Assembly: GCF_014610845.1 (NCBI RefSeq)
Contig: NZ_JABTCG010000004.1
Span: 248,001-312,000, forward strand
Length of the DNA stretch: 64,000 bases
Origin: Maribacter arenosus
GTDB lineage: Bacteria; Bacteroidota; Bacteroidia; Flavobacteriales; Flavobacteriaceae
Reading direction: 5' to 3'
The notes under the pieces are model-generated. The model saw only the letters and a program-made list of their open reading frames with translations. It ran no database searches and was not told the DNA's origin. The first letter of the stretch is position 1. Each line of letters starts with the position of its first letter. A program made the translations under genes and the position numbers. Shown one piece after another: positions 1-64,000 of this stretch.

Positions 1-2092
1 AGAAGAGAATAAGGCCTTTAAGGTTGAAAAATACGTTCATAGTTATCCCAACTGTTGGCGCACAGATAAGCCTATTTTGTATTACCCTTTGGATTCTTGG
101 TTCATAAAGATTACCGACATTAAGGATCGTATGTTCGAATTGAACCAGACCATAAACTGGAAGCCCAAGGCCACAGGGGAGGGTCGGTTTGGGAACTGGT
201 TGGCGAATGCCAATGATTGGAACCTCTCCCGTTCACGATATTGGGGCGTCCCATTACCGATTTGGCGTACAGAGGATGGCTCTGAAGAAATGATCATCGG
301 TTCAGTCGGGGAACTAAAAGCAGAAATGGCCAAGGCTGTTGAAGCTGGGGTTTTGAAAGCGGATATTTTCAACGATTTTGTCGTTGGCGATATGAGTGAA
401 GGGAATTATGAAAAAATAGACCTTCATAAAAACATCGTGGATCAAATTATCTTGGTATCAGCGTCAGGAAAGCCGATGAAACGGGAAAGTGATTTGATAG
501 ATGTTTGGTTCGATAGTGGGTCCATGCCCTATGCCCAATGGCACTATCCTTTTGAAAATCGGGATTTGATAGATAAGGGCGAGAGTTTCCCTGCAGATTT
601 TATTGCAGAGGGTGTTGACCAAACACGTGGTTGGTTTTATACCTTACACGCCATTGCAACCATGGTATTTGATTCTGTAGCCTATAAAAATGTGGTTTCG
701 AATGGACTGGTACTCGATAAGGATGGTAAGAAAATGTCGAAACGCCTTGGGAATGCTGTTGATCCTTTTGAGACTATGGACCAGCATGGGCCAGATGCCA
801 CACGTTGGTACATGATTTCAAATGCCAACCCATGGGACAATCTCAAATTTGACATCGAAGGAATCGTTGAGGTAAAACGAAAGTTTTTTGGGACACTCTA
901 TAATACCTATTCGTTTTTCGCTTTGTACGCGAATATAGACGAATTCTCTTATGCCGAGGAAAATATTCCTTTAAATGAACGGCCAGAAATTGACCGTTGG
1001 ATCTTATCGGAATTACATACATTGATCAAATTAGTCGATGAGGCCTATGCCGATTATGAACCTACCAAGGCCACGCGGGCTATTTCCGATTATGTTCAGG
1101 AAAACCTGAGTAACTGGTATGTTCGATTGTGTAGAAGACGTTTCTGGAAAGGGGATTATCAAAGGGATAAGATTTCGGCCTATCAAACATTGTACACATG
1201 TTTGATTACCGTAGCGAAATTATCGGCCCCGGTTGCACCTTTCTTTATGGACCGTTTGTATAAGGATATGACCAATACGACGTCTATCGACAAATTTGAA
1301 AGTGTGCATTTATCACATTTTCCGAAGTATGACGAATCGATGATCGATTCGGCTTTGCAAAGTAAGATGGCCAAAGCTCAAACGATTTCCTCTTTGGTAT
1401 TGTCCATACGCCAAAAAGAAAAAATCAAGGTGCGCCAACCCTTGCAAAGGATAATGATCCCAGTATTGGATGAAGTACAACGGAAAGAAATCGAAGCTGT
1501 TGCCGATCTGATCAAAACAGAAGTGAATGTAAAGGAAATTGAATTATTGGATGATGCTTCGGGAATACTAGTGAAGCAAATTAAACCGAATTTCAAGGTT
1601 TTAGGCCCAAAATTTGGTAAGGATATGAAAATGATAGCACAGCGAGTAAGTGCCTTAGGACAGGAAGATATCCAAAAAATTGAGCAAGAGGGCGAAATTT
1701 CTTTCCCCATCGAAAATAAAATTATTAAATTACAGTTACAGGATGTAGAGATCACTTCCCAAGACATTGAAGGGTGGTTGGTCGCCAGCCAAGGGCCATT
1801 GACAGTCGCCTTGGACGTAACTATAAGCGAAGATCTAAAAAAGGAAGGGATAGCTCGAGAACTCGTAAACAGGATTCAGAACATTAGAAAGGAATCAGGT
1901 TATGAAGTAACCGATAAAATTGACATAAAAATCCTAAAAGACGGACTCGTGGAAAATGCCGTTGAGAGCAACCTTACATATATTAAGGATGAAACGTTGA
2001 CAGCAGAACTTGTTTTTGAGGATATATTGGAAAATGGCACGGCAATTGCCTTTGACCAAGTGAACACTAAATTATTTATTGAAAAACATTAA
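1..2092 (+). CDS. ileS: Isoleucyl-tRNA synthetase, C-terminal part
   Basis: This is the 3' part of the class I enzyme that charges tRNA-Ile in the cytoplasm. The start codon lies before the window; codons begin at base 2. The visible part holds the end of the catalytic domain with the KMSKR signature at 731-745 (DGKKMSKRLGNAVDP context), the WFDSGSMP segment near 503-526, and then the anticodon-binding helical domain and a long C-terminal extension. The C-terminus has no cysteine-rich zinc finger, which fits the longer eukaryote-like IleS type usual in Bacteroidota. The stop lies 4 bp before the TraR-like gene, so the two are probably co-transcribed. Identification is secure. Confidence 0.97.
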   Translation, partial: EENKAFKVEKYVHSYPNCWRTDKPILYYPLDSWFIKITDIKDRMFELNQTINWKPKATGEGRFGNWLANANDWNLSRSRYWGVPLPIWRTEDGSEEMIIGSVGELKAEMAKAVEAGVLKADIFNDFVVGDMSEGNYEKIDLHKNIVDQIILVSASGKPMKRESDLIDVWFDSGSMPYAQWHYPFENRDLIDKGESFPADFIAEGVDQTRGWFYTLHAIATMVFDSVAYKNVVSNGLVLDKDGKKMSKRLGNAVDPFETMDQHGPDATRWYMISNANPWDNLKFDIEGIVEVKRKFFGTLYNTYSFFALYANIDEFSYAEENIPLNERPEIDRWILSELHTLIKLVDEAYADYEPTKATRAISDYVQENLSNWYVRLCRRRFWKGDYQRDKISAYQTLYTCLITVAKLSAPVAPFFMDRLYKDMTNTTSIDKFESVHLSHFPKYDESMIDSALQSKMAKAQTISSLVLSIRQKEKIKVRQPLQRIMIPVLDEVQRKEIEAVADLIKTEVNVKEIELLDDASGILVKQIKPNFKVLGPKFGKDMKMIAQRVSALGQEDIQKIEQEGEISFPIENKIIKLQLQDVEITSQDIEGWLVASQGPLTVALDVTISEDLKKEGIARELVNRIQNIRKESGYEVTDKIDIKILKDGLVENAVESNLTYIKDETLTAELVFEDILENGTAIAFDQVNTKLFIEKH

Positions 2093-2096
2093 AAAA

Positions 2097-2480
2097 ATGG
2101 CAGAAGATTTAAAAGTAAGATATTCGGATAAGGATTTGGCAGAATTCAAATCTTTGATAGAGGCCAAGATCGTTAAAGCGAAAAGTGATTTGGATTTGCT
2201 CAGGAGCTCCTATATGAACGACGGGAATAATGGAACGGATGATACTTCACCTACGTTCAAGGCCTTTGAAGAAGGGTCCCAAACCATGAGTAAGGAAGCC
2301 AATACCCAACTGGCGATCAGACAAGAAAAGTTCATTCGCGATTTAAAGAATGCTTTATTGCGCATAGAGAACAAAACCTATGGCATATGCCGGGTAACCG
2401 GTAAACTGATCAATAAGGAACGATTAAAATTGGTTCCCCATGCAACGCTGAGCATAGAGGCGAAAAATATGCAAAAATAA
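2097..2480 (+). CDS. TraR/DksA-type zinc-finger family regulator
   Basis: A 127-residue protein of the TraR/DksA family, whose members bind the RNA polymerase secondary channel. The N-terminal half is a charged helical hairpin; the C-terminal part has the family signature YGICRVTGKLINKERL. Only the first of the four zinc cysteines is kept (GIC); the partner positions are Thr, Ser and Ala, so it probably does not bind zinc, which from memory is common in the flavobacterial branch. I chose the ATG at 2097, four bases after the ileS stop, over an in-frame start at 2079 that would overlap ileS. A strong terminator follows at once. Role as a transcription factor is inferred from the family. Confidence 0.9.
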   Translation: MAEDLKVRYSDKDLAEFKSLIEAKIVKAKSDLDLLRSSYMNDGNNGTDDTSPTFKAFEEGSQTMSKEANTQLAIRQEKFIRDLKNALLRIENKTYGICRVTGKLINKERLKLVPHATLSIEAKNMQK

Positions 2481-2483
2481 ACC

Positions 2484-2507
2484 AAACGCCCGAAAGGGCG
2501 TTTTTTT
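2484..2507 (+). terminator. Rho-independent terminator after ileS-TraR operon
   Basis: An 8-bp perfect stem (AAACGCCC at 2484-2491 with GGGCGTTT at 2496-2503) closes a GAAA tetraloop and runs into a T tract to 2507. It starts 3 bp after the stop of the TraR-like gene. Confidence 0.93.
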
Positions 2508-2737
2508 ATGCACATGGGAAGAAGGCTACTTATTGTCTTATTCGTAATCGGTTTGGTTTGTTGAGTGCCCTTAGAGTAATTAAAAAATCAGTTCCTTACC
2601 CTTAAACATATAGTATAATAGATGCTCAGAACTATTAATAAGTCGAGCTTTCAACTTTGGGAACAAAGGGCGTTGTATTCCAGGTCCATATTGATGGTGA
2701 ATATCCAAATGATCTATTGGCCAAATTCGGCATTTAG
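2508..2737 (+). pseudogene. Possible decayed lipoprotein gene
   Basis: In the 333-bp gap between the TraR-like gene and lspA there are two coding-looking scraps. An ATG at 2508 opens an 18-residue peptide, MHMGRRLLIVLFVIGLVC, that reads like a lipoprotein signal peptide with a lipobox cysteine and is then cut by TGA. Further on, 2642-2737 is an open frame of 31 codons (GVVFQVHIDGEYPNDLLAKF in its middle) that ends in TAG but has no start. They may be the two ends of one decayed gene. I recognise no family, and chance cannot be excluded. Confidence 0.25.
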
Positions 2738-2784
2738 GGGAATTCACTCGAAATAAGTGTGTGCTTTCATCCGAATAATATCCC

Positions 2785-2792
2785 TATTTTTG
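2785..2792 (+). promoter_or_regulatory. Bacteroidota -7 promoter element for lspA
   Basis: TATTTTTG matches the Bacteroidota housekeeping -7 consensus TAnnTTTG exactly, 21 bp before the lspA ATG. No convincing -33 element is visible. Confidence 0.5.
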
Positions 2793-2813
2793 CCCATCTA
2801 TAGTAAATAAAAA

Positions 2814-3473
2814 ATGAGTATAAAAAAATCTGTATTGCTTATTGTCTTGGTATTGCTTGTTGATCAAGTCAGTAAGATCTATATCAAAACCCATTTTGTC
2901 CTTGGGGAGTCGTATGAGGTTTTTGAGTGGTTTAAAATACATTTCATTGAGAACTCCGGCGCTGCATGGGGCGCAAAGTTGAATGATTTCTTACCGATTT
3001 CAGAAAATACGGGCAAAATCATATTGACCATATTCCGTTTGTTTGCTGTTGCGGGAATTGGGTATTGGCTGTATGACAGTATAAAAAAGCATGCGTCCAG
3101 GACATTGGTAATTGCGGTCTCTTTGATTTTTGCCGGCGCATTGGGCAATATCATCGATTCTGTATTTTATGGGATGATATTCAATGAAAGTATAAATGAG
3201 ATTGCCACCCTTTTTTCAGATGAACCTTATGGAGGTTTATTTTTCGGTAAGGTTGTTGACATGCTTTATTTCCCTTTGATCGATACGATTTTGCCTGCGT
3301 GGATACCTTATTTTGGGGGAAAGAGTTTTAGTTTTTTCGATCCAGTTTTCAATATAGCCGACACGGCCATAAGCACCGGTGTAGGTATATTATTGGTTTT
3401 CAATAAAAAGGCATTTGGCCAAAAATCCGATGAAGACCCATTAGGGGAAAATCAGGATTTGGAAAACCTATAG
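2814..3473 (+). CDS. lspA: Lipoprotein signal peptidase (signal peptidase II)
   Basis: Inner-membrane aspartyl protease that removes signal peptides from prolipoproteins after lipid attachment. The 219 residues show four hydrophobic segments and the family motifs: DQVSK near residue 17, FIENSGAAWG near 45, GALGNIIDS near 108, and the catalytic pair Asp149 (KVVDM) and Asp183 (FNIADTAIS). The 30-odd residues between the two aspartates and the insertion before Asp149 make it longer than the roughly 165-residue enterobacterial enzyme, as is usual in Bacteroidota. Many lipoproteins in this window (M23, DUF5689, Ig-like, DUF4270) would be its substrates. The 3' end overlaps the convergent cyclo-ligase gene by 22 bp. 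Confidence 0.96.
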   Translation: MSIKKSVLLIVLVLLVDQVSKIYIKTHFVLGESYEVFEWFKIHFIENSGAAWGAKLNDFLPISENTGKIILTIFRLFAVAGIGYWLYDSIKKHASRTLVIAVSLIFAGALGNIIDSVFYGMIFNESINEIATLFSDEPYGGLFFGKVVDMLYFPLIDTILPAWIPYFGGKSFSFFDPVFNIADTAISTGVGILLVFNKKAFGQKSDEDPLGENQDLENL

Positions 3474-4018
3474 ATTTGATTTGGTGTGATACAATAATCC
3501 AAAGGAATATCACTTTCAAGGACATCCTCGATTTCTTCTTCGGCATCAAATAAGGAAAGGCCTATTTTGATTACCTCGGGCTTACATTGCAAAAGAAATT
3601 TGTCGTAGTATCCCTTGCCGTAACCTACCCTGTTTCCGCTTTTATCATAAGCAAGTAAAGGAACGAACACAACGTCAATCTTATCGGGTTGTACCTCAAT
3701 GCCATCAACGGGCTCGGGTACCCCCCATTTGTTGGTTTTGAACTTTGTGTTGTCAGTAAGTAAAAAATGGGATAATGAATCCCCGTCCATTTTTGGAATT
3801 ATGACATGTTTATCCCTTCCTTGAAGTATCGATAATAAAAAAACTGTGTCGATTTCTTTTTTGTGGAGAATTGGCAAGAAAATATGGTAATAATCGTAAT
3901 CCCAAATAGGTATATCCAATATTTTATTGGATATCAATAAACTGGCATCAGAAATCTTTTCCGGGGGTATTTGATTCCTTCGCTGGGAATAAAGCAATCG
4001 TAAATCAGCCTTCAACAT
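3452..4018 (-). CDS. 5-formyltetrahydrofolate cyclo-ligase
   Basis: A 188-residue enzyme of the 5-FTHF cyclo-ligase family (MTHFS/YgfA), which uses ATP to convert 5-formyl-THF to 5,10-methenyl-THF in one-carbon metabolism. The hallmark near the C-terminus is GNRVGYGKGYYDKFL, with the basic Mg-ATP loop; an N-terminal Lys-rich segment and the WGVPEP motif in the middle also fit. Length is normal for the family. It is monocistronic as far as can be seen and ends inside the convergent lspA gene. Confidence 0.94.
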   Translation of the reverse strand: MLKADLRLLYSQRRNQIPPEKISDASLLISNKILDIPIWDYDYYHIFLPILHKKEIDTVFLLSILQGRDKHVIIPKMDGDSLSHFLLTDNTKFKTNKWGVPEPVDGIEVQPDKIDVVFVPLLAYDKSGNRVGYGKGYYDKFLLQCKPEVIKIGLSLFDAEEEIEDVLESDIPLDYCITPNQIYRFSKS

Positions 4019-4061
4019 GAGGGGAGGTTGAACATTTACGATTAAAGATACTAAGTGATTC

Positions 4062-4148
4062 TTATTCTTTCGCAGCTACTGCGATATAAATCTTAAAAAA
4101 CAACATTAATATCAAGTAGGTGCCGAGGGTTATAATATAATTGTCCAT
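4062..4148 (-). CDS. Putative 28-residue single-pass membrane peptide
   Basis: An ATG-started frame on the minus strand encodes MDNYIITLGTYLILMLFF followed by KIYIAVAAKE. It has one hydrophobic helix with charged ends, and lies 44 bp upstream of the cyclo-ligase start on the same strand. I do not recognise it; there is no visible Shine-Dalgarno sequence. It could be a real small protein or chance. Confidence 0.25.
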   Translation of the reverse strand: MDNYIITLGTYLILMLFFKIYIAVAAKE

Positions 4149-4565
4149 GCGTAATGCGATTTTGATGCTCTAAATGTAACGAAAAAAATATTACAAAATC
4201 TATAAAGTGCACTTTTTTATCGATGAAATACACTTTTTATTGAAATTTTAACAATTTGATAACGATAAGAAGTTGAAATTTTGCTTTGGAATACGTAACA
4301 GTACGTATGTCACTAGGAAGGAAACTTTGGTTGATGCAGTAACCCAATTTACTCTGGATATGGCTAAATATAATGAAAAATATAAAATGAATTTCCTAAA
4401 TATAAGTATTATTTCATTTCCTTGAACTTATTAGCATGAACTTTGCCATTACGATTGCCGAATAGTCGTACAGGGAAGCAAAAAATATGGAAAACTGCTT
4501 ACATTTGATCAAAAACATAGTAATTTAACAGGGAGCATAAGCCGTTAAATTCCCATACTTCATCA
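4149..4565. other. Intergenic region before uvrC
   Basis: About 420 bp of AT-rich DNA with no gene I can support. One plus-strand frame, roughly 4270-4420, is open for some 50 codons (contains TLVDAVTQFTLDMAKYNEKY) but has no usable start and no known relative. The rest may hold the uvrC promoter; I could not pick out a clear one. Confidence 0.4.
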
Positions 4566-6353
4566 ATGCCCCAATTGCCTTTAAAAATACAGATCAGTAC
4601 ATTGCCGAACAGCCCCGGGGTTTATCAGTTTTATGATGCTGAGGATAAGATCTTATATGTTGGCAAAGCCAAGAACCTTAGAAAACGGGTCTCATCGTAT
4701 TTTACCAAGAACCATGAATACGGTAAAACCCGTATGCTGGTTAAGAAAATAGTAAGTATAAGGCATATTGTGGTGTCAACGGAGTCTGACGCCCTATTGT
4801 TGGAGAATAATCTGATAAAAAAATACAGGCCCCGCTATAATGTACTGCTCAAAGATGATAAATCATACCCATGGATCTGTATCAAGAAAGAACGTTTCCC
4901 AAGAATATTCCCAACCCGTAAAATGATCAAGGACGGTTCTGAATATTTCGGCCCCTATACAAGTATGGGAACGGTCAAAACCTTATTGGATCTTATCCGT
5001 AATATCTATCCCATACGAACCTGTAATTACGATTTGTCCCGGGAAAAGATCGAGGCAGGAAAATATAAGGTATGTCTTGAATATCATTTAGGGAACTGTT
5101 TAGGGCCTTGTGAGGGGCTGCAAAGCAGTACTTCATATGACACACAAGTGAATGATATTCGTGAGATCCTTAAAGGTAATTTCAAATCGTCCTTGCAATC
5201 CTTTAAGGACCAGATGAAGGCCCTCGCTAACGATATGCGTTTTGAAGAGGCTCAACAAATCAAGGACAAGGTCGAGATCCTTGAAAATTATCAATCGAAA
5301 ACGACCATAGTAAATCCGAAAATCAATAATGTCGATGTCTTCTCTATCCTTACCGATGATACTTTTGCTTATGTCAACTTCTTACAACTTTCGCATGGAT
5401 CTATTATAAGGTCACATACCATGGAAATAAAAAAGAAGTTGGATGAAAAGGACGGGGATTTGTTGCAATTGGCGATTATTGAATTACGTCAACGGTTCAA
5501 TTCGGAATCAAAGGAGGTATATCTCCCCTTTAAGGTAACTGTAGGGCCCGATATAAAAGTTACCGTTCCAAAACTAGGGGATAAACGTAAGATCCTTGAT
5601 CTTTCCATTCGCAATGCCAAATACTTTAGACAGGAAAGATTCAATCAAATCAAGATCGTAGACCCTGAGCGGCATACGAAAAGGATAATGGCCCAAATGA
5701 AAAAAGACCTTCGGCTATCCGAAGAACCCAGACATATCGAATGCTTCGATAACAGTAATATGCAAGGTAGTAACCCGGTAGCTGCCTGTGTTGTATTCAA
5801 GAACGGAAAACCTTCAAAGAAAGAGTATCGTCATTATAATATAAAAACAGTGGAAGGACCTGATGATTTTGCCTCTATGGAGGAGGTGGTCCTAAGACGT
5901 TATAAAAGATTATTGAACGAAGAGCAACCTTTACCACAATTGATCATCATAGATGGGGGGAAGGGTCAGTTATCCTCTGCCTTGAAAAGTTTGGATTTTC
6001 TTGGGTTAAGGGGCAAGATTGCCATTGTGGGTATTGCCAAAAGATTAGAGGAGATTTATTTCCCGGAAGATTCCATACCCTTATATTTGGATAAGAAATC
6101 CGAAAGTCTTAAGATTATCCAACAACTTAGGAATGAGGCCCATCGATTTGGCATTACCTTCCATAGGAACAAGAGGAGCAAGGCGGCTATAAATTCAGAA
6201 TTGGAGAATATCGATGGGATAGGTGAAAAAACTGCGGGTGAACTGTTGAAAAAATTCAAATCGGTGAAAAGGATCAAGGAAGCATCCCTTGAAAATTTGA
6301 GCGCGGTGGTAGGAATTGCAAAGGCAAAAAAAATATATGAAACTTTTCATTGA
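4566..6353 (+). CDS. uvrC: Excinuclease ABC subunit C
   Basis: The dual-incision nuclease of nucleotide excision repair, acting with UvrA and UvrB. The 595 residues show the full order of domains: the GIY-YIG nuclease at the N-terminus (GVYQFYDAEDKILYVGKAKN, residues about 14-33), a cysteine cluster in the middle, the UvrB-binding UVR helix (FEEAQQIKDKVEILENY, about 223-239), the RNase H-like nuclease domain with ECFDNSN and IIIDGGKGQ, and the C-terminal helix-hairpin-helix (IDGIGEKTAGELLKKF). Length is typical. The patatin-like gene starts 21 bp after the stop. Confidence 0.97.
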   Translation: MPQLPLKIQISTLPNSPGVYQFYDAEDKILYVGKAKNLRKRVSSYFTKNHEYGKTRMLVKKIVSIRHIVVSTESDALLLENNLIKKYRPRYNVLLKDDKSYPWICIKKERFPRIFPTRKMIKDGSEYFGPYTSMGTVKTLLDLIRNIYPIRTCNYDLSREKIEAGKYKVCLEYHLGNCLGPCEGLQSSTSYDTQVNDIREILKGNFKSSLQSFKDQMKALANDMRFEEAQQIKDKVEILENYQSKTTIVNPKINNVDVFSILTDDTFAYVNFLQLSHGSIIRSHTMEIKKKLDEKDGDLLQLAIIELRQRFNSESKEVYLPFKVTVGPDIKVTVPKLGDKRKILDLSIRNAKYFRQERFNQIKIVDPERHTKRIMAQMKKDLRLSEEPRHIECFDNSNMQGSNPVAACVVFKNGKPSKKEYRHYNIKTVEGPDDFASMEEVVLRRYKRLLNEEQPLPQLIIIDGGKGQLSSALKSLDFLGLRGKIAIVGIAKRLEEIYFPEDSIPLYLDKKSESLKIIQQLRNEAHRFGITFHRNKRSKAAINSELENIDGIGEKTAGELLKKFKSVKRIKEASLENLSAVVGIAKAKKIYETFH

Positions 6354-6374
6354 AAATCACGACGTATTATAACT

Positions 6375-8618
6375 ATGAGAATTATTCCTTTCCTTCTAGT
6401 ACTATTCCTTGTAGTTCAGGTCAATGCCCAAGATCCAGAGCAGGAAAAAGAGGTAAAGGTGGGATTGGTGCTTAGTGGGGGTGGTGCTAAGGGCATGGCC
6501 CATATTGGGGCGCTTAAGGTTATTGAAGAGGCCGGTGTCAAAATCGATTATATTGGAGGCACAAGTATGGGAGCCATTGTCGGGGCACTTTATGCCTCGG
6601 GCTATTCGGCCAGCCAGCTCGATTCAATATTCAAAAACATCAACTTTAATAGACTCATAGGGGATGTTCTTCCCAGGGGGACAAAGACCTTTTATGAAAA
6701 AGAAGATTCCGAAAGATACGCATTGAATCTTCCTTTTGACAATTTCCGGATTTCCATACCACAAGGATTTTCTGGAGGTCAGAACATTTATCACGAACTG
6801 GTGAAGCACTTATATCATGTTAAGGATATCGAAGATTTTAACAAACTGCCCATACCTTTTGTATGTATAGCCACCAATGTAGAGACAGGAAAACAGGTTA
6901 AACTCGAAAGCGGCTATTTGCCAGAGGCCATTATGGCTTCGGGAACCCTACCCTCTTTATTTGAACCTTCGACAATCAATGGTATGGTGTTGATAGATGG
7001 AGGGGTTGTAAATAATTACCCCATAGAAGAGGTTAGGAATATGGGTGCCGATATTATCATTGGTGTTGATGTACAACATGGACTTAGGGATAGGAATGAA
7101 CTTCTCTCAGCCACGGGTATTTTATTACAGATCAATAATTTCAGGACGGTTAAGGATATGACCGAGAAATCTTTAATGACCGATATCTATATTAAACCTG
7201 ATATGGCCGACTTTTCTGTTATGGATTTTTCTTTTGGAGATCAAATAATCCAAAAAGGTAAAACTGCGGCTGAGGAGAAATATGGGGAATTGGAAAAAAT
7301 TGCCTTGAAACAAAACCAGGTTTTCAAACAACAAAAAACAATTACACCGGTTGATAGCCTGTTGATCACAAGATTGATTCTTAGGGGGGAAAGTGAAAAC
7401 TACACGCGAGGGTACGTCAAAGGGAAATTGAGGTTTAAACTAGGCGATAAAACCAGTTTCGAAAAATTGCAACGGGGCATTAGTAATTTAGCAGCAACCG
7501 GAAATTTCAAAACGATACGATATGAACTTTTGTCCGACGGTGATGGGGAAGATCTTATACTAAATTTGAATGAAACCCAAAATAAAACGTTTTTAAAAAT
7601 AGGAGCCCATTATGATGATCTATACAAAAGTGCAGCTATAATAAATCTTACCCGTAAAAACATGTTTTTTCGCGATGATGTGGCTTCTTTTGATTTGATT
7701 TTAGGGGATCAAGTGCGTTATAATATGCAATATTATATCGATAAAGGTTCGTATTGGAGTTTCGGTTTTGATTCAAGGTTCAATGCTTTTGAAAAGGAAA
7801 TAAATTATGATTTAATTGAAAGTAATTTTCCACTTCCACCTGAGATCAACATCAATAATTTAAATATGGATATTTTGGACGTGACCAATCAAATCTATAT
7901 ACAGACCGTTCTGCAAGAGGAGTTCGCCTTTGGCATAGGTCTTGAACATAAGTATTTGAGATATAGCACTAGAACTTTAGGGGCATTGGCCGATGATAAT
8001 TCGACTGATGAACGCACCTATTTTGAAAAAAGTAATTTTTACAGTACATATGGCACCTTGAAGCTCGATACCTATGACGACAAATACTTTCCTACCCGGG
8101 GATTGTATTTTGATGGGGATTTTCACTTTTACCTGTTTTCCTCCGATTTTAATGATAATTTCAAGGAGTTTTCAATTGCGAAAGCGAGAATGGGCACAGC
8201 TTTTCACTTGGCAAAAAATCTATCGTTGAATCTTGAGACCGAAGGGGGGTTCAAATTAGGTACTTCGGGCGTAACGACCTTCGATTTTGTGCTAGGAGGA
8301 TATGGTAATAACCTGATCAATAATTTCACCCCTTTTATCGGATATGATTTTTTGTCACTTCCAGGCAACAGTTATGTAAAGGCATACGGGCGACTTGACC
8401 TAGAGATTGCACCTAAAAACCATCTACTCTTGACCGCGAATATTGCAAATGTCGATGATGATATTTTTAGGACTGGCGAATGGTTTACCACTCCCGATTA
8501 TTCTGGTTATGGTATTGGATACGGACTAGAGTCGTTTATGGGTCCATTACAGATGATGTATTCGTGGTCCCCAGAAGGATCAGGAAGGTTCTTTATTAGT
8601 TTAGGCTATTGGTTTTGA
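6375..8618 (+). CDS. Patatin-like phospholipase with POTRA and BamA-type barrel
   Basis: A 747-residue exported protein. It has a signal peptide (residues 1-19, ending VNAQ), a patatin domain with the oxyanion loop SGGGAKG (34-40), nucleophile Ser64 in GTSMG and the dyad Asp208 in DGG, then a POTRA-like segment (about 325-410) and a C-terminal 16-strand Omp85-type barrel ending in Phe. This is the arrangement of Pseudomonas PlpD, a type Vd autotransporter, so the lipase domain is likely displayed through its own barrel. Both catalytic residues are present, so activity as a phospholipase A/esterase is expected; the substrate is unknown. It follows uvrC closely but is functionally unrelated. 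Confidence 0.92.
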   Translation: MRIIPFLLVLFLVVQVNAQDPEQEKEVKVGLVLSGGGAKGMAHIGALKVIEEAGVKIDYIGGTSMGAIVGALYASGYSASQLDSIFKNINFNRLIGDVLPRGTKTFYEKEDSERYALNLPFDNFRISIPQGFSGGQNIYHELVKHLYHVKDIEDFNKLPIPFVCIATNVETGKQVKLESGYLPEAIMASGTLPSLFEPSTINGMVLIDGGVVNNYPIEEVRNMGADIIIGVDVQHGLRDRNELLSATGILLQINNFRTVKDMTEKSLMTDIYIKPDMADFSVMDFSFGDQIIQKGKTAAEEKYGELEKIALKQNQVFKQQKTITPVDSLLITRLILRGESENYTRGYVKGKLRFKLGDKTSFEKLQRGISNLAATGNFKTIRYELLSDGDGEDLILNLNETQNKTFLKIGAHYDDLYKSAAIINLTRKNMFFRDDVASFDLILGDQVRYNMQYYIDKGSYWSFGFDSRFNAFEKEINYDLIESNFPLPPEININNLNMDILDVTNQIYIQTVLQEEFAFGIGLEHKYLRYSTRTLGALADDNSTDERTYFEKSNFYSTYGTLKLDTYDDKYFPTRGLYFDGDFHFYLFSSDFNDNFKEFSIAKARMGTAFHLAKNLSLNLETEGGFKLGTSGVTTFDFVLGGYGNNLINNFTPFIGYDFLSLPGNSYVKAYGRLDLEIAPKNHLLLTANIANVDDDIFRTGEWFTTPDYSGYGIGYGLESFMGPLQMMYSWSPEGSGRFFISLGYWF

Positions 8619-8801
8619 AGGTCTTAACAGTTTTTTAGATAGGTTTTTACGATATTTGTTATAAAGCAAAGCACATGATAAAATCAAGAATTGATATAAC
8701 TGCCCACGATAGGGCAATGTGGTAAGGTTTTTATAAATGTTCAGTTCACGAAAAGCTCTCTTTCGATATCAATTTCAATTTTTAACTTAACAAACAACAT
8801 C

Positions 8802-9944
8802 ATGGCTATCTTAGATAATACCTCCTTACAATTACCAAAAGAAAACCCTGGAGCTGAAGATTTCTTACCGCTGTTGGGAACGGATCATGTAGAACTGTAT
8901 GTGGGTAATGCCAAACAGGCCGCTCATTATTATATATCCGCATGGGGTTTTCAACCCTTGGCCTACGCAGGCTTGGAAACTGGTTTAAAGGACAAGGTTT
9001 CCTACGTTTTACAACAAGATAAAATACGGTTGGTACTTACATCGCCCTTACGATCGGGAGGACCCATCAATAAACATATCGATGCACATGGCGATGGGGT
9101 AAAGGCGATTGCCCTTTGGGTTGATGATGCCACAAAAAGCCATCATGAAACCACCAAACGGGGCGCAGATAGTTATTTGGAACCCAAGACGCTAAAGGAC
9201 AAAGATGGCGAAGTGGTTTTATCCGGCATTCACACCTATGGGGAAACCGTGCATATTTTTGTCGAAAGAAGTAATTACAATGGCGTCTTTTTGCCCGGAT
9301 ACATTAGTTGGAACCCACATTATAAAGCGCCTGAGGTAGGCCTAAAATATATTGACCATATGGTCGGGAATGTAGGGTGGAACGAAATGGACAAATGGTG
9401 TCGGTTTTATGAAAAGGTAATGGGCTTTGCCCAATTAATCTCTTTCGATGATAAGGATATTTCGACCGAATACACGGCATTGATGAGTAAAGTTATGAGC
9501 AATGGCAATGGAAGGATCAAGTTTCCCATAAATGAACCGGCAGAAGGCAGAAAAAAGTCGCAAATAGAGGAATATATAGAATTTTATAATGGGGCAGGAG
9601 TTCAACATATGGCAATGGCTACCGATAATATAATCGAAACCGTTACCGCGCTTAAAAATCGGGGAATTGAATTCTTAACCGTACCGGCCAGTTATTATGA
9701 AGATGTGTTGGATCGGGTCGGCGAAATCGACGAAGATCTTATGCCCTTAAAAGAGTTGAGTATACTTATAGATAGGGATGATGAGGGGTATTTACTGCAA
9801 ATATTCACAAAACCCATATTGGATCGACCTACGATGTTCATCGAAATTATACAAAGAAAAGGGGCCAAGTCATTTGGGAAAGGAAATTTTAAAGCATTAT
9901 TCGAAGCCATAGAAAGAGAACAGGAATCACGGGGAACGCTTTAA
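8802..9944 (+). CDS. hppD: 4-hydroxyphenylpyruvate dioxygenase
   Basis: Fe(II) enzyme that turns 4-hydroxyphenylpyruvate into homogentisate in tyrosine catabolism. The 380 residues form two vicinal-oxygen-chelate domains; the iron ligands are visible in the second as His186 (YIDHMVGNV), His269 (GVQHMAMAT) and Glu348 (FIEIIQR), and the C-terminal lid GAKSFGKGNFKALFEAIE is present. Length and motifs are canonical. Homogentisate dioxygenase is not in the window. The gene stands alone, with a structured 3' region and a terminator before the DUF3108 gene. Confidence 0.97.
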   Translation: MAILDNTSLQLPKENPGAEDFLPLLGTDHVELYVGNAKQAAHYYISAWGFQPLAYAGLETGLKDKVSYVLQQDKIRLVLTSPLRSGGPINKHIDAHGDGVKAIALWVDDATKSHHETTKRGADSYLEPKTLKDKDGEVVLSGIHTYGETVHIFVERSNYNGVFLPGYISWNPHYKAPEVGLKYIDHMVGNVGWNEMDKWCRFYEKVMGFAQLISFDDKDISTEYTALMSKVMSNGNGRIKFPINEPAEGRKKSQIEEYIEFYNGAGVQHMAMATDNIIETVTALKNRGIEFLTVPASYYEDVLDRVGEIDEDLMPLKELSILIDRDDEGYLLQIFTKPILDRPTMFIEIIQRKGAKSFGKGNFKALFEAIEREQESRGTL

Positions 9945-9990
9945 ACATGGGGCATTTTTTCTTAAGGATTTGCTAATTTTCACTAGGCAT

Positions 9991-10090
9991 CCCTTAATAA
10001 GTGTTAAGGGTTTAGTTAAAGTACGTTAAAAGGGTTTTCCAGACCATTGGTATGTATTAAATTTACTCAAGTAAGGGGTGGTTCCCTTAC
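9991..10090 (+). other. Two phased hairpins between hppD and a terminator
   Basis: The 314-bp gap after hppD has no gene. It holds a perfect 7-bp stem at 9991-10010 (CCCTTAA/TTAAGGG), a second perfect 7-bp stem at 10071-10090 (GTAAGGG/CCCTTAC), and the strong terminator at 10141. This could be a folded hppD 3' UTR or a small RNA; the sequence alone does not decide. Confidence 0.4.
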
Positions 10091-10140
10091 AACTTTAAGT
10101 ATTGGTTTTTCATAATTTAAAGTTTGGTTGGTTATTTAGG

Positions 10141-10172
10141 AAAAGCCCAGTTGTTAGACTGGGCTTTTTTTT
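10141..10172 (+). terminator. Rho-independent terminator
   Basis: An 11-bp perfect stem (10141-10151 with 10158-10168, core AGCCCAGT/ACTGGGCT) with a 6-nt loop and a run of T. It ends the hppD transcript or a small RNA starting in the gap. The A tract on the left means it could also work on the other strand. Confidence 0.9.
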
Positions 10173-10258
10173 TACACAATACTTTGGAATAAAAATTGTT
10201 TAAGTAATTGTAAATTTTAAAATAGATTGATTCTCTTTTATTAGTTTTACTCTTAGGT

Positions 10259-11038
10259 ATGAGGTTATCGATTACAACATTGTTTCTGATCATGGTGCTT
10301 GGCGTTAATGCCCAAAACGGTGATTCGGTCTTTGAACCAGGCGAATGGTTGAAGTTTCGAATGCACTATGGTTGGTTGAATGCGAGCTATGCCACCTTAC
10401 AAGTAAATTCGGCCAATATTGATGGAAAACAGGTATATCATGTCGTAGGTACAGGCAAGACCACTGGCTTTGCAAGTATCTTTTTTAAGGTTGATGATAG
10501 GTATGAGAGTTATTTTGATAAAAAAGATGGAAAGCCTTATCGATTTGTACGTAAAATAGATGAAGGAGGTTATACCAAGGACGTTGAAATCAATTTTTAC
10601 CATGAAAAGGATAAAGCCGTCCTTAATGACAAAAAAAACAAGAAAAAGATTAATTTTGCACTGCAAGATAGCATTCAGGACCTTATTTCCGCCTTTTATT
10701 ATCTAAGGAACAATTATGAACCTGAGGATTTGGTGAAAGGGGAAGCCATAACTTTGAAATTACTATACGATGATGATGGTATTTTCAATTTTAAACTCAA
10801 GTATTTGGGCGCTGAGGTAATCAAGACCAAATATGGTATGGTTGAATGTTATAAATTTAGACCATTGGTGCAATCCGGAAGGGTGTTCAAGGAACAGGAA
10901 AGCCTTACACTATGGGTTTCCAAAGATAAAAATAGGATACCTATACGTATTAAGGCCGACTTGGCCGTAGGCTCAATAAAGGCCGATTTGGATGGGTTTA
11001 ATGGACTAAAGCACCAGTTTAAAATACTAATGGATTGA
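10259..11038 (+). CDS. DUF3108 domain protein, exported
   Basis: A 259-residue protein with a signal peptide (residues 1-18, ending VNAQ). After it comes the DUF3108 pattern: FEPGEWLKFRMHYGWLNASY, where such proteins begin their beta-rich lipid-binding-like fold, and later LRNNYEPEDL and TLWVSKDKNRIPIRIKAD. The family is periplasmic in Gram-negative bacteria, of unknown function. It lies 7 bp before the tryptophan dioxygenase gene and probably starts an operon that runs to pgi. Confidence 0.87.
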   Translation: MRLSITTLFLIMVLGVNAQNGDSVFEPGEWLKFRMHYGWLNASYATLQVNSANIDGKQVYHVVGTGKTTGFASIFFKVDDRYESYFDKKDGKPYRFVRKIDEGGYTKDVEINFYHEKDKAVLNDKKNKKKINFALQDSIQDLISAFYYLRNNYEPEDLVKGEAITLKLLYDDDGIFNFKLKYLGAEVIKTKYGMVECYKFRPLVQSGRVFKEQESLTLWVSKDKNRIPIRIKADLAVGSIKADLDGFNGLKHQFKILMD

Positions 11039-11045
11039 CTTCACC

Positions 11046-12023
11046 ATGGAGAATAAAGATCAGATTGAATCCCAGATAGTAAAACTACAAGAAAAATATA
11101 AGGATTCTGGCCAAGATCTAAGCTCCTATTTAGACGGATTGCTTTATCAACGTTATCTTACCTATTGGGATTATATTCACCTAGATACACTATTAAGCCT
11201 TCAAGTACCACGTACCTATTTCCCCGATGAGGAAATCTTTATCATGTACCACCAAATAACCGAATTGTACTTTAAGCTCATACTTCATGAACTAAAGCAA
11301 TTCGTGGACCATAAAGCACAGGAGGTCGAATTCTATATTGAAAAGGCCAGGCGCATCAATAGTTATTTTGAAACCTTGATTTCTTCCTTTAGTATAATGA
11401 TTAAGGGTATGGAGCGTGAACAGTTTCTAAAGTACAGGATGGCGCTGTTGCCTGCAAGCGGATTTCAATCGGTCCAGTACCGGATGATCGAAGTATATGC
11501 AACACCACTTGAGAATTTGGTGCACTTTGATGAGCGCAAACAATTTTCATCAAAAAATGCCATTGAGGAGCTCTACGAACATATCTATTGGAAAAAAGGA
11601 GCCACAGATATTTCCACAGGGGAAAAAACCTTGACCCTAAAACAATTTGAGTATAGGTACACACCCAGATTAATTCGAATTGCAAAACAAGTGAAAAACA
11701 ACACTATATACCATAAATATTTAGGGTTACCGGAAGATAAAAGGAATAATAAAATACTCATCCAAGCGTTAAGAACATTGGATATCAATGCGAACATAAA
11801 TTGGCCGTTGGTACATATGGGTTCTGCCCATAGGTATTTAGGAAGGGAAAGCGGGCAGGTTGCGGCCACAGGGGGCACGAATTGGAAGGAATATTTGCCG
11901 CCAAGTTTTCAAAAAGTCGTATTTTTTCCAGAAATCTATTCAAAAGAAGAGTTGAACGACTGGGGGAAACAATGGGTTGACCATATGTTTAATCCAGATA
12001 AAATAAATAAAGGCAATGCATAA
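11046..12023 (+). CDS. kynA: Tryptophan 2,3-dioxygenase
   Basis: Haem enzyme that opens the indole ring of L-tryptophan to N-formylkynurenine, the first step of the kynurenine route. The 325 residues have the family blocks LTYWDYIHLDTLLSLQ, EEIFIMYHQITELYFKLI, FQSVQYRMIE and the C-terminal HMGSAHRYLGRESGQVAATGG. The protein is all-helical. It overlaps the M23 peptidase gene by 8 bp (12016-12023). With hppD it suggests aromatic amino acids are used as carbon or nitrogen sources. Confidence 0.95.
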   Translation: MENKDQIESQIVKLQEKYKDSGQDLSSYLDGLLYQRYLTYWDYIHLDTLLSLQVPRTYFPDEEIFIMYHQITELYFKLILHELKQFVDHKAQEVEFYIEKARRINSYFETLISSFSIMIKGMEREQFLKYRMALLPASGFQSVQYRMIEVYATPLENLVHFDERKQFSSKNAIEELYEHIYWKKGATDISTGEKTLTLKQFEYRYTPRLIRIAKQVKNNTIYHKYLGLPEDKRNNKILIQALRTLDINANINWPLVHMGSAHRYLGRESGQVAATGGTNWKEYLPPSFQKVVFFPEIYSKEELNDWGKQWVDHMFNPDKINKGNA

Positions 12024-13296
12024 ATATTGGGGCATTTTTATGGCATTGATCCTACTCGCATCCTGCAAGGAGGATAATGCAAAACCTTCAAACGAAGAAA
12101 ACAAGGATGATTTGGCAGTTGTGTTAGAACCTATTATCGTAAAACGGTATGGTTTTAATTTTGATGATTTTACGGTACAGCACGACACCGTAAGATATGG
12201 TGATAGCTTTGGCGAACTAATGCTGAACAACAAGGTCGACTACCCGAAAATAGCCAAGATCTCCCAAGACTTTAGAGACACCTTTGATGTAAGGAAAATT
12301 CGCGTAGGCAAACCCTATGTTATCCTGAAATCAAAAGACACCACACAACAGGCCCAAGTTTTTATATATGAAAATGATGCCATAAACTATACGGTTGTCG
12401 ATTTACGCGACAGCGTAGTGGCCTACAAGAATAAAAAAGAAGTGAAATATGTGGAGAGGGAAGCCTCCGGAATTATAGAAACCTCTTTGTCAGAGGCAAT
12501 ACTCGAACAAGGTATCGATTATAATGTCACCAATAATCTATCTGAGATCTATGCTTGGACTATCGATTTCTTCAGGCTTCAAAAAGGTGATAAATTCAAG
12601 GTTATTTATAAGGAAAAATATATCAATGATTCTATTTATGCCGGGGCAGAACCTATAGAGGCAGCTTACTTTGAGCATAACGGGAAACCCATATATGCCT
12701 TTGCCTATGAAAATGACTCCCTAAAGAACATCGTTGATTATTTTGATGAAGAGGCCAATAACCTAAGGAGAACATTTCTTAGGGCACCGGTTAAATTCAG
12801 TAGAATATCCTCAAGGTACAATCTTAAAAGACGCATTCGGTATTACGGATACAAATTACGTCCGCATAAAGGCACCGACTATGCCGCACCTATCGGCACA
12901 CCCATTATGGCAACGGCCGATGGTACGGTTACAGAATCAACACGAAAGGGCGGTAATGGTAAATACGTAAAAATAAGGCACAATGGTACCTATTCGACCC
13001 AATACCTTCACATGAAAAAGCAAAATGTGAAAAGAGGTGAATTTGTTCGTCAGGGCGATGTCATTGGTTGGGTGGGCATGACCGGAAATACGGGAGGCCC
13101 ACATGTATGCTACCGTTTTTGGAAGAATGGACGGCAGGTTGATCCACTACGGGAAGAATTGCCGCAAGCAGAACCATTGGCAGAAACATTAAGGCCCGAT
13201 TATTTTGAATTCATTTCCCCTTTAAAGGAACAATTGGATTGTATTGAATATATAGAGAAGCCAAAAGAAGAAGAATTGTTAACACTTAACGAGTAA
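12016..13296 (+). CDS. M23-family peptidoglycan endopeptidase lipoprotein
   Basis: A 426-residue lipoprotein with signal peptide and lipobox (LLASC, Cys17). The C-terminal half is an M23 (LytM) metallopeptidase: zinc ligands in HKGTD, YLHM and GPHVCYRF are all present, so it should be active as a peptidoglycan endopeptidase. The N-terminal part carries LysM/OapA-like beta regions but no clear named domain. It sits between the tryptophan dioxygenase gene (8-bp overlap) and pgi (1 bp apart), so it is in an operon with metabolic genes. A role in cell-wall growth or turnover is inferred. Confidence 0.93.
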
Positions 13297-13297
13297 T

Positions 13298-14935
13298 ATG
13301 GCATTAGAGAGCACTAACCCCACAAAAACACAAGCTTGGAAAAAACTTGAACAACATTATAAGACCACGAAGGATGTACATTTAAAGGCGTTGTTCGCAG
13401 AGGATGGCGAAAGGGCCAAGGATTTAAGCATACATTGGGATGATTTCTTGTTTGATTTTTCCAAAAACAGGGTAACAAAAGATACCCTTTCCTTATTGTT
13501 GGAGTTGGCCGATGAGGTGAACTTAAAAGATGCCATCACAAAATATTTTGGAGGGGAAGCCATTAACCAAACTGAAAATAGGGCAGTATTACACACTGCA
13601 TTACGGGCGAAGAAAACCGACTCGGTTATTGTAGATGGTGTAAACGCGATCCCTGAGGTCTACAAGGTAAAAGAACATATCAAATCATTTTCAAAGGCCA
13701 TTATTTCAGGCACAAAAAAAGGATATACCGGTAAAGCTTTTACCGATGTTGTCAATATTGGAATTGGAGGTTCTGATCTTGGGCCGGCTATGGTAGTGGA
13801 GGCTTTGCGTTTTTATAAGAATCATCTAAAAACCCATTTTGTAAGTAATGTCGATGGTGACCATGTGCATGAAATTTTAAAAGAGCTGGATCCGGAAACG
13901 ACCTTGTTCGTAGTAGTTTCGAAGACATTTACCACCCAGGAAACCTTGAGTAATGCCACAACAATAAAGAAATGGTTTCTTAAAACCGCAAAACAAGAAG
14001 ATGTAGCCAAACACTTTGCCGCCGTTTCCACGAATACCGAAAAAATAGCGGAGTTCGGAATTGCGGCCGATAATGTCTTTCCTATGTGGGATTGGGTAGG
14101 TGGTCGATTTTCATTATGGAGTGCCGTGGGTATTACCATTGCTTTGGCCGTGGGCTATGAGAATTTCGATGCTCTTTTAAAAGGAGCCAATAGCATGGAT
14201 GACCATTTCAAAACCACTGAATTCGATAGTAATATTCCAGTGATTATGGCATTGTTGAGCATCTGGTACAACAATTTCCATAAGGCCGAAACCGAGGCTA
14301 TTATTCCCTACACCCAATATTTAAGCAGGTTTTCAGCCTATTTACAACAAGGTATTATGGAGAGTAATGGCAAGCGTGTTGATCGTAATGGCAATCCTGT
14401 CGATTACCAAACAGGTACGATAATCTGGGGCGAACCTGGAACCAATGCCCAACATGCCTTTTTTCAATTGATCCATCAGGGAACAAAATTGATACCGGCT
14501 GATTTTATTGGTTTCAAGAAATCGCTACATGGCGATACCGATCACCACAACAAGTTAATGGCCAATTTTTTTGCACAGACCGAAGCCCTTATGAATGGTA
14601 AAACTGGGGATGAGGTGCTCTATGAACTCAAAAAGAAAAACCTGTCCCAAGCTGAAATATCAAATTTACTTCCTTTTAAGATTTTCACGGGAAATAAACC
14701 CACAAATACTTTTTTGATAGATCAACTAACGCCCAAAAGTCTAGGTGCTTTGATCGCGGCCTATGAACACAAGATATTTGTCCAAGGTGTTGTTTGGAAC
14801 ATCTTCAGTTATGACCAATGGGGTGTTGAGCTCGGGAAACAATTGGCAACGAATATACTCAAGGACATAGACGATTCAGGATTGACTGATCACGACTCCT
14901 CTACATTGCGACTTTTGCAATTATTTAAGAAATAA
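13298..14935 (+). CDS. pgi: Glucose-6-phosphate isomerase
   Basis: Cytoplasmic glycolytic enzyme that interconverts glucose 6-phosphate and fructose 6-phosphate. The 545 residues have the family motifs: [12 protein letters not shown], the phosphate-binding [23 protein letters not shown] (signature 1), the catalytic Glu region [15 protein letters not shown], and signature 2 near the end ([18 protein letters not shown]). Length matches the usual bacterial form. It is the last gene of the tightly packed group that begins at the DUF3108 gene. Confidence 0.98.
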
Positions 14936-15004
14936 TCCATCTAGTTTTCATTTCTTAATAAAGGTTGATAACTTCTTGTTTATCAGCTGGCATTAGTGTT
15001 TTTT

Positions 15005-15036
15005 TATGTTAATTTTAACAAATTAAATTTAACATA
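15005..15036. promoter_or_regulatory. AT-rich inverted repeat upstream of TonB receptor
   Basis: Two 14-bp arms (15005-15018 and 15023-15036) are inverted copies with one mismatch, separated by 4 bp; the outer core is TATGTTAA/TTTAACATA. It lies about 72 bp before the receptor ATG, in the right place for an operator. The regulator is unknown. Confidence 0.4.
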
Positions 15037-15107
15037 GGCTTAATGTAAGGTCCATTAAAAAAGATCACATTTGCACTTTGTATTAATCCAAATTAAACAC
15101 TCAAAAA

Positions 15108-17789
15108 ATGAAAAAAATGTACATGGCCTTAGCGGCATTTTTAATGACTATTCTGGCATTTTCCCAAGGAACCATTACCGGTACAATTGTGGACGGTGAA
15201 ACTAGCACTCCATTACCGGGTGCAAGTATTGTTGTCAGAGGAACAACTACAGGAGCAACTACGGATTTTGACGGGAATTTTTCCGTGAACATATCTCAAA
15301 GTTCAGGCACATTGGTTATTTCATATATCGGTTATGTTAGCACCAATGTTAAGTTTACAGGTCCTGGAAGCGTCGGAACAATTTCGTTGCAGCCGGATGC
15401 TGAACAATTGGGAGAAGTTGTCGTAGTAGGTTCAGGGATTATTGACCTTGCCAGCGATAGAAGAACACCTATCGCTGTTTCCTCTGTACCTATTAAGATC
15501 ATTCAGGAAAAGATCGGTACCCAAGATGTTACGATGACCTTGGTGAACACGCCTTCTGTATATGTGTCTGGGCAATCAGGTGGGTTCGGAGACACTAACA
15601 TGAGAGTTAGGGGATTTGATCAGGATAATACGGCATACCTATTGAACGGTCAGCCAATTAACGGTATGGAAGATGGTTTAATGTACTGGTCTAACTGGTC
15701 GGGATTAAACGATATCGCGAGCGGGGTTCAGATTCAAAGGGGTCTGGGTTCTTCGAAATTAGCAATTTCCTCTGTTGGAGGTACCGTTAACTTTGTTACC
15801 AAGGCCACGGACATGAATCAAGGTGGGTTTGCTTACACTACCATAGCAAATGACAACTATATTAAAACTTCAGCGGGCTACAATACAGGTATTTCTGAAA
15901 AAGGATGGGGTCTAAGCGTTATGCTTTCTCACTGGCAAGGGGATGGTTATAATGAAGGGAATTTTGGTGAAGGTCAGACCTATTTTATATCTGCAGGGTT
16001 TAGACCTAACGATCAGCACAATTTCAATTTCTTGATCACTGGAGCCCCACAGTTCCATGATCAAAACTTTACGAAATCAATTTCCGACTATTTAGAGTAT
16101 GGTCTGCGTTATAATAATAACTGGGGTACTTATAATGGTCAATATAAAACGGAACGAAGAAACTTTTACCATAAACCTGTGGCTAATTTGAACTGGGATT
16201 GGAACATCAATGAAACTACAGATTTATCAACAGTTCTTTATGCCTCATGGGGTAATGGTGGAGGAACAGGGAATCGTGGAGTTAGGATTAGAACCGACGA
16301 AGGACGTATCGATTATGACGCTATTTACGCCCAAAATGCCGCAGTAACCGATGGTGCCGGTGTTTATTTTGGATCAGAAGACGCCTATGTAACACGTGCC
16401 TCAATGAACCTACATAGCTGGTACGGTTTAATCACCAATTTTGAAAAGCAGCTTACTGATAATCTTAGTTGGAATGTAGGGTTCGATTTAAGGACCTACT
16501 ATGGCAAACACTTTAGGGTGGTCTCTGATTTTCATGGGTTGAATTCATGGACAGAGGATATCCGTTTAAGAGATCAAAACAATAACCATGACACTTACGG
16601 CGGTTTCGGGGAGTATAAATTTGTAACCGCGACAGAAAGTTTTAGACCATCAGGTTGGGCTGCTGCTTTTGATACTTACCCAGAAGATCAGAAAATTGCC
16701 TATAGTAACGATGAGCGAATTTCGTATGGGGGGTTATTTACCCAATTGGAATATTCCACGGATCAAGTATCAGCTTTTTTCCAAGGTTCGGTTTCTAACC
16801 AATATCATCAAAGATTCGATTTCTATCAATATGCCGATCAGTCCTTAATCGATGGTACATCATCACAAAATACAGGGGTACCATTACCTCCGGGAATTAC
16901 CGACGGCGTGGATTCTGAAAAAGTGAATAATTTCGGTTATAATGCCAAGGCAGGGTTTAGTTACAAACCCACTGAGGCACATAGTTTTTATTTTAATACG
17001 GGGTACTATGATCGTCAACCGTACCATGATAACATCTATTTGAATTTTACCAATCAAATTAATCCTTTAACCGAAAATGAAAAGATTTTTGGTTTAGAGG
17101 CCGGTTATGGTTTTAATAGCTCCATTTTCTCTGCGAATGTCAATGTATATAGGACTTCATGGAAAGATAGGGTTGTTACTAGTTCTGATATTGTTGATGA
17201 TGTGGTTACTTTTGAAACTAATTTTGGAACAGAGCAATTGCATAGCGGTGTTGAGTTAGACTTTAAACTAAGACCAGCACCAGGGCTATCCTTTAACGGT
17301 TTTGCATCACTTGGGGATTGGGTATATAAAGGCGAAGCCGTAACCCAGGTTACCGATGAAGACCGTAATGTACTCAGTACCGAAACCAACGATTTTGATG
17401 GTGGTAAAGTAGGTGGTGCTGCCCAACTTTCAGGAGGTCTTGGAGCCACTTATAGGATCAATGATATGTTTTCGGTCGATTCCGATTGGAGATACTATGA
17501 TAAATTGTATGCCGATGTCGGTGCGGTTAAAGAAAATCTTGAATTACCCTCTTATGGACTTTTGGATGCAGGGGTGACCTTTAGGGTTCCTTTGGGTGCG
17601 AACAAGATGAAATCCTTAAAAATTAGGGCTAATATGAACAACGTTCTTGATAAGGAATATCTCTCAAATTTAACTACCGCTAATTTTGTAGAAGCCGGCG
17701 ATGAAACTTATGACGGCATTGCGGTTTCCAATCAAGGTTATTTTGGATGGGGTAGAACTTGGAATGTTACCTTACGATACGATTTCTAA
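15108..17789 (+). CDS. TonB-dependent outer-membrane receptor
   Basis: An 893-residue importer with signal peptide (residues 1-20, ending FSQG), a carboxypeptidase-regulatory-like domain (about 21-95, TITGTIVDGETSTPLPGASI), a plug domain (VRGFDQDNTAYLLNGQPING, about 165-190) and a 22-strand barrel ending in NVTLRYDF. It has the Bacteroidota SusC-like N-terminus but no SusD partner beside it, and it is monocistronic with its own terminator. The substrate is unknown. The upstream region holds an inverted repeat, so expression is probably controlled. Confidence 0.93.
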   Translation: MKKMYMALAAFLMTILAFSQGTITGTIVDGETSTPLPGASIVVRGTTTGATTDFDGNFSVNISQSSGTLVISYIGYVSTNVKFTGPGSVGTISLQPDAEQLGEVVVVGSGIIDLASDRRTPIAVSSVPIKIIQEKIGTQDVTMTLVNTPSVYVSGQSGGFGDTNMRVRGFDQDNTAYLLNGQPINGMEDGLMYWSNWSGLNDIASGVQIQRGLGSSKLAISSVGGTVNFVTKATDMNQGGFAYTTIANDNYIKTSAGYNTGISEKGWGLSVMLSHWQGDGYNEGNFGEGQTYFISAGFRPNDQHNFNFLITGAPQFHDQNFTKSISDYLEYGLRYNNNWGTYNGQYKTERRNFYHKPVANLNWDWNINETTDLSTVLYASWGNGGGTGNRGVRIRTDEGRIDYDAIYAQNAAVTDGAGVYFGSEDAYVTRASMNLHSWYGLITNFEKQLTDNLSWNVGFDLRTYYGKHFRVVSDFHGLNSWTEDIRLRDQNNNHDTYGGFGEYKFVTATESFRPSGWAAAFDTYPEDQKIAYSNDERISYGGLFTQLEYSTDQVSAFFQGSVSNQYHQRFDFYQYADQSLIDGTSSQNTGVPLPPGITDGVDSEKVNNFGYNAKAGFSYKPTEAHSFYFNTGYYDRQPYHDNIYLNFTNQINPLTENEKIFGLEAGYGFNSSIFSANVNVYRTSWKDRVVTSSDIVDDVVTFETNFGTEQLHSGVELDFKLRPAPGLSFNGFASLGDWVYKGEAVTQVTDEDRNVLSTETNDFDGGKVGGAAQLSGGLGATYRINDMFSVDSDWRYYDKLYADVGAVKENLELPSYGLLDAGVTFRVPLGANKMKSLKIRANMNNVLDKEYLSNLTTANFVEAGDETYDGIAVSNQGYFGWGRTWNVTLRYDF

Positions 17790-17818
17790 TGTAAGAGATT
17801 AAATATAGGATTTGAAAG

Positions 17819-17847
17819 AACCCCGACGTTATCGTCGGGGTTTTTTT
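17819..17847 (+). terminator. Rho-independent terminator
   Basis: A perfect 10-bp stem (AACCCCGACG, 17819-17828, with CGTCGGGGTT, 17833-17842), TTAT loop and T tract. It closes the TonB receptor gene. Confidence 0.95.
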
Positions 17848-17918
17848 ATACCTAAAAGTCACTGATTTTTGATAGGCTTAAAGAATTCATCTAAATATCA
17901 TAACCTGATACCTAAGAA

Positions 17919-18410
17919 TTATTTGCCAATGTTTTTCTTAACCGTTTCCTTTCTTGAAAGTAAAAGGGGTAAAGACACGCCTATGGTAATGGAAATAAGA
18001 ATGAACAACATGGTAAAACCATTAAAGAATATGGCATCGATCAATACAACCCTTTCAGGATTCCCTTTTTCCATAAAAGTAAAGTTCATTATAGACAACA
18101 TGGTTTCATAGGCATAGTACCCCGGAATCATCGGGATAATAGGAGGAATCGAAAAAACGACAGGCGGATGATGCACCTTATGTGCCAATGGACTACTGAT
18201 AATGCCAATAAAACTGGCCGCTATTAAACTTGACAATACGATATTGACCTTAAAATCAATGAGCAGGAATTTTATTAGTCCAGCAGCAAAACCCAAGAAA
18301 AACACTACTAAAATAGTTTTTCGGGGAATATTGAACAATATTCCAAACCCAACAGCCGCAATACCCGACCATATTGATACTTCCAATAATTTAATTATAG
18401 CTTCTTCCAT
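17919..18410 (-). CDS. Threonine/serine exporter, ThrE C-terminal-type subunit
   Basis: A 163-residue membrane protein with about five hydrophobic helices of the ThrE_2 (DUF3815) type, with the typical PPIIPMIPGYYAY stretch. In Corynebacterium ThrE this half is fused to the other; here the two halves are separate genes. I chose the ATG at 18410 over a TTG three bases upstream, because the stop of the partner gene and this ATG share one base (TGATG), which means translational coupling. The two proteins most likely form one exporter of threonine/serine or small organic acids in the inner membrane. Confidence 0.88.
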   Translation of the reverse strand: MEEAIIKLLEVSIWSGIAAVGFGILFNIPRKTILVVFFLGFAAGLIKFLLIDFKVNIVLSSLIAASFIGIISSPLAHKVHHPPVVFSIPPIIPMIPGYYAYETMLSIMNFTFMEKGNPERVVLIDAIFFNGFTMLFILISITIGVSLPLLLSRKETVKKNIGK

Positions 18411-19177
18411 CAATTCAATTGAAATAGTAACATTGCAACGAAAAGGCCTAGCGCAATAGATAGAACGGTCATCGTCCCATTTGCGAATCTCACCATCCCA
18501 TTAAGTATGTTGTTATCTAAAAAATCAGTAAAAGAATTTATGAGGGCCACACCCGGCACTAAAAACAATACTGAGGTGGCCAAGGCAGCTTGTGGGTGCT
18601 CCCCTAAATTGTAAAACACGCCTATTGAAGCTAAAAAGGAGGCACAAAAAGAGGCCAGGAAAGTCGCGATATGACCATTGATTTTTCGGCCATGGGCAGT
18701 TTGAAGAATAAATAGGCCAGATAAGGTACTAATAAATGCTACGAGCATATTGATATAATCCCCCTCGAAAATATTGCAAAACCCAGCTCCAGCAAAACTC
18801 ACGGCTATAAGCACAATATATTTGGGATACCTGGTTCTTGTTTTTATAACGTCAAATTCTTCTTTAATCCGGGTTAGGGTCCAATCATCCCTCAATGCAC
18901 TCCAGCTCGCCTTGCTAATGGCGGAAATTGTAGAAAAATTTATTTGGTACTTAGGTATTTTCTTTACCCTGGTAAATGTTTCCTCGGTTTCAATATCCGT
19001 AACGGTCAAAACCAAGGACATATGGGTAACCATACTATAAGCTTGGCAATTTAAGGCTGAAGCAAATCGGGTAAGACTTAAATTAATCCTGTTTGTATTG
19101 GCTCCAGACACCATTAATAGGGAGGATATATCCAATAAAAGATCTGCGGTTTGTTTAAGCTTGTCCTTGACGTTCAT
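18410..19177 (-). CDS. Threonine/serine exporter, ThrE N-terminal-type subunit
   Basis: A 255-residue membrane protein of the ThrE (DUF1212) family. The first 110 residues are the soluble cytoplasmic part, with LMVSGANTNRI at the start; then about five hydrophobic helices follow. It is the first gene of a two-gene operon, with its stop overlapping the start of the ThrE_2 partner by one base. A perfect -7 promoter element lies upstream at 19197-19204. Substrate specificity is inferred from the family only. Confidence 0.9.
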   Translation of the reverse strand: MNVKDKLKQTADLLLDISSLLMVSGANTNRINLSLTRFASALNCQAYSMVTHMSLVLTVTDIETEETFTRVKKIPKYQINFSTISAISKASWSALRDDWTLTRIKEEFDVIKTRTRYPKYIVLIAVSFAGAGFCNIFEGDYINMLVAFISTLSGLFILQTAHGRKINGHIATFLASFCASFLASIGVFYNLGEHPQAALATSVLFLVPGVALINSFTDFLDNNILNGMVRFANGTMTVLSIALGLFVAMLLFQLN

Positions 19178-19196
19178 CGATAAGCGAAATGAAATG

Positions 19197-19204
19197 CAAA
19201 ATTA
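19197..19204 (-). promoter_or_regulatory. -7 promoter element for the thrE-type operon
   Basis: On the minus strand TAATTTTG matches TAnnTTTG exactly, about 20 bp before the start codon at 19177. Confidence 0.5.
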
Positions 19205-19264
19205 CTGTTTTTGAGGGTTTGCACCATCAGGCACGGTTCTTATTTTTTTATCGTTAAAAAGTAG

Positions 19265-19272
19265 TATTTTTG
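19265..19272 (+). promoter_or_regulatory. -7 promoter element for the 19295 gene
   Basis: TATTTTTG matches TAnnTTTG exactly, 22 bp before the ATG at 19295. With the element at 19197 it makes a divergent promoter pair. Confidence 0.5.
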
Positions 19273-19294
19273 AGTCACTAATACCAAAACAACT

Positions 19295-19756
19295 ATGGAA
19301 GAAGCTGGACTAGCCTATCAGTGGGCCTTGGAATTGCATTCGTATTTAGCCTATGTGGCATTGGCCGTTCTATTCTTGGCGGTCGCCAATGCGATTATGG
19401 GTTTAGCCGGTAATAAAATGTTTGCTACCCTAGGCAAAGATTATAGACTTAGTCTTTTCGCATTGATTTTGACCCATTTGATGTTATTGGCGGGTCTTGT
19501 CCTTTATTTTTTATCCCCGACTGGGTTGAATGCCATTCAGCAATTTGGCATGGGAGGATTGGATTCCGCAGCACGTTTATTGGCCGTAGAGCATCCGTTC
19601 GTTAATATTCTTGCGGTTATCCTTATTACTGTAGGGTGGTCAAGACATAAGAAGTTTTTGGAAGGGAAGAAAAAGTTCAAAAGTATCGCCATTTTTTATG
19701 GCCTTGGGTTGGTACTTATCTTGAGTAGGATCCCTTGGGGCCAATGGCTTAATTAA
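19295..19756 (+). CDS. Four-helix membrane protein, possibly haem-binding
   Basis: A 153-residue inner-membrane protein with four hydrophobic helices. Histidines sit at 15, 61, 100 and 118, at or near helix ends, so it could hold b-type haem; from memory, similar flavobacterial proteins are often labelled 'cytochrome B', but no conserved cytochrome b561 motif is certain. A plain four-helix protein of unknown function is the safe reading. It stands alone, divergent from the ThrE-type operon. Confidence 0.75.
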   Translation: MEEAGLAYQWALELHSYLAYVALAVLFLAVANAIMGLAGNKMFATLGKDYRLSLFALILTHLMLLAGLVLYFLSPTGLNAIQQFGMGGLDSAARLLAVEHPFVNILAVILITVGWSRHKKFLEGKKKFKSIAIFYGLGLVLILSRIPWGQWLN

Positions 19757-19853
19757 TTAAACATTGGTGTTTTACATTCCTATGCAAGTATCCCGATGGA
19801 ATAAACCCTCAATGGATTTTATAAAATACAAACAATAGCAATAACAATTTATT

Positions 19854-20456
19854 ATGAGAAACCTTTTTACGTTGACACTTGCGATCCTGATAATTTCGAC
19901 CACAGCAACGTTCGCCCAGGAAATAGCCTTATTCAATGGAACCGATTTAACGGGTTGGACCGTCTACGGCACCGAAAAGTGGTATGTAGAAGATGGTCTG
20001 TTGGTTTGTGAAAGTGGACCGGACAAACAATATGGGTATCTGGCTACCGATAAACACTATAAGGATTTTACGCTAACCCTAGAGTTTAAACAAGAGGCCG
20101 ATGGCAACAGTGGAGTTTTCATCCGTTCTACGGTTGATGGCACTAAAGTAAGTGGTTGGCAAGTAGAAGTAGCCCCTGCGGGCCATAGTACAGGTGGAGT
20201 CTATGAATCGTACGGTAGGGGTTGGTTGATAAAACCGGATCCCGAAAAGGACGAGGCCTTGAAAGTGGGTGAATGGAACGAGATGAAAATAAGGGTCTAC
20301 GGAGACAAACTTACTTCTTGGCTCAATGGGGTTGAGATGGTCACCATTCGCGATCAAAAAATAGGCGCAGGTGAAGGCTCCATTGCCCTACAAATACATG
20401 ATGGGGGCGGTATAAAGGTAAAATGGAGAAACATCAAGGTAGCCTTGCCCCAGTAA
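19854..20456 (+). CDS. DUF1080 (3-keto-disaccharide hydrolase-type) protein
   Basis: A 200-residue exported protein (signal peptide 1-21, ending TFAQ) made of one DUF1080 domain, a concanavalin-like beta sandwich. The family marks are LFNGTDLTGW near residue 26, the GNSGVFIRS strand, the WQVEV strand and the C-terminal IALQIHDGGGIKVKWRNI. Pfam calls the family 3-keto-disaccharide hydrolase, and many members occur with sugar-oxidising enzymes; no such neighbour is present here. It converges with the exonuclease-type gene 3 bp away. Confidence 0.9.
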   Translation: MRNLFTLTLAILIISTTATFAQEIALFNGTDLTGWTVYGTEKWYVEDGLLVCESGPDKQYGYLATDKHYKDFTLTLEFKQEADGNSGVFIRSTVDGTKVSGWQVEVAPAGHSTGGVYESYGRGWLIKPDPEKDEALKVGEWNEMKIRVYGDKLTSWLNGVEMVTIRDQKIGAGEGSIALQIHDGGGIKVKWRNIKVALPQ

Positions 20457-20459
20457 CGA

Positions 20460-21500
20460 TTATTGAACGGGCTTAATTAGAAATAAGTACACCGGAAAAT
20501 GGTCGCTATACCCGCCCGTATAATTGCCTCCCGCATAGGTACGAAAGGGATAGCCCTTGTATGGTCCCTTTTGGGTAAATAGATAGGGTGCTGTAAAGAC
20601 ATTCGCTTTCCAAAATCGGTAGCCTTCTTGTTTTTGGTCCAAAAAGTTGGCTGTGAAAAATAGCTGGTCAAAAAGATTCCATTTATCCCTATAGGCCAAA
20701 GATCCAACACCTTTTTTATATAGTTTTTCCATAGGATTAAATAGGGTATTTTCTTCTAATTTCCTTTTCTTCCCTTGGGTATTCAGGATTTTTTTAAGAC
20801 TATCATCGACCGGGTCATCATTCAGATCGCCCATGCTAATGATCTTTGCCGAAGAATCCTGTTTTAAAATCGAATCTATGATTTTTTTATTCAAGGTTGC
20901 TGCTGCCAAACGATTGGGTTTACTCCTTTGCTCACCCCCACTGCGCGATGGCCAATGGTTCACAATACAATAGATCTGTTCATCATCTAATAAACCCCCG
21001 ACAACCAATTGATCCCGGGTATAGTCACGTTCCCCAGCTTCATTCCGCAAAAGTAATCTACGGCTTTGAAAACTTGTTGGGAGAAAGGCTGAATGCTTAT
21101 AAATTAACGCTACATCGATACCTCGCTCATCCGGGGAATCAAAGTGTATTATGCGATAATCCATTTTTTGTAGGCTGGGATGGTTTATCAAATCCTCCAG
21201 AACGGTCATATTCTCTATTTCACATAGACCGATAAGATCGGGTGATGTTCGCACATGTGTTCGGCCAATATCCGAAATGACCTTGGCGATATTTTCAATT
21301 TTACGATGATACTTTTCTTTGGTCCACTGATCTTTGCCCTCCGGGGTTCGGTCATCGTCAAAGGTTAGGGAATCGTTCTCAATGTCAAAAAGATTCTCCA
21401 CATTGTAAAACGCTATTGTCCTGATTTTATAAGTGTTTCCTTTCTGGGAAAATATGATAAAAGGAATAAAAAGGGTCAGAAAAAACAGTCTCCTATTCAT
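20460..21500 (-). CDS. Secreted endonuclease/exonuclease/phosphatase-family protein
   Basis: A 346-residue protein with a signal peptide (about 1-18, ending IFSQ) and a complete EEP fold: FYNVENLFD at the start, CEIEN with the metal-binding Glu, NHWPSR with the catalytic His, GDLNDDP with the Asp/Asn pair and the final SDHFPVY. All catalytic positions are kept, so it should cut phosphodiesters (DNA, RNA or other) outside the cytoplasm. It is divergent from a TonB receptor plus DUF5689 lipoprotein, which suggests extracellular nucleic-acid or phosphodiester use. Confidence 0.92.
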   Translation of the reverse strand: MNRRLFFLTLFIPFIIFSQKGNTYKIRTIAFYNVENLFDIENDSLTFDDDRTPEGKDQWTKEKYHRKIENIAKVISDIGRTHVRTSPDLIGLCEIENMTVLEDLINHPSLQKMDYRIIHFDSPDERGIDVALIYKHSAFLPTSFQSRRLLLRNEAGERDYTRDQLVVGGLLDDEQIYCIVNHWPSRSGGEQRSKPNRLAAATLNKKIIDSILKQDSSAKIISMGDLNDDPVDDSLKKILNTQGKKRKLEENTLFNPMEKLYKKGVGSLAYRDKWNLFDQLFFTANFLDQKQEGYRFWKANVFTAPYLFTQKGPYKGYPFRTYAGGNYTGGYSDHFPVYLFLIKPVQ

Positions 21501-21607
21501 AGATAATCCTAGTAATACATCTAAAAAGTAGTAAAATATAGGTAATACGCTACAAAAAAAAGAGTATTCTTAATATATTTAACAAGTACATCAACCATGC
21601 CTTAGTA

Positions 21608-24337
21608 ATGCGATTTTTTTTAGTTTCATTTTTCTCTATGTGCATATGCCTGATTATCAATGGACAGGAATCGAATTTGGTTTCTGGATACGTGCTTACA
21701 TCCGATACAAAAGAACCTATAGCAGATGGACTGATTACCTTTGAAGGAAGTGCTACTTCCATAAAAACGGACCAAGTGGGCTTTTTTGAGATTTCCATTT
21801 TTAACTCTGGGAATTTTATACTGAATATTACAGCTTCAGGATATTTGGTCAAAAGGATTCCTATTTTTTTGGAGGATAGCCGAATAGATTTAGGGAATAT
21901 TTTACTTGAACGGGATATTGCGTATGATCAGACCGATAATCTCGTCACCCTTACCGATGCCGAATTTTCTGATGAAGAAAGTTCTATGGTCACCTCAGGA
22001 TTGTTGCAAGCTACGAGGGATGTATTTTTAAGAAGGGCGGCCTTCGATTTTGGCCAAGCCTTTTTTAGGGTAAGGGGTTACGATTCTAGGAATGGGACGG
22101 TGATGATCAATGGCTTACCAATGAATAAATTATTTGATGGCCGACCACAATGGAACAACTGGGGCGGACTTAACGATGTAACACGTAACCAAGAATATTC
22201 GAACGGACTTGACCCTTCGGGATATACTTTTGGGGGTATTTTAGGAAACACAAATTTAGATACCAGACCTTCTGGTTTAAGGCCTGGATTTCGATTTTCG
22301 GCTTCGGCTTCCAATAGAACCTACGCAGGTCGGTTAATGGCTACCTATACCTCCCCAACGAAAAGTAACGGATTAAAATATACGATTTCCTCATCACGTA
22401 GATGGGCCAAGGAGGGTTATATTGATGGTACGCTTTATGATGCCTATTCCGTTTTTGGAGCATTGGAATATCAAATCGATGCTAAGAATAGTTTAATGGC
22501 AACGGCCATATGGGCTTCAAATCGACGTGGCCGTTCAGCTGCCATTACCGAAGAAGTACAGGAACTGGTCGGCAATGGTTATAACCCTTACTGGGGAATC
22601 CAAAATGGGGAAATTCGAAATTCCAGGGAACGCAAAATAGCGGAACCGATGTTCATGTTGAACCATTATTTTGAATCGGATAAGTTCTCTTTGAATTCGG
22701 GAATTTCCTATCAATCAGGAATTCATTCAAAAAGTAGATTAGGATACTATAATGCCCCAAATCCGGATCCGGTTTATTATCGATATTTGCCAAGTTTTTA
22801 TATCAACAGTCCCATCGGCGCAAATTTTATAAGCGCCGATATGGCCAGACTGGGATTTTTGGAAAACCCTCAAATGCGTTGGGAGGCGATATATGCAGCC
22901 AATTTTAATGATAAGGCGGCCTATGTATTATACGACGATGTAGTTGAAGACGATCAATTGACCGTTAATAGTGTTGGGAACATCAAATTCTCCGACCCTA
23001 TAAAAATGAATGTTGGTCTAAGTTTTAAACAATTACGTTCGGATAATTATGCCAAAATCAAAGACCTATTTGGCGCTGATTTCCATGAAGATATAGACCC
23101 ATTCTCAAATACCGCCAATAATCTGGACGAAAGTTCCGATCGATATGAAAATGACATTTTCAATTATCATTATACGTTGACTGCGGATTATTGGAATGTT
23201 TTTTCCCAACTTGAATATTCCCATAAGAAATGGCGTGCTTTTATGGCTGCCCAATTTTCCAGTTCGGTATATCAAAGAAACGGACTTTTCAAAAACGAAC
23301 GTTATATCGACAATTCGCAAGGCAAAAGTGCATCCCTGACTTTCTCCAACTTTGGATATAAAGGGGGCCTCTCGTACCAAATTACGGGACGGCATTGGCT
23401 CAGCGTAAATGGGGCCATGGTCGAAAGGCCAGCGGTTATACAGAACGCATTCGTAAATCCTCGGGAAAATAATGATGTTGTTCCAAACCTTCAAAGTGAA
23501 ACCGTTACGAGTACAGACATTAACTACTTTATTCGTCTTCCGAAATTAACAGGTAGGTTAACCGGTTTTTATACCCGATTTCAACATACTACCGATGTAA
23601 ATTATTTCTATGTGGATGCCGGGGTGGGCTCTGATTTTGTGCAAGAGGTTATCACCGATCTCGATAAACTGCATATGGGCACAGAGCTGGGATTGGAATA
23701 TGAAGTATCATCGTCGGTAAAATTATCGGCTGTGGCCGCCCTAGGCAAATATTTATATGCCAGTGACCCCAATGTAACCATCAACTTCGATACCGCAGGG
23801 GCCGAGGAAGATTTGATAAATCTTGAGGGCGTTAAAGACCTGGGAATAGCCAAAATCAAGGACTATAAATTGGCCCAAGGCCCTCAAAAGGCATTTGCCG
23901 TTGGGATTGAGTATCGCGACCCAAAATATTGGTGGGTAGGTGGTACGGCGAATTATTTGGCCAATAACTACGCCAATATTTCAATGATCACAAGAACACC
24001 AAGTTTTTATATTGACCCCGAAACCGGACAAGCATTTCCGGATGCTACGGAAGAAAACGTGGCCCGATTATTAAAACAGGAACGGTTGGATAATTTTTAT
24101 CTATTGAATTTGGTTGGGGGTAAATCTTGGCTTAAAAAAGGGAAGTACATCAGTGTTTTTGCGAGCATCAATAATGTATTCGATACCGTTTTTAGAACGG
24201 GAGGATATGAACAGAGCAGAAATGGAAACTATGGACAATTAAAACAGGACAACCTTAGCGGTAATCCTTCCTTTGCCCCAAAATATTGGTATGGCTATGG
24301 GCGCACCTATTTTTTGAATGTGGCCTATAGTTTTTAA
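21608..24337 (+). CDS. TonB-dependent receptor with carboxypeptidase-regulatory-like domain
   Basis: A 909-residue outer-membrane importer. Signal peptide (about 1-20, ending IING), then a carboxypeptidase-regulatory-like domain (SGYVLTSDTKEPIADGLITF, about 26-105), plug (FRVRGYDSRNGTVMINGLPM, about 153-172) and a barrel ending in YFLNVAYSF. It starts 107 bp from the divergent EEP nuclease gene and is followed 61 bp later by the DUF5689 lipoprotein, with no SusD gene. The substrate is not known; the neighbours point to products of nuclease digestion. Confidence 0.93.
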   Translation: MRFFLVSFFSMCICLIINGQESNLVSGYVLTSDTKEPIADGLITFEGSATSIKTDQVGFFEISIFNSGNFILNITASGYLVKRIPIFLEDSRIDLGNILLERDIAYDQTDNLVTLTDAEFSDEESSMVTSGLLQATRDVFLRRAAFDFGQAFFRVRGYDSRNGTVMINGLPMNKLFDGRPQWNNWGGLNDVTRNQEYSNGLDPSGYTFGGILGNTNLDTRPSGLRPGFRFSASASNRTYAGRLMATYTSPTKSNGLKYTISSSRRWAKEGYIDGTLYDAYSVFGALEYQIDAKNSLMATAIWASNRRGRSAAITEEVQELVGNGYNPYWGIQNGEIRNSRERKIAEPMFMLNHYFESDKFSLNSGISYQSGIHSKSRLGYYNAPNPDPVYYRYLPSFYINSPIGANFISADMARLGFLENPQMRWEAIYAANFNDKAAYVLYDDVVEDDQLTVNSVGNIKFSDPIKMNVGLSFKQLRSDNYAKIKDLFGADFHEDIDPFSNTANNLDESSDRYENDIFNYHYTLTADYWNVFSQLEYSHKKWRAFMAAQFSSSVYQRNGLFKNERYIDNSQGKSASLTFSNFGYKGGLSYQITGRHWLSVNGAMVERPAVIQNAFVNPRENNDVVPNLQSETVTSTDINYFIRLPKLTGRLTGFYTRFQHTTDVNYFYVDAGVGSDFVQEVITDLDKLHMGTELGLEYEVSSSVKLSAVAALGKYLYASDPNVTINFDTAGAEEDLINLEGVKDLGIAKIKDYKLAQGPQKAFAVGIEYRDPKYWWVGGTANYLANNYANISMITRTPSFYIDPETGQAFPDATEENVARLLKQERLDNFYLLNLVGGKSWLKKGKYISVFASINNVFDTVFRTGGYEQSRNGNYGQLKQDNLSGNPSFAPKYWYGYGRTYFLNVAYSF

Positions 24338-24398
24338 TATCCGACAGGGTATCCTGGTGAAAGCTGGGTTCCTTGCAGGTTACTGAAAAAAGATTGAA

Positions 24399-25772
24399 AT
24401 GACCTTAACATCCTTTACATTGAAAACAACAACCGGTATTTTTGTATTGGCGGCCCTAATCGGTTGCGTCAAGGACCAAAATTTTGATGCCCCCAAGAAA
24501 AGCTGTGAGGTGGATTTGGAGGTCAATACCACATTTACTGATGTAAAGAACCTTTATGTAGATGGTACGGTCCAGATACAGGATGATCTGGTTATAGAAG
24601 GGTATGTCATTTCATCGGATGAAGCAGGCAATTTTTTCAGTACCCTTCACTTTCAAGATGATCCCGGAAATCCGGCAGAAGGACTTCAATTGGAATTTGA
24701 CGTAAGGGACTCCCATTTGTTCTATCCTATCGGCAGTAAAATTTATGTTAAACTCAAAGGACTCTATCTGGGAAAGCAAAAAGATGTTTATAAACTGGGT
24801 GGGGTTTTTACCTCATTTGGTAACTTATCTGTTGGCAGGTTACCTGCAAATGTTGTTTCCCAGCATCTCTATGTATCGTGTAGCGATCCGGTTTCCATAA
24901 CCCCTATAGAGGCACGTATAGATGCGTTGGAAGAACATATGGTCAACACCATAGTGGAACTTAAGAATGTAGAGATCATTGACGATGAATTGGGGCTTCC
25001 TTTTGCCGAGGTCCGGGAAGAAACGGAGCGGACCCTTATTGATTGTGATGATAATGAAATCGTATTGTTGAACAGTGGGTATTCCGATTTTCAATCCACC
25101 CTACTCCCAGAGGGGAGTGGTTCAGTCGTAGGCGTTTTATTGAAGGAAACTAGCCGATATATGCTCGTCATTCGCGACCTGAACGATATCGATTTTCAAG
25201 AGGAGCGGTGTGCGGAGGTTATCGATGAATTTACCTCGAATGCAGTGTTCATTTCAGAATTGGCCGATCCCGACAACAATTCAGGCGCCCGATTTGTAGA
25301 ACTTTACAATGCCAGGACGGAAGGTGTATCCCTAAAAGGTTGGAACTTGAACCGATACACCAACGATAATATGGAAATCAGCTCAACAGTCGATTTATCT
25401 GGTTTTGAAATTGGGCCCGAAAGCACCTTGCTTATTTCACCCAATGCCACTGAGTTTGAAACGGTCTATGGGTTTGCCCCTGATGTTGTTGTTGGCACCA
25501 ATAGTCCGGCAGATTCCAATGGGGATGACAATCTACAACTGGTAGATCCTTTTGGTACGGTAATAGATACTTTTGGGATTATAGGGGAAGATGGCTCGGG
25601 CACCAACCATGAATTCGAGGATGGGCGGGCGCTGAGAAAGCCAGAAATCTTTGAGGCAAATGCCAATTATAATTTCGAGGAATGGATTTTATATAATGAC
25701 ACGGGCGCTGCAGGAACCATCAACCAACCCCAAAATGCCCCAGCTGATTTTACGCCGGGAATTCGGAACTAA
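24399..25772 (+). CDS. DUF5689 and lamin-tail domain lipoprotein
   Basis: A 457-residue lipoprotein, lipobox ALIGC with Cys23. Residues about 35-250 are DUF5689, an OB-fold-like region often found next to EEP nucleases in Bacteroidota; residues about 255-400 are a lamin-tail (LTD) domain (VFISELADPDNNSGARFVEL), a beta-sandwich usual in secreted nucleases. Extracellular surface exposure is likely. Following a TonB receptor, it may take the place of SusD as substrate-binding partner. Function is inferred. Confidence 0.85.
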   Translation: MTLTSFTLKTTTGIFVLAALIGCVKDQNFDAPKKSCEVDLEVNTTFTDVKNLYVDGTVQIQDDLVIEGYVISSDEAGNFFSTLHFQDDPGNPAEGLQLEFDVRDSHLFYPIGSKIYVKLKGLYLGKQKDVYKLGGVFTSFGNLSVGRLPANVVSQHLYVSCSDPVSITPIEARIDALEEHMVNTIVELKNVEIIDDELGLPFAEVREETERTLIDCDDNEIVLLNSGYSDFQSTLLPEGSGSVVGVLLKETSRYMLVIRDLNDIDFQEERCAEVIDEFTSNAVFISELADPDNNSGARFVELYNARTEGVSLKGWNLNRYTNDNMEISSTVDLSGFEIGPESTLLISPNATEFETVYGFAPDVVVGTNSPADSNGDDNLQLVDPFGTVIDTFGIIGEDGSGTNHEFEDGRALRKPEIFEANANYNFEEWILYNDTGAAGTINQPQNAPADFTPGIRN

Positions 25773-25882
25773 CTCAAAACTTTATAAACCCAAAATATTC
25801 CGGTCATCGATTATTACAATTTTAAGGAACTAGACTAAGGCTTAACAAAGGAGCCGTTGTTGTGCATCCGCATTTTTATCCT

Positions 25883-26545
25883 TTATAATTGGGCAATCTT
25901 GTTTATATCAGCTCCTGCAAGGTGTTTTAAGAGTTGAGGGCTACTGTACAAATTAATCATTGCACGCCCTATGTTTGAAGTAGTTGTTACCGATTTCATT
26001 CTTTTTAATACAGGAAAAATCGGCTTGGTTATGATATATAAGGAATTGTACAATTTGGTTTTGGATTTTACGCCACGTACCGGTAGAATAGCTCCTGGTC
26101 TAAAAGCATAAGCATCTTTAAACCCCTTGTTTAAAATCATATTCTCGGTTTTACCTTTAACTCGTGCCCACATCGAGTTACCTTGTTCACTGCCGTCTGT
26201 TCCCGCACCTGAAACGTATGTGAAAAGCATATTAGGATTTGCGTTATAGGTTGCATTTACAAGGGCTTCTGAAATTGAAAAAGTTAGTTTGTAGTAGGCT
26301 TCCTCATTTAAACCAGCCGATGTTACACCCATACAATGAAAACAGGCGTCATAATTTGTAAACTCATGTTGGATAGGGCTAAAATCAGTAAAATCTTGAT
26401 GTATAATCTCTTTTATTTTAGGATGTGAAATATCAATTGGGTTTCTATTGATTAGTAAAACATTTTCAACGGTTGCATCATCTATACATTCCAACAACAC
26501 CCCTTTACCAACCATACCCGTTGATCCTGTTATTATAACTTTCAT
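25883..26545 (-). CDS. NAD(P)-binding oxidoreductase, atypical SDR
   Basis: A 220-residue Rossmann-fold protein like the HTATIP2/NAD(P)H-binding group. The nucleotide loop GSTGMVGKG sits at residues 7-15 and a YVSGAGTDGSEQG segment in the middle; no catalytic YxxxK is evident, as is usual for this branch. It is the last gene of a four-gene minus-strand operon (SDR, membrane protein, AraC regulator, this gene) with gaps of 26, 10 and 7 bp. Substrate unknown. Confidence 0.87.
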   Translation of the reverse strand: MKVIITGSTGMVGKGVLLECIDDATVENVLLINRNPIDISHPKIKEIIHQDFTDFSPIQHEFTNYDACFHCMGVTSAGLNEEAYYKLTFSISEALVNATYNANPNMLFTYVSGAGTDGSEQGNSMWARVKGKTENMILNKGFKDAYAFRPGAILPVRGVKSKTKLYNSLYIITKPIFPVLKRMKSVTTTSNIGRAMINLYSSPQLLKHLAGADINKIAQL

Positions 26546-26552
26546 TAAAGTT

Positions 26553-27467
26553 TTAATTTAAATTTCTGTATTCAGAAGGACTGAACCCTGTTTTTGATTT
26601 AAACACTTTACTGAAGTGTTGCGGATACTCAAAACCAAAATCGTAGGCAATTTCGCTTACCGAAGAGTTTGAGTTCAACAATTTGGTTTTCGCTTCTTTA
26701 ACCATATGAAGTAAAATATGTTCTTTTGCCGTTTTTCCTGTTTCAACCTTAAGTAGATCACTTAAATAATAGCCCGATAAATGCAGTGCTTCCCCACATT
26801 GTTGCACGGTAGGCAAACCGCTTTCGACCAATAGATGTGAAGTAAAATAGTTTTTTAAGAATTTCTCGAATTTAACTAAATAGTCATGGTTATAGTTACT
26901 GCGCGTATAGAATTGACGGTCATAAAATCGCTTGCTGTATTTTAAAATACTTTCCAAATTAATGATAATCAATTCTTGGGTGTGCTTATCAATATTTTGG
27001 TCTATCTCGTTGGCGATATTGGTTACAAAATCCAATAGAATTTTCTTTTCTTTTTCTGAAACGTGTAAGGCTTCATTATTTTCATATTCAAAAAAAGAAT
27101 AGTCCGAAATTGTACTAGCCAAAGGTGAGTGTCTTATAAAATCGGGGTGAAAAAAAATATCCCAACCTTCACCATCTTGTATTCGTTGGTTTTGGTCCTC
27201 TTCAAATTGCATCACCTGCCCTGGTGCTGTAAATATCAAGCTACTGTCTTGATAGTCATACGATTTTCGACCATATTGAAAAGCGCCTACACCAATTTCT
27301 TTTAAGCTAATAATGTATAAGTCAAAACTGAATTTGCCTGCAGAAACTTGTAGTTTTTGCTTCAATTCCCTCGTTGAAATAACAGAGATTAAAGGGTGTG
27401 CAGGACTTGATAAACCAAGCGCTTTATGAATGCTACTAATGCTATCTATGTTAATGATGTCTTTCAT
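26553..27467 (-). CDS. AraC-family transcriptional regulator
   Basis: A 304-residue DNA-binding protein. The C-terminal 100 residues are a double helix-turn-helix with the AraC signature (VSEIAYDFGFEYPQHFSKVFK then TGFSPSEYR, here ending RNLN); the N-terminal part is a cupin-like sensor (PGQVMQFEEDQ). It lies inside the operon whose upstream region carries the 70-bp element at 28985, also present before the SDR gene at 29918. Autoregulation and control of both units are likely but not shown. Confidence 0.94.
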   Translation of the reverse strand: MKDIINIDSISSIHKALGLSSPAHPLISVISTRELKQKLQVSAGKFSFDLYIISLKEIGVGAFQYGRKSYDYQDSSLIFTAPGQVMQFEEDQNQRIQDGEGWDIFFHPDFIRHSPLASTISDYSFFEYENNEALHVSEKEKKILLDFVTNIANEIDQNIDKHTQELIIINLESILKYSKRFYDRQFYTRSNYNHDYLVKFEKFLKNYFTSHLLVESGLPTVQQCGEALHLSGYYLSDLLKVETGKTAKEHILLHMVKEAKTKLLNSNSSVSEIAYDFGFEYPQHFSKVFKSKTGFSPSEYRNLN

Positions 27468-27477
27468 AATTTTAAAA

Positions 27478-27984
27478 TCAGTTCTTTTTTTCTGCTAATT
27501 GCAGTTGTTCATTATAGGCTTCAATTCTGGCATAGGCAGTACCGTCTATCAACAAAATAACCACAAGCATGGCAATAGTTGTAATCATGCTCGCCCGCCA
27601 AATTGGGGTGTTAACAAAGAAAATAACCAGTGCACATGCCACGATAATCAACGGAATGGCGGTGAAAACCACGTTTTTATATTCCTTTAATGTTGCTTCT
27701 GTACGCTCAATTTCTGATATTACAAAAGCCGTGGAATCTGTGTTGTAGGCCGTTTCAAATTGTGCTATTCTTGATTTATTGGTAAAAAATAATCCAAGAC
27801 CAATGATTGTTAGTAAGGCTCCTGCCACTAAGGTGGGAATGATGTAGGCTCTTGCCATATCAGTTTTTCCCAATTGCCAAAACCCTAGACTTGCCGCCAT
27901 AAATAGCACTCCAAACAGAATGAAGAAAGGTGTTGAAAAAAGTTCGGCTCTTGCCCATTCTGTTGCAGTTTTTAAAATATCCAT
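27478..27984 (-). CDS. Four-helix inner-membrane protein
   Basis: A 168-residue protein with four hydrophobic helices, two on each side of a charged segment of about 40 residues (FETAYNTDSTAFVISEIERT). I do not recognise the family; similar proteins seem common next to AraC regulators and oxidoreductases in Bacteroidota. It is 26 bp after the SDR gene and 10 bp before the AraC gene, so it belongs to the same operon. Confidence 0.8.
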   Translation of the reverse strand: MDILKTATEWARAELFSTPFFILFGVLFMAASLGFWQLGKTDMARAYIIPTLVAGALLTIIGLGLFFTNKSRIAQFETAYNTDSTAFVISEIERTEATLKEYKNVVFTAIPLIIVACALVIFFVNTPIWRASMITTIAMLVVILLIDGTAYARIEAYNEQLQLAEKKN

Positions 27985-28010
27985 ATCTTATTAATTTTGA
28001 ATCTTCTAAT

Positions 28011-28961
28011 TTAAAAATTCCACTGAAAACCAGTAGCCTTTTCTGATACTTCCCACAACCTCTCCATCACAGGTTTATCTTTTGCATGTGGCTCTAATTT
28101 GCATTCGCCAACTGGACCAGTCCAATAATTTCGTCCTGTAGGGCCATAGAATCCATTTTGATCTAAGTCAGGTTCTGTGGCACACATCAATTCTGGGTAT
28201 GATCCTTTTTCAGCCGATTGCACCAATGGTGTCAACTTCATTATTTGCCAAACGAAGCGGGTCATTAAACTCCCGCTGGTCTTAATTAACGATGTTGAGG
28301 AAGCTCCAGGGTGACAAGCATACACTTTAACATTGGCCTTGCCCTCCTTTTTTAGTCTATCCTGTAATTCATAGACACACATGATCTGGGCCAATTTGCT
28401 CTGGCTATATACACTATTAGGACTGTAGTTTTTATCCCAGTTCATATCGTCAAATTGTATGGTCTTAATACCTAAATTATAGCCCATACTACCTACGGTT
28501 ACTATTCGTCCTTTGGATTCTTCTATAAGTGGGTAGAGCAGTCCCTGTAGCAGAAAGTTACCGTAGTGGTTTACACCCAGCTGACTTTCAAAACCATCAG
28601 CCGTAAACGTTTGTGTTGGCACTTGGGCAATGGCAGCATTACATAGCAACGCATCGATTTGAGGAACTGTCTTAAGAACCTCTTCTGCGGCCCTTTTTAC
28701 AGAAGCTTGTTCTGCCAAGTCCATTTGTATGGACAATACATTTATATTATTATTAAGCTCTTGCTTTAAAGTAGCGATGGTGTCCGCTGTTTTTTTTGGG
28801 TTTCGATTAAGCATCACCACTTTTGCTCCCTTTGACAACAATATTTTCGCCGCTTCAAATCCTGTTCCGCTTGTAGTACCTGTTATGACGTATGTTTTGC
28901 CATTTAAATTCCCTATTCTTTCGGGTGTCCACCCTTGATTGCCCAATTGATTTGTATTCAT
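28011..28961 (-). CDS. Short-chain dehydrogenase, protochlorophyllide-reductase-like
   Basis: A 316-residue SDR. The cofactor loop is TGTTSGTGFEAAK near residue 33, NAA follows at CNAAIAQ, and the active-site pair is YSQSK (Tyr and Lys). The C-terminal region (LCATEPDLDQNGFYGPTGRN) is the type found in light-dependent protochlorophyllide reductase relatives, common in non-photosynthetic bacteria where the substrate is unknown. It heads the operon with the AraC regulator; the shared upstream element lies 24 bp before its ATG. Confidence 0.9.
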   Translation of the reverse strand: MNTNQLGNQGWTPERIGNLNGKTYVITGTTSGTGFEAAKILLSKGAKVVMLNRNPKKTADTIATLKQELNNNINVLSIQMDLAEQASVKRAAEEVLKTVPQIDALLCNAAIAQVPTQTFTADGFESQLGVNHYGNFLLQGLLYPLIEESKGRIVTVGSMGYNLGIKTIQFDDMNWDKNYSPNSVYSQSKLAQIMCVYELQDRLKKEGKANVKVYACHPGASSTSLIKTSGSLMTRFVWQIMKLTPLVQSAEKGSYPELMCATEPDLDQNGFYGPTGRNYWTGPVGECKLEPHAKDKPVMERLWEVSEKATGFQWNF

Positions 28962-28984
28962 TTCTGTCTCATATTGTTTTAATA

Positions 28985-29054
28985 GTACAAAATTCTAGAA
29001 AGAGGTATTTTCTAACGTACACATTTTAAGGAAGAATGAATACTTTTTCGTGAA
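28985..29054 (-). promoter_or_regulatory. Duplicated 70-bp upstream element, copy A
   Basis: This stretch aligns without gaps to copy B (29942-30011) with about 50 of 70 positions the same. Both end exactly 24 bp before a start codon. The most conserved parts on the plus strand are CAAAATTCTA at the gene end, ATTTTAAGG in the middle and AATACTTTTT at the far end. It probably holds the promoter and an operator, perhaps for the AraC protein of this operon. Confidence 0.7.
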
Positions 29055-29081
29055 TTTCAATATATTTTGAATCTTAGATCC

Positions 29082-29918
29082 TTATAGATTTGCCGCAGTT
29101 TGCAACTGTTCCATTACCAGCGCATCGTATGCTTTATCACTCATGGAAGCCCTGGTTTCAATATTTTCTTTCGCCATATTTCCAACCGGATAGCGAGTTT
29201 CGGGATCTGCGGAATCCATAGCTTTTTCTATCACTTTTGCCACAACAATAGGATCACTCGATGCATCAGGGTTAAATGTATTAACAAGTCCGGCTAAAAT
29301 TGTTTTTTTAAGTTCCGAATACGCACTGTTTTTACTCTCAGCCGCGTGAAGTAAGGTGTTTTCGGCAAGTTCACTTTTTACCATGCCTGGTTCAATGATG
29401 ACTACTTTAATACCAAATTGTTTCACTTCAAGTCTCAATACATCACTCCAACCTTCCAGGGCCCATTTTGTAGCCCCATACCAGCCCATAAGTGGCATAT
29501 AAATTTTTCCTCCCATAGAACTCATATTAAAGATGATGCCTGCTTTTTGCTTTCTCATTATGGGAAGTACAGCTTTGGTAACTTCAACTAAACCAAAAAG
29601 GTTTACTTCAAACTGTTGTTTTGCCATTTCATAACTGGTGTCTTCTATTGGGCCGTAAATGGAATAACCTGCATTGTTTATTAAAACATCAATTCTACCT
29701 TCTGTTTTAATGATGGATGAGATTACTTCTTTAACTTGTTGATGCTTGATTACATCCATTTCTTTAGCAACGCCACCTTTTTTAATGATATCGCCCATTT
29801 TGTCAACTCTCCTGGCCAAGCCATAAACTTTATGTCCTTTTTCTAATAGATAAAGAGCTGTTGCTTTACCAATACCGGAAGATGCGCCTGTGATAACTAT
29901 AATTTTTGAATTGTTCAT
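29082..29918 (-). CDS. SDR-family oxidoreductase
   Basis: A 278-residue classical short-chain dehydrogenase. The NAD(P) loop GASSGIGKA is at residues 11-19, followed by NNAGYS, a Ser in FNMSSMGG and the active-site YGATK; the sequence after it (WALEGWSDVLRLEVKQFG) fits the SDR c-type used for ketone or aldehyde reduction. Arg residues after the second strand (LARRVDK) suggest NADPH. It is transcribed alone, but its upstream region repeats the element found before the neighbouring SDR operon, so the two are probably induced together. Confidence 0.92.
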   Translation of the reverse strand: MNNSKIIVITGASSGIGKATALYLLEKGHKVYGLARRVDKMGDIIKKGGVAKEMDVIKHQQVKEVISSIIKTEGRIDVLINNAGYSIYGPIEDTSYEMAKQQFEVNLFGLVEVTKAVLPIMRKQKAGIIFNMSSMGGKIYMPLMGWYGATKWALEGWSDVLRLEVKQFGIKVVIIEPGMVKSELAENTLLHAAESKNSAYSELKKTILAGLVNTFNPDASSDPIVVAKVIEKAMDSADPETRYPVGNMAKENIETRASMSDKAYDALVMEQLQTAANL

Positions 29919-29941
29919 TTTGTGGTTTTTAATAAATTATA

Positions 29942-30011
29942 GGGCAAAATTCTAAAAACCAATACTTTCAGATGTATATATTTTAAGGGAAAGCGAATAC
30001 TTTTTAAGGAA
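29942..30011 (-). promoter_or_regulatory. Duplicated 70-bp upstream element, copy B
   Basis: Second copy of the element at 28985-29054, 24 bp before the ATG at 29918. It contains two AAAGTATT-like direct repeats on the minus strand about 35 bp apart, in line with AraC-type half-sites. Confidence 0.7.
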
Positions 30012-30068
30012 AGGTTGTCTATTTGGGTATAGAGTGGTGTTTGTGCTTGCAAATGGCATACAACATTA

Positions 30069-30091
30069 GGATAACATCAATGATGTTATCC
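30069..30091. promoter_or_regulatory. Perfect 23-bp palindrome
   Basis: GGATAACATCA and its exact reverse complement flank one central base. There is no T tract on either side, so an operator for a dimeric repressor is more likely than a terminator. It lies about 150 bp upstream of the SDR gene and about 90 bp beyond the stop of the flavodoxin-like gene. Confidence 0.45.
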
Positions 30092-30182
30092 CATGTATAG
30101 AACTAAGTTATAAATTAATTGATAAGTGATGGTTTATTTCAACTAAAAGGACCTGGACCAATGCTTTTTACCAAACACCCTT

Positions 30183-30686
30183 TTATGGCGTTGTTTTTTT
30201 ATCTATTATTTGGGCAAATTCGGCTATTTTTTCGATATCGAGTTTATCCTGAAACGTATGTAGATCGGTAATGTATTCCATTCCCAAATATTCAGCCGAT
30301 TTTTTAAAGGGAAGCCAAAAAGCATCTTTTAGATTATCGCCATTAGAACAACTAATAACGGCCATGTATTTATTCCGTAATTTTCGCCCCAACTTTTTTT
30401 CTATACGCAATAGGTCGGTCAGCCGATCAAAAAAGACCTTCATGATACCACTCATCGAATACCAATACACAGGCGTTGCAAAAATCAAGACATCATAATT
30501 GTCGGTTATTCTTTTTATTAGCTTAATGAAATCGTCATTTCTATTCAAATGCTTGTAATCAAAGTGCCCGATATCATAATCTTTCAGGTCGATCAAATCC
30601 CAATCGGATATTCGCATTAATTCGGTAACGACTTTTTTCGTTTCGCCATTTTTTCTCGCGCTTCCTAAAATTATGACTTTTCCCAC
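30183..30686 (-). CDS. Flavodoxin-fold NAD(P)H:FMN/quinone reductase
   Basis: A 167-residue protein of the NADPH-dependent FMN reductase family. The phosphate loop GSARKNGETKKV is at residues 8-19 and the flavin-binding FATPVYWYSMSG about 70-81; the family reduces FMN, quinones or azo and nitro compounds. The only nearby start is GTG at 30686. It is probably monocistronic. It could work with the neighbouring oxidoreductases in electrophile or redox detoxification, which is inference. Confidence 0.87.
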   Translation of the reverse strand: MGKVIILGSARKNGETKKVVTELMRISDWDLIDLKDYDIGHFDYKHLNRNDDFIKLIKRITDNYDVLIFATPVYWYSMSGIMKVFFDRLTDLLRIEKKLGRKLRNKYMAVISCSNGDNLKDAFWLPFKKSAEYLGMEYITDLHTFQDKLDIEKIAEFAQIIDKKTTP

Positions 30687-30890
30687 TTCACATTGTTTTT
30701 AAAAAATGTCTTGCTCTAAAGTACTAAAACGGATCAATAGTTGAGTTTTGGTTTAATTTTTAACTGCTCATGTGGTTTATTCGTTAATCTATTAATTCAA
30801 ACATTCCATCGACACGTTCTTGACCACTTGAAGGTGTTTGAAGAAAACGTAACGGCAGAAATCCCTTTTATACCTCAATTTTTTTCAACA

Positions 30891-31757
30891 TTATGTGGTT
30901 AGTAATAATTTATCCGTAATATATATTCTGTAGATAATCATACCCGTTATAAAGTTTTGAAGAAATATTTCAACTAAGCTATAAGCAATGAACTCTAAAG
31001 GAAAAACGGAAACAAAAAGCGAAAGCGGTAAGAGTCCACCAAAAACAAATAGAATCATCCCAACTTCGTACATTTTGGTTCTGTTGTTTGGCAGGGCGAA
31101 TAGTAAAAATGGGACTATTGAAAGTGTTATAAGAATTCCCCTAAATAAGATACTTTCAATTAGTTTAAAAGTAGACGGTATATCAAGACCACCAACCCCA
31201 GAATCATAGAAGGGCTTTGTAAACAAATTGTAATTTAGCCACCCCCAAGTATAATACATAATCATATAGACCAATCCACCCAAAAACAATTTAGGAATCA
31301 ATTTCGAAATATTTGTTATCCTCTCCGAATGCCTAAAAGATGCTTGATTTATGCTATTTTTTCTTTTAAGCATAAATAAACTTATCATGGAATATACAAG
31401 GCTGATTAATAATTGTTGAATACTTAGCGTTAAGAAGACACTTTTTGTAATTAATTCTGGAGTAAATAACGTTCCTTCAATGGCAACAGATATATTCGAT
31501 AAAAACAGTATAGAGAAAACCATAATAAAGAAATGCGATTTGCTTAGTTGAATATATCGAAGTGATACATATGTAATGAACAGTGAGCTAAGTAATCCTG
31601 CAAATAATAATTGTATAAATGAACTTCCCTCATCTATTTCCATTTCAGGAAAATCAAATCCAATTGAGATCATTATTCCCGATATTAATGTAACTGTTAA
31701 AGCATAAATTATGGTCAACAGTATAATTTTCAAAAGGTTAATTAGTATTTTTTTCAT
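30891..31757 (-). CDS. Hypothetical multi-pass membrane protein
   Basis: A 288-residue protein with about eight hydrophobic segments in two groups of four, separated by a charged loop near residue 135 (KRKNSINQASFRHSERI). I find no catalytic motif and do not recognise the family. It is AT-rich and lies between the flavodoxin-like gene and the hydrolase operon, with gaps of more than 40 bp on both sides. Confidence 0.7.
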   Translation of the reverse strand: MKKILINLLKIILLTIIYALTVTLISGIMISIGFDFPEMEIDEGSSFIQLLFAGLLSSLFITYVSLRYIQLSKSHFFIMVFSILFLSNISVAIEGTLFTPELITKSVFLTLSIQQLLISLVYSMISLFMLKRKNSINQASFRHSERITNISKLIPKLFLGGLVYMIMYYTWGWLNYNLFTKPFYDSGVGGLDIPSTFKLIESILFRGILITLSIVPFLLFALPNNRTKMYEVGMILFVFGGLLPLSLFVSVFPLEFIAYSLVEIFLQNFITGMIIYRIYITDKLLLTT

Positions 31758-31802
31758 AATCTAAAAGTATTATACACGAGTTTTCGAATTTTCATTTCAT
31801 CC

Positions 31803-32744
31803 TTAATAAATAGAGCGATATCTATTTTTAAAGGCGCGTATTGCTTTCATTAAATCATCTTTATTCTCTAAAAAAGGCATATGCCCAAGATCACTGCCCC
31901 ATAGCAAGATATTGGGGAATGCCATTCTTTTATAATGTTCAGGTCCAATAGCCCAATCATTGGTGCCGTAGTAAAAAAGAACGGGTTGTTCAATTTTTGA
32001 AGTGAGCAAACTGAAATCTTTCCAGTAGTCGGAAACCTCCATCGCATTTTCACTATAATCGCTATTCCAACTATCAAAATTGCTGTATGTTTCATTAATT
32101 TTATCTTTATCTTCCTCAGAAGCGAAGAATAGCTTCCACATTACCCCTTTCTTCTGTAATATGGGCATAATGGCCAGCATTCTTTCATGCAATGATACCG
32201 ATGTATCAAGACAGATAGCCGGTACCTCATCGCTCGCCAATTCAATAGCCTTTGGCAACCAACTCTTTCCAAAACTATCTTCATAGGATAGCGTGCAATT
32301 AATAAAAATCATACCAGAAATAGCCTTGGGATTATTTGTTGCATACCCCATTTGCAGAATGCCGCCAACGGAATGCCCCAGTGTTAACCATTGCTTTATC
32401 CCCATTGATTCACGAACCTCCTCAAAATCCTTGATTATTCTATCCATAGAATAATTTTTGTCTACCGGACTTGAGGATCTGCCAACACCGCGTTGATCCA
32501 GATAGATCATTTGAAAATGTTTTTCGAGAGAGTCACCCATGAATTTTTCCAGCCAATAGCCACCAGAGCCAGGCCCACCATGAATATACAAACATGCCGG
32601 GCCTTTGCCCCTTACGTTTATGTACAGTTCGACATTATCGGAAGTCAAAACAATCTTTTCCTGCGATTGGACATTTATTACCGCAAAAAACAAGCAGAAA
32701 AGAAGAATGCACTTTTTCATTTCCCCATTTATTATCGTTTTCAT
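31803..32744 (-). CDS. Exported alpha/beta hydrolase, proline-iminopeptidase-like
   Basis: A hydrolase of the S33/alpha-beta fold type: HGGPGSGGYW (oxyanion hole), GHSVGG with the nucleophile Ser, YYGTNDWAIG with the acid Asp, and GHMPFLE with the catalytic His. The triad is complete. A signal peptide (MKKCILLFCLFFAVINVQSQ) starts at an internal ATG at 32720, which is more likely the true start than 32744. The substrate may be a peptide, lactone or ester. It ends the small minus-strand group that begins at 33306. Confidence 0.88.
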   Translation of the reverse strand: MKTIINGEMKKCILLFCLFFAVINVQSQEKIVLTSDNVELYINVRGKGPACLYIHGGPGSGGYWLEKFMGDSLEKHFQMIYLDQRGVGRSSSPVDKNYSMDRIIKDFEEVRESMGIKQWLTLGHSVGGILQMGYATNNPKAISGMIFINCTLSYEDSFGKSWLPKAIELASDEVPAICLDTSVSLHERMLAIMPILQKKGVMWKLFFASEEDKDKINETYSNFDSWNSDYSENAMEVSDYWKDFSLLTSKIEQPVLFYYGTNDWAIGPEHYKRMAFPNILLWGSDLGHMPFLENKDDLMKAIRAFKNRYRSIY

Positions 32745-32781
32745 ACGAATTATTTAGTGATTGATTTATTCTATTATATTT

Positions 32782-32967
32782 TCAAATGCATCCATACCAG
32801 TCTTTATCTTCATTTTCCAAACCCGCTTCCAATTTCTCAGGGGTATTTTGTAGCATTTCTTCGATGGCATCATCAAAAACATCTAGCCTAGGTGTCATTA
32901 TAAATGGCAAACTATTTAACTGTTCTTTTGAAGTTACTTTAGCTGTATAATCAAGTGTTGGTTTCAT
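32782..32967 (-). CDS. Small hypothetical protein, 61 residues
   Basis: An ATG-started gene of 61 residues with a normal-looking acidic C-terminal half (DAIEEMLQNTPEKLEAGLEN) and no signal peptide or membrane segment. It sits 37 bp before the hydrolase and 14 bp after the four-helix membrane gene on the same strand, so it fits an operon. I do not recognise the family. Confidence 0.5.
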   Translation of the reverse strand: MKPTLDYTAKVTSKEQLNSLPFIMTPRLDVFDDAIEEMLQNTPEKLEAGLENEDKDWYGCI

Positions 32968-32982
32968 TTTGTAAAAATTTCC

Positions 32983-33306
32983 TTATGATAAATAATGGAA
33001 CAAGGCTGCAAGAAGAATGATAACATTCGGAATGACCCCATACTTTGCATCTTTCCAGACGGTGAAAATCAGACGGGTTGATAGTAGAACAGCGGTAAAT
33101 GCAGTCCATGGCCAAAAAGCATTTTCTACTAGGAGGGCCTCACCTGTGTATGCGAACATTAAGAAAGTTATAAACCAAAATACCCCTTGGAGCTTTGATA
33201 TATGAGTACTAAATTGTTCAATCTGGGTTAGTTTAAACGCTTTTGCGAAACCAAACAGGTGAATACTTCCGTGTATAAAGATCAGTATGGCAATTAGGAC
33301 TTTCAT
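32983..33306 (-). CDS. Small four-helix membrane protein
   Basis: A 107-residue inner-membrane protein with four helices. The start I prefer is the ATG at 33306, not a GTG two codons upstream. The patterns FIHGSIHLFGFAKAF at the N-terminus and FTVWKDAKYGVIPNVIIL near the C-terminus match the membrane module that in other Bacteroidota is fused to a DUF6544-type domain; here the module stands alone, so the gene may be a shortened form. Function unknown. Confidence 0.75.
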   Translation of the reverse strand: MKVLIAILIFIHGSIHLFGFAKAFKLTQIEQFSTHISKLQGVFWFITFLMFAYTGEALLVENAFWPWTAFTAVLLSTRLIFTVWKDAKYGVIPNVIILLAALFHYLS

Positions 33307-33435
33307 TTTCACTATTTATTGAATTGGTACTTAACAATAGATTTTCGAATTAAAAAACTTTAGTAGCGACATAGTTTTAAATAGTTGCTGGTTACAATGC
33401 TATCATAGGTATCCCACTCAAAATCCATATATCAT

Positions 33436-34022
33436 CTAAAAAGATTTAAGAATTCCAATACGAAGTGTAAAGTAGTCGAGGTTCATCTTTCTTACGACAC
33501 TGTCATAGTCGGTATCCCTAGAGAGTGAATTGAACTTTACTCCGGGTGTCAGACTCCAGTTTGAACCTAATTTGATGTCGATTCCTCCAGCTGCCTGCCA
33601 TCCGAAGCCATGTCCACTGTCATTAATTAGCTCACCGTCGACATCCTCAATTTCAATGTGATTATATAAACCGCCTCCCCTTAGGTAATAGGAAATAGCA
33701 GAATTACCTATCGCATCTTGGAATTGTAAACCGAATACATAACCTGTTTCTTCAAAGTTTACATTTTTACCAGCAAATGAATTTTCAGAAGTGAACTGGT
33801 TCCAGCCCAACCGCCATATAATCCTAAATGTGGGATAAAGCGATAATGGAAAATACCTTCATACCCGAAACCTAGCTTTAATTCTGCATCACTGAGTTTG
33901 TCGGTAGCGATAGATAAACCACTACTTAATTCAAAACCAAAGCGATTTTCGTTTTCTTGTGCGATACTACTTATCGAAAGCAGTACGCACATTGCTAGTA
34001 CTATTAATTCACGAGACTTCAT
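33436..34022 (-). pseudogene. Frameshifted outer-membrane beta-barrel protein gene
   Basis: One gene of about 195 codons is broken by a frameshift. The 5' part (from 34022) encodes a signal peptide (ending SIAQEN) and the first barrel strands up to HLGLYGG; the 3' part (to 33436) continues in another frame with GWNQFTSENS through a C-terminal Phe typical of barrels. Near 33808-33812, adding one base to a short T run on the minus strand would restore GLYGGLGWNQF. The family is the porin/opacity-type eight-strand barrel. It is either a true pseudogene or a sequencing slip. Confidence 0.8.
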
Positions 34023-34076
34023 ATTTATTCATTTTTAAAAGTTTATACAAACCTAATAGCAAGGCATAAGAATAAC

Positions 34077-34138
34077 GTCTCACTAAAAAGTACAGTAGTT
34101 TCGTTTTCTAAAAATGAAGTCTCACTTTTTCATGAGAC
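34077..34138. promoter_or_regulatory. GTCTCAC repeats upstream of the barrel gene
   Basis: GTCTCACT occurs at 34077-34084 and again at 34119-34126, 42 bp apart, and GTCTCA is also inverted at 34133-34138 (TGAGAC). They lie 55-116 bp upstream of the frameshifted barrel gene and reach into the end of the membrane AraC gene. Paired direct repeats are typical of AraC or LytTR sites. Confidence 0.4.
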
Positions 34139-35242
34139 ACTGTGAATGTAGAGGCTTGGGGATACACCTTCAAATTTTTTGAAGGCACGGTAGAAAGATG
34201 CTTTTGAATTGAAACCACAGTTATAGGCAATTCCAATAATGGAAAAGTGTTTGTTTTCTTCGTAAATACATTGTTTTTTGAACTCTTCTATCCGGTACTT
34301 GTTGATAAAATCGAAAAAAGTTTGATCCATATGCGAGTTTAGTATTTCGGAAAGGTATTCAGTTTTTACATTTAATAATTTACTAAGCTTTAATAGATTT
34401 AACTCAGGTTCTAAAAACGGTTTTTCTTCATTCATGAAGAGTTGTAATTTTTCAATAAAACCCCTTTCATCATTGTGGGCGTATTTTTTATTATTACGCA
34501 GAAGATGTTCCTTATTCGGAAATCCGATAAAAATGCTTTTTTGCTGCACACCAAAAAATCCGATTATCAAAACATAAACAGAAGCAAAACTGTAAGTAAT
34601 AATCATTAAGGTTTTATAAGGTGCGATATGAAATATCATATCAAGATTGAAAAGAGCTACATTCACAAGGTAGATCGATAATGAGGCTATAGTAAGGATT
34701 CGCAACCATTTTAAATCAAAACTATCTGTTTTTGAGAAAAAATCATTCAATTTTCGCTGATATGTCTTAATCAGATTTAAGGCCCACAGGTTATAGGTAA
34801 TTGTGGAAATCCCTATGCTCAGAATAGAAATTTTATAGAAAACCTGATCTGTGAAAAGTTCATTTTTTACAATAGTTATTTTTTCAATTTCAGGTAAGCT
34901 GATAAAGCGAATATAATGTATTACCAGAAAAATAATAAATGGCAAAAAATGTAATATATAAAAAGGCTTAAAAGTGAATTTTGGATTGCCTAATGATTTT
35001 ATGTAAAACCATAATGCCGGCCCATGTAAAAACAATATGAGCCAATTTAGATTTATTGCTTGTGGGAAGGGGAAATCGTTTTGAATGTTATGTAATTCAA
35101 TATATGCTAATAGAATGGTTAGGGCATACAATGCAATGATAATTCCCAAATACACGTCAGATTTGACCTTATCTTTTTTGTTAAATAGTAATAGAATTAG
35201 AAATAGTGCCTGAAATATCCCAATGATCAAAATGTAGTTCAT
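34130..35242 (-). CDS. Membrane-bound AraC-type transcriptional regulator
   Basis: A 370-residue protein with about seven hydrophobic helices in residues 1-235 and an AraC double helix-turn-helix at 265-370 (ETEYLSEILNSHM, IIGIAYNCGFNSKASFYRAFK). This is a common Bacteroidota design in which the membrane part may sense a signal and the cytoplasmic part binds DNA. The 57-bp element upstream at 35292 is repeated before the beta-helix gene, so the regulator may control itself and that gene. Confidence 0.93.
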   Translation of the reverse strand: MNYILIIGIFQALFLILLLFNKKDKVKSDVYLGIIIALYALTILLAYIELHNIQNDFPFPQAINLNWLILFLHGPALWFYIKSLGNPKFTFKPFYILHFLPFIIFLVIHYIRFISLPEIEKITIVKNELFTDQVFYKISILSIGISTITYNLWALNLIKTYQRKLNDFFSKTDSFDLKWLRILTIASLSIYLVNVALFNLDMIFHIAPYKTLMIITYSFASVYVLIIGFFGVQQKSIFIGFPNKEHLLRNNKKYAHNDERGFIEKLQLFMNEEKPFLEPELNLLKLSKLLNVKTEYLSEILNSHMDQTFFDFINKYRIEEFKKQCIYEENKHFSIIGIAYNCGFNSKASFYRAFKKFEGVSPSLYIHSVS

Positions 35243-35291
35243 TATTTTTCAGTTTTTCACCAGTCATTTTTCATGCGGGTATAAGGTCGAG

Positions 35292-35348
35292 GTATGATAA
35301 CGAAATCCCATTTTTCTATCTAGAAAACACCCCTAATTTAAGCAAAAT
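35292..35348 (-). promoter_or_regulatory. Duplicated 57-bp upstream element, copy A
   Basis: Aligns without gaps to 36168-36224 with about 40 of 57 positions the same; most differences are transitions. The strongest block on the plus strand is around ATTTTTCT and CTAA..TTA. It lies 49 bp before the start of the membrane AraC gene. Confidence 0.55.
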
Positions 35349-35479
35349 TTCAATCGCTTATATTAAATTAAGGGAACTAAACAAAGGTTTTTACTGGAGG
35401 TATGGTTGTGCAATATAGAACTTTGTTTTGCAAGCCTATTTATTTCAGACGCACTTAAAAATCAATACGATTTTGGGTA

Positions 35480-36088
35480 TTAATTTCCATGCTGTTGGTT
35501 AATTAATTCCAATCTTTTAACTATGGAATTCTTTGTCAGAATAGTCCCGGGAGATAAAACGCCATTTGCACCAATTCTAGAATTATCACCGACCAAGGCC
35601 CCGAATTTTTCCACTCCGGTATCTATTAATTCATCCTTATATCTAACCCAGATCCTTTTATCCACTCTTTCGTTGTAATGGTTGGCCGCAATTGAACCTG
35701 CCTCAAAATTCACATGCTGCCCTATTATACTGTTACCGATATAGTTTAAATGGGCAATTGCAGTCCTAGAGCAAATAATGCTGCTTTTTATTTCAGAACT
35801 GGGTCCAATTTTAACGGATTTGTCTAAAAACACACCTTCCCGAAAATTTGCGTTCGCTCCGATATAGCAATTTTCCATGGCAATAAACGGAGGTTTAATG
35901 GTAACTCCCTTTTCGATGACCGTAGATTTATGAATGGCGATGCCATCGCAAATTTTGAAGTTATCGTCAAGATTCGGGAGTATTCCCACAAGAATTTCCT
36001 TTAAGTTGGTTGTCAGTTCCCAAGGGGAGGAATTTTTATCCACTTTTAAATGTGCTGAAATATTTGAAATGAAATCACCAATATCCAT
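35480..36088 (-). CDS. Left-handed beta-helix (LpxA-like) protein
   Basis: A 202-residue protein with hexapeptide repeats (IEKGVTIKPPFIAMENCYIG, IGANANFREGVFLDKSVKIG) forming a left-handed beta-helix from about residue 45 to 190, as in the C-terminal domains of GlmU or the nucleotidyltransferase-acetyltransferase family. No nucleotidyltransferase domain is present. It may be an acyl/acetyltransferase or a non-catalytic helix; the substrate is unknown. Its upstream region carries the second copy of the 57-bp element shared with the AraC gene. Confidence 0.85.
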   Translation of the reverse strand: MDIGDFISNISAHLKVDKNSSPWELTTNLKEILVGILPNLDDNFKICDGIAIHKSTVIEKGVTIKPPFIAMENCYIGANANFREGVFLDKSVKIGPSSEIKSSIICSRTAIAHLNYIGNSIIGQHVNFEAGSIAANHYNERVDKRIWVRYKDELIDTGVEKFGALVGDNSRIGANGVLSPGTILTKNSIVKRLELINQQHGN

Positions 36089-36167
36089 TTTTTTATAGCT
36101 TTTTATTCCTTTGTAATCTGGGGTTTAGTCGATTCCTGGAATCATTGATAAATGGGATACAACAAAT

Positions 36168-36224
36168 GTATAGTAACTGTAACCTATTTTTCTGTTTAGG
36201 AATCGCCTCTAAATTAGTTAAAAT
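36168..36224 (-). promoter_or_regulatory. Duplicated 57-bp upstream element, copy B
   Basis: Second copy of the element at 35292-35348, 79 bp before the beta-helix gene start. Together they mark a possible small regulon of the membrane AraC protein. Confidence 0.55.
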
Positions 36225-36362
36225 ATGAACACTCAATTTGGGCCCTTGTTCAATAAGCCAATATTGTTTATCTGAATGTTATAATCTAGATCCTTGGATT
36301 CACGGATGCCTTATTTAGCACAGGGCTTCGAGGGACGTGTGTATGGGTATGGATTATGAAAT

Positions 36363-36496
36363 TAATGTTGTACGAGCGCTTTGTACACCACTAATCAATG
36401 CACATATACAAGCGGATTTAACACTGGAGCGAAGCGTTAAAAAAAGGTTCAAGAAGCGTATAAATCGTACAGGCTGCCCAAAGCAGCTTGCACGAT
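36363..36496. repeat. Cluster of three intergenic hairpins
   Basis: The 429-bp gap between the beta-helix and DinB genes has no gene. It holds three inverted repeats in a row: TGTAC/GTACA at 36369-36387, a 9-bp stem with one mismatch at 36417-36441 (TTTAAC/GTTAAA ends), and a 14-bp stem with one wobble and one mismatch at 36464-36496 (loop CCAAA). None ends in a T tract. They look like a structured remnant or mobile repeat. The first overlaps a short match to 30034-30068 on the other strand. Confidence 0.45.
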
Positions 36497-36517
36497 CTTA
36501 AATTACCGGATGTAGGT

Positions 36518-37117
36518 TTATGGGAAGTCGGTATGCGACATGACTTCCTCTATTTGCTGTATATGCCTTTCGGTATGACCACTCATGAATAATAGAATTT
36601 GTACCCCATCGATCGTTCCAAATGGCAATTGTCCATAATGGTTTCTAAGATCGTCCTTGGTAGTTCTGATATACGCTATATGTTCGGCACGTTTTGTCAT
36701 AAAGGCTACCAAGGCATTGGCATAGGAGCCAAATTTACCTGAAGGTTCAAAAGCCTTCCCTGTTTTAACCTTTTTGTCGCGACTTGAGATGATCCCCAAT
36801 AAATCGTTGTCGGATATTTTTACGGAATCGCGCATTGAAGGATCTGCAGGGGTTTTCAATGCACCTTGAAGCATTCCTCCGATCATTTCCTCAGAAATAG
36901 CCAGATGTTCCACGCATTCAGCGATAGACCAGGATTCAGGTGAACTTTTAAAATTGAGTTGGGCCTCGCTAAGCCCTTTCACAACCGTTAATAAATGTTC
37001 TTTTGAGTCGCGCATATGATTTGCCGCGAATTCCCTTTCTTCATCGGTCAGCCCTTTGTTTACGACACCAAAACCAACAATTGCTAAGACTACAATAGGC
37101 AAAATAAACTTTTTCAT
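36518..37117 (-). CDS. DinB-family protein, membrane-anchored or exported
   Basis: A 199-residue protein with an N-terminal hydrophobic segment (residues 3-19) and a DinB_2 four-helix bundle. The metal-binding histidines typical of the family are visible in ECVEHLA and in GHTERHIQQIEEV near the C-terminus. DinB-like proteins are often thiol transferases or metal-dependent enzymes; an exported one is less usual. It is monocistronic and divergent from katG. Confidence 0.87.
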   Translation of the reverse strand: MKKFILPIVVLAIVGFGVVNKGLTDEEREFAANHMRDSKEHLLTVVKGLSEAQLNFKSSPESWSIAECVEHLAISEEMIGGMLQGALKTPADPSMRDSVKISDNDLLGIISSRDKKVKTGKAFEPSGKFGSYANALVAFMTKRAEHIAYIRTTKDDLRNHYGQLPFGTIDGVQILLFMSGHTERHIQQIEEVMSHTDFP

Positions 37118-37254
37118 TTTCGAAAGATTTAAATTGATATTTTTTTATGGTTGTTTCACATACCTTAGTACGTACAAGTTACATGAAATTTACACTTAAA
37201 ATGGGATATTTTGTAATCGACCCTATAACGCACTGGAGGTATTATAATTAAAGT

Positions 37255-37277
37255 CTATAATTTAATAATAATTATAG
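37255..37277. promoter_or_regulatory. PerR/Fur-like palindrome upstream of katG
   Basis: CTATAATT and AATTATAG form perfect 8-bp arms with a 7-bp spacer, close to the PerR-box pattern TTATAATnATTATAA. It lies 96 bp upstream of the katG ATG. Binding by a PerR-type peroxide sensor is expected from the gene it controls, but not shown. Confidence 0.55.
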
Positions 37278-37361
37278 ATATAAATCTAAAACAAGACCTT
37301 TTGTATTTTGTATCTTTAAAGGAATAAGTCTAACCGTTTATTGCACATTCGCAAAGCTTAA

Positions 37362-39569
<2,208 letters not shown>

Positions 39570-39618
39570 TTTCAACGTATTGGATCGACTGCTAAATTAA
39601 AATACCAGTTAACATTGC

Positions 39619-39658
39619 AAACCGTTACATCTGAAATGAAAAGATGTGACGGTTTTTT
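39619..39658 (+). terminator. Rho-independent terminator after katG
   Basis: Two 14-nt arms (39619-39632, 39642-39655; core AAACCGT/ACGGTTT) pair with one wobble, and a T tract follows to 39658. It may partly read through into the ankyrin gene 32 bp later. Confidence 0.9.
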
Positions 39659-39689
39659 CATACATTTATTATGACCATTGGAAAACACT

Positions 39690-40160
39690 ATGAACGAATT
39701 CTTTTTTAGCGAAATTAGAAATGGTGATTTTAAGGCTGTAAAGGCCATGTTAGAGAAGAATCCTATGCTTGTGAATAGTAAGGATGATCGAGGTTCTACA
39801 CCATTGATTATGGCTACGTACTACGATGAGCAGGAAATTACCGACCTCTTGTTGGCAAAAGGAGCGAAAATCGATGCAAAGGACGCATCGGGTAATACGG
39901 CCTTGTTGGGGGTTTGTTTTAAAGGATATACCGATGTAGCTAAAAAATTGATAGCTAAGGGGGCAAATATCAATGAGCAAAATGCAGTGGGGGCCACCTG
40001 CCTTATCTATGCAGCAACTTTTGGCAAGGTCGATGTTGCTAAGGTACTAATAGAGCATGGTGCCGATGTCTCTCTTAAGGATGCTCGGGGTCTTACCGCA
40101 TTGGACCATGCAAAAAGCGGGGGTGACCCAACCCTCATCCAATTACTGGAAAATATGTAA
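39690..40160 (+). CDS. Ankyrin-repeat protein
   Basis: A 156-residue cytoplasmic protein made of four to five ankyrin repeats; GSTPLIMATYYDEQEITDLL, GNTALLGVCFKGYTDVAKKL and GATCLIYAATFGKVDVAKVL are clear copies. I chose the ATG at 39690 over a TTG four codons before. Ankyrin genes beside catalase genes are known, for example ankB next to katB in Pseudomonas aeruginosa, where the protein supports catalase activity; the same role is likely here. It is 9 bp before the Nudix gene. Confidence 0.92.
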   Translation: MNEFFFSEIRNGDFKAVKAMLEKNPMLVNSKDDRGSTPLIMATYYDEQEITDLLLAKGAKIDAKDASGNTALLGVCFKGYTDVAKKLIAKGANINEQNAVGATCLIYAATFGKVDVAKVLIEHGADVSLKDARGLTALDHAKSGGDPTLIQLLENM

Positions 40161-40169
40161 TATTGGTCA

Positions 40170-40793
40170 ATGAAAGATAACCAGGATCTTGAATTGATCA
40201 AACGTATTAAAGCATTGGCAGACACTGGTCTGGTATATGCCGATGATGAGTATCATAGGGAACGTTATGAAGAACTCCGGGAGATAAGCCTGCAACTACT
40301 GTCCCACATGTCTAGTCAACCGCTTCGGGTACTCCATGATTTTTTTATGCCCGAAAAGGATTATCCCACGGTAAAAGTCGATGTTAGGGGTTTTGTTTTA
40401 AACAGTGCCAATGAAATTCTTATTGCCAAGGAACAGGTAGATGGTAAATGGACCATTCCAGGAGGTTGGGCCGATATTGGATATACCCCATCAGAGGTGG
40501 TCGTCAAGGAGATTGAGGAAGAAACTGGACTTAGATGTTCCGTAGATCGATTATTGGCGGTCTATGACAAACGTATGCATGCGCACCCACCACAGCCATT
40601 CTATATTTATAAATTGGTATTTTTATGTACGATACAAGGAGGAAAACTTGAACATGGTTTTGACATGGATGGGGCCTCATTTTTCAAGCTCGACAACTTA
40701 CCTGAAATATCTATAGACCGCATATTGGAGTCGCAATTATATCAGCTTTACAAAATGGTAATTGAGGGTAATATGAACGTTTATTTTGATTGA
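40170..40793 (+). CDS. NUDIX hydrolase with N-terminal Nudix_N domain
   Basis: A 207-residue enzyme that hydrolyses nucleoside diphosphates linked to another group, probably ADP-ribose or similar. The Nudix box is residues about 98-121 (GGWADIGYTPSEVVVKEIEE), with EIEEET holding the metal-binding glutamates; Lys replaces the usual Arg, and Tyr the usual Glu after GxG, which this subfamily tolerates. The first 60 residues form the helical Nudix_N part. It lies between the ankyrin and amidase genes with gaps of 9 and 3 bp, an operon. Confidence 0.9.
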   Translation: MKDNQDLELIKRIKALADTGLVYADDEYHRERYEELREISLQLLSHMSSQPLRVLHDFFMPEKDYPTVKVDVRGFVLNSANEILIAKEQVDGKWTIPGGWADIGYTPSEVVVKEIEEETGLRCSVDRLLAVYDKRMHAHPPQPFYIYKLVFLCTIQGGKLEHGFDMDGASFFKLDNLPEISIDRILESQLYQLYKMVIEGNMNVYFD

Positions 40794-40796
40794 TCC

Positions 40797-41576
40797 ATGA
40801 AACAACAAGAACTGAATATTGCTATAGTACAGACCAGTTTGGTTTGGGAAAATCCGGAGCGCAATAGGGAGAATTTCTCTAAAAAATTCAAATCGCTTTC
40901 TGAGAAAGTGGATCTTATAATATTACCTGAAATGTTCACTACCGGGTTTACCATGTCACCCGGGAACATCAAGTATGAAGAAGGCCAAAAAACCTTGGAT
41001 TGGATGCTTATGGAAGCAAAAAATCAAAATGCGGCAATAGTTGGGAGCATTCTTTTTTTTGAGAATGGGCACTTTTTTAACCGTTTGTTTTTTGTTGAAG
41101 CCAATGGCACCATCTCAAAGTATGATAAGCGCCATACATTTACCTTGGCCGGGGAAGACCGGGTATATAAGGCTGGAACCGAATCTTTGATCATCGATTA
41201 CAAAGGGTTCCGGATCAATCCCATGATCTGCTATGACCTGCGATTCCCTGTATGGGCCAGAAACACCCAAAATTATGATGTATTGATCTATGTCGCCAAT
41301 TGGCCCAAGCCAAGAATAAGGGCTTGGGATATTTTATTAAAAGCACGCGCCATTGAGAATATGTCCTATGCCATTGGTGTTAACCGCTGTGGGACGGATG
41401 AGGCGGGTTTTGTGTATTCAGGGCATTCAGCCGTTTATGACTGCCTTGGGGAACAGATGGTATTTGCCACAGAAGAAACCATATGCTTTACTACGCTTAA
41501 TAAAAACCATATTGACACCACAAGGGATAAACTCAAATTTCTCGAAGATCGGGATGAATTCACTTTGAAATTATAA
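40797..41576 (+). CDS. Nitrilase-family amidohydrolase, omega-amidase-like
   Basis: A 259-residue carbon-nitrogen hydrolase. The catalytic triad is Glu45 (LPEMFTTGF), Lys111 (KYDKRHTF) and Cys145 (MICYDLRFPVWARN). The sequence resembles YafV/NIT2 omega-amidases, which repair or recycle alpha-keto amides and deaminated glutathione. Together with katG and Nudix this suggests clean-up of oxidised or misused metabolites. Its 3' end overlaps the convergent Ig-like lipoprotein gene by 17 bp. Confidence 0.92.
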   Translation: MKQQELNIAIVQTSLVWENPERNRENFSKKFKSLSEKVDLIILPEMFTTGFTMSPGNIKYEEGQKTLDWMLMEAKNQNAAIVGSILFFENGHFFNRLFFVEANGTISKYDKRHTFTLAGEDRVYKAGTESLIIDYKGFRINPMICYDLRFPVWARNTQNYDVLIYVANWPKPRIRAWDILLKARAIENMSYAIGVNRCGTDEAGFVYSGHSAVYDCLGEQMVFATEETICFTTLNKNHIDTTRDKLKFLEDRDEFTLKL

Positions 41577-43176
41577 ACGTCTCGTTCTTTTCCCAATTGG
41601 CCCTGATCTCAATGACATCGGGATAATAGCTCACCTTTTCAGGCTGAATGCGTTTTAAGTAGTTTCCGGTATCCCAAATACCGTTTCCATTGGCATCAAA
41701 GATTACACGCACAAGGTAATTTGTAGGTTCTATATAGTTAAACTCCATTAATTTGGGTTCTTCGGCATACAGTTCTTGTTTTATTTCCCCTTTTTCCGAG
41801 GTCAATTGAACAATCAAAGGATAGTCCTCTAAACTTGCGATAATGTTCATTGTCAGGTTGCCATAATCCGCATATTCCTTGGTTCGCAATCGTATATTCA
41901 TCGTGTCGTTTTGGCTTCCAAAGAAATCGGTGACCGCACCCGGCATCAGTTCCAATTCATAGTTTTCTATGGCCTGCCTTTCAAAGTCAAAATCTATCTT
42001 ACTCCTGATACTATCTAGCACAACGGTGAAATCAATGGCAAGGGAATCCTTATTCATCAAGCTGATTTTACTGGTATCAAGAGCCGTTAATGGTGTATTG
42101 GCCTGTATATTGAATGGGGTGTTGAAACCCAAGTTTCCACTTTGGTTGGCTTTTAGGTTCAATGAATCTATACCTACTTTTCTGTTCTTAACCGTAAAGG
42201 TATCAATGGCTTGGAGGGCGTCATTTCTAACGGTAAAAATTAGGGAATCCATTTCAAAAGGTGTAAACCAAAAATTCAATGTATCCTTATCACGTTCTTT
42301 GGTAATCGTGGTTTTAACCGTATCGGGTACAGCACTTAAAAGCGTTATATCCAAATCCTTTCCATCGCCATAATAACCAAATATGATCTTATTGCGGGCC
42401 GTTAGACTGGGAACTGATATTTTGTAATCGGGAATTTCCTTGAACAAGGTCAAAAGGAACGTCGAATCGGTAGGTATTGCAACAGTATCGGCGATAAACC
42501 CGATTTTATCCATATTTTGGTTGAACATATTGTTTTTGTTCTCATCTTTTAATGCGAACATGGCATATTTCCCTTCCTTAAGGTTGGGCAGGGTAAAGAT
42601 CACGGCACTGTCTAACGTATTGGTGATATAATTTGGGGGTTTCCTGTATATGGTCGAATCGGTGTAGGCTGAATCGATTTCATATAGCATCACACTGACG
42701 AATTCATCCGCTTTACGATTGTAGGCATCTTTTATCGCACCTTGAACTTGCAACGAATCTATATAACTTCCCGTTGAGAATACATAGGTTAGAAAGCGAT
42801 AGGCGTTGCCTTCGTTATTATCCACGATACTTTGTCCAAAATTTAGGGTATACGTGGTATTTTCAAGAAGTGTATCCTTGATGGTGATTTCGATGAATTT
42901 GTTCGCGCCACCCTGGGGTGTTATATTCGGCATATACTTGAGGGGCGGTGATACAATTAGTTGTTCCTGGACATCCTCCAGTTTTACCAATTCATCAAAA
43001 TACAGCCTTATCGTTTTCGCGTTGAAATTGATGGTCATGTTCTCGGGCTCCGCTTTCAACAATACAGGGGGGGTAACATCCTTAGGTCCTCCTGTAGGTC
43101 TTCCACGTCTTGCACATTGCATTAGGGCTGCGGTGATCAAAAAGAGGAAAATGTAAGCGAAAATACGTTTGAACAT
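41560..43176 (-). CDS. Ig-like (Big_5) domain lipoprotein
   Basis: A 538-residue lipoprotein with lipobox ALMQC (Cys21) and a first domain of the SbsA-Ig/Big_5 type (TPPVLLKAEPENMTINFNAK, residues about 35-135); the rest is beta-rich, with several repeated strands and a last segment (IFDANGNGIWDTGNYLKRIQ) typical of this flavobacterial family. Probably an outer-membrane-attached structural protein of unknown function. ComF lies 93 bp upstream on the same strand. Confidence 0.88.
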   Translation of the reverse strand: MFKRIFAYIFLFLITAALMQCARRGRPTGGPKDVTPPVLLKAEPENMTINFNAKTIRLYFDELVKLEDVQEQLIVSPPLKYMPNITPQGGANKFIEITIKDTLLENTTYTLNFGQSIVDNNEGNAYRFLTYVFSTGSYIDSLQVQGAIKDAYNRKADEFVSVMLYEIDSAYTDSTIYRKPPNYITNTLDSAVIFTLPNLKEGKYAMFALKDENKNNMFNQNMDKIGFIADTVAIPTDSTFLLTLFKEIPDYKISVPSLTARNKIIFGYYGDGKDLDITLLSAVPDTVKTTITKERDKDTLNFWFTPFEMDSLIFTVRNDALQAIDTFTVKNRKVGIDSLNLKANQSGNLGFNTPFNIQANTPLTALDTSKISLMNKDSLAIDFTVVLDSIRSKIDFDFERQAIENYELELMPGAVTDFFGSQNDTMNIRLRTKEYADYGNLTMNIIASLEDYPLIVQLTSEKGEIKQELYAEEPKLMEFNYIEPTNYLVRVIFDANGNGIWDTGNYLKRIQPEKVSYYPDVIEIRANWEKNETFIISK

Positions 43177-43269
43177 AAATTTACCGATCTATGGGGCAAA
43201 GTAACACATAATTTGGAACTTGCCTTCAAGAATTAACATTGCATAAGGGTTGGCAGTGGCGTTTAAAGG

Positions 43270-43980
43270 TCATTGTGTTAAAGGTACTACTGCCATACTC
43301 GTAATATAGAGGGTTATTCCTTTTGCCCCGTTCAAGGTTTTGGCACAGATTTCCATCGTAGCGCCCGTCGTGATGACATCATCGACCAAGAGTATATTCT
43401 TATTTTCCAACAGCTTCGGGTACTTAAGTAGGTACAGGGCCTTATTATTTTGCCAACGTCCAATTCTACTTTTCTTAGTCTGGGTTTTGGTATTGGCTGT
43501 CTTGATCAAGGCGTCCTCAAGAAATTCGGCATTTAAATGATTTGCCAAGCGCCTTCCAAAGGCCGAAACTTGATTATATCCCCGTTTTCTCAATTTTTTT
43601 CGATGTAGGGGCACGGGAATTACGTAATCTATAGTTGCCAAGAAATTGTTCCCTGCAATAATTTGGCCATGCCAATCACCCAAAAACGTGCCGATTTGCT
43701 CTTGATTTTTATACTTTAAATGATGGATAAGGTTTTTTACAATACCTTTTTCGATGAAAAAAAGGAAAGAATTCGCTTTTTTGATGTTAATTCTACCATA
43801 AAAAATACGGTCAACAGCATTTTCAACGTTAAAATCATATTCGGTGAGTGGTAACTGGTTTCGACAAACGGTACACAAGTGATACTCTCCTCTATTTAAT
43901 CGTGCATTACATCCAAAACACACCCTAGGTAGCAGGACCGAGTTGATATCATTTAGTATCTTTGATAGATTGGAATACAC
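43270..43980 (-). CDS. comF: ComF-family phosphoribosyltransferase-like protein
   Basis: A 236-residue protein with an N-terminal zinc ribbon (Cys21, Cys24, Cys36, Cys39) and a C-terminal PRTase fold with the PRPP loop ILLVDDVITTGAT. In naturally competent bacteria ComF helps DNA uptake; in others its role is less clear. The start is GTG at 43980. No other competence gene is in the window, apart from the TfoX-like protein at 46574. Confidence 0.93.
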   Translation of the reverse strand: MYSNLSKILNDINSVLLPRVCFGCNARLNRGEYHLCTVCRNQLPLTEYDFNVENAVDRIFYGRINIKKANSFLFFIEKGIVKNLIHHLKYKNQEQIGTFLGDWHGQIIAGNNFLATIDYVIPVPLHRKKLRKRGYNQVSAFGRRLANHLNAEFLEDALIKTANTKTQTKKSRIGRWQNNKALYLLKYPKLLENKNILLVDDVITTGATMEICAKTLNGAKGITLYITSMAVVPLTQ

Positions 43981-44022
43981 GAATCTTACAATTAATAACC
44001 TACTTAAAGCCGACTTGGATTA

Positions 44023-44919
44023 ATGGACGGACAAGATAATAAATTCAACTACAAGATTATTCTTGCTGCTTTGGTTGCTGTAATCATAGGTATACTGATC
44101 GCATTTTACTATAGTTATGCCCAATCTGAAAATCAAATTAGTTTTTTAGAGCAAGAAAAAGAGATTTTAGTGAAAGACCTTACTTTAATGAAGGCTGATG
44201 TTGACAGACTTACCGCTTTGAACGAGGTAAATGAAATAGAGATCCAAGGGGCTCGATATGAAGTACAACAGCTTTTGGATTCTGTAGGTAGGCTCACCTT
44301 TACCATAGAAAAATTACGCGAATTCAAATCCGAACTGCGAAGACTTGAGGCCAAGAACGATAGTCTTAAGCTTAAGAATAATTTCCTCAGGTACAACAAT
44401 ATGCTTCTTACCAATAAGGTTGAGGAAACCCAAGCACAGATGGAAGCCTTGAGACAGGCAAGTAATTCGATAGCGCAAGCGGAAGCCTTACAGCGCCAAA
44501 AGATCTTGGAACTGAACAAGGAGCTTAAAATAAAAAGTTATTTAGAACTCAGGGATACCGAAGGCACTAGTTTTAGGTTACGGGGAGGTAAACCCCTAAG
44601 GACGAACAAAGCCTCTACCGTAGAAAAGTTAAGAGGTTGTGTTACCATAAAGGCAGATCTTACGATGATCAACAAAAAGAAAATTTTATATTTCCAGTTC
44701 TTGGGGCCGAATATGGGAGTTATCGAGGATAATGCCAATACTATTTTGGTGAATGGGAATGTCTACAGCAAAAGGTTAGAGTTTGACTTTATGGGTGATG
44801 AGATGCAGCTATGTGAAGCCATTACCATACCAGAGGGTTCCTTGCAACCCGGAAGTTATACCCTTAATGTCTTTGAGGACGAAAGATTATTGGACTCTGC
44901 AGAATTTCAGTTAAAATAA
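44023..44919 (+). CDS. Membrane-anchored coiled-coil protein
   Basis: A 298-residue protein with one transmembrane helix near the N-terminus (residues 11-33), a long coiled coil (about 38-175, rich in E, L, K and R) and a beta-rich C-terminal domain of about 120 residues with the marker FRLRGGKPLRTNKASTVEKL. The large part is periplasmic. I recognise the arrangement from Flavobacteriaceae but not its function. It is divergent from comF and 36 bp before glyS. Confidence 0.85.
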   Translation: MDGQDNKFNYKIILAALVAVIIGILIAFYYSYAQSENQISFLEQEKEILVKDLTLMKADVDRLTALNEVNEIEIQGARYEVQQLLDSVGRLTFTIEKLREFKSELRRLEAKNDSLKLKNNFLRYNNMLLTNKVEETQAQMEALRQASNSIAQAEALQRQKILELNKELKIKSYLELRDTEGTSFRLRGGKPLRTNKASTVEKLRGCVTIKADLTMINKKKILYFQFLGPNMGVIEDNANTILVNGNVYSKRLEFDFMGDEMQLCEAITIPEGSLQPGSYTLNVFEDERLLDSAEFQLK

Positions 44920-44943
44920 CATCAGGCTTTTGTTGGAATATTC

Positions 44944-44951
44944 TATTTTTG
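44944..44951 (+). promoter_or_regulatory. -7 promoter element immediately before glyS
   Basis: TATTTTTG matches TAnnTTTG and ends 4 bp before the glyS ATG. With the usual spacing to the start point, the mRNA would begin at or next to the A of the ATG. Confidence 0.5.
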
Positions 44952-44955
44952 CCCA

Positions 44956-46500
44956 ATGGCAAATCAAGAAGACGATTTTAAAAGAGTAATTTCACATGCA
45001 AAGGAATATGGATATGTTTTCCAATCCAGTGAAATTTATGACGGATTAAGCGCCGTATACGATTATGCGCAGAACGGTGCGGAACTCAAAAAGAATATTA
45101 GGGAATACTGGTGGAAAGCCATGGTACAGCTCAATGAAAACATCGTTGGGATAGATGCTGCCATTTTTATGCATCCCACTACCTGGAAGGCCTCTGGTCA
45201 TGTCGATGCCTTTAATGATCCTTTGATAGACAATAAGGATTCTAAAAAAAGATACCGGGCCGATGTTTTGGTCGAGGATTATGTGGCCAAAATAGAAGCG
45301 AAGATAGAAAAGGAAGTGGCCAAGGCCGCTAAACGCTTCGGGACTGCTTTTGACCAGGATCAATTCTTGGCAACCAATGAGCGCGTGGTCGAATATCAAG
45401 GAAAGGCAGATGAAATTCTAAAGAGATTGGGAAGGTCATTGGAAAATGAGGACTTGGCCGATGTAAAAGACCTTATCGAAGAGTTGGATATTGCATGCCC
45501 TATGTCGGGCTCAAAGAATTGGACCGAAGTAAAACAGTTCAACCTAATGTTCGGGACTAAATTAGGGGCTAGTGCGGAAAGTGCGATGGACCTCTATTTA
45601 CGACCAGAAACCGCCCAAGGTATTTTTGTGAACTTCTTGAATGTACAGAAAACAGGCCGTTTGAAAATTCCGTTTGGAATAGCACAAACGGGAAAGGCCT
45701 TTCGAAATGAAATCGTTGCCCGACAGTTCATCTTTCGTATGCGCGAATTTGAACAAATGGAAATGCAATTTTTCATTCGTCCCGGTTCACAGCAAGAGTG
45801 GTATGAAAAGTGGAAAGATAATAGAATGAAATGGCATTTGTCATTAGGCATGGGAAAAGAGAACTACCGGTTTCATGACCATGAAAAATTGGCCCATTAT
45901 GCAGATGCAGCGGCCGATATCGAATTCAGGTTCCCTTTCGGGTTCAAAGAGCTGGAAGGGATACACTCCCGAACCGATTTTGATTTAAGCCAGCACGAAA
46001 AATATTCGAATAAGAAACTACAATATTTTGACCCGGAACTTAAGGAAAATTATGTGCCTTATGTTGTGGAAACTTCCATTGGATTGGATCGTATGTTCTT
46101 GGCCGTATTTTCCCATTCCCTACGGGAAGAGGAGCTCGACAATGATACCACACGAACAGTATTGAAATTACCCGCAGTTTTGGCGCCTACAAAAGCGGCT
46201 GTCTTGCCTTTGGTCAAGAAAGATGGACTACCGGAAGTAGCCCATAAGATCATCGAAGATTTAAAATGGGATTTCAATGTTGTCTATGACGAAAAAGATG
46301 CGGTCGGCCGTCGATATCGAAGACAAGATGCTGCCGGCACTCCATTTTGTATTACGGTAGATCACCAGTCATTAGAAGATGAAACCGTCACCATTCGCCA
46401 TCGCGATAGCATGGAACAGCAAAGGGTTGCCATTACCGACCTTAAAAGTATTATTCACAAAGAAGTGGATATGAAGACTTGGTTGCACCGTATAGTGTAA
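44956..46500 (+). CDS. glyS: Glycyl-tRNA synthetase, single-chain dimeric type
   Basis: Class II enzyme that charges tRNA-Gly. The 514 residues match the alpha-2 (eukaryote/archaeal-like) type found in Bacteroidota, not the two-subunit GlyQ/GlyS. Visible parts are the N-terminal catalytic segment (SGHVDAFNDPL), motif 2 region (FGIAQTGKAFRNEIVARQF), motif 3 (PYVVETSIGLDRMFLAVF) and the anticodon-binding domain (LAPTKAAVLPLVKK). The ATG at 44956 is right after a -7 promoter element; a strong terminator follows. Confidence 0.96.
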   Translation: MANQEDDFKRVISHAKEYGYVFQSSEIYDGLSAVYDYAQNGAELKKNIREYWWKAMVQLNENIVGIDAAIFMHPTTWKASGHVDAFNDPLIDNKDSKKRYRADVLVEDYVAKIEAKIEKEVAKAAKRFGTAFDQDQFLATNERVVEYQGKADEILKRLGRSLENEDLADVKDLIEELDIACPMSGSKNWTEVKQFNLMFGTKLGASAESAMDLYLRPETAQGIFVNFLNVQKTGRLKIPFGIAQTGKAFRNEIVARQFIFRMREFEQMEMQFFIRPGSQQEWYEKWKDNRMKWHLSLGMGKENYRFHDHEKLAHYADAAADIEFRFPFGFKELEGIHSRTDFDLSQHEKYSNKKLQYFDPELKENYVPYVVETSIGLDRMFLAVFSHSLREEELDNDTTRTVLKLPAVLAPTKAAVLPLVKKDGLPEVAHKIIEDLKWDFNVVYDEKDAVGRRYRRQDAAGTPFCITVDHQSLEDETVTIRHRDSMEQQRVAITDLKSIIHKEVDMKTWLHRIV

Positions 46501-46523
46501 ATTATACAGAGAAATTAAAGTTT

Positions 46524-46559
46524 AAAAGGTGACCTGAAAATGCTCAGGTCACCTTTTTT
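46524..46559 (+). terminator. Rho-independent terminator after glyS
   Basis: A perfect 14-bp stem (46524-46537 with 46544-46557; core AGGTGACCTGA/TCAGGTCACCT) with a 6-nt loop and T tract. A tract on the other side lets it serve the convergent gene too. Confidence 0.95.
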
Positions 46560-46573
46560 ATTTTGGGAGTTCT

Positions 46574-46939
46574 TTATTTTGGTTCCAAGTCCATGACGTA
46601 GTCATAACCCTCATTCAAATAGTTCGCTACATTATCCAAATCATGAAGCATGTCGTCTGGTATCAATACATATCCTTTCATTACGGCATTATGCGATCTG
46701 TAAATACTAGAATTGAATTCCTTAATGTATTTTTCTTGGACCTCTTTTGAAAATCGAATTCCGATTTCCCCGTTTTTATTTAATAATGAAAACATGTATC
46801 CATTCGCTGACGTATAGGGTACCGTTTTCCCTTTTCGCTTAAACCGATGACACTTGGCCACCAACTGGTCATAGATTTTTAATTTTTCCTCCCACATGGC
46901 TTCTTTCTGTAAGGCAATGCTAGACAAGATTTTAATCAT
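46574..46939 (-). CDS. TfoX-N-like small protein
   Basis: A 121-residue cytoplasmic protein. The stretch PYTSANGYMFSLLNKNGEIG resembles the TfoX N-terminal domain fold (KxMFG-like part) and continues with a charged helix and YVLIPDDMLHDLDNVANYL. Such short TfoX-N proteins are common in Bacteroidota and are not shown to regulate competence. It is monocistronic, converging on the glyS terminator. Confidence 0.7.
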   Translation of the reverse strand: MIKILSSIALQKEAMWEEKLKIYDQLVAKCHRFKRKGKTVPYTSANGYMFSLLNKNGEIGIRFSKEVQEKYIKEFNSSIYRSHNAVMKGYVLIPDDMLHDLDNVANYLNEGYDYVMDLEPK

Positions 46940-47068
46940 TTAAAGGGTAAGTTACTGAATATCCTTTACAGGGAAAAGTAAATCATATGAGATTTAAATA
47001 CCATAGTTATTAGCAATAGAGAACTCAACTAAAGCTTTTCATAGGATAGGTTGGTGCACTTAGTTTTT

Positions 47069-47686
47069 TTATTTCAGTATTACAAAGAAGTCTTTTAGTC
47101 CACTCAGTATGCTTTGAACGGCATATGCGGCCAATATCAAGCCCATTACCTTACTGATTACCGTAATTCCATAATCGCCGATTCTTTTTTGCACCAAACT
47201 CGCTCCGAGTAAGATCAACATGGTGATCACAATTACTACTATGACTAATCCCGTGGTAATAGCTTGCTGCTGGATTGAGTAAATGTTATTATCCGTTAAT
47301 AAAACAACGGCCATTATAGCTCCCGGTGAAGCGATGGATGGAATTGCAACTGGGAAAATAGTGACGTGTTTATAATCGTGGATCAAATGTTTTTCCGACT
47401 CTGGTTTGCCTTCCCCAAAAATCATTGTCAATGCGAATAGGAACAGTATTACACCACCTGAGATTTGAAAAGCATCCAAGGTGACATCCATTCCATCAAG
47501 GATTAGTTGACCTACGACGATAAAAAACAATAGAATAAGAAATGCAATGAACGAGGCTCTAATTGCCACCTTTTTTTTGTGCTTCTGGTCTAATTGTTTT
47601 GTAGCTTCCAAAAACACTGGAACAGAACCAAGAGGATCAATTACGGCTATTAAAAAGAAAATTTTCGTAATAATTTCTGCTATCAT
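47069..47686 (-). CDS. MarC-family integral membrane protein
   Basis: A 205-residue protein with six hydrophobic helices of the MarC (UPF0056) family. The N-terminal block FLIAVIDPLGSVPVFLEATK and the FQISGGVILFLFALTMIFG block are clear. Despite the name, a role in multiple antibiotic resistance is not supported; function is unknown. It stands alone between the TfoX-like gene and a TonB receptor gene. Confidence 0.93.
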   Translation of the reverse strand: MIAEIITKIFFLIAVIDPLGSVPVFLEATKQLDQKHKKKVAIRASFIAFLILLFFIVVGQLILDGMDVTLDAFQISGGVILFLFALTMIFGEGKPESEKHLIHDYKHVTIFPVAIPSIASPGAIMAVVLLTDNNIYSIQQQAITTGLVIVVIVITMLILLGASLVQKRIGDYGITVISKVMGLILAAYAVQSILSGLKDFFVILK

Positions 47687-47768
47687 GTTAATCAGTTTTT
47701 ATGCCCTCACAATGGGCTCGCCAATATAATATTTTACTTTCTATTCTAATTAGGTACAACATACGAAA

Positions 47769-47786
47769 ATAGATATGCGTATCTAT
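47769..47786 (-). terminator. Weak hairpin between TonB receptor and marC-type gene
   Basis: ATAGATA/TATCTAT pair perfectly across TGCG, and on the minus strand four T follow. It lies 50 bp past the receptor stop, so it may be its terminator, or an operator for the MarC-type gene. Confidence 0.45.
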
Positions 47787-47835
47787 ATTCCCATTCTAAA
47801 AACTAAGATAACAAATAGGGTTATAAAAGGAATTG

Positions 47836-49917
47836 TTATAAGGTATAATTCAGAAGTAAACTGCCATAATAGTTGCGGTCATTTCCCGGATAGAAATATC
47901 GTGGTTCACTACCTCCGAAACCGACGGCATTTATCAATACCGATTGGGCGTATTTGGTATTGGTCATGTTGTTAACCCCCATATCGAGGCCAATAGAGAA
48001 CTTCTGTGAAAGTTGTCTTTTAAGTCCTATTCTGGTATTCAACAGATTATAGGATGCACTGGATAACGTATTCGCATCGGTTAATGGAATGGCACCTACA
48101 TACTGATAGGAGGTATTCCAATAGAGCCCGTTTCGCCATTGTAATTGTAATCCGGTATTCAATCGATGTTTTGGAACCCCGGTCAATGGGTTGCCCGAAT
48201 AATCGTTTCCCTCATCAATGAACTCCACAAACTTATGGTTGCTATAAGAATAGCTCATAAAAGGGGTTATTATAAATTTTGGGATAAGGTCAAGTTTATA
48301 GTCCATATCAAGTTCAACACCTTGATGTTTGGTACTTCCGGCATTCTTACCGATATATTGGTCTTCGCCCACCCGTTGGGCCACCAAGAGATTTTTAATA
48401 GACATTCGGTATAGGGCAAGATTTATCCTTAAATTATTGTTGTCTAAAAACAGTTCGCTTCCCAACTCATAATTGGTACCGGTTTCTTGGGCGATATCCG
48501 GGTTAATTACGCCTCCTGGGGTCAAGGTCTCTTCCAAACTGGGGTTGGCGTAACCACGACTGATGTTCAGATACACATGTTGCTTGGGATAGAACGTATA
48601 CATCAAAGTGAGGCTGGGAGAAAAGATGATGTCAAAACTGCGTTTTCCGCTGGTATCTTCCGCGCCTGTATTATACATATCCCTAAAATCATAATCCGTC
48701 TTATTGATGTTCAAGCCCAATTGGGCAGAAAAATAACTGGCAAAGGGCAGGGTAAAAGTACCAAAAGCATTGATTTGCGTCCTAAATTCCTTGTTGTCGC
48801 TTAGCTGATCTCCAGGTAGACTTCCTTGGCCATTATTGGTTTCATAAAGGTTTTCATAGGTAGCCCAGTTGTATTCATCTTTATAAAACTCGGCACCGAA
48901 AGAGTATTGGCTTGGGTGTTCCCCAATTATAAAATCGCCCAAGAATCGGGTTCTGAATCCATAGCCATTGGTAAATTCATCCAAAATATTAAAAGGCCGA
49001 GGTTCATAATGATCCAAATAGCTATAAAAAACACTGGAGGTATTCGAGAGTTTTTGATTGAAGCCATGGGTAAAGGAGAGTCCGGCCAACGTATACTTGT
49101 TGGCTTCATACCCTTTGGCGGCCTTCCAGGTAAAAGCTGCTTGGGTGGGATCCCCATCAAATGCACTTTGACTTATTGAACTAGCGATTTGTGCTGAATA
49201 ATCTATATGGTTGAATAAAAGTGTGATCTTGTTTTTATCGTTTATAGTGTAGGAAGTATTCAATAAAAAACCATCGCGTTCAAAACGACTGTTTTCCCGA
49301 TAGCCATCCAAGGTCATATGGCCATAACGAAGCTCCAAAGAAAACTGGGTATCGGCATGTGTAAAACCAAGGCTGTTTTTTAATAATCCATAAGAACCCA
49401 CGGTAACATTATTGCGCAGCGTGGTCGTATGTTGCAAGGCTTCCTTTGGATTCAATATAATCGCTCCTCCTAAATTGGTGCCAAAGGCCGTACCCTTGGG
49501 GCCTTTGATAACTTCAATCGAATTCATATTCTCGAGATCATAAGCCTCAATGGTAGAAAATCCAGAACCGTCGGTTACCGGAATATCGTTGTAATAAAGC
49601 CGTATTTTATCGGTACCGTAGGGCGTTCTCGCCCCAACACCACGAATAGTGATTCGATTGGTGTTCAAGGCTCCCGAAAGAACATAAACTCCAGAAACCT
49701 GGTTTAGGGAAGAAACCATTTCGACCGGACTGAAATTTTGGAAGACCTTGACGCCGATTATTTGGGAAGGCAGTATTCCAGTGGCTTGTTTCATCTTTAT
49801 AGAATCGATCAACACCACTTCTTTCAATTGGGTGATACTATCCCTGACCAGCGATTCTTGGGCAAAGGAAATGGTGTGTGCGCAAATGAAAAAACAAACC
49901 AAAATAGTATATCTCAT
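47836..49917 (-). CDS. TonB-dependent receptor, FecA-like
   Basis: A 693-residue outer-membrane receptor without the carboxypeptidase-like domain. I take the ATG at 49917, where a signal peptide begins (MRYTILVCFFICAHTISFAQ); a longer frame to 50037 has no sensible start. The plug is present (ITIRGVGARTPYGTDKIRLY, IEVIKGPKGTAFG), and the barrel ends YYGSLLLNYTL. Size and plug resemble siderophore or iron-citrate receptors, but no iron gene or FecR/sigma pair is nearby. Confidence 0.92.
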   Translation of the reverse strand: MRYTILVCFFICAHTISFAQESLVRDSITQLKEVVLIDSIKMKQATGILPSQIIGVKVFQNFSPVEMVSSLNQVSGVYVLSGALNTNRITIRGVGARTPYGTDKIRLYYNDIPVTDGSGFSTIEAYDLENMNSIEVIKGPKGTAFGTNLGGAIILNPKEALQHTTTLRNNVTVGSYGLLKNSLGFTHADTQFSLELRYGHMTLDGYRENSRFERDGFLLNTSYTINDKNKITLLFNHIDYSAQIASSISQSAFDGDPTQAAFTWKAAKGYEANKYTLAGLSFTHGFNQKLSNTSSVFYSYLDHYEPRPFNILDEFTNGYGFRTRFLGDFIIGEHPSQYSFGAEFYKDEYNWATYENLYETNNGQGSLPGDQLSDNKEFRTQINAFGTFTLPFASYFSAQLGLNINKTDYDFRDMYNTGAEDTSGKRSFDIIFSPSLTLMYTFYPKQHVYLNISRGYANPSLEETLTPGGVINPDIAQETGTNYELGSELFLDNNNLRINLALYRMSIKNLLVAQRVGEDQYIGKNAGSTKHQGVELDMDYKLDLIPKFIITPFMSYSYSNHKFVEFIDEGNDYSGNPLTGVPKHRLNTGLQLQWRNGLYWNTSYQYVGAIPLTDANTLSSASYNLLNTRIGLKRQLSQKFSIGLDMGVNNMTNTKYAQSVLINAVGFGGSEPRYFYPGNDRNYYGSLLLNYTL

Positions 49918-50219
49918 AACTCTAAGATAGCTAACAAAAAGCAGGAATAACAATAAAAAGGCATTCAGTTTTCGAAAAGGATATATACCGTCTTTCAAGG
50001 TGGAAATCCATAGGGTGAAAAGTTGAAAACTATGCACTGCAATTAATTACGAACATCAAATTTCGGGCTTATTACCACAATAAAACGGTTTTATACAACA
50101 TTGTTCATTGTAAATACCATTAATTAGGGCAACCTTTCTTATTTTGAGCTTAAAAAGTAGTAAAAAGACTACGATGTTCATATATATTAGACTTTTTATT
50201 CCCTTAATGTTCGCCATAC
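49918..50219. other. Intergenic region between divergent genes
   Basis: About 300 bp between the FecA-like receptor and the leucine-rich-repeat gene. I see no gene, no Fur box and no exact -7 element; only a small GTAGT/ACTAC hairpin near 50155-50171. It must hold both promoters. Confidence 0.4.
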
Positions 50220-51110
50220 ATGATACTGAAAAATAGAACTTGGTTTTTTGTTTTCTTAATGATGGGTTTTGCCATGAACGCTACAGTACCCCAATCAGAA
50301 AAAGAGGTCTTGCTAGAGTTGTTCAATGCAACACATGGTGAGGACTGGACGATTACATGGTCATTGGATAAGCCCATTGCTACTTGGCACGGTGTTGAAA
50401 TCGAGAATGACCATATTGTTGGTCTTCATTTGTTCAATAATAACCTGGTAGGCCAATTACCTTTTTCCATTTACAAGTTACAGCGGCTCAAGTTCCTGAA
50501 TGTTGCCTTTAACCAATTGAGTGGACAAATTCCCATTGAAATAACAACACTCAAGGAATTAAAAGTGCTACGTATGGGGAAAAACAGGTTAACAGGGTCA
50601 ATTCCCGAATGTATTGGGGAATTGCAATCTTTGATGATTTTGGAGTTATTTGAGAACAAACTGACTGGTAACCTACCATTAAGTATAGGTAAGCTGCACA
50701 AATTAAGATTTTTGGTGTTGTCGAATAATGAAATTGAAGGGGAAATACCAGAAACTATTGGTGATTTAGCACGGTTGGTAGGCTTAGAACTTGGAAGCAA
50801 TAAATTGAAAGGGACCATTCCCTTAAGCCTTGGAAAACTTTTGAACCTTAATCGCCTCGTACTTTCTGAAAATCAATTAAGTGGTTCCGTACCCAAGATT
50901 ATTTTTTCACTTCCAAAATTAAAGGTGCTACAATTGCAAAATAATAATCTAGGGGTAGATGTGACATTTCAAAAATCGGTAAATAAAGCAAACTACGTTG
51001 TTTTTGATGTTGGGGAAAAGACCTTGCGTTTCAATGATCACGCCAATCGTAAATTCGATTTTATAGAGAAGACAGGAATGGCGGATACCAAATTCGAAGA
51101 TGTGGATTAA
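50220..51110 (+). CDS. Leucine-rich-repeat protein, exported
   Basis: A 296-residue protein with a signal peptide (about 1-20) and a plant-type start (EVLLELFNATHGEDWTITWS), then about seven repeats of 24 residues following LxxLxxLxLxxNxLxGxIP (residues about 60-250; LRMGKNRLTGSIPECIGELQ is one). This is the extracellular LRR type shared with plant receptor kinases. No sorting domain (such as a T9SS C-terminal domain) is seen. A role in binding polysaccharide or protein is possible. Confidence 0.92.
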   Translation: MILKNRTWFFVFLMMGFAMNATVPQSEKEVLLELFNATHGEDWTITWSLDKPIATWHGVEIENDHIVGLHLFNNNLVGQLPFSIYKLQRLKFLNVAFNQLSGQIPIEITTLKELKVLRMGKNRLTGSIPECIGELQSLMILELFENKLTGNLPLSIGKLHKLRFLVLSNNEIEGEIPETIGDLARLVGLELGSNKLKGTIPLSLGKLLNLNRLVLSENQLSGSVPKIIFSLPKLKVLQLQNNNLGVDVTFQKSVNKANYVVFDVGEKTLRFNDHANRKFDFIEKTGMADTKFEDVD

Positions 51111-51137
51111 GAAAATAAATGATACTCTGTAGGAGCT

Positions 51138-51656
51138 TTAAAACCGGAAACCAATTGAAAGGCCCGCACGAAACATAAAGGTATCTTGAAAATCCTCTGG
51201 ATTAATATTCCGTCCAATACCGGCACTTACTTCCAAACTGAATCTTTCACTTTGCGTCACCCATTTATTGCCCATGCCTAAACCCAGTGCCGTGGTGCTA
51301 TAATCGTTATTTCTGACACCAAGATTGTTATCCGGTATTTCATCCTCCCCGGTATAATAAAGACCAAAGGCCTCAGCGAAGAAGCCACTTCTCGGCATAT
51401 AACCAAAATAGGCCCTTAAATTTGGGCCTATGCCAAAATTACCGTTGTAATCCGTCGCATTGCTGTCAAAATATAGGGTTCCTCCGATACTCATATCCTC
51501 ATTGATATAATATTCATAGGAACCTTCTAGGGTGCTGTTGGCCAAAAAAAGACCAATATTGAACTTCAATTCATTATTATTATTGAATCTAGGATAAGCC
51601 TGGGCACTTGCCATACCTACACTCAACAATGCGATTGCCAAAAATATCTTTTTCAT
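51138..51656 (-). CDS. Outer-membrane beta-barrel protein
   Basis: A 172-residue protein with signal peptide (MKKIFLAIALLSVGMASAQA) starting at the ATG at 51656; the open frame reaches 51728 but without a better start. The mature part is an eight-strand barrel (GSYEYYINEDMSIGGTLYFD, FMFRAGLSIGFRF at the end with terminal Phe). Probably a structural OMP of unknown role. It converges on the LRR gene with 27 bp between. Confidence 0.87.
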   Translation of the reverse strand: MKKIFLAIALLSVGMASAQAYPRFNNNNELKFNIGLFLANSTLEGSYEYYINEDMSIGGTLYFDSNATDYNGNFGIGPNLRAYFGYMPRSGFFAEAFGLYYTGEDEIPDNNLGVRNNDYSTTALGLGMGNKWVTQSERFSLEVSAGIGRNINPEDFQDTFMFRAGLSIGFRF

Positions 51657-51794
51657 GTTACACCGTTTTTTCTTCCAAGAGGAATCAAATCCCGTTCCAA
51701 ACCGGTAAAAATAGAAATCTATTGTCAAATTAAGTGAATCCGCCCGATATTTTAGATACTTTAAATGTAGGGCTAGCGAACGAAAAACATTCGT

Positions 51795-51802
51795 TATTTT
51801 TG
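51795..51802 (+). promoter_or_regulatory. -7 promoter element for xth
   Basis: TATTTTTG matches TAnnTTTG exactly, 16 bp before the GTG start at 51819. Confidence 0.5.
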
Positions 51803-51818
51803 GACAAAATTTAAGTTA

Positions 51819-52580
51819 GTGAGAATAATATCCTACAATGTGAATGGCATTCGAGCAGCCATTAACAAAGGTTTCTTAGACTGGTTGAAAGCTGCAGACC
51901 CCGATGTTCTATGTCTTCAGGAAATCAAGGCCATGAAAGAACAATTGGATCTTTCGTTATTCGAGGAAGCCGGATATTCGCATAATTACTGGTTTAGTGC
52001 CAAAAAAAAAGGGTATAGTGGCGTTGCCATATTGAGCAAGAAAAAACCGGAGCAAGTCGAGTACGGCACCGGCATCGATTATATGGATTTTGAGGGAAGA
52101 AATCTGAGAGCCGATTTCAACGGGGTATCTGTCATGAGCCTATACTTGCCCTCGGGCACGAATATGGATCGATTAGGCTTTAAGTTGAATTATATGGCCG
52201 AGTTTCAGAAATATGTGGACAAGTTAAGAAATGAATATCCCAATTTGATTATCCTGGGCGATTACAATATCTGCCATCAGGCCATTGATATTCATGACCC
52301 TGTCCGCAATAAGAATGTTTCCGGATTTTTACCGGTAGAAAGGGAATGGATAGGGAACTTTATACAAAGTGGGTTTATAGACAGTTTCAGGTATTTTAAT
52401 ACGGAACCCCATAATTATACATGGTGGACCTACCGTGCCAATGCCAGAAATAACAACAAAGGTTGGCGTTTAGACTACGGAATGGTGAGTGAGCCCCTTG
52501 AAAAAAAGTTAAAACGGTCGGTTATTTTATCCGATGCCAAACACAGTGACCATTGCCCGATATTGGTAGAACTGGGATAA
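51819..52580 (+). CDS. xth: Exodeoxyribonuclease III / AP endonuclease
   Basis: Base-excision-repair enzyme that cuts at abasic sites and trims 3' ends. The 253 residues carry all the family motifs: NVNGIRAA at the start, LCLQEIKA with the metal-binding Glu, YSGVAILSKK, GDYNICHQ with Asp/Asn, WTYRANARNNNKGWRLDY and the final SDHCPILVEL. It starts with GTG (51819), which is unusual in this window but gives the normal N-terminus. Close match to the XthA group. Confidence 0.95.
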   Translation: MRIISYNVNGIRAAINKGFLDWLKAADPDVLCLQEIKAMKEQLDLSLFEEAGYSHNYWFSAKKKGYSGVAILSKKKPEQVEYGTGIDYMDFEGRNLRADFNGVSVMSLYLPSGTNMDRLGFKLNYMAEFQKYVDKLRNEYPNLIILGDYNICHQAIDIHDPVRNKNVSGFLPVEREWIGNFIQSGFIDSFRYFNTEPHNYTWWTYRANARNNNKGWRLDYGMVSEPLEKKLKRSVILSDAKHSDHCPILVELG

Positions 52581-52652
52581 ACAAAGCACACAATTTTAAA
52601 GTATTGATAAATTGTAATAATTGGATTTAAGCATAGAACAAGCACAAATTGA

Positions 52653-53693
52653 ATGATTTATACAAAATTACCGCATACCGATATTGAAGTAAGTAAAATA
52701 TGTTTGGGTACCATGACCTGGGGTAATCAGAATACCGAGGCAGATGGTCATGCACAGATGGATTATGCCATTGATCAAGGCATCAATTTTTTTGATACTG
52801 CTGAATTATATCCCATTCCGGCGCATCCCGATCGTTATGGCCATACCGAAATGATCATTGGTAATTGGTTTAAAAAGAACAAAAACCGTGACCAAATAGT
52901 TTTGGCGACCAAAATTGCAGGTAATGGCGATTATACAAAATTCATACGAACCACTGGTTTTTCTAGGGAAGCGATTATTGGTGCCGTTGAAGGCAGTTTG
53001 GAACGATTGCAGACCGATTATATTGACTTGTACCAATTACATTGGCCCGAACGATCTACGAATTATTTTGGACAAAGGGATTATCAACATGACATTAGGG
53101 ATCATTGGGAAGACAATTTTCATCAGGTTTTGGAAACGTTGCGTGATTTGATACGTGAAGGCAAAATACGGCAGGTTGGTATTTCAAATGAAACCCCATG
53201 GGGTGCCATGCGTTGTCTTGAAGAAGGCAAGGTTCATGAAAGTCTTCCAAAAATGATTACCATTCAAAATCCATTTAATTTACTAAATCGAATATTCGAA
53301 ATAGGATTAAGTGAGATAGCAATCAGGGAACAAATAGGCTTATTGGCCTATTCCCCTTTAGGTTTCGGCGTACTGAGCGGTAAATATTTGGGAGGAAAAC
53401 GCCCCGAAAAATCACGGATCGTATTATTTCCGGCCTATAATCGATACAATAGGGAAACCGCCGTTAAAGCGACCCAAAAATATTTTGATCTCGCCCATGA
53501 ACATGGCTTATCACTCACAGAAATGGCTTTAGCATTTATAAATACCAGACCTTTTGTAACCAGCACGATCATAGGGGCGACTACTATGGATCAACTCAAG
53601 GAGAATATAGGTAGTATTGATGTTCAATTGAGCGATGAAGTGATAAAAGGGATTAATGCCATACACAATGAAATTCCAAATCCATCACCATAA
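52653..53693 (+). CDS. Aldo/keto reductase, Tas-like
   Basis: A 346-residue NADPH-dependent oxidoreductase with a TIM barrel. The catalytic tetrad is visible: Asp and Tyr in FFDTAELY, Lys in LATKIAG and His in YQLHWPE. The later STIIGATTMDQLKENI fits the NADP-binding end of the Tas group. Substrate unknown, probably an aldehyde. A 32-residue membrane ORF starts 9 bp after it. Confidence 0.93.
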   Translation: MIYTKLPHTDIEVSKICLGTMTWGNQNTEADGHAQMDYAIDQGINFFDTAELYPIPAHPDRYGHTEMIIGNWFKKNKNRDQIVLATKIAGNGDYTKFIRTTGFSREAIIGAVEGSLERLQTDYIDLYQLHWPERSTNYFGQRDYQHDIRDHWEDNFHQVLETLRDLIREGKIRQVGISNETPWGAMRCLEEGKVHESLPKMITIQNPFNLLNRIFEIGLSEIAIREQIGLLAYSPLGFGVLSGKYLGGKRPEKSRIVLFPAYNRYNRETAVKATQKYFDLAHEHGLSLTEMALAFINTRPFVTSTIIGATTMDQLKENIGSIDVQLSDEVIKGINAIHNEIPNPSP

Positions 53694-53702
53694 AACCAAA
53701 CT

Positions 53703-53801
53703 ATGTATTTTCTTAAAGTAGGATTCGGACAGCTGGTACTTATCATCTTGGTAATCATAATTATCCTTGTCTTTGCCAGAATAATGCGGGATAGGCGTTA
53801 G
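53703..53801 (+). CDS. Putative 32-residue membrane peptide
   Basis: ATG-started, 33 codons with stop: a short N-terminus MYFLKVGFGQ, one helix (LVLIILVIIIILVFA) and a basic end RIMRDRR. It is 9 bp downstream of the aldo/keto reductase on the same strand and its stop overlaps the end of radA on the other strand by 4 bp. The arrangement is reminiscent of the TatA N-terminus, but it lacks the amphipathic helix. Worth testing for conservation. Confidence 0.4.
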   Translation: MYFLKVGFGQLVLIILVIIIILVFARIMRDRR

Positions 53802-55159
53802 CCGAACAAACGGCTTACCACATCCTCTATCCTGGCAACAAGTACAATCTCGATTTTTGGGTTTTTTAGGCTTATTTTATTGTTCTTGGAAACATAAATG
53901 GTATTGAAACCCAATTTTTCTGCCTCAAGAATGCGTTGTTCTACACGCTGTACAGGCCTAATTTCCCCTGCCAAACCAACCTCAGCGGCAAAACAGACTC
54001 CTTTTTCTATGGGAATATCGGAATTGCTCGATAGAATGGCGGCGATTACGGCTAGATCAATGGCCGGGTCATCTACTGATATTCCCCCTGTAATGTTCAG
54101 AAATACATCTTTGGCCCCCAATTTAAATCCTGCCCTTTTCTCAAGTACGGCTAGGAGCATGTTCAATCGTTTGGCATTATAACCTGTTGTAGAACGTTGG
54201 GGAGTACCATATACTGCCGTACTGACCAGTGCTTGTATTTCTATCATCAAAGGCCGCATGCCCTCTACCGTTGAGGCGATGGCAGTACCACTAAGCCCTT
54301 CATCGTTTTTAGAGATCAAGATTTCAGAGGGGTTGTTCACTTCCCGTAAACCACTGCCCTGCATTTCATAAATACCGAGTTCCGCTGTAGATCCGAATCG
54401 GTTTTTAAGCGCCCTAAGTATACGATACACATAATTTCGATCCCCCTCAAACTGAAGTACGGTATCTACCATATGTTCCAGGATTTTTGGCCCGGCGATA
54501 GATCCATCTTTGGTAATGTGCCCGATTAGGATTACCGGCGTATTGGTTTCCTTGGCAAATTTGATGAGTTCCGCAGCACATTCCCGAATTTGTGAAATGC
54601 TCCCCGCAGCCGATTCGATATAGTCGGAATGTAGCGTTTGTATAGAATCTATGACCACAATATCGGGTTCCATGGCTTCGATCTGTTGGAAAATATTCTG
54701 GGTTTTGGTCTCCGTAAGGATATAACAATTTTCACTATGGGGTAGAATGCGGTCGGCCCGCATCTTGATTTGTTTTTGGCTTTCCTCCCCTGAGACATAT
54801 AATGTTCTATAAGGTAGTTTTAAAGCAATTTGGAGCACTAAGGTACTCTTGCCCACCCCAGGTTCGCCACCCAATAAGACCAATGACCCCGGAACTAGTC
54901 CGCCCCCCAAGACACGATTGAATTCGAGGTCATACGTGTTTAAACGCAATTCTTGATCAATACTTATTTCATTGACCCGTAACGGTTTGGCTATTTTTTT
55001 TGAAGAATTTGAGGGACTTTTCCACCCCTTTTTTTCTTCTTTTTGTAATACCTCTTCCACAACGGTATTCCACTCCTTGCAGGCAGTACATTGTCCCACC
55101 CATTTAGCATATTGGGTGCCACAATTTTGACAAAAAAATGCAGTTTTGGTTTTGGCCAT
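53798..55159 (-). CDS. radA: DNA repair protein RadA
   Basis: A 453-residue RecA-like ATPase that helps branch migration in homologous recombination. It has the N-terminal zinc finger (Cys10, 13, 24, 27), Walker A GEPGVGKST, Walker B (VVIDSIQTL), the KNRFG motif and a C-terminal Lon-like domain with GISVDDPAIDLAVIAA. Length is normal. Upstream gene starts are on other strands or separated; it may be its own unit with an upstream TATCTTTA-type promoter. Confidence 0.97.
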   Translation of the reverse strand: MAKTKTAFFCQNCGTQYAKWVGQCTACKEWNTVVEEVLQKEEKKGWKSPSNSSKKIAKPLRVNEISIDQELRLNTYDLEFNRVLGGGLVPGSLVLLGGEPGVGKSTLVLQIALKLPYRTLYVSGEESQKQIKMRADRILPHSENCYILTETKTQNIFQQIEAMEPDIVVIDSIQTLHSDYIESAAGSISQIRECAAELIKFAKETNTPVILIGHITKDGSIAGPKILEHMVDTVLQFEGDRNYVYRILRALKNRFGSTAELGIYEMQGSGLREVNNPSEILISKNDEGLSGTAIASTVEGMRPLMIEIQALVSTAVYGTPQRSTTGYNAKRLNMLLAVLEKRAGFKLGAKDVFLNITGGISVDDPAIDLAVIAAILSSNSDIPIEKGVCFAAEVGLAGEIRPVQRVEQRILEAEKLGFNTIYVSKNNKISLKNPKIEIVLVARIEDVVSRLFG

Positions 55160-55225
55160 TACCTCTTCTCTGGTTTTGGCTAAAGATAAAGTAAACTTTT
55201 AAAAAAGTTGGGCTATTCCAGTTTT

Positions 55226-56368
55226 TCAATACCCGAAATCCGCTTTTAAGGCATCGATTTTTTCCAAGGCCATTTCTTTGGTAAGAAAATCTATTTCTTC
55301 CATTCCAAAGGCCTTTTCAAAAGTACGCAGTGCTTTCTTCGGCTCTCCCAATTGCTCATAGTACTCCCCTTCAAAATAAAAGCCCAACATGGTTCCGGGA
55401 AATTCGGCCTTGCATAAATCGGATAATGGTTTCAGGGATTCGACATCCTCTTTTTTTCGGGTACCGGCATAGATGGCCATAATATCGTTGAGGTCAACGG
55501 GTTTTTTTATACCGAATAGATTTTCAATGGTTTTGTATTTGGTTTCCAAATAGCTGAAGACCGGCTCTTCCGAGGTTAAAATCTGCGTTTTATATTCTTT
55601 GGGACTAATGGGTTTGAACATTCCAAAGATATTATCGAAGGCTTTGCCTATACCATACGTGGCAATGGAGATATGATCGGCACTAGGGTACTCGTCAAAA
55701 TAGTAGTGCAAGGTTTCTTTGTCTATGGCCTTAATGGCCTTATCCATGGCCAGGATTCTGGGGGTATCCCTGCTATTTTCCCCCTCGAGGATCAGTTGAT
55801 AGAAAATCTGTTGATTCAAGGCTCCCAATCTTAGGGGTATATTGGTTTCCATATCAGGGGCCAAGGTGGGTGAAATATTGATATACGCATTGAAAAGTGA
55901 CCTATCCTTGAACAACCAATAGTTTTCGAAATTGGCGGTAATATCGTATCCTACGATCATTTTAAATGGGGCTGTATTGTAATTTAGGTCGAGATAGGGT
56001 ATGATTTCCATCCCTAGGAACTCAAAAAACTTATTTCCCTTCTCAGCCGGTAGGCCTGTTTGCTTATCAAAGGCACAATCATCCAATCGAATGCTTTCCT
56101 TGCTTTGGTGTATACCAACAATAATAGACGCTGGCATACCATGGAACCTACTGTAATATTTGGCGGTAGCCACCACTTGTTCAAATAGATAATCGGCATC
56201 CAAAACCACAATAAGCGGGTGTTTTTTTTCCTTATCATAGTCTTCAGGGAAATAATAACTGACATCCCTTCTTTCCTGAAGCTTAAACGATTCGAATATC
56301 TCTTTGGTTATCTGGGCATTTAGGGCATAACAGGCAAGAAAAGCTAAAAGTAAGGGTATACGTCGCAT
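55226..56368 (-). CDS. Esterase-fold protein lacking the catalytic serine
   Basis: A 380-residue exported protein (signal peptide 1-18, ending ALNAQ) of the putative-esterase alpha/beta fold (PF00756 type): VVLDADYLFEQVVATAKYYS and the elbow region are visible. At the nucleophile elbow the usual GxSxG is GYDIT, so the serine is missing and it is probably not a normal esterase. The last 60 residues look like one or two TPR helices (LGFYFEGEYYEQLGEPKKAL). Function unknown. It lies between radA and the UPF0104 gene on the same strand. Confidence 0.82.
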   Translation of the reverse strand: MRRIPLLLAFLACYALNAQITKEIFESFKLQERRDVSYYFPEDYDKEKKHPLIVVLDADYLFEQVVATAKYYSRFHGMPASIIVGIHQSKESIRLDDCAFDKQTGLPAEKGNKFFEFLGMEIIPYLDLNYNTAPFKMIVGYDITANFENYWLFKDRSLFNAYINISPTLAPDMETNIPLRLGALNQQIFYQLILEGENSRDTPRILAMDKAIKAIDKETLHYYFDEYPSADHISIATYGIGKAFDNIFGMFKPISPKEYKTQILTSEEPVFSYLETKYKTIENLFGIKKPVDLNDIMAIYAGTRKKEDVESLKPLSDLCKAEFPGTMLGFYFEGEYYEQLGEPKKALRTFEKAFGMEEIDFLTKEMALEKIDALKADFGY

Positions 56369-56401
56369 AGAACAGCATTATGGCAACTTTAACCTAAGTT
56401 G

Positions 56402-57367
56402 TTACCGGTTTCTGTTCAATAACGGCAATAACAGAAAAGATATTGCCCCGAAAACGACAACCATTAAGGTTTGCGAAATCCACATAATCCATCCAAAGGC
56501 ATTTCCTGAAACAATACTCACTCCAAAAATTTCCAATGATTTGCTCACGAATGCCGGATAGGCAATAAAACCTCCATTTGTCGTGGTCATTGCTATGGCA
56601 CCACCAACAAAGGCAATAAGGAGTGCCCCTAGGGAAAGGTCTGCTGTTTCTAATACCGTGAATTTTATGACCCAAAACATAGCTACATAACAGGACCAGA
56701 TAAGTATCGTATGGAAAATAAAAAGCCATTTATGCTCCATTTTAAATATACTTAGAACGCCATCCAGTAAATTCTTAAGGAAACCTCTTATTTTGATTAC
56801 AATGCCAGATTTAGATTTCTTTATCAAGCGTACAGCGATTATTAAACCTAATATACTGATAAGAAGAAAAATCATTCCGCCAAAAAGCCCTATGCCGGTG
56901 TCACGAATGAACCCAAAAATAAGATCGGTTTGTAGAAATAGGGCTACTAGAATTATCAACAATAACATGAGTACATCAACAAGCCTTTCTGTAACTATAG
57001 TTCCGAATCCCTTTTCAAAAGGCACATCCTCGTAAGTGGCCAAAGCCGTAGCCCTAAGGAATTCACCAGATCTCGGAATACCTAAATTTGTTAGATATGC
57101 AGTTAAAATAATCAGAACATTATTGATTGTTCTAGGTTTATATCCTAAAGGTTGCAAGAGATAATTCCAACGAATGGCCCTTGAAACGTGGCTTAAAATC
57201 CCTATTGCAATCGAAATGCCGATATATAATGGATCGGCTCCTTTAATGTAATCCAGTATCTCTGTTCTTTGTTCTGCCGTGGTTGAATTATATAGATACC
57301 AAACCAAAAAAACTCCCAATGCAATCGGGAGTATATTTTTTAAGGACTTTTTTAATGAGAGCGTCAA
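56402..57367 (-). CDS. UPF0104/LPG-synthase-type flippase-like membrane protein
   Basis: A 321-residue protein with about eight hydrophobic helices of the lysylphosphatidylglycerol-synthase TM family (PF03706). The pattern ISHVSRAIRWNYLLQPLGYK and the loop LGIPRSGEFLRATALATYED are the family marks. Such proteins flip lipids or glycolipid precursors across the inner membrane; no transferase domain is present. Start is a TTG 4 bp after the panD stop; I see no ATG. The order panC-panD-this gene on the minus strand is likely an operon. Confidence 0.88.
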   Translation of the reverse strand: MTLSLKKSLKNILPIALGVFLVWYLYNSTTAEQRTEILDYIKGADPLYIGISIAIGILSHVSRAIRWNYLLQPLGYKPRTINNVLIILTAYLTNLGIPRSGEFLRATALATYEDVPFEKGFGTIVTERLVDVLMLLLIILVALFLQTDLIFGFIRDTGIGLFGGMIFLLISILGLIIAVRLIKKSKSGIVIKIRGFLKNLLDGVLSIFKMEHKWLFIFHTILIWSCYVAMFWVIKFTVLETADLSLGALLIAFVGGAIAMTTTNGGFIAYPAFVSKSLEIFGVSIVSGNAFGWIMWISQTLMVVVFGAISFLLLPLLNRNR

Positions 57368-57371
57368 AAAA

Positions 57372-57722
57372 TCAATTTAACAGGTTCGTAGCCTCATTTG
57401 GAAAAACCAAGGCCGGTTTAAATTTTTTTGCTTCCTCGATATCCATTATGGCATAAGTAATCAGTATCAATATATCACCAACTGCGACTTTTCGGGCTGC
57501 AGCCCCGTTCAAGGTAAGTTCACCGCTGCCCCTTGGTCCTGGAATAACGTAGGTTTCCAATCGTTCCCCATTATTATTGTTAACAATCAGGATTTTTTCA
57601 CCTTGAATAATATTTGCAGCATCCATTAAATCCTCGTCTATGGTAATACTGCCTATATAGTTAAGGTCCGCACCGGTAACCCGCACGCGGTGTATTTTAG
57701 ATTTTACAACTTCTATTTGCAT
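57372..57722 (-). CDS. panD: Aspartate 1-decarboxylase
   Basis: Pyruvoyl enzyme that makes beta-alanine for pantothenate. The 116 residues have the self-cleavage site Gly24-Ser25 ([10 protein letters not shown]) and the later [20 protein letters not shown] segment that forms the active site. Length is typical. It is 13 bp after panC on the same strand, so both steps for pantothenate are co-transcribed. Confidence 0.97.
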
Positions 57723-57735
57723 GGGACAAAGTTAA

Positions 57736-58590
57736 TTAATTCAGGGCAATATTGTCTATTAGTCGTACGTCTTCCGCATAAACGGCAATAAACGCCCTAT
57801 ATTTTATATTTTTATGTTTTCGGATCATAGGTTTCAATGTGTCGGCTTGGGCTATTTCAATGTATTCAAGCTTCAGATCTTCATGTTGTTCAAATTGTTT
57901 TGTTACCCAATCCTTAACCTTTATAGCACTTTTCGTGCCAAATTTCTGTTTGGCAGCCTTTAAGGTTTTATAGATAAAAGAGGCTTCATTCCTAATGTTT
58001 TTAGACAGTCTTTCGTTTCTTGAACTATATGCTAATCCGTTAGCCTCCCTAACAATGGGGCAGCCAATGATTTCTACAGGTATGTTCCTGATTTCCGTAA
58101 GCTTTTTTATGATTTGAAGTTGTTGAAAATCCTTTTCACCAAAATAGGCACGGGTAGGTTCGACCAAGGTCAATAAAGCTTCTACAATAGTGCCTACACC
58201 ATTAAAATGCCCGTCTCTGAAGGCACCTTCCATGACCTGATCCAGACCATCAAAATCATAAGAAACCGATTTGACATTTTCAGCATACATTACTTCTACG
58301 CTAGGGGCGAAAACGATTATGTGATCTGCTATCTCCCTAAGAATTTTTAAGTCGGTAGTTAAGGGTTGTGGGTAATTCTCGAGATCTTTTGGGTTATTGA
58401 ACTGTGTTGGGTTAACAAAAATGGTCACCACTACCACGGAATTCTCTTGTACTGCCCTTTTAACCAAGGCCGTATGTCCTATATGCAAGGCCCCCATAGT
58501 AGGCACGAGCCCAATACTGTCCTTTTCGTCCAATGAGGTAAGATGTTCCTTTAGTTGTTTTCTGGTTTTGATCAGCAACATAGGTTTCAT
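57736..58590 (-). CDS. panC: Pantothenate synthetase
   Basis: Joins pantoate and beta-alanine with ATP. The 284 residues show the nucleotidyl-transferase HIGH-like motif (PTMGALHIGHTALVKRA), the pantoate site (VTIFVNPTQFNNPKDLENYP), GEKDFQQLQII and SSRNERL. The start is the ATG at 58590, with a second ATG three codons later; a -7 promoter element just upstream (58603-58610) predicts a very short 5' leader for the first. First gene of the panC-panD operon. Confidence 0.97.
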   Translation of the reverse strand: MKPMLLIKTRKQLKEHLTSLDEKDSIGLVPTMGALHIGHTALVKRAVQENSVVVVTIFVNPTQFNNPKDLENYPQPLTTDLKILREIADHIIVFAPSVEVMYAENVKSVSYDFDGLDQVMEGAFRDGHFNGVGTIVEALLTLVEPTRAYFGEKDFQQLQIIKKLTEIRNIPVEIIGCPIVREANGLAYSSRNERLSKNIRNEASFIYKTLKAAKQKFGTKSAIKVKDWVTKQFEQHEDLKLEYIEIAQADTLKPMIRKHKNIKYRAFIAVYAEDVRLIDNIALN

Positions 58591-58602
58591 TTAAAAAGGC
58601 AG

Positions 58603-58610
58603 CAAACTTA
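58603..58610 (-). promoter_or_regulatory. -7 promoter element for panC
   Basis: Minus-strand TAAGTTTG matches TAnnTTTG. It ends 12 bp before the first ATG, giving a predicted leader of about 9 nt. Confidence 0.5.
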
Positions 58611-58641
58611 CTATAAATACTGCTAATCTGCATAATTTTTG

Positions 58642-58649
58642 TAATTTTG
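58642..58649 (+). promoter_or_regulatory. -7 promoter element for the glgA-like gene
   Basis: TAATTTTG matches TAnnTTTG, 36 bp before the ATG at 58686. It forms a divergent pair with the panC element. Confidence 0.5.
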
Positions 58650-58685
58650 CAGCAATCTTTTCAAGATAAATAAAATATTGCTTTT

Positions 58686-59495
58686 ATGAATGGTAAAAAG
58701 ATATTGTTTGTATCTTCAGAATTAGTCCCCTACCTCCCAGAGAACGAAGTTTCATTAATGTCATACGAATCCCCAAGGATGGTCAATAGCAATGGTGGCC
58801 AAATCAGGATTTTTATGCCCAGATATGGGAACATCAATGAACGCAGACATCAACTGCATGAGGTTATTCGATTATCAGGCATGAACCTTGTCATCAATGA
58901 TATGGATATGCCTTTGATCATAAAAGTTGCTTCAATCCCCAAAGAGAGGATTCAGGTTTATTTTATCGATAACGAAGAGTACTTCAAAAGAAAAGCGACA
59001 TTTACCGATACCGATGGTAATCTTTTTGAAGATAACGATCAAAGGGCCATATTTTTTGCCAAAGGTGTTGTCGAAACCGTAAAAAAACTAAATTGGTCCC
59101 CCGATATCATTCATGTTCACGGATGGTTAGCATCGCTTTTGCCCTTGTATTTGAAAAAATACTATGAAGATGAACCACTATTCGGGGATAGTAAGATCGT
59201 GACCTCGGTTTACGGTAAAGGTTTCGATGGTGAACTGGATAAGGATATGATCCAAAAAATAACTTTTGATGGTATTTCCGAAGATAGTATAGGTCCTCTA
59301 AAAAAACCCAACTATAATAATTTGTTAAAAGTGGCTGTAGATTATTCCGATGCTATTATTTTAGCCGCGGAAGATATTCCTGAAGATTTATTAAACCATA
59401 TTTCCAACCTAGAAAAACCCGTGTTGCCCTATGTTCCTTTACAAGGTTTTGAAGAAGCATATGCCAATTTCTATAACACTGAAGTTTTAAAGTAA
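58686..59495 (+). CDS. GlgA-like protein, N-terminal domain only
   Basis: A 269-residue protein that corresponds to the N-terminal Rossmann domain of glycogen/starch synthase (GT5): ILFVSSELVPYLPENEVSLM, GGQIRIFMPRYGNINERRHQ and SPDIIHVHGWLASLLPLYLK. The C-terminal half with the nucleotide-sugar site is missing, and the KxGGL motif at the start is not kept (ELVPYLPEN). It cannot make glycogen alone. From memory this short form is common in Flavobacteriaceae next to DUF4270 and glmS, so it is probably a conserved protein with a changed role. Confidence 0.88.
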   Translation: MNGKKILFVSSELVPYLPENEVSLMSYESPRMVNSNGGQIRIFMPRYGNINERRHQLHEVIRLSGMNLVINDMDMPLIIKVASIPKERIQVYFIDNEEYFKRKATFTDTDGNLFEDNDQRAIFFAKGVVETVKKLNWSPDIIHVHGWLASLLPLYLKKYYEDEPLFGDSKIVTSVYGKGFDGELDKDMIQKITFDGISEDSIGPLKKPNYNNLLKVAVDYSDAIILAAEDIPEDLLNHISNLEKPVLPYVPLQGFEEAYANFYNTEVLK

Positions 59496-59497
59496 TC

Positions 59498-61375
<1,878 letters not shown>

Positions 61376-61488
61376 AATTATATCTTCCCCCGAGTATAAG
61401 ATGCAATCAGTTTTTTAACGGTAATATACCACTTACAGAGTTTTAACGTTTTACATCTAAGAGTTACAGGATTTTACGGCCATTAGGC

Positions 61489-61496
61489 TAGATTTG
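61489..61496 (+). promoter_or_regulatory. -7 promoter element for glmS
   Basis: TAGATTTG matches TAnnTTTG exactly, 37 bp before the glmS ATG. No glmS ribozyme fold is visible in the 158-bp leader region. Confidence 0.5.
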
Positions 61497-61533
61497 CAAT
61501 AATTATAATTTAAGCCATCTAATAAAAATAATT

Positions 61534-63381
61534 ATGTGTGGAATTGTAGGTTATATTGGGCACAGGGATGCCTATCCGATAATAATGAAAGGACTACAAC
61601 GCTTGGAGTATCGAGGTTATGATAGTGCTGGAATAGCGTTATATGATGGGAAGGACATCAATCTTTCAAAGACCAAAGGCAAGGTTGAGGATTTAAAACT
61701 AAAATCCAATGCTGACATTTCGTTGAAGGGGACCTTGGGAATAGGTCACACCCGTTGGGCCACACATGGGGTACCGAACGATGTGAATTCGCATCCGCAT
61801 TACTCCAATTCTGGAGATTTGGTGATTATCCATAATGGAATCATCGAAAACTATGAATCCCTCAAAAAAGAATTGATGAATAGGGGGTATACCTTTACTT
61901 CCGATACGGATACCGAGGTACTGATCAACCTTATCGAAGAGGTACAGAAAACGGAAGGTGTGATGTTGGGAAAGGCGGTTCAAATAGCGCTTAATCAAGC
62001 AGTTGGCGCGTATGCTATTGCCGTTTTCGACAGAAAAAAACCTGATGAGATCGTAGTAGCAAAGTTAGGTAGCCCATTAGCCATTGGTATAGGCGAAAAT
62101 GAATTCTTTATCGCATCCGATGCCTCTCCATTTATTGAGTTCACTAACAATGCGGTTTATCTGGCAGATGAAGAAATGGCCATAATTCGACTAGGGAAAG
62201 AAATAAAGTTGAGAAAAATTAAGGATGATGCGATCGCTTATCCAAATATTAAGGAACTTCAATTGAATTTGGAGGAAATTGAAAAAGGAGGGTATGATCA
62301 TTTTATGCTGAAGGAAATTTATGAGCAGCCCAGGGCCATAAAGGACACCTATCGTGGACGTCTATTGGCGGATCAAGGTTTGATAAAAATGTCGGGAATC
62401 GATCAAAATCTTGAAAAATTCCTCAATGCCAACAGAATAATAATAGTTGCCTGCGGTACTTCCTGGCATGCTGGATTGGTAGCTGAATATATCTTTGAGG
62501 ATTTGGCCCGTATTTCAGTTGAAGTGGAATATGCTTCTGAATTCAGATATAGAAATCCCGTTATTACCGATAAGGATGTGTTGATAGCGATTTCCCAATC
62601 GGGGGAAACGGCCGATACTTTGGCAGCAATTAAACTGGCCAAGGAAAAAGGGGCCTTTGTTTTTGGGGTTTGTAATGTTGTAGGTTCATCAATTGCAAGG
62701 GAGACCGACGCCGGTGCCTACACACATGCAGGACCGGAAATAGGAGTTGCCTCTACAAAAGCATTTACCACACAAATTACGGTATTAACATTAATGGCCT
62801 TGAAATTGGCAAAGGAAAAAGGTGTATTTTCAGAAAGCCGATTCCATGAATACTTGACCGAGTTGGAAACAATCCCTGCTAAGGTAGAAAAGGCCTTGTT
62901 AGCTAATCCTTTAGTGGAGATTATAGCGGATGTGTATAAAGATTCTACGAATTGCCTGTATCTTGGCCGAGGGTACAACTTCCCAGTAGCTCTTGAAGGG
63001 GCATTGAAGTTAAAGGAGATCAGTTATATACATGCCGAGGGCTATCCAGCTGCTGAAATGAAACATGGTCCAATCGCTTTGATAGACGAGCAAATGCCTG
63101 TAATTGTCATAGCGACCAAAAAAGGCCATTATGAAAAAGTAGTAAGTAATATACAGGAAATCAAGTCCCGTAAAGGTAAGATTATCGCCATTGTGACCCA
63201 AGGTGATGAACAAGTTACGGAATTAGCCGACCATGTAATCGAAGTCCCTGAAACCTTCGAGAGTTTAACACCACTTTTAACCACAATTCCTTTACAATTA
63301 TTGTCCTATCATATTGCCGTAATGAGAGGTTGTAATGTAGATCAGCCACGAAATTTGGCAAAATCGGTAACGGTGGAATAA
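61534..63381 (+). CDS. glmS: Glutamine-fructose-6-phosphate aminotransferase
   Basis: Makes glucosamine 6-phosphate, the first step to cell-wall and LPS amino sugars. The 615 residues begin MCGIVGYIGHR with the nucleophile Cys2 of the glutaminase domain (1-240); two SIS isomerase domains follow (IIIVACGTSWHAGL, SQSGETADTLAAI; then YLGRGYNFPVALEGALKLKE), and the end is KSVTVE as in the family. A strong terminator follows. Confidence 0.98.
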   Translation: MCGIVGYIGHRDAYPIIMKGLQRLEYRGYDSAGIALYDGKDINLSKTKGKVEDLKLKSNADISLKGTLGIGHTRWATHGVPNDVNSHPHYSNSGDLVIIHNGIIENYESLKKELMNRGYTFTSDTDTEVLINLIEEVQKTEGVMLGKAVQIALNQAVGAYAIAVFDRKKPDEIVVAKLGSPLAIGIGENEFFIASDASPFIEFTNNAVYLADEEMAIIRLGKEIKLRKIKDDAIAYPNIKELQLNLEEIEKGGYDHFMLKEIYEQPRAIKDTYRGRLLADQGLIKMSGIDQNLEKFLNANRIIIVACGTSWHAGLVAEYIFEDLARISVEVEYASEFRYRNPVITDKDVLIAISQSGETADTLAAIKLAKEKGAFVFGVCNVVGSSIARETDAGAYTHAGPEIGVASTKAFTTQITVLTLMALKLAKEKGVFSESRFHEYLTELETIPAKVEKALLANPLVEIIADVYKDSTNCLYLGRGYNFPVALEGALKLKEISYIHAEGYPAAEMKHGPIALIDEQMPVIVIATKKGHYEKVVSNIQEIKSRKGKIIAIVTQGDEQVTELADHVIEVPETFESLTPLLTTIPLQLLSYHIAVMRGCNVDQPRNLAKSVTVE

Positions 63382-63401
63382 CAATAATCACTTAAAATAT
63401 C

Positions 63402-63434
63402 AAAAAAGGCCATGATTTAATCATGGCCTTTTTT
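63402..63434 (+). terminator. Rho-independent terminator after glmS
   Basis: A perfect 14-bp stem (63402-63415 with 63421-63434; core GGCCATGA/TCATGGCC) with a 5-nt loop and flanking A and T tracts; it may be bidirectional. Confidence 0.95.
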
Positions 63435-63575
63435 GTTGAATAGTTAGGGATTATGCAATATTTACACCAAATATTAAGGAATTAGATATTATGCATGCAT
63501 AATTTTATTATTTTTTCATTTTTCAATATGAAAAAATCTGTATATTGGCAGCGAACTAATTTAACTAAAACTATA

Positions 63576-64000
63576 ATGAGAGCGATACTTTTTCTATCCT
63601 TGTTGATGTTGGGCGGCTTCGGGTTTGCCCAAACGACTATTACAGGTAATGTTGTGGATCCTGACAACGAACCTGTTCCAGGGGCTAATGTGGTTATTGT
63701 CGGAAAGGCAGTAGGCGCGGTATCGGATTTTGATGGTAATTTTACTTTGAAAACTTCTGAAACTCCCCCCTTTCAATTAAATATTTCAAGCATCGGTTAT
63801 ACCGATGCCACTTTTGATGTCACTTCGAACAATCAGAATATCACGATTGTTCTTAACGAGGCATCTACAATTCTTGATGAGATTGTTATATCGGCATCAA
63901 GAACGCCCGAACGATTGTTCGAATCCCCGGTAACAATTGAGCGCATTGGGATTCAAGAAATCAAGAATACGGCTTCAGTGGATTTCTATGATGGATTGGA
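63576..64000 (+). CDS. TonB-dependent receptor, 5' part
   Basis: The gene runs past the window end. The first 141 codons show a signal peptide (MRAILFLSLLMLGGFGFAQ), a carboxypeptidase-regulatory-like domain (about 21-95, TITGNVVDPDNEPVPGANVV), and the beginning of the plug with a TonB-box-like stretch (EIVISASRTPERLFESPVTI). It is a receptor of the same type as the one at 15108. Whether a SusD partner follows cannot be seen. Confidence 0.9.
   Translation, partial: MRAILFLSLLMLGGFGFAQTTITGNVVDPDNEPVPGANVVIVGKAVGAVSDFDGNFTLKTSETPPFQLNISSIGYTDATFDVTSNNQNITIVLNEASTILDEIVISASRTPERLFESPVTIERIGIQEIKNTASVDFYDGL

Follow-up and report, generated by a model that had tools for sequence, protein, structure and literature searches.

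A duplicated 70-bp element of Maribacter arenosus as a probable AraC-dependent promoter, and an apparent change of regulator at a dehydrogenase gene

Why two dehydrogenase genes that are only distant relatives should each be preceded, at the same distance, by the same 70-bp element is the question raised by a locus on the minus strand of the window, the whole 64,000-nucleotide stretch of Maribacter arenosus DNA analysed here. In minus-strand order the locus comprises an FMN-reductase-like gene (30686-30183), copy 2 of the element, the short-chain dehydrogenase gene SDRb (29082..29918; 278 aa), copy 1 of the element, a second short-chain dehydrogenase gene, SDRa (28011..28961; 316 aa), a small protein gene (27478..27984), an AraC-type regulator assigned below to a clade A (AraC-A; 26553..27467; 304 aa), which is the predicted binder of both elements, and an NAD-dependent epimerase/dehydratase-family gene (25883..26545), which also adjoins AraC-A in several relatives.

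The locus and its duplicated element

From SDRa onward the intergenic gaps measure 26, 10 and 7 bp, making an operon from SDRa to the epimerase, its last gene, likely. The small protein has no Pfam or NCBIfam match, is probably membrane-bound judging from its hydrophobic stretches, and is found near SDRa in many operons with a B-type operator (described below) as well. Also identified near the operon was a second, larger AraC-type protein (34130-35242; 370 aa) with an N-terminal half that reads as hydrophobic. About 60 bp upstream of copy 2 lies a perfect inverted repeat, GGATAACATCA/TGATGTTATCC (30069-30091), with 11-nt arms, 1 nt between them and no T run, which may be an operator for some other regulator or mark where the FMN-reductase-like gene ends.

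Copy 1 (28985-29054) and copy 2 (29942-30011), both on the minus strand, align without a gap at 50 of 70 positions, and in each the last base lies 24 nt from the A of the ATG (28961 and 29918), i.e. with 23 nt between; copy 1 begins 27 bp past the SDRb stop codon. Comparison of the two intergenic regions gave a top 70-mer identity of 51 at the best offset, against 29-39 in 60 first-order Markov shuffles of both regions. By 10-bp blocks, identity was 1-5/10 across the 120 bp upstream of the element, 6-8/10 within it, and 1-4/10 over the 60 bp past it, except for one block at 8. A search pattern of 23 fixed bases taken from both copies, allowing up to three mismatches, matched only copies 1 and 2 in the 4,168,565-base genome (0 mismatches, by construction); the same pattern reversed had one match, and the expectation within the window was 0 (100 shuffles). 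Furthermore, a sequence model of 24 such elements from relatives recovered the two copies at E-values of 2.3e-11 and 6.2e-11, the next match standing at 0.1, such that neither the pattern nor the model search found a further strong A-type site in this genome.

At the protein level, SDRa and SDRb share 31% identity over 143 aa (E 5e-13), and since they are only distantly related, the likeness of the DNA is no by-product of a recent gene duplication. An origin of the repeat by gene duplication was therefore rejected, as was a mobile repeat, given only two copies found in the genome. These results uphold what the first-pass annotation had read from the sequence, namely a gapless 70-bp duplication of about 50 identities placed 24 bp before two start codons, genes in between that are not obvious copies of each other, and an AraC regulator encoded within the first operon. 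A riboswitch or structured RNA leader was also considered, and was rejected upon finding no Rfam match at the gathering threshold in 26500-30700.

Operator, promoter and regulator

Each copy contains two 17-bp direct repeats with a 21-bp period, forming a putative operator at 29974..30011 in copy 2 (half-site 1, 30011-29995; half-site 2, 29990-29974; TTCCTTAAAAAGTATTC then TCCCTTAAAATATATAC on the coding strand) and at 29017..29054 in copy 1 (29054-29038 and 29033-29017), with WTCnGTAAAAtGTATAC as the consensus of both half-sites across relatives. This period of about two helical turns, next to a core promoter, is common to both copies and the 24 aligned elements. Starting 21 nt after the operator is a candidate minus-7 box, GAATTTTG, at 29945..29952 in copy 2 and 28988..28995 in copy 1. 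The Bacteroidota consensus for this box is TANNTTTG, located at -12 to -5 in F. johnsoniae (PMC6847099, in the excerpt used here). The box at this locus agrees with five of the six fixed bases of the primary-sigma consensus, its first base being G and not T, and the complete TAnnTTTG is seen in many relatives. With this alignment the downstream half-site would reach to about -34, the expected start of a -33 element. With operator, spacer and -7 box contained within 70 bp, each element is very probably a complete activator-dependent promoter for an AraC-type regulator.

Although operators were selected on 38 bp, with no promoter information, TAnnTTTG starts at +21 nt after the operator as the best or tied-best position (2 ties) in 24 of 26 sites, the remaining two being 21-bp-shifted registers that overlap listed sites. 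A functional link between operator and promoter thereby gains independent support. The 24 elements also align without a gap. The distance from operator end to called ATG in relatives spans 7-149 nt (54-60 nt for the majority of the closest loci; one site lacks a called ATG), the shortest values (7, 33 and 46) stemming from doubtful start calls. What is kept among relatives is thus the operator-to-minus-7 distance, not the distance to the ATG.

The regulator itself carries a C-terminal double helix-turn-helix (PF12833, 69 bits, cut-off 33.6; PF00165, 49.6 bits, cut-off 26.6). No Pfam match was found in the N-terminal half of AraC-A, for which a structure model built from a five-sequence alignment (mean pLDDT 79.5, below 50 at residues 59-62 and 64-71) predicts, with some reserve, a cupin-like ligand-binding and dimerisation domain as in AraC. 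Foldseek matched the model to the AraC regulatory domain (1xja; TMt 0.57-0.63) and RhaR (5u93/5u9e; 0.67-0.70), and also to AraC-family DNA-binding domains. The best E-values were obtained for full-length Rns, CsvR and ToxT at low TM-scores (0.25-0.36), presumably due to a different placement of the domains. Assignment as AraC proper, the arabinose regulator (NF007860), was rejected at 48.8 bits against a curated cut-off of 208.

Taken together, we consider it highly probable that AraC-A (26553-27467) activates both SDRb and its own, autoregulated SDRa operon from the two 70-bp promoters, with SDRa having been taken over from a related regulator, AraC-B. From promoter geometry and conservation we infer binding, activation and the involvement of a ligand. 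An AraC-A dimer would bind the two 17-bp half-sites head to tail, 21 bp or two helical turns apart, with the downstream half-site ending where the Bacteroidota -33 element would begin, and could from there help RNA polymerase to engage the -7 box, 21 nt downstream. Copy 2 would drive SDRb, and copy 1 would drive SDRa, the small protein, the AraC gene itself and the epimerase; a ligand bound by the cupin-like N-terminal domain would result in positive autoregulation. That the protein mainly represses at this site is improbable: AraC itself is capable of both repression and activation (PMC7499043, in the excerpt used here), and the two copies, about 960 bp apart, could in principle be bridged, but an operator that ends just upstream of -33 and at a fixed 21 nt from the -7 box suits activation better than blocking, and the lack of any further strong A-type site found in the genome also speaks against it.

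Association of the element with AraC clade A

AraC relatives were collected from 60 and then 397 genomes, four named records and the SDRa loci, and a tree of 59 sequences placed the window AraC in clade A, with 24 members and support of 100/97. Left out of both the tree and the 24 were L034 (genome G027; broken frame with no 250-residue open stretch), L077 (a duplicate of L053), and those SDRa loci in which the AraC gene ran past the 1.5-kb flank or could not be located. Using an iteratively trained operator matrix, applied with one locus left out at a time to the region upstream of the AraC gene (4 kb or less), a site scoring at least 15 was found at 19 of 24 clade-A loci; with the window excluded, the matrix still includes Aquaticitalea lipolytica and similar close relatives. 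As controls, the region downstream of the clade-A AraC gene gave one site in 24, corresponding to the B operator of an adjacent operon, the antisense search gave 0/24, and shuffling reached a maximum of 14.9. The A matrix scored above threshold at none of four clade-D loci, at one of seven in the mixed group C (27.2; L044, on a long branch), with antisense scores of 24.5 and 15.2 at two other group C loci, and at two of three clade-B loci (26.4 and 22.3). Its reach thus extends to a broader family of sites, and A and B are not told apart by this matrix alone.

The five loci with no upstream operator at threshold (both clade-A genes of L042, together with L043, L054 and L085) are all diverged members at 46-55% identity. 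At position 421 of L042, the 420 bp upstream were scored, and the sequence further upstream is L041, in which the seed matrix found no match of 9 or more. L041 and L042 come from one genome (G049) in which several AraC genes of clades A, B and D lie among many small enzyme genes, with no A-type operator at either clade-A gene.

Scanning the 60 genomes with the sequence-only model of the 24 elements gave matches below E 0.005 in 10 of the 11 genomes encoding an AraC of at least 47% identity (the exception being G049) and in 0 of the 49 others, with both cut-offs having been set after the lists were seen. Seven of the ten positive genomes had supplied training sites to the model; G027, G040 and G048 had not. 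The G027 match lies upstream of an SDR, a small protein and a broken AraC, that of G040 precedes an apparent aldo/keto reductase (by sequence reading) near another AraC gene (46%), and in G048 the match and the AraC gene lie on separate contigs. The broken gene (L034) is clade-A-like and interrupted by one TGA, one TAG and one TAA over the match; the upstream element is still recognisable. In G010, three copies of the element stand before three genes of an AraC-A cluster (L033:3039-3108, 4085-4154 and 5145-5214).

A search of related genomes, proposed by the first-pass annotation as a check on whether the element stays with its AraC gene, thus finds it doing so at 19 of the 24 clade-A loci. 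Homologous operons without the element, which the annotation had counted against its reading, do occur, at the five diverged loci above. Together with the operator-plus-promoter form and the position of the AraC gene within the operon, the site following its regulator rather than the enzyme supports the annotation's suggestion of a self-regulated AraC regulon of SDR enzymes. Its further suggestion of a toxic aldehyde as signal is unsupported. Ten neighbouring proteins scanned comprise SDR, alpha/beta hydrolase, polyketide-cyclase-like, SnoaL-like, epimerase and metallo-beta-lactamase-fold members and one with no known function, and these families, along with the aldo/keto reductase of G040, are too mixed for a signal to be named.

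Were a different regulator of the cell to target the element, its nearness to AraC-A would be incidental. Contig C20 of this genome does encode two AraC relatives (about 41% identity), but these belong to another clade, their genes have low A-matrix scores (9.4 and 10.4) and, tentatively, another repeat before a divergent gene, and the strong A-type matches accompany clade-A-like AraC genes (10/11 versus 0/49 genomes), leaving this explanation very unlikely. The apparent direct repeats on C20 are ATCCGTAAnAATGGTA and ATTCCGTAATCnnGGTA (L047:6974-7011 and L048:6489-6526). A duplication scar or mobile repeat with no regulatory function, to which two copies about 1 kb apart might point, has a negligible probability: the genome yielded only two copies, the match decays to background level where the promoter begins and ends, the two SDR genes did not duplicate recently, and numerous other genomes conserve this architecture. 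Activation by AraC-A remains our preferred reading.

Regulation of SDRa and comparison with known systems

Matches to SDRa at E 1e-110 or better were identified in 31 of 397 genomes, from which 30 loci were returned. Upstream of SDRa, 27 of the 30 carry a B-type operator, CCAAAAAGTATACaacaTtCGAAAATcnGTATAA, again with a 21-bp period, which a B matrix scores higher than the A matrix does. Within 1.5 kb, 26 of the 27 encode an AraC with 75% or more identity to AraC-B from G006 (in some cases over the part covered), while L095 shows none in the stretch examined (up to 1.5 kb of flank). In eight of the 27 B-type upstream regions the A matrix also exceeds 15, some of these scores being higher than accepted A sites (L080 17.0, L087 21.8), and the B score is at least 24 higher. 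At 25 of the 27 B sites the -7 box begins at +22, and at the other two at +21. That SDRa normally belongs to AraC clade B, with a different operator, is new here.

Among the 30 loci, an A operator at SDRa was found only in this genome (32.6 with the A matrix versus 6.7 with the B matrix) and in A. lipolytica (G163; 38.6 versus -1.7), both of which encode AraC-A; L118 has neither operator. AraC-B is absent from these two genomes, the best match to the G006 query being their own AraC-A (44%), and is present in G010 at 94%. In a midpoint-rooted tree, the two A-regulated SDRa proteins nest inside a group of 28 (support 98/94), and L108 and L094, both with B operators, fall outside it. Regulation by B is accordingly the probable older state, as judged from the tree. 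With the A operator present at SDRa in two genomes that both lack AraC-B, the enzyme would have passed from B to A and its operator changed too, such that SDRa appears to have exchanged both regulator and switch.

Comparison of 19 A with 21 B proteins, with helices placed by the predicted model, further revealed that both recognition helices differ: L238 (18/19) in A corresponds to T (21/21) in B, H284 (18/19) to Y (21/21), and K287 (16/19) to R (19/21), with neighbouring residues common to both. These differences fit operators that share AAAA and GTATA and differ elsewhere.

Several loci bear on how the present layout arose. In G010, the A cluster (three elements, AraC-A at 67%, epimerase) directly adjoins a B cluster (B operator, SDRa at 83%, AraC-B, small protein). 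SDRb has a single other match at E 1e-85 among the 397 genomes (56%), in an A-type operon of G189 ordered operator, SDRb, AraC-A and epimerase. SDRb is missing from the A. lipolytica locus, with no match at E 1e-85 in that genome, and the single element before SDRa there is identical to copy 2 at 65 of 70 positions and to copy 1 at 49. Across the spacer and -7 part, copy 1 is identical to copy 2 at 21 of 32 positions and to A. lipolytica at 20; for five other A elements the count is 13-18, and for two B elements 11-13. Copy 1 most likely arose by duplication of copy 2, support for this being only moderate. In the simplest history, SDRa and the small protein would have entered an A operon already possessing SDRb, AraC-B would have been lost, and duplication of the A promoter would have given copy 1 and replaced the B-type promoter, with A. 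lipolytica later losing SDRb together with copy 1; the order of these steps we infer.

We think it likely that this represents a near-complete natural regulator exchange, in which AraC-A captured an enzyme gene originally under the control of AraC-B, AraC-B disappeared, and the promoter was exchanged in full, including the operator and its usual spacing (22 to 21 nt), and in which the A and B clades with their matched operators would offer a specificity code that can be read for a large set of as yet uncharacterised regulators in Flavobacteriia. The regulation is of an ordinary kind in an uncharacterised family, to which the exchange and the rigid, predictable promoter geometry add interest. 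To our knowledge, few activator sites with fixed promoter geometry are known in Bacteroidota, and searches of open-access journal full texts on the regulator group, AraC sites in Bacteroidetes and regulator displacement returned nothing describing this system among the matches listed. The locus offers a precise, testable operator for an uncharacterised Bacteroidota AraC group and suggests that operators remain tied to their regulators when an enzyme passes from one regulator to another. Pairing proteins with sites for A and B could reveal how residues of the recognition helices map onto bases, and target genes in other genomes could be listed by means of the operator model.

Compared with known systems, the DNA-binding domain is homologous to those of the AraC-family activators SoxS and MarA, which have no N-terminal domain and bind a single site as monomers. 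Figures of 17 bp and 21 bp also apply to araI of E. coli. As at E. coli araBAD (AraC, araI1-araI2), a two-domain AraC-type regulator is paired with two tandem half-sites, of which in araI the downstream one adjoins the core promoter and recruits RNA polymerase (PMC4760080 and PMC7499043, in the excerpts used here). Unlike araBAD, the locus has a different site sequence, a Bacteroidota -33/-7 promoter, SDR enzymes in place of sugar catabolism, and a regulator inside the operon. It also parallels the AraC-B/SDRa operons of Flavobacteriaceae, sharing a direct repeat of 21-bp period, a fixed -7 distance, SDR and AraC genes and, often, a small membrane-type gene, and differing from them in half-site sequence, in their 22-nt spacing (25/27; 21 in two) and in a separate AraC clade.
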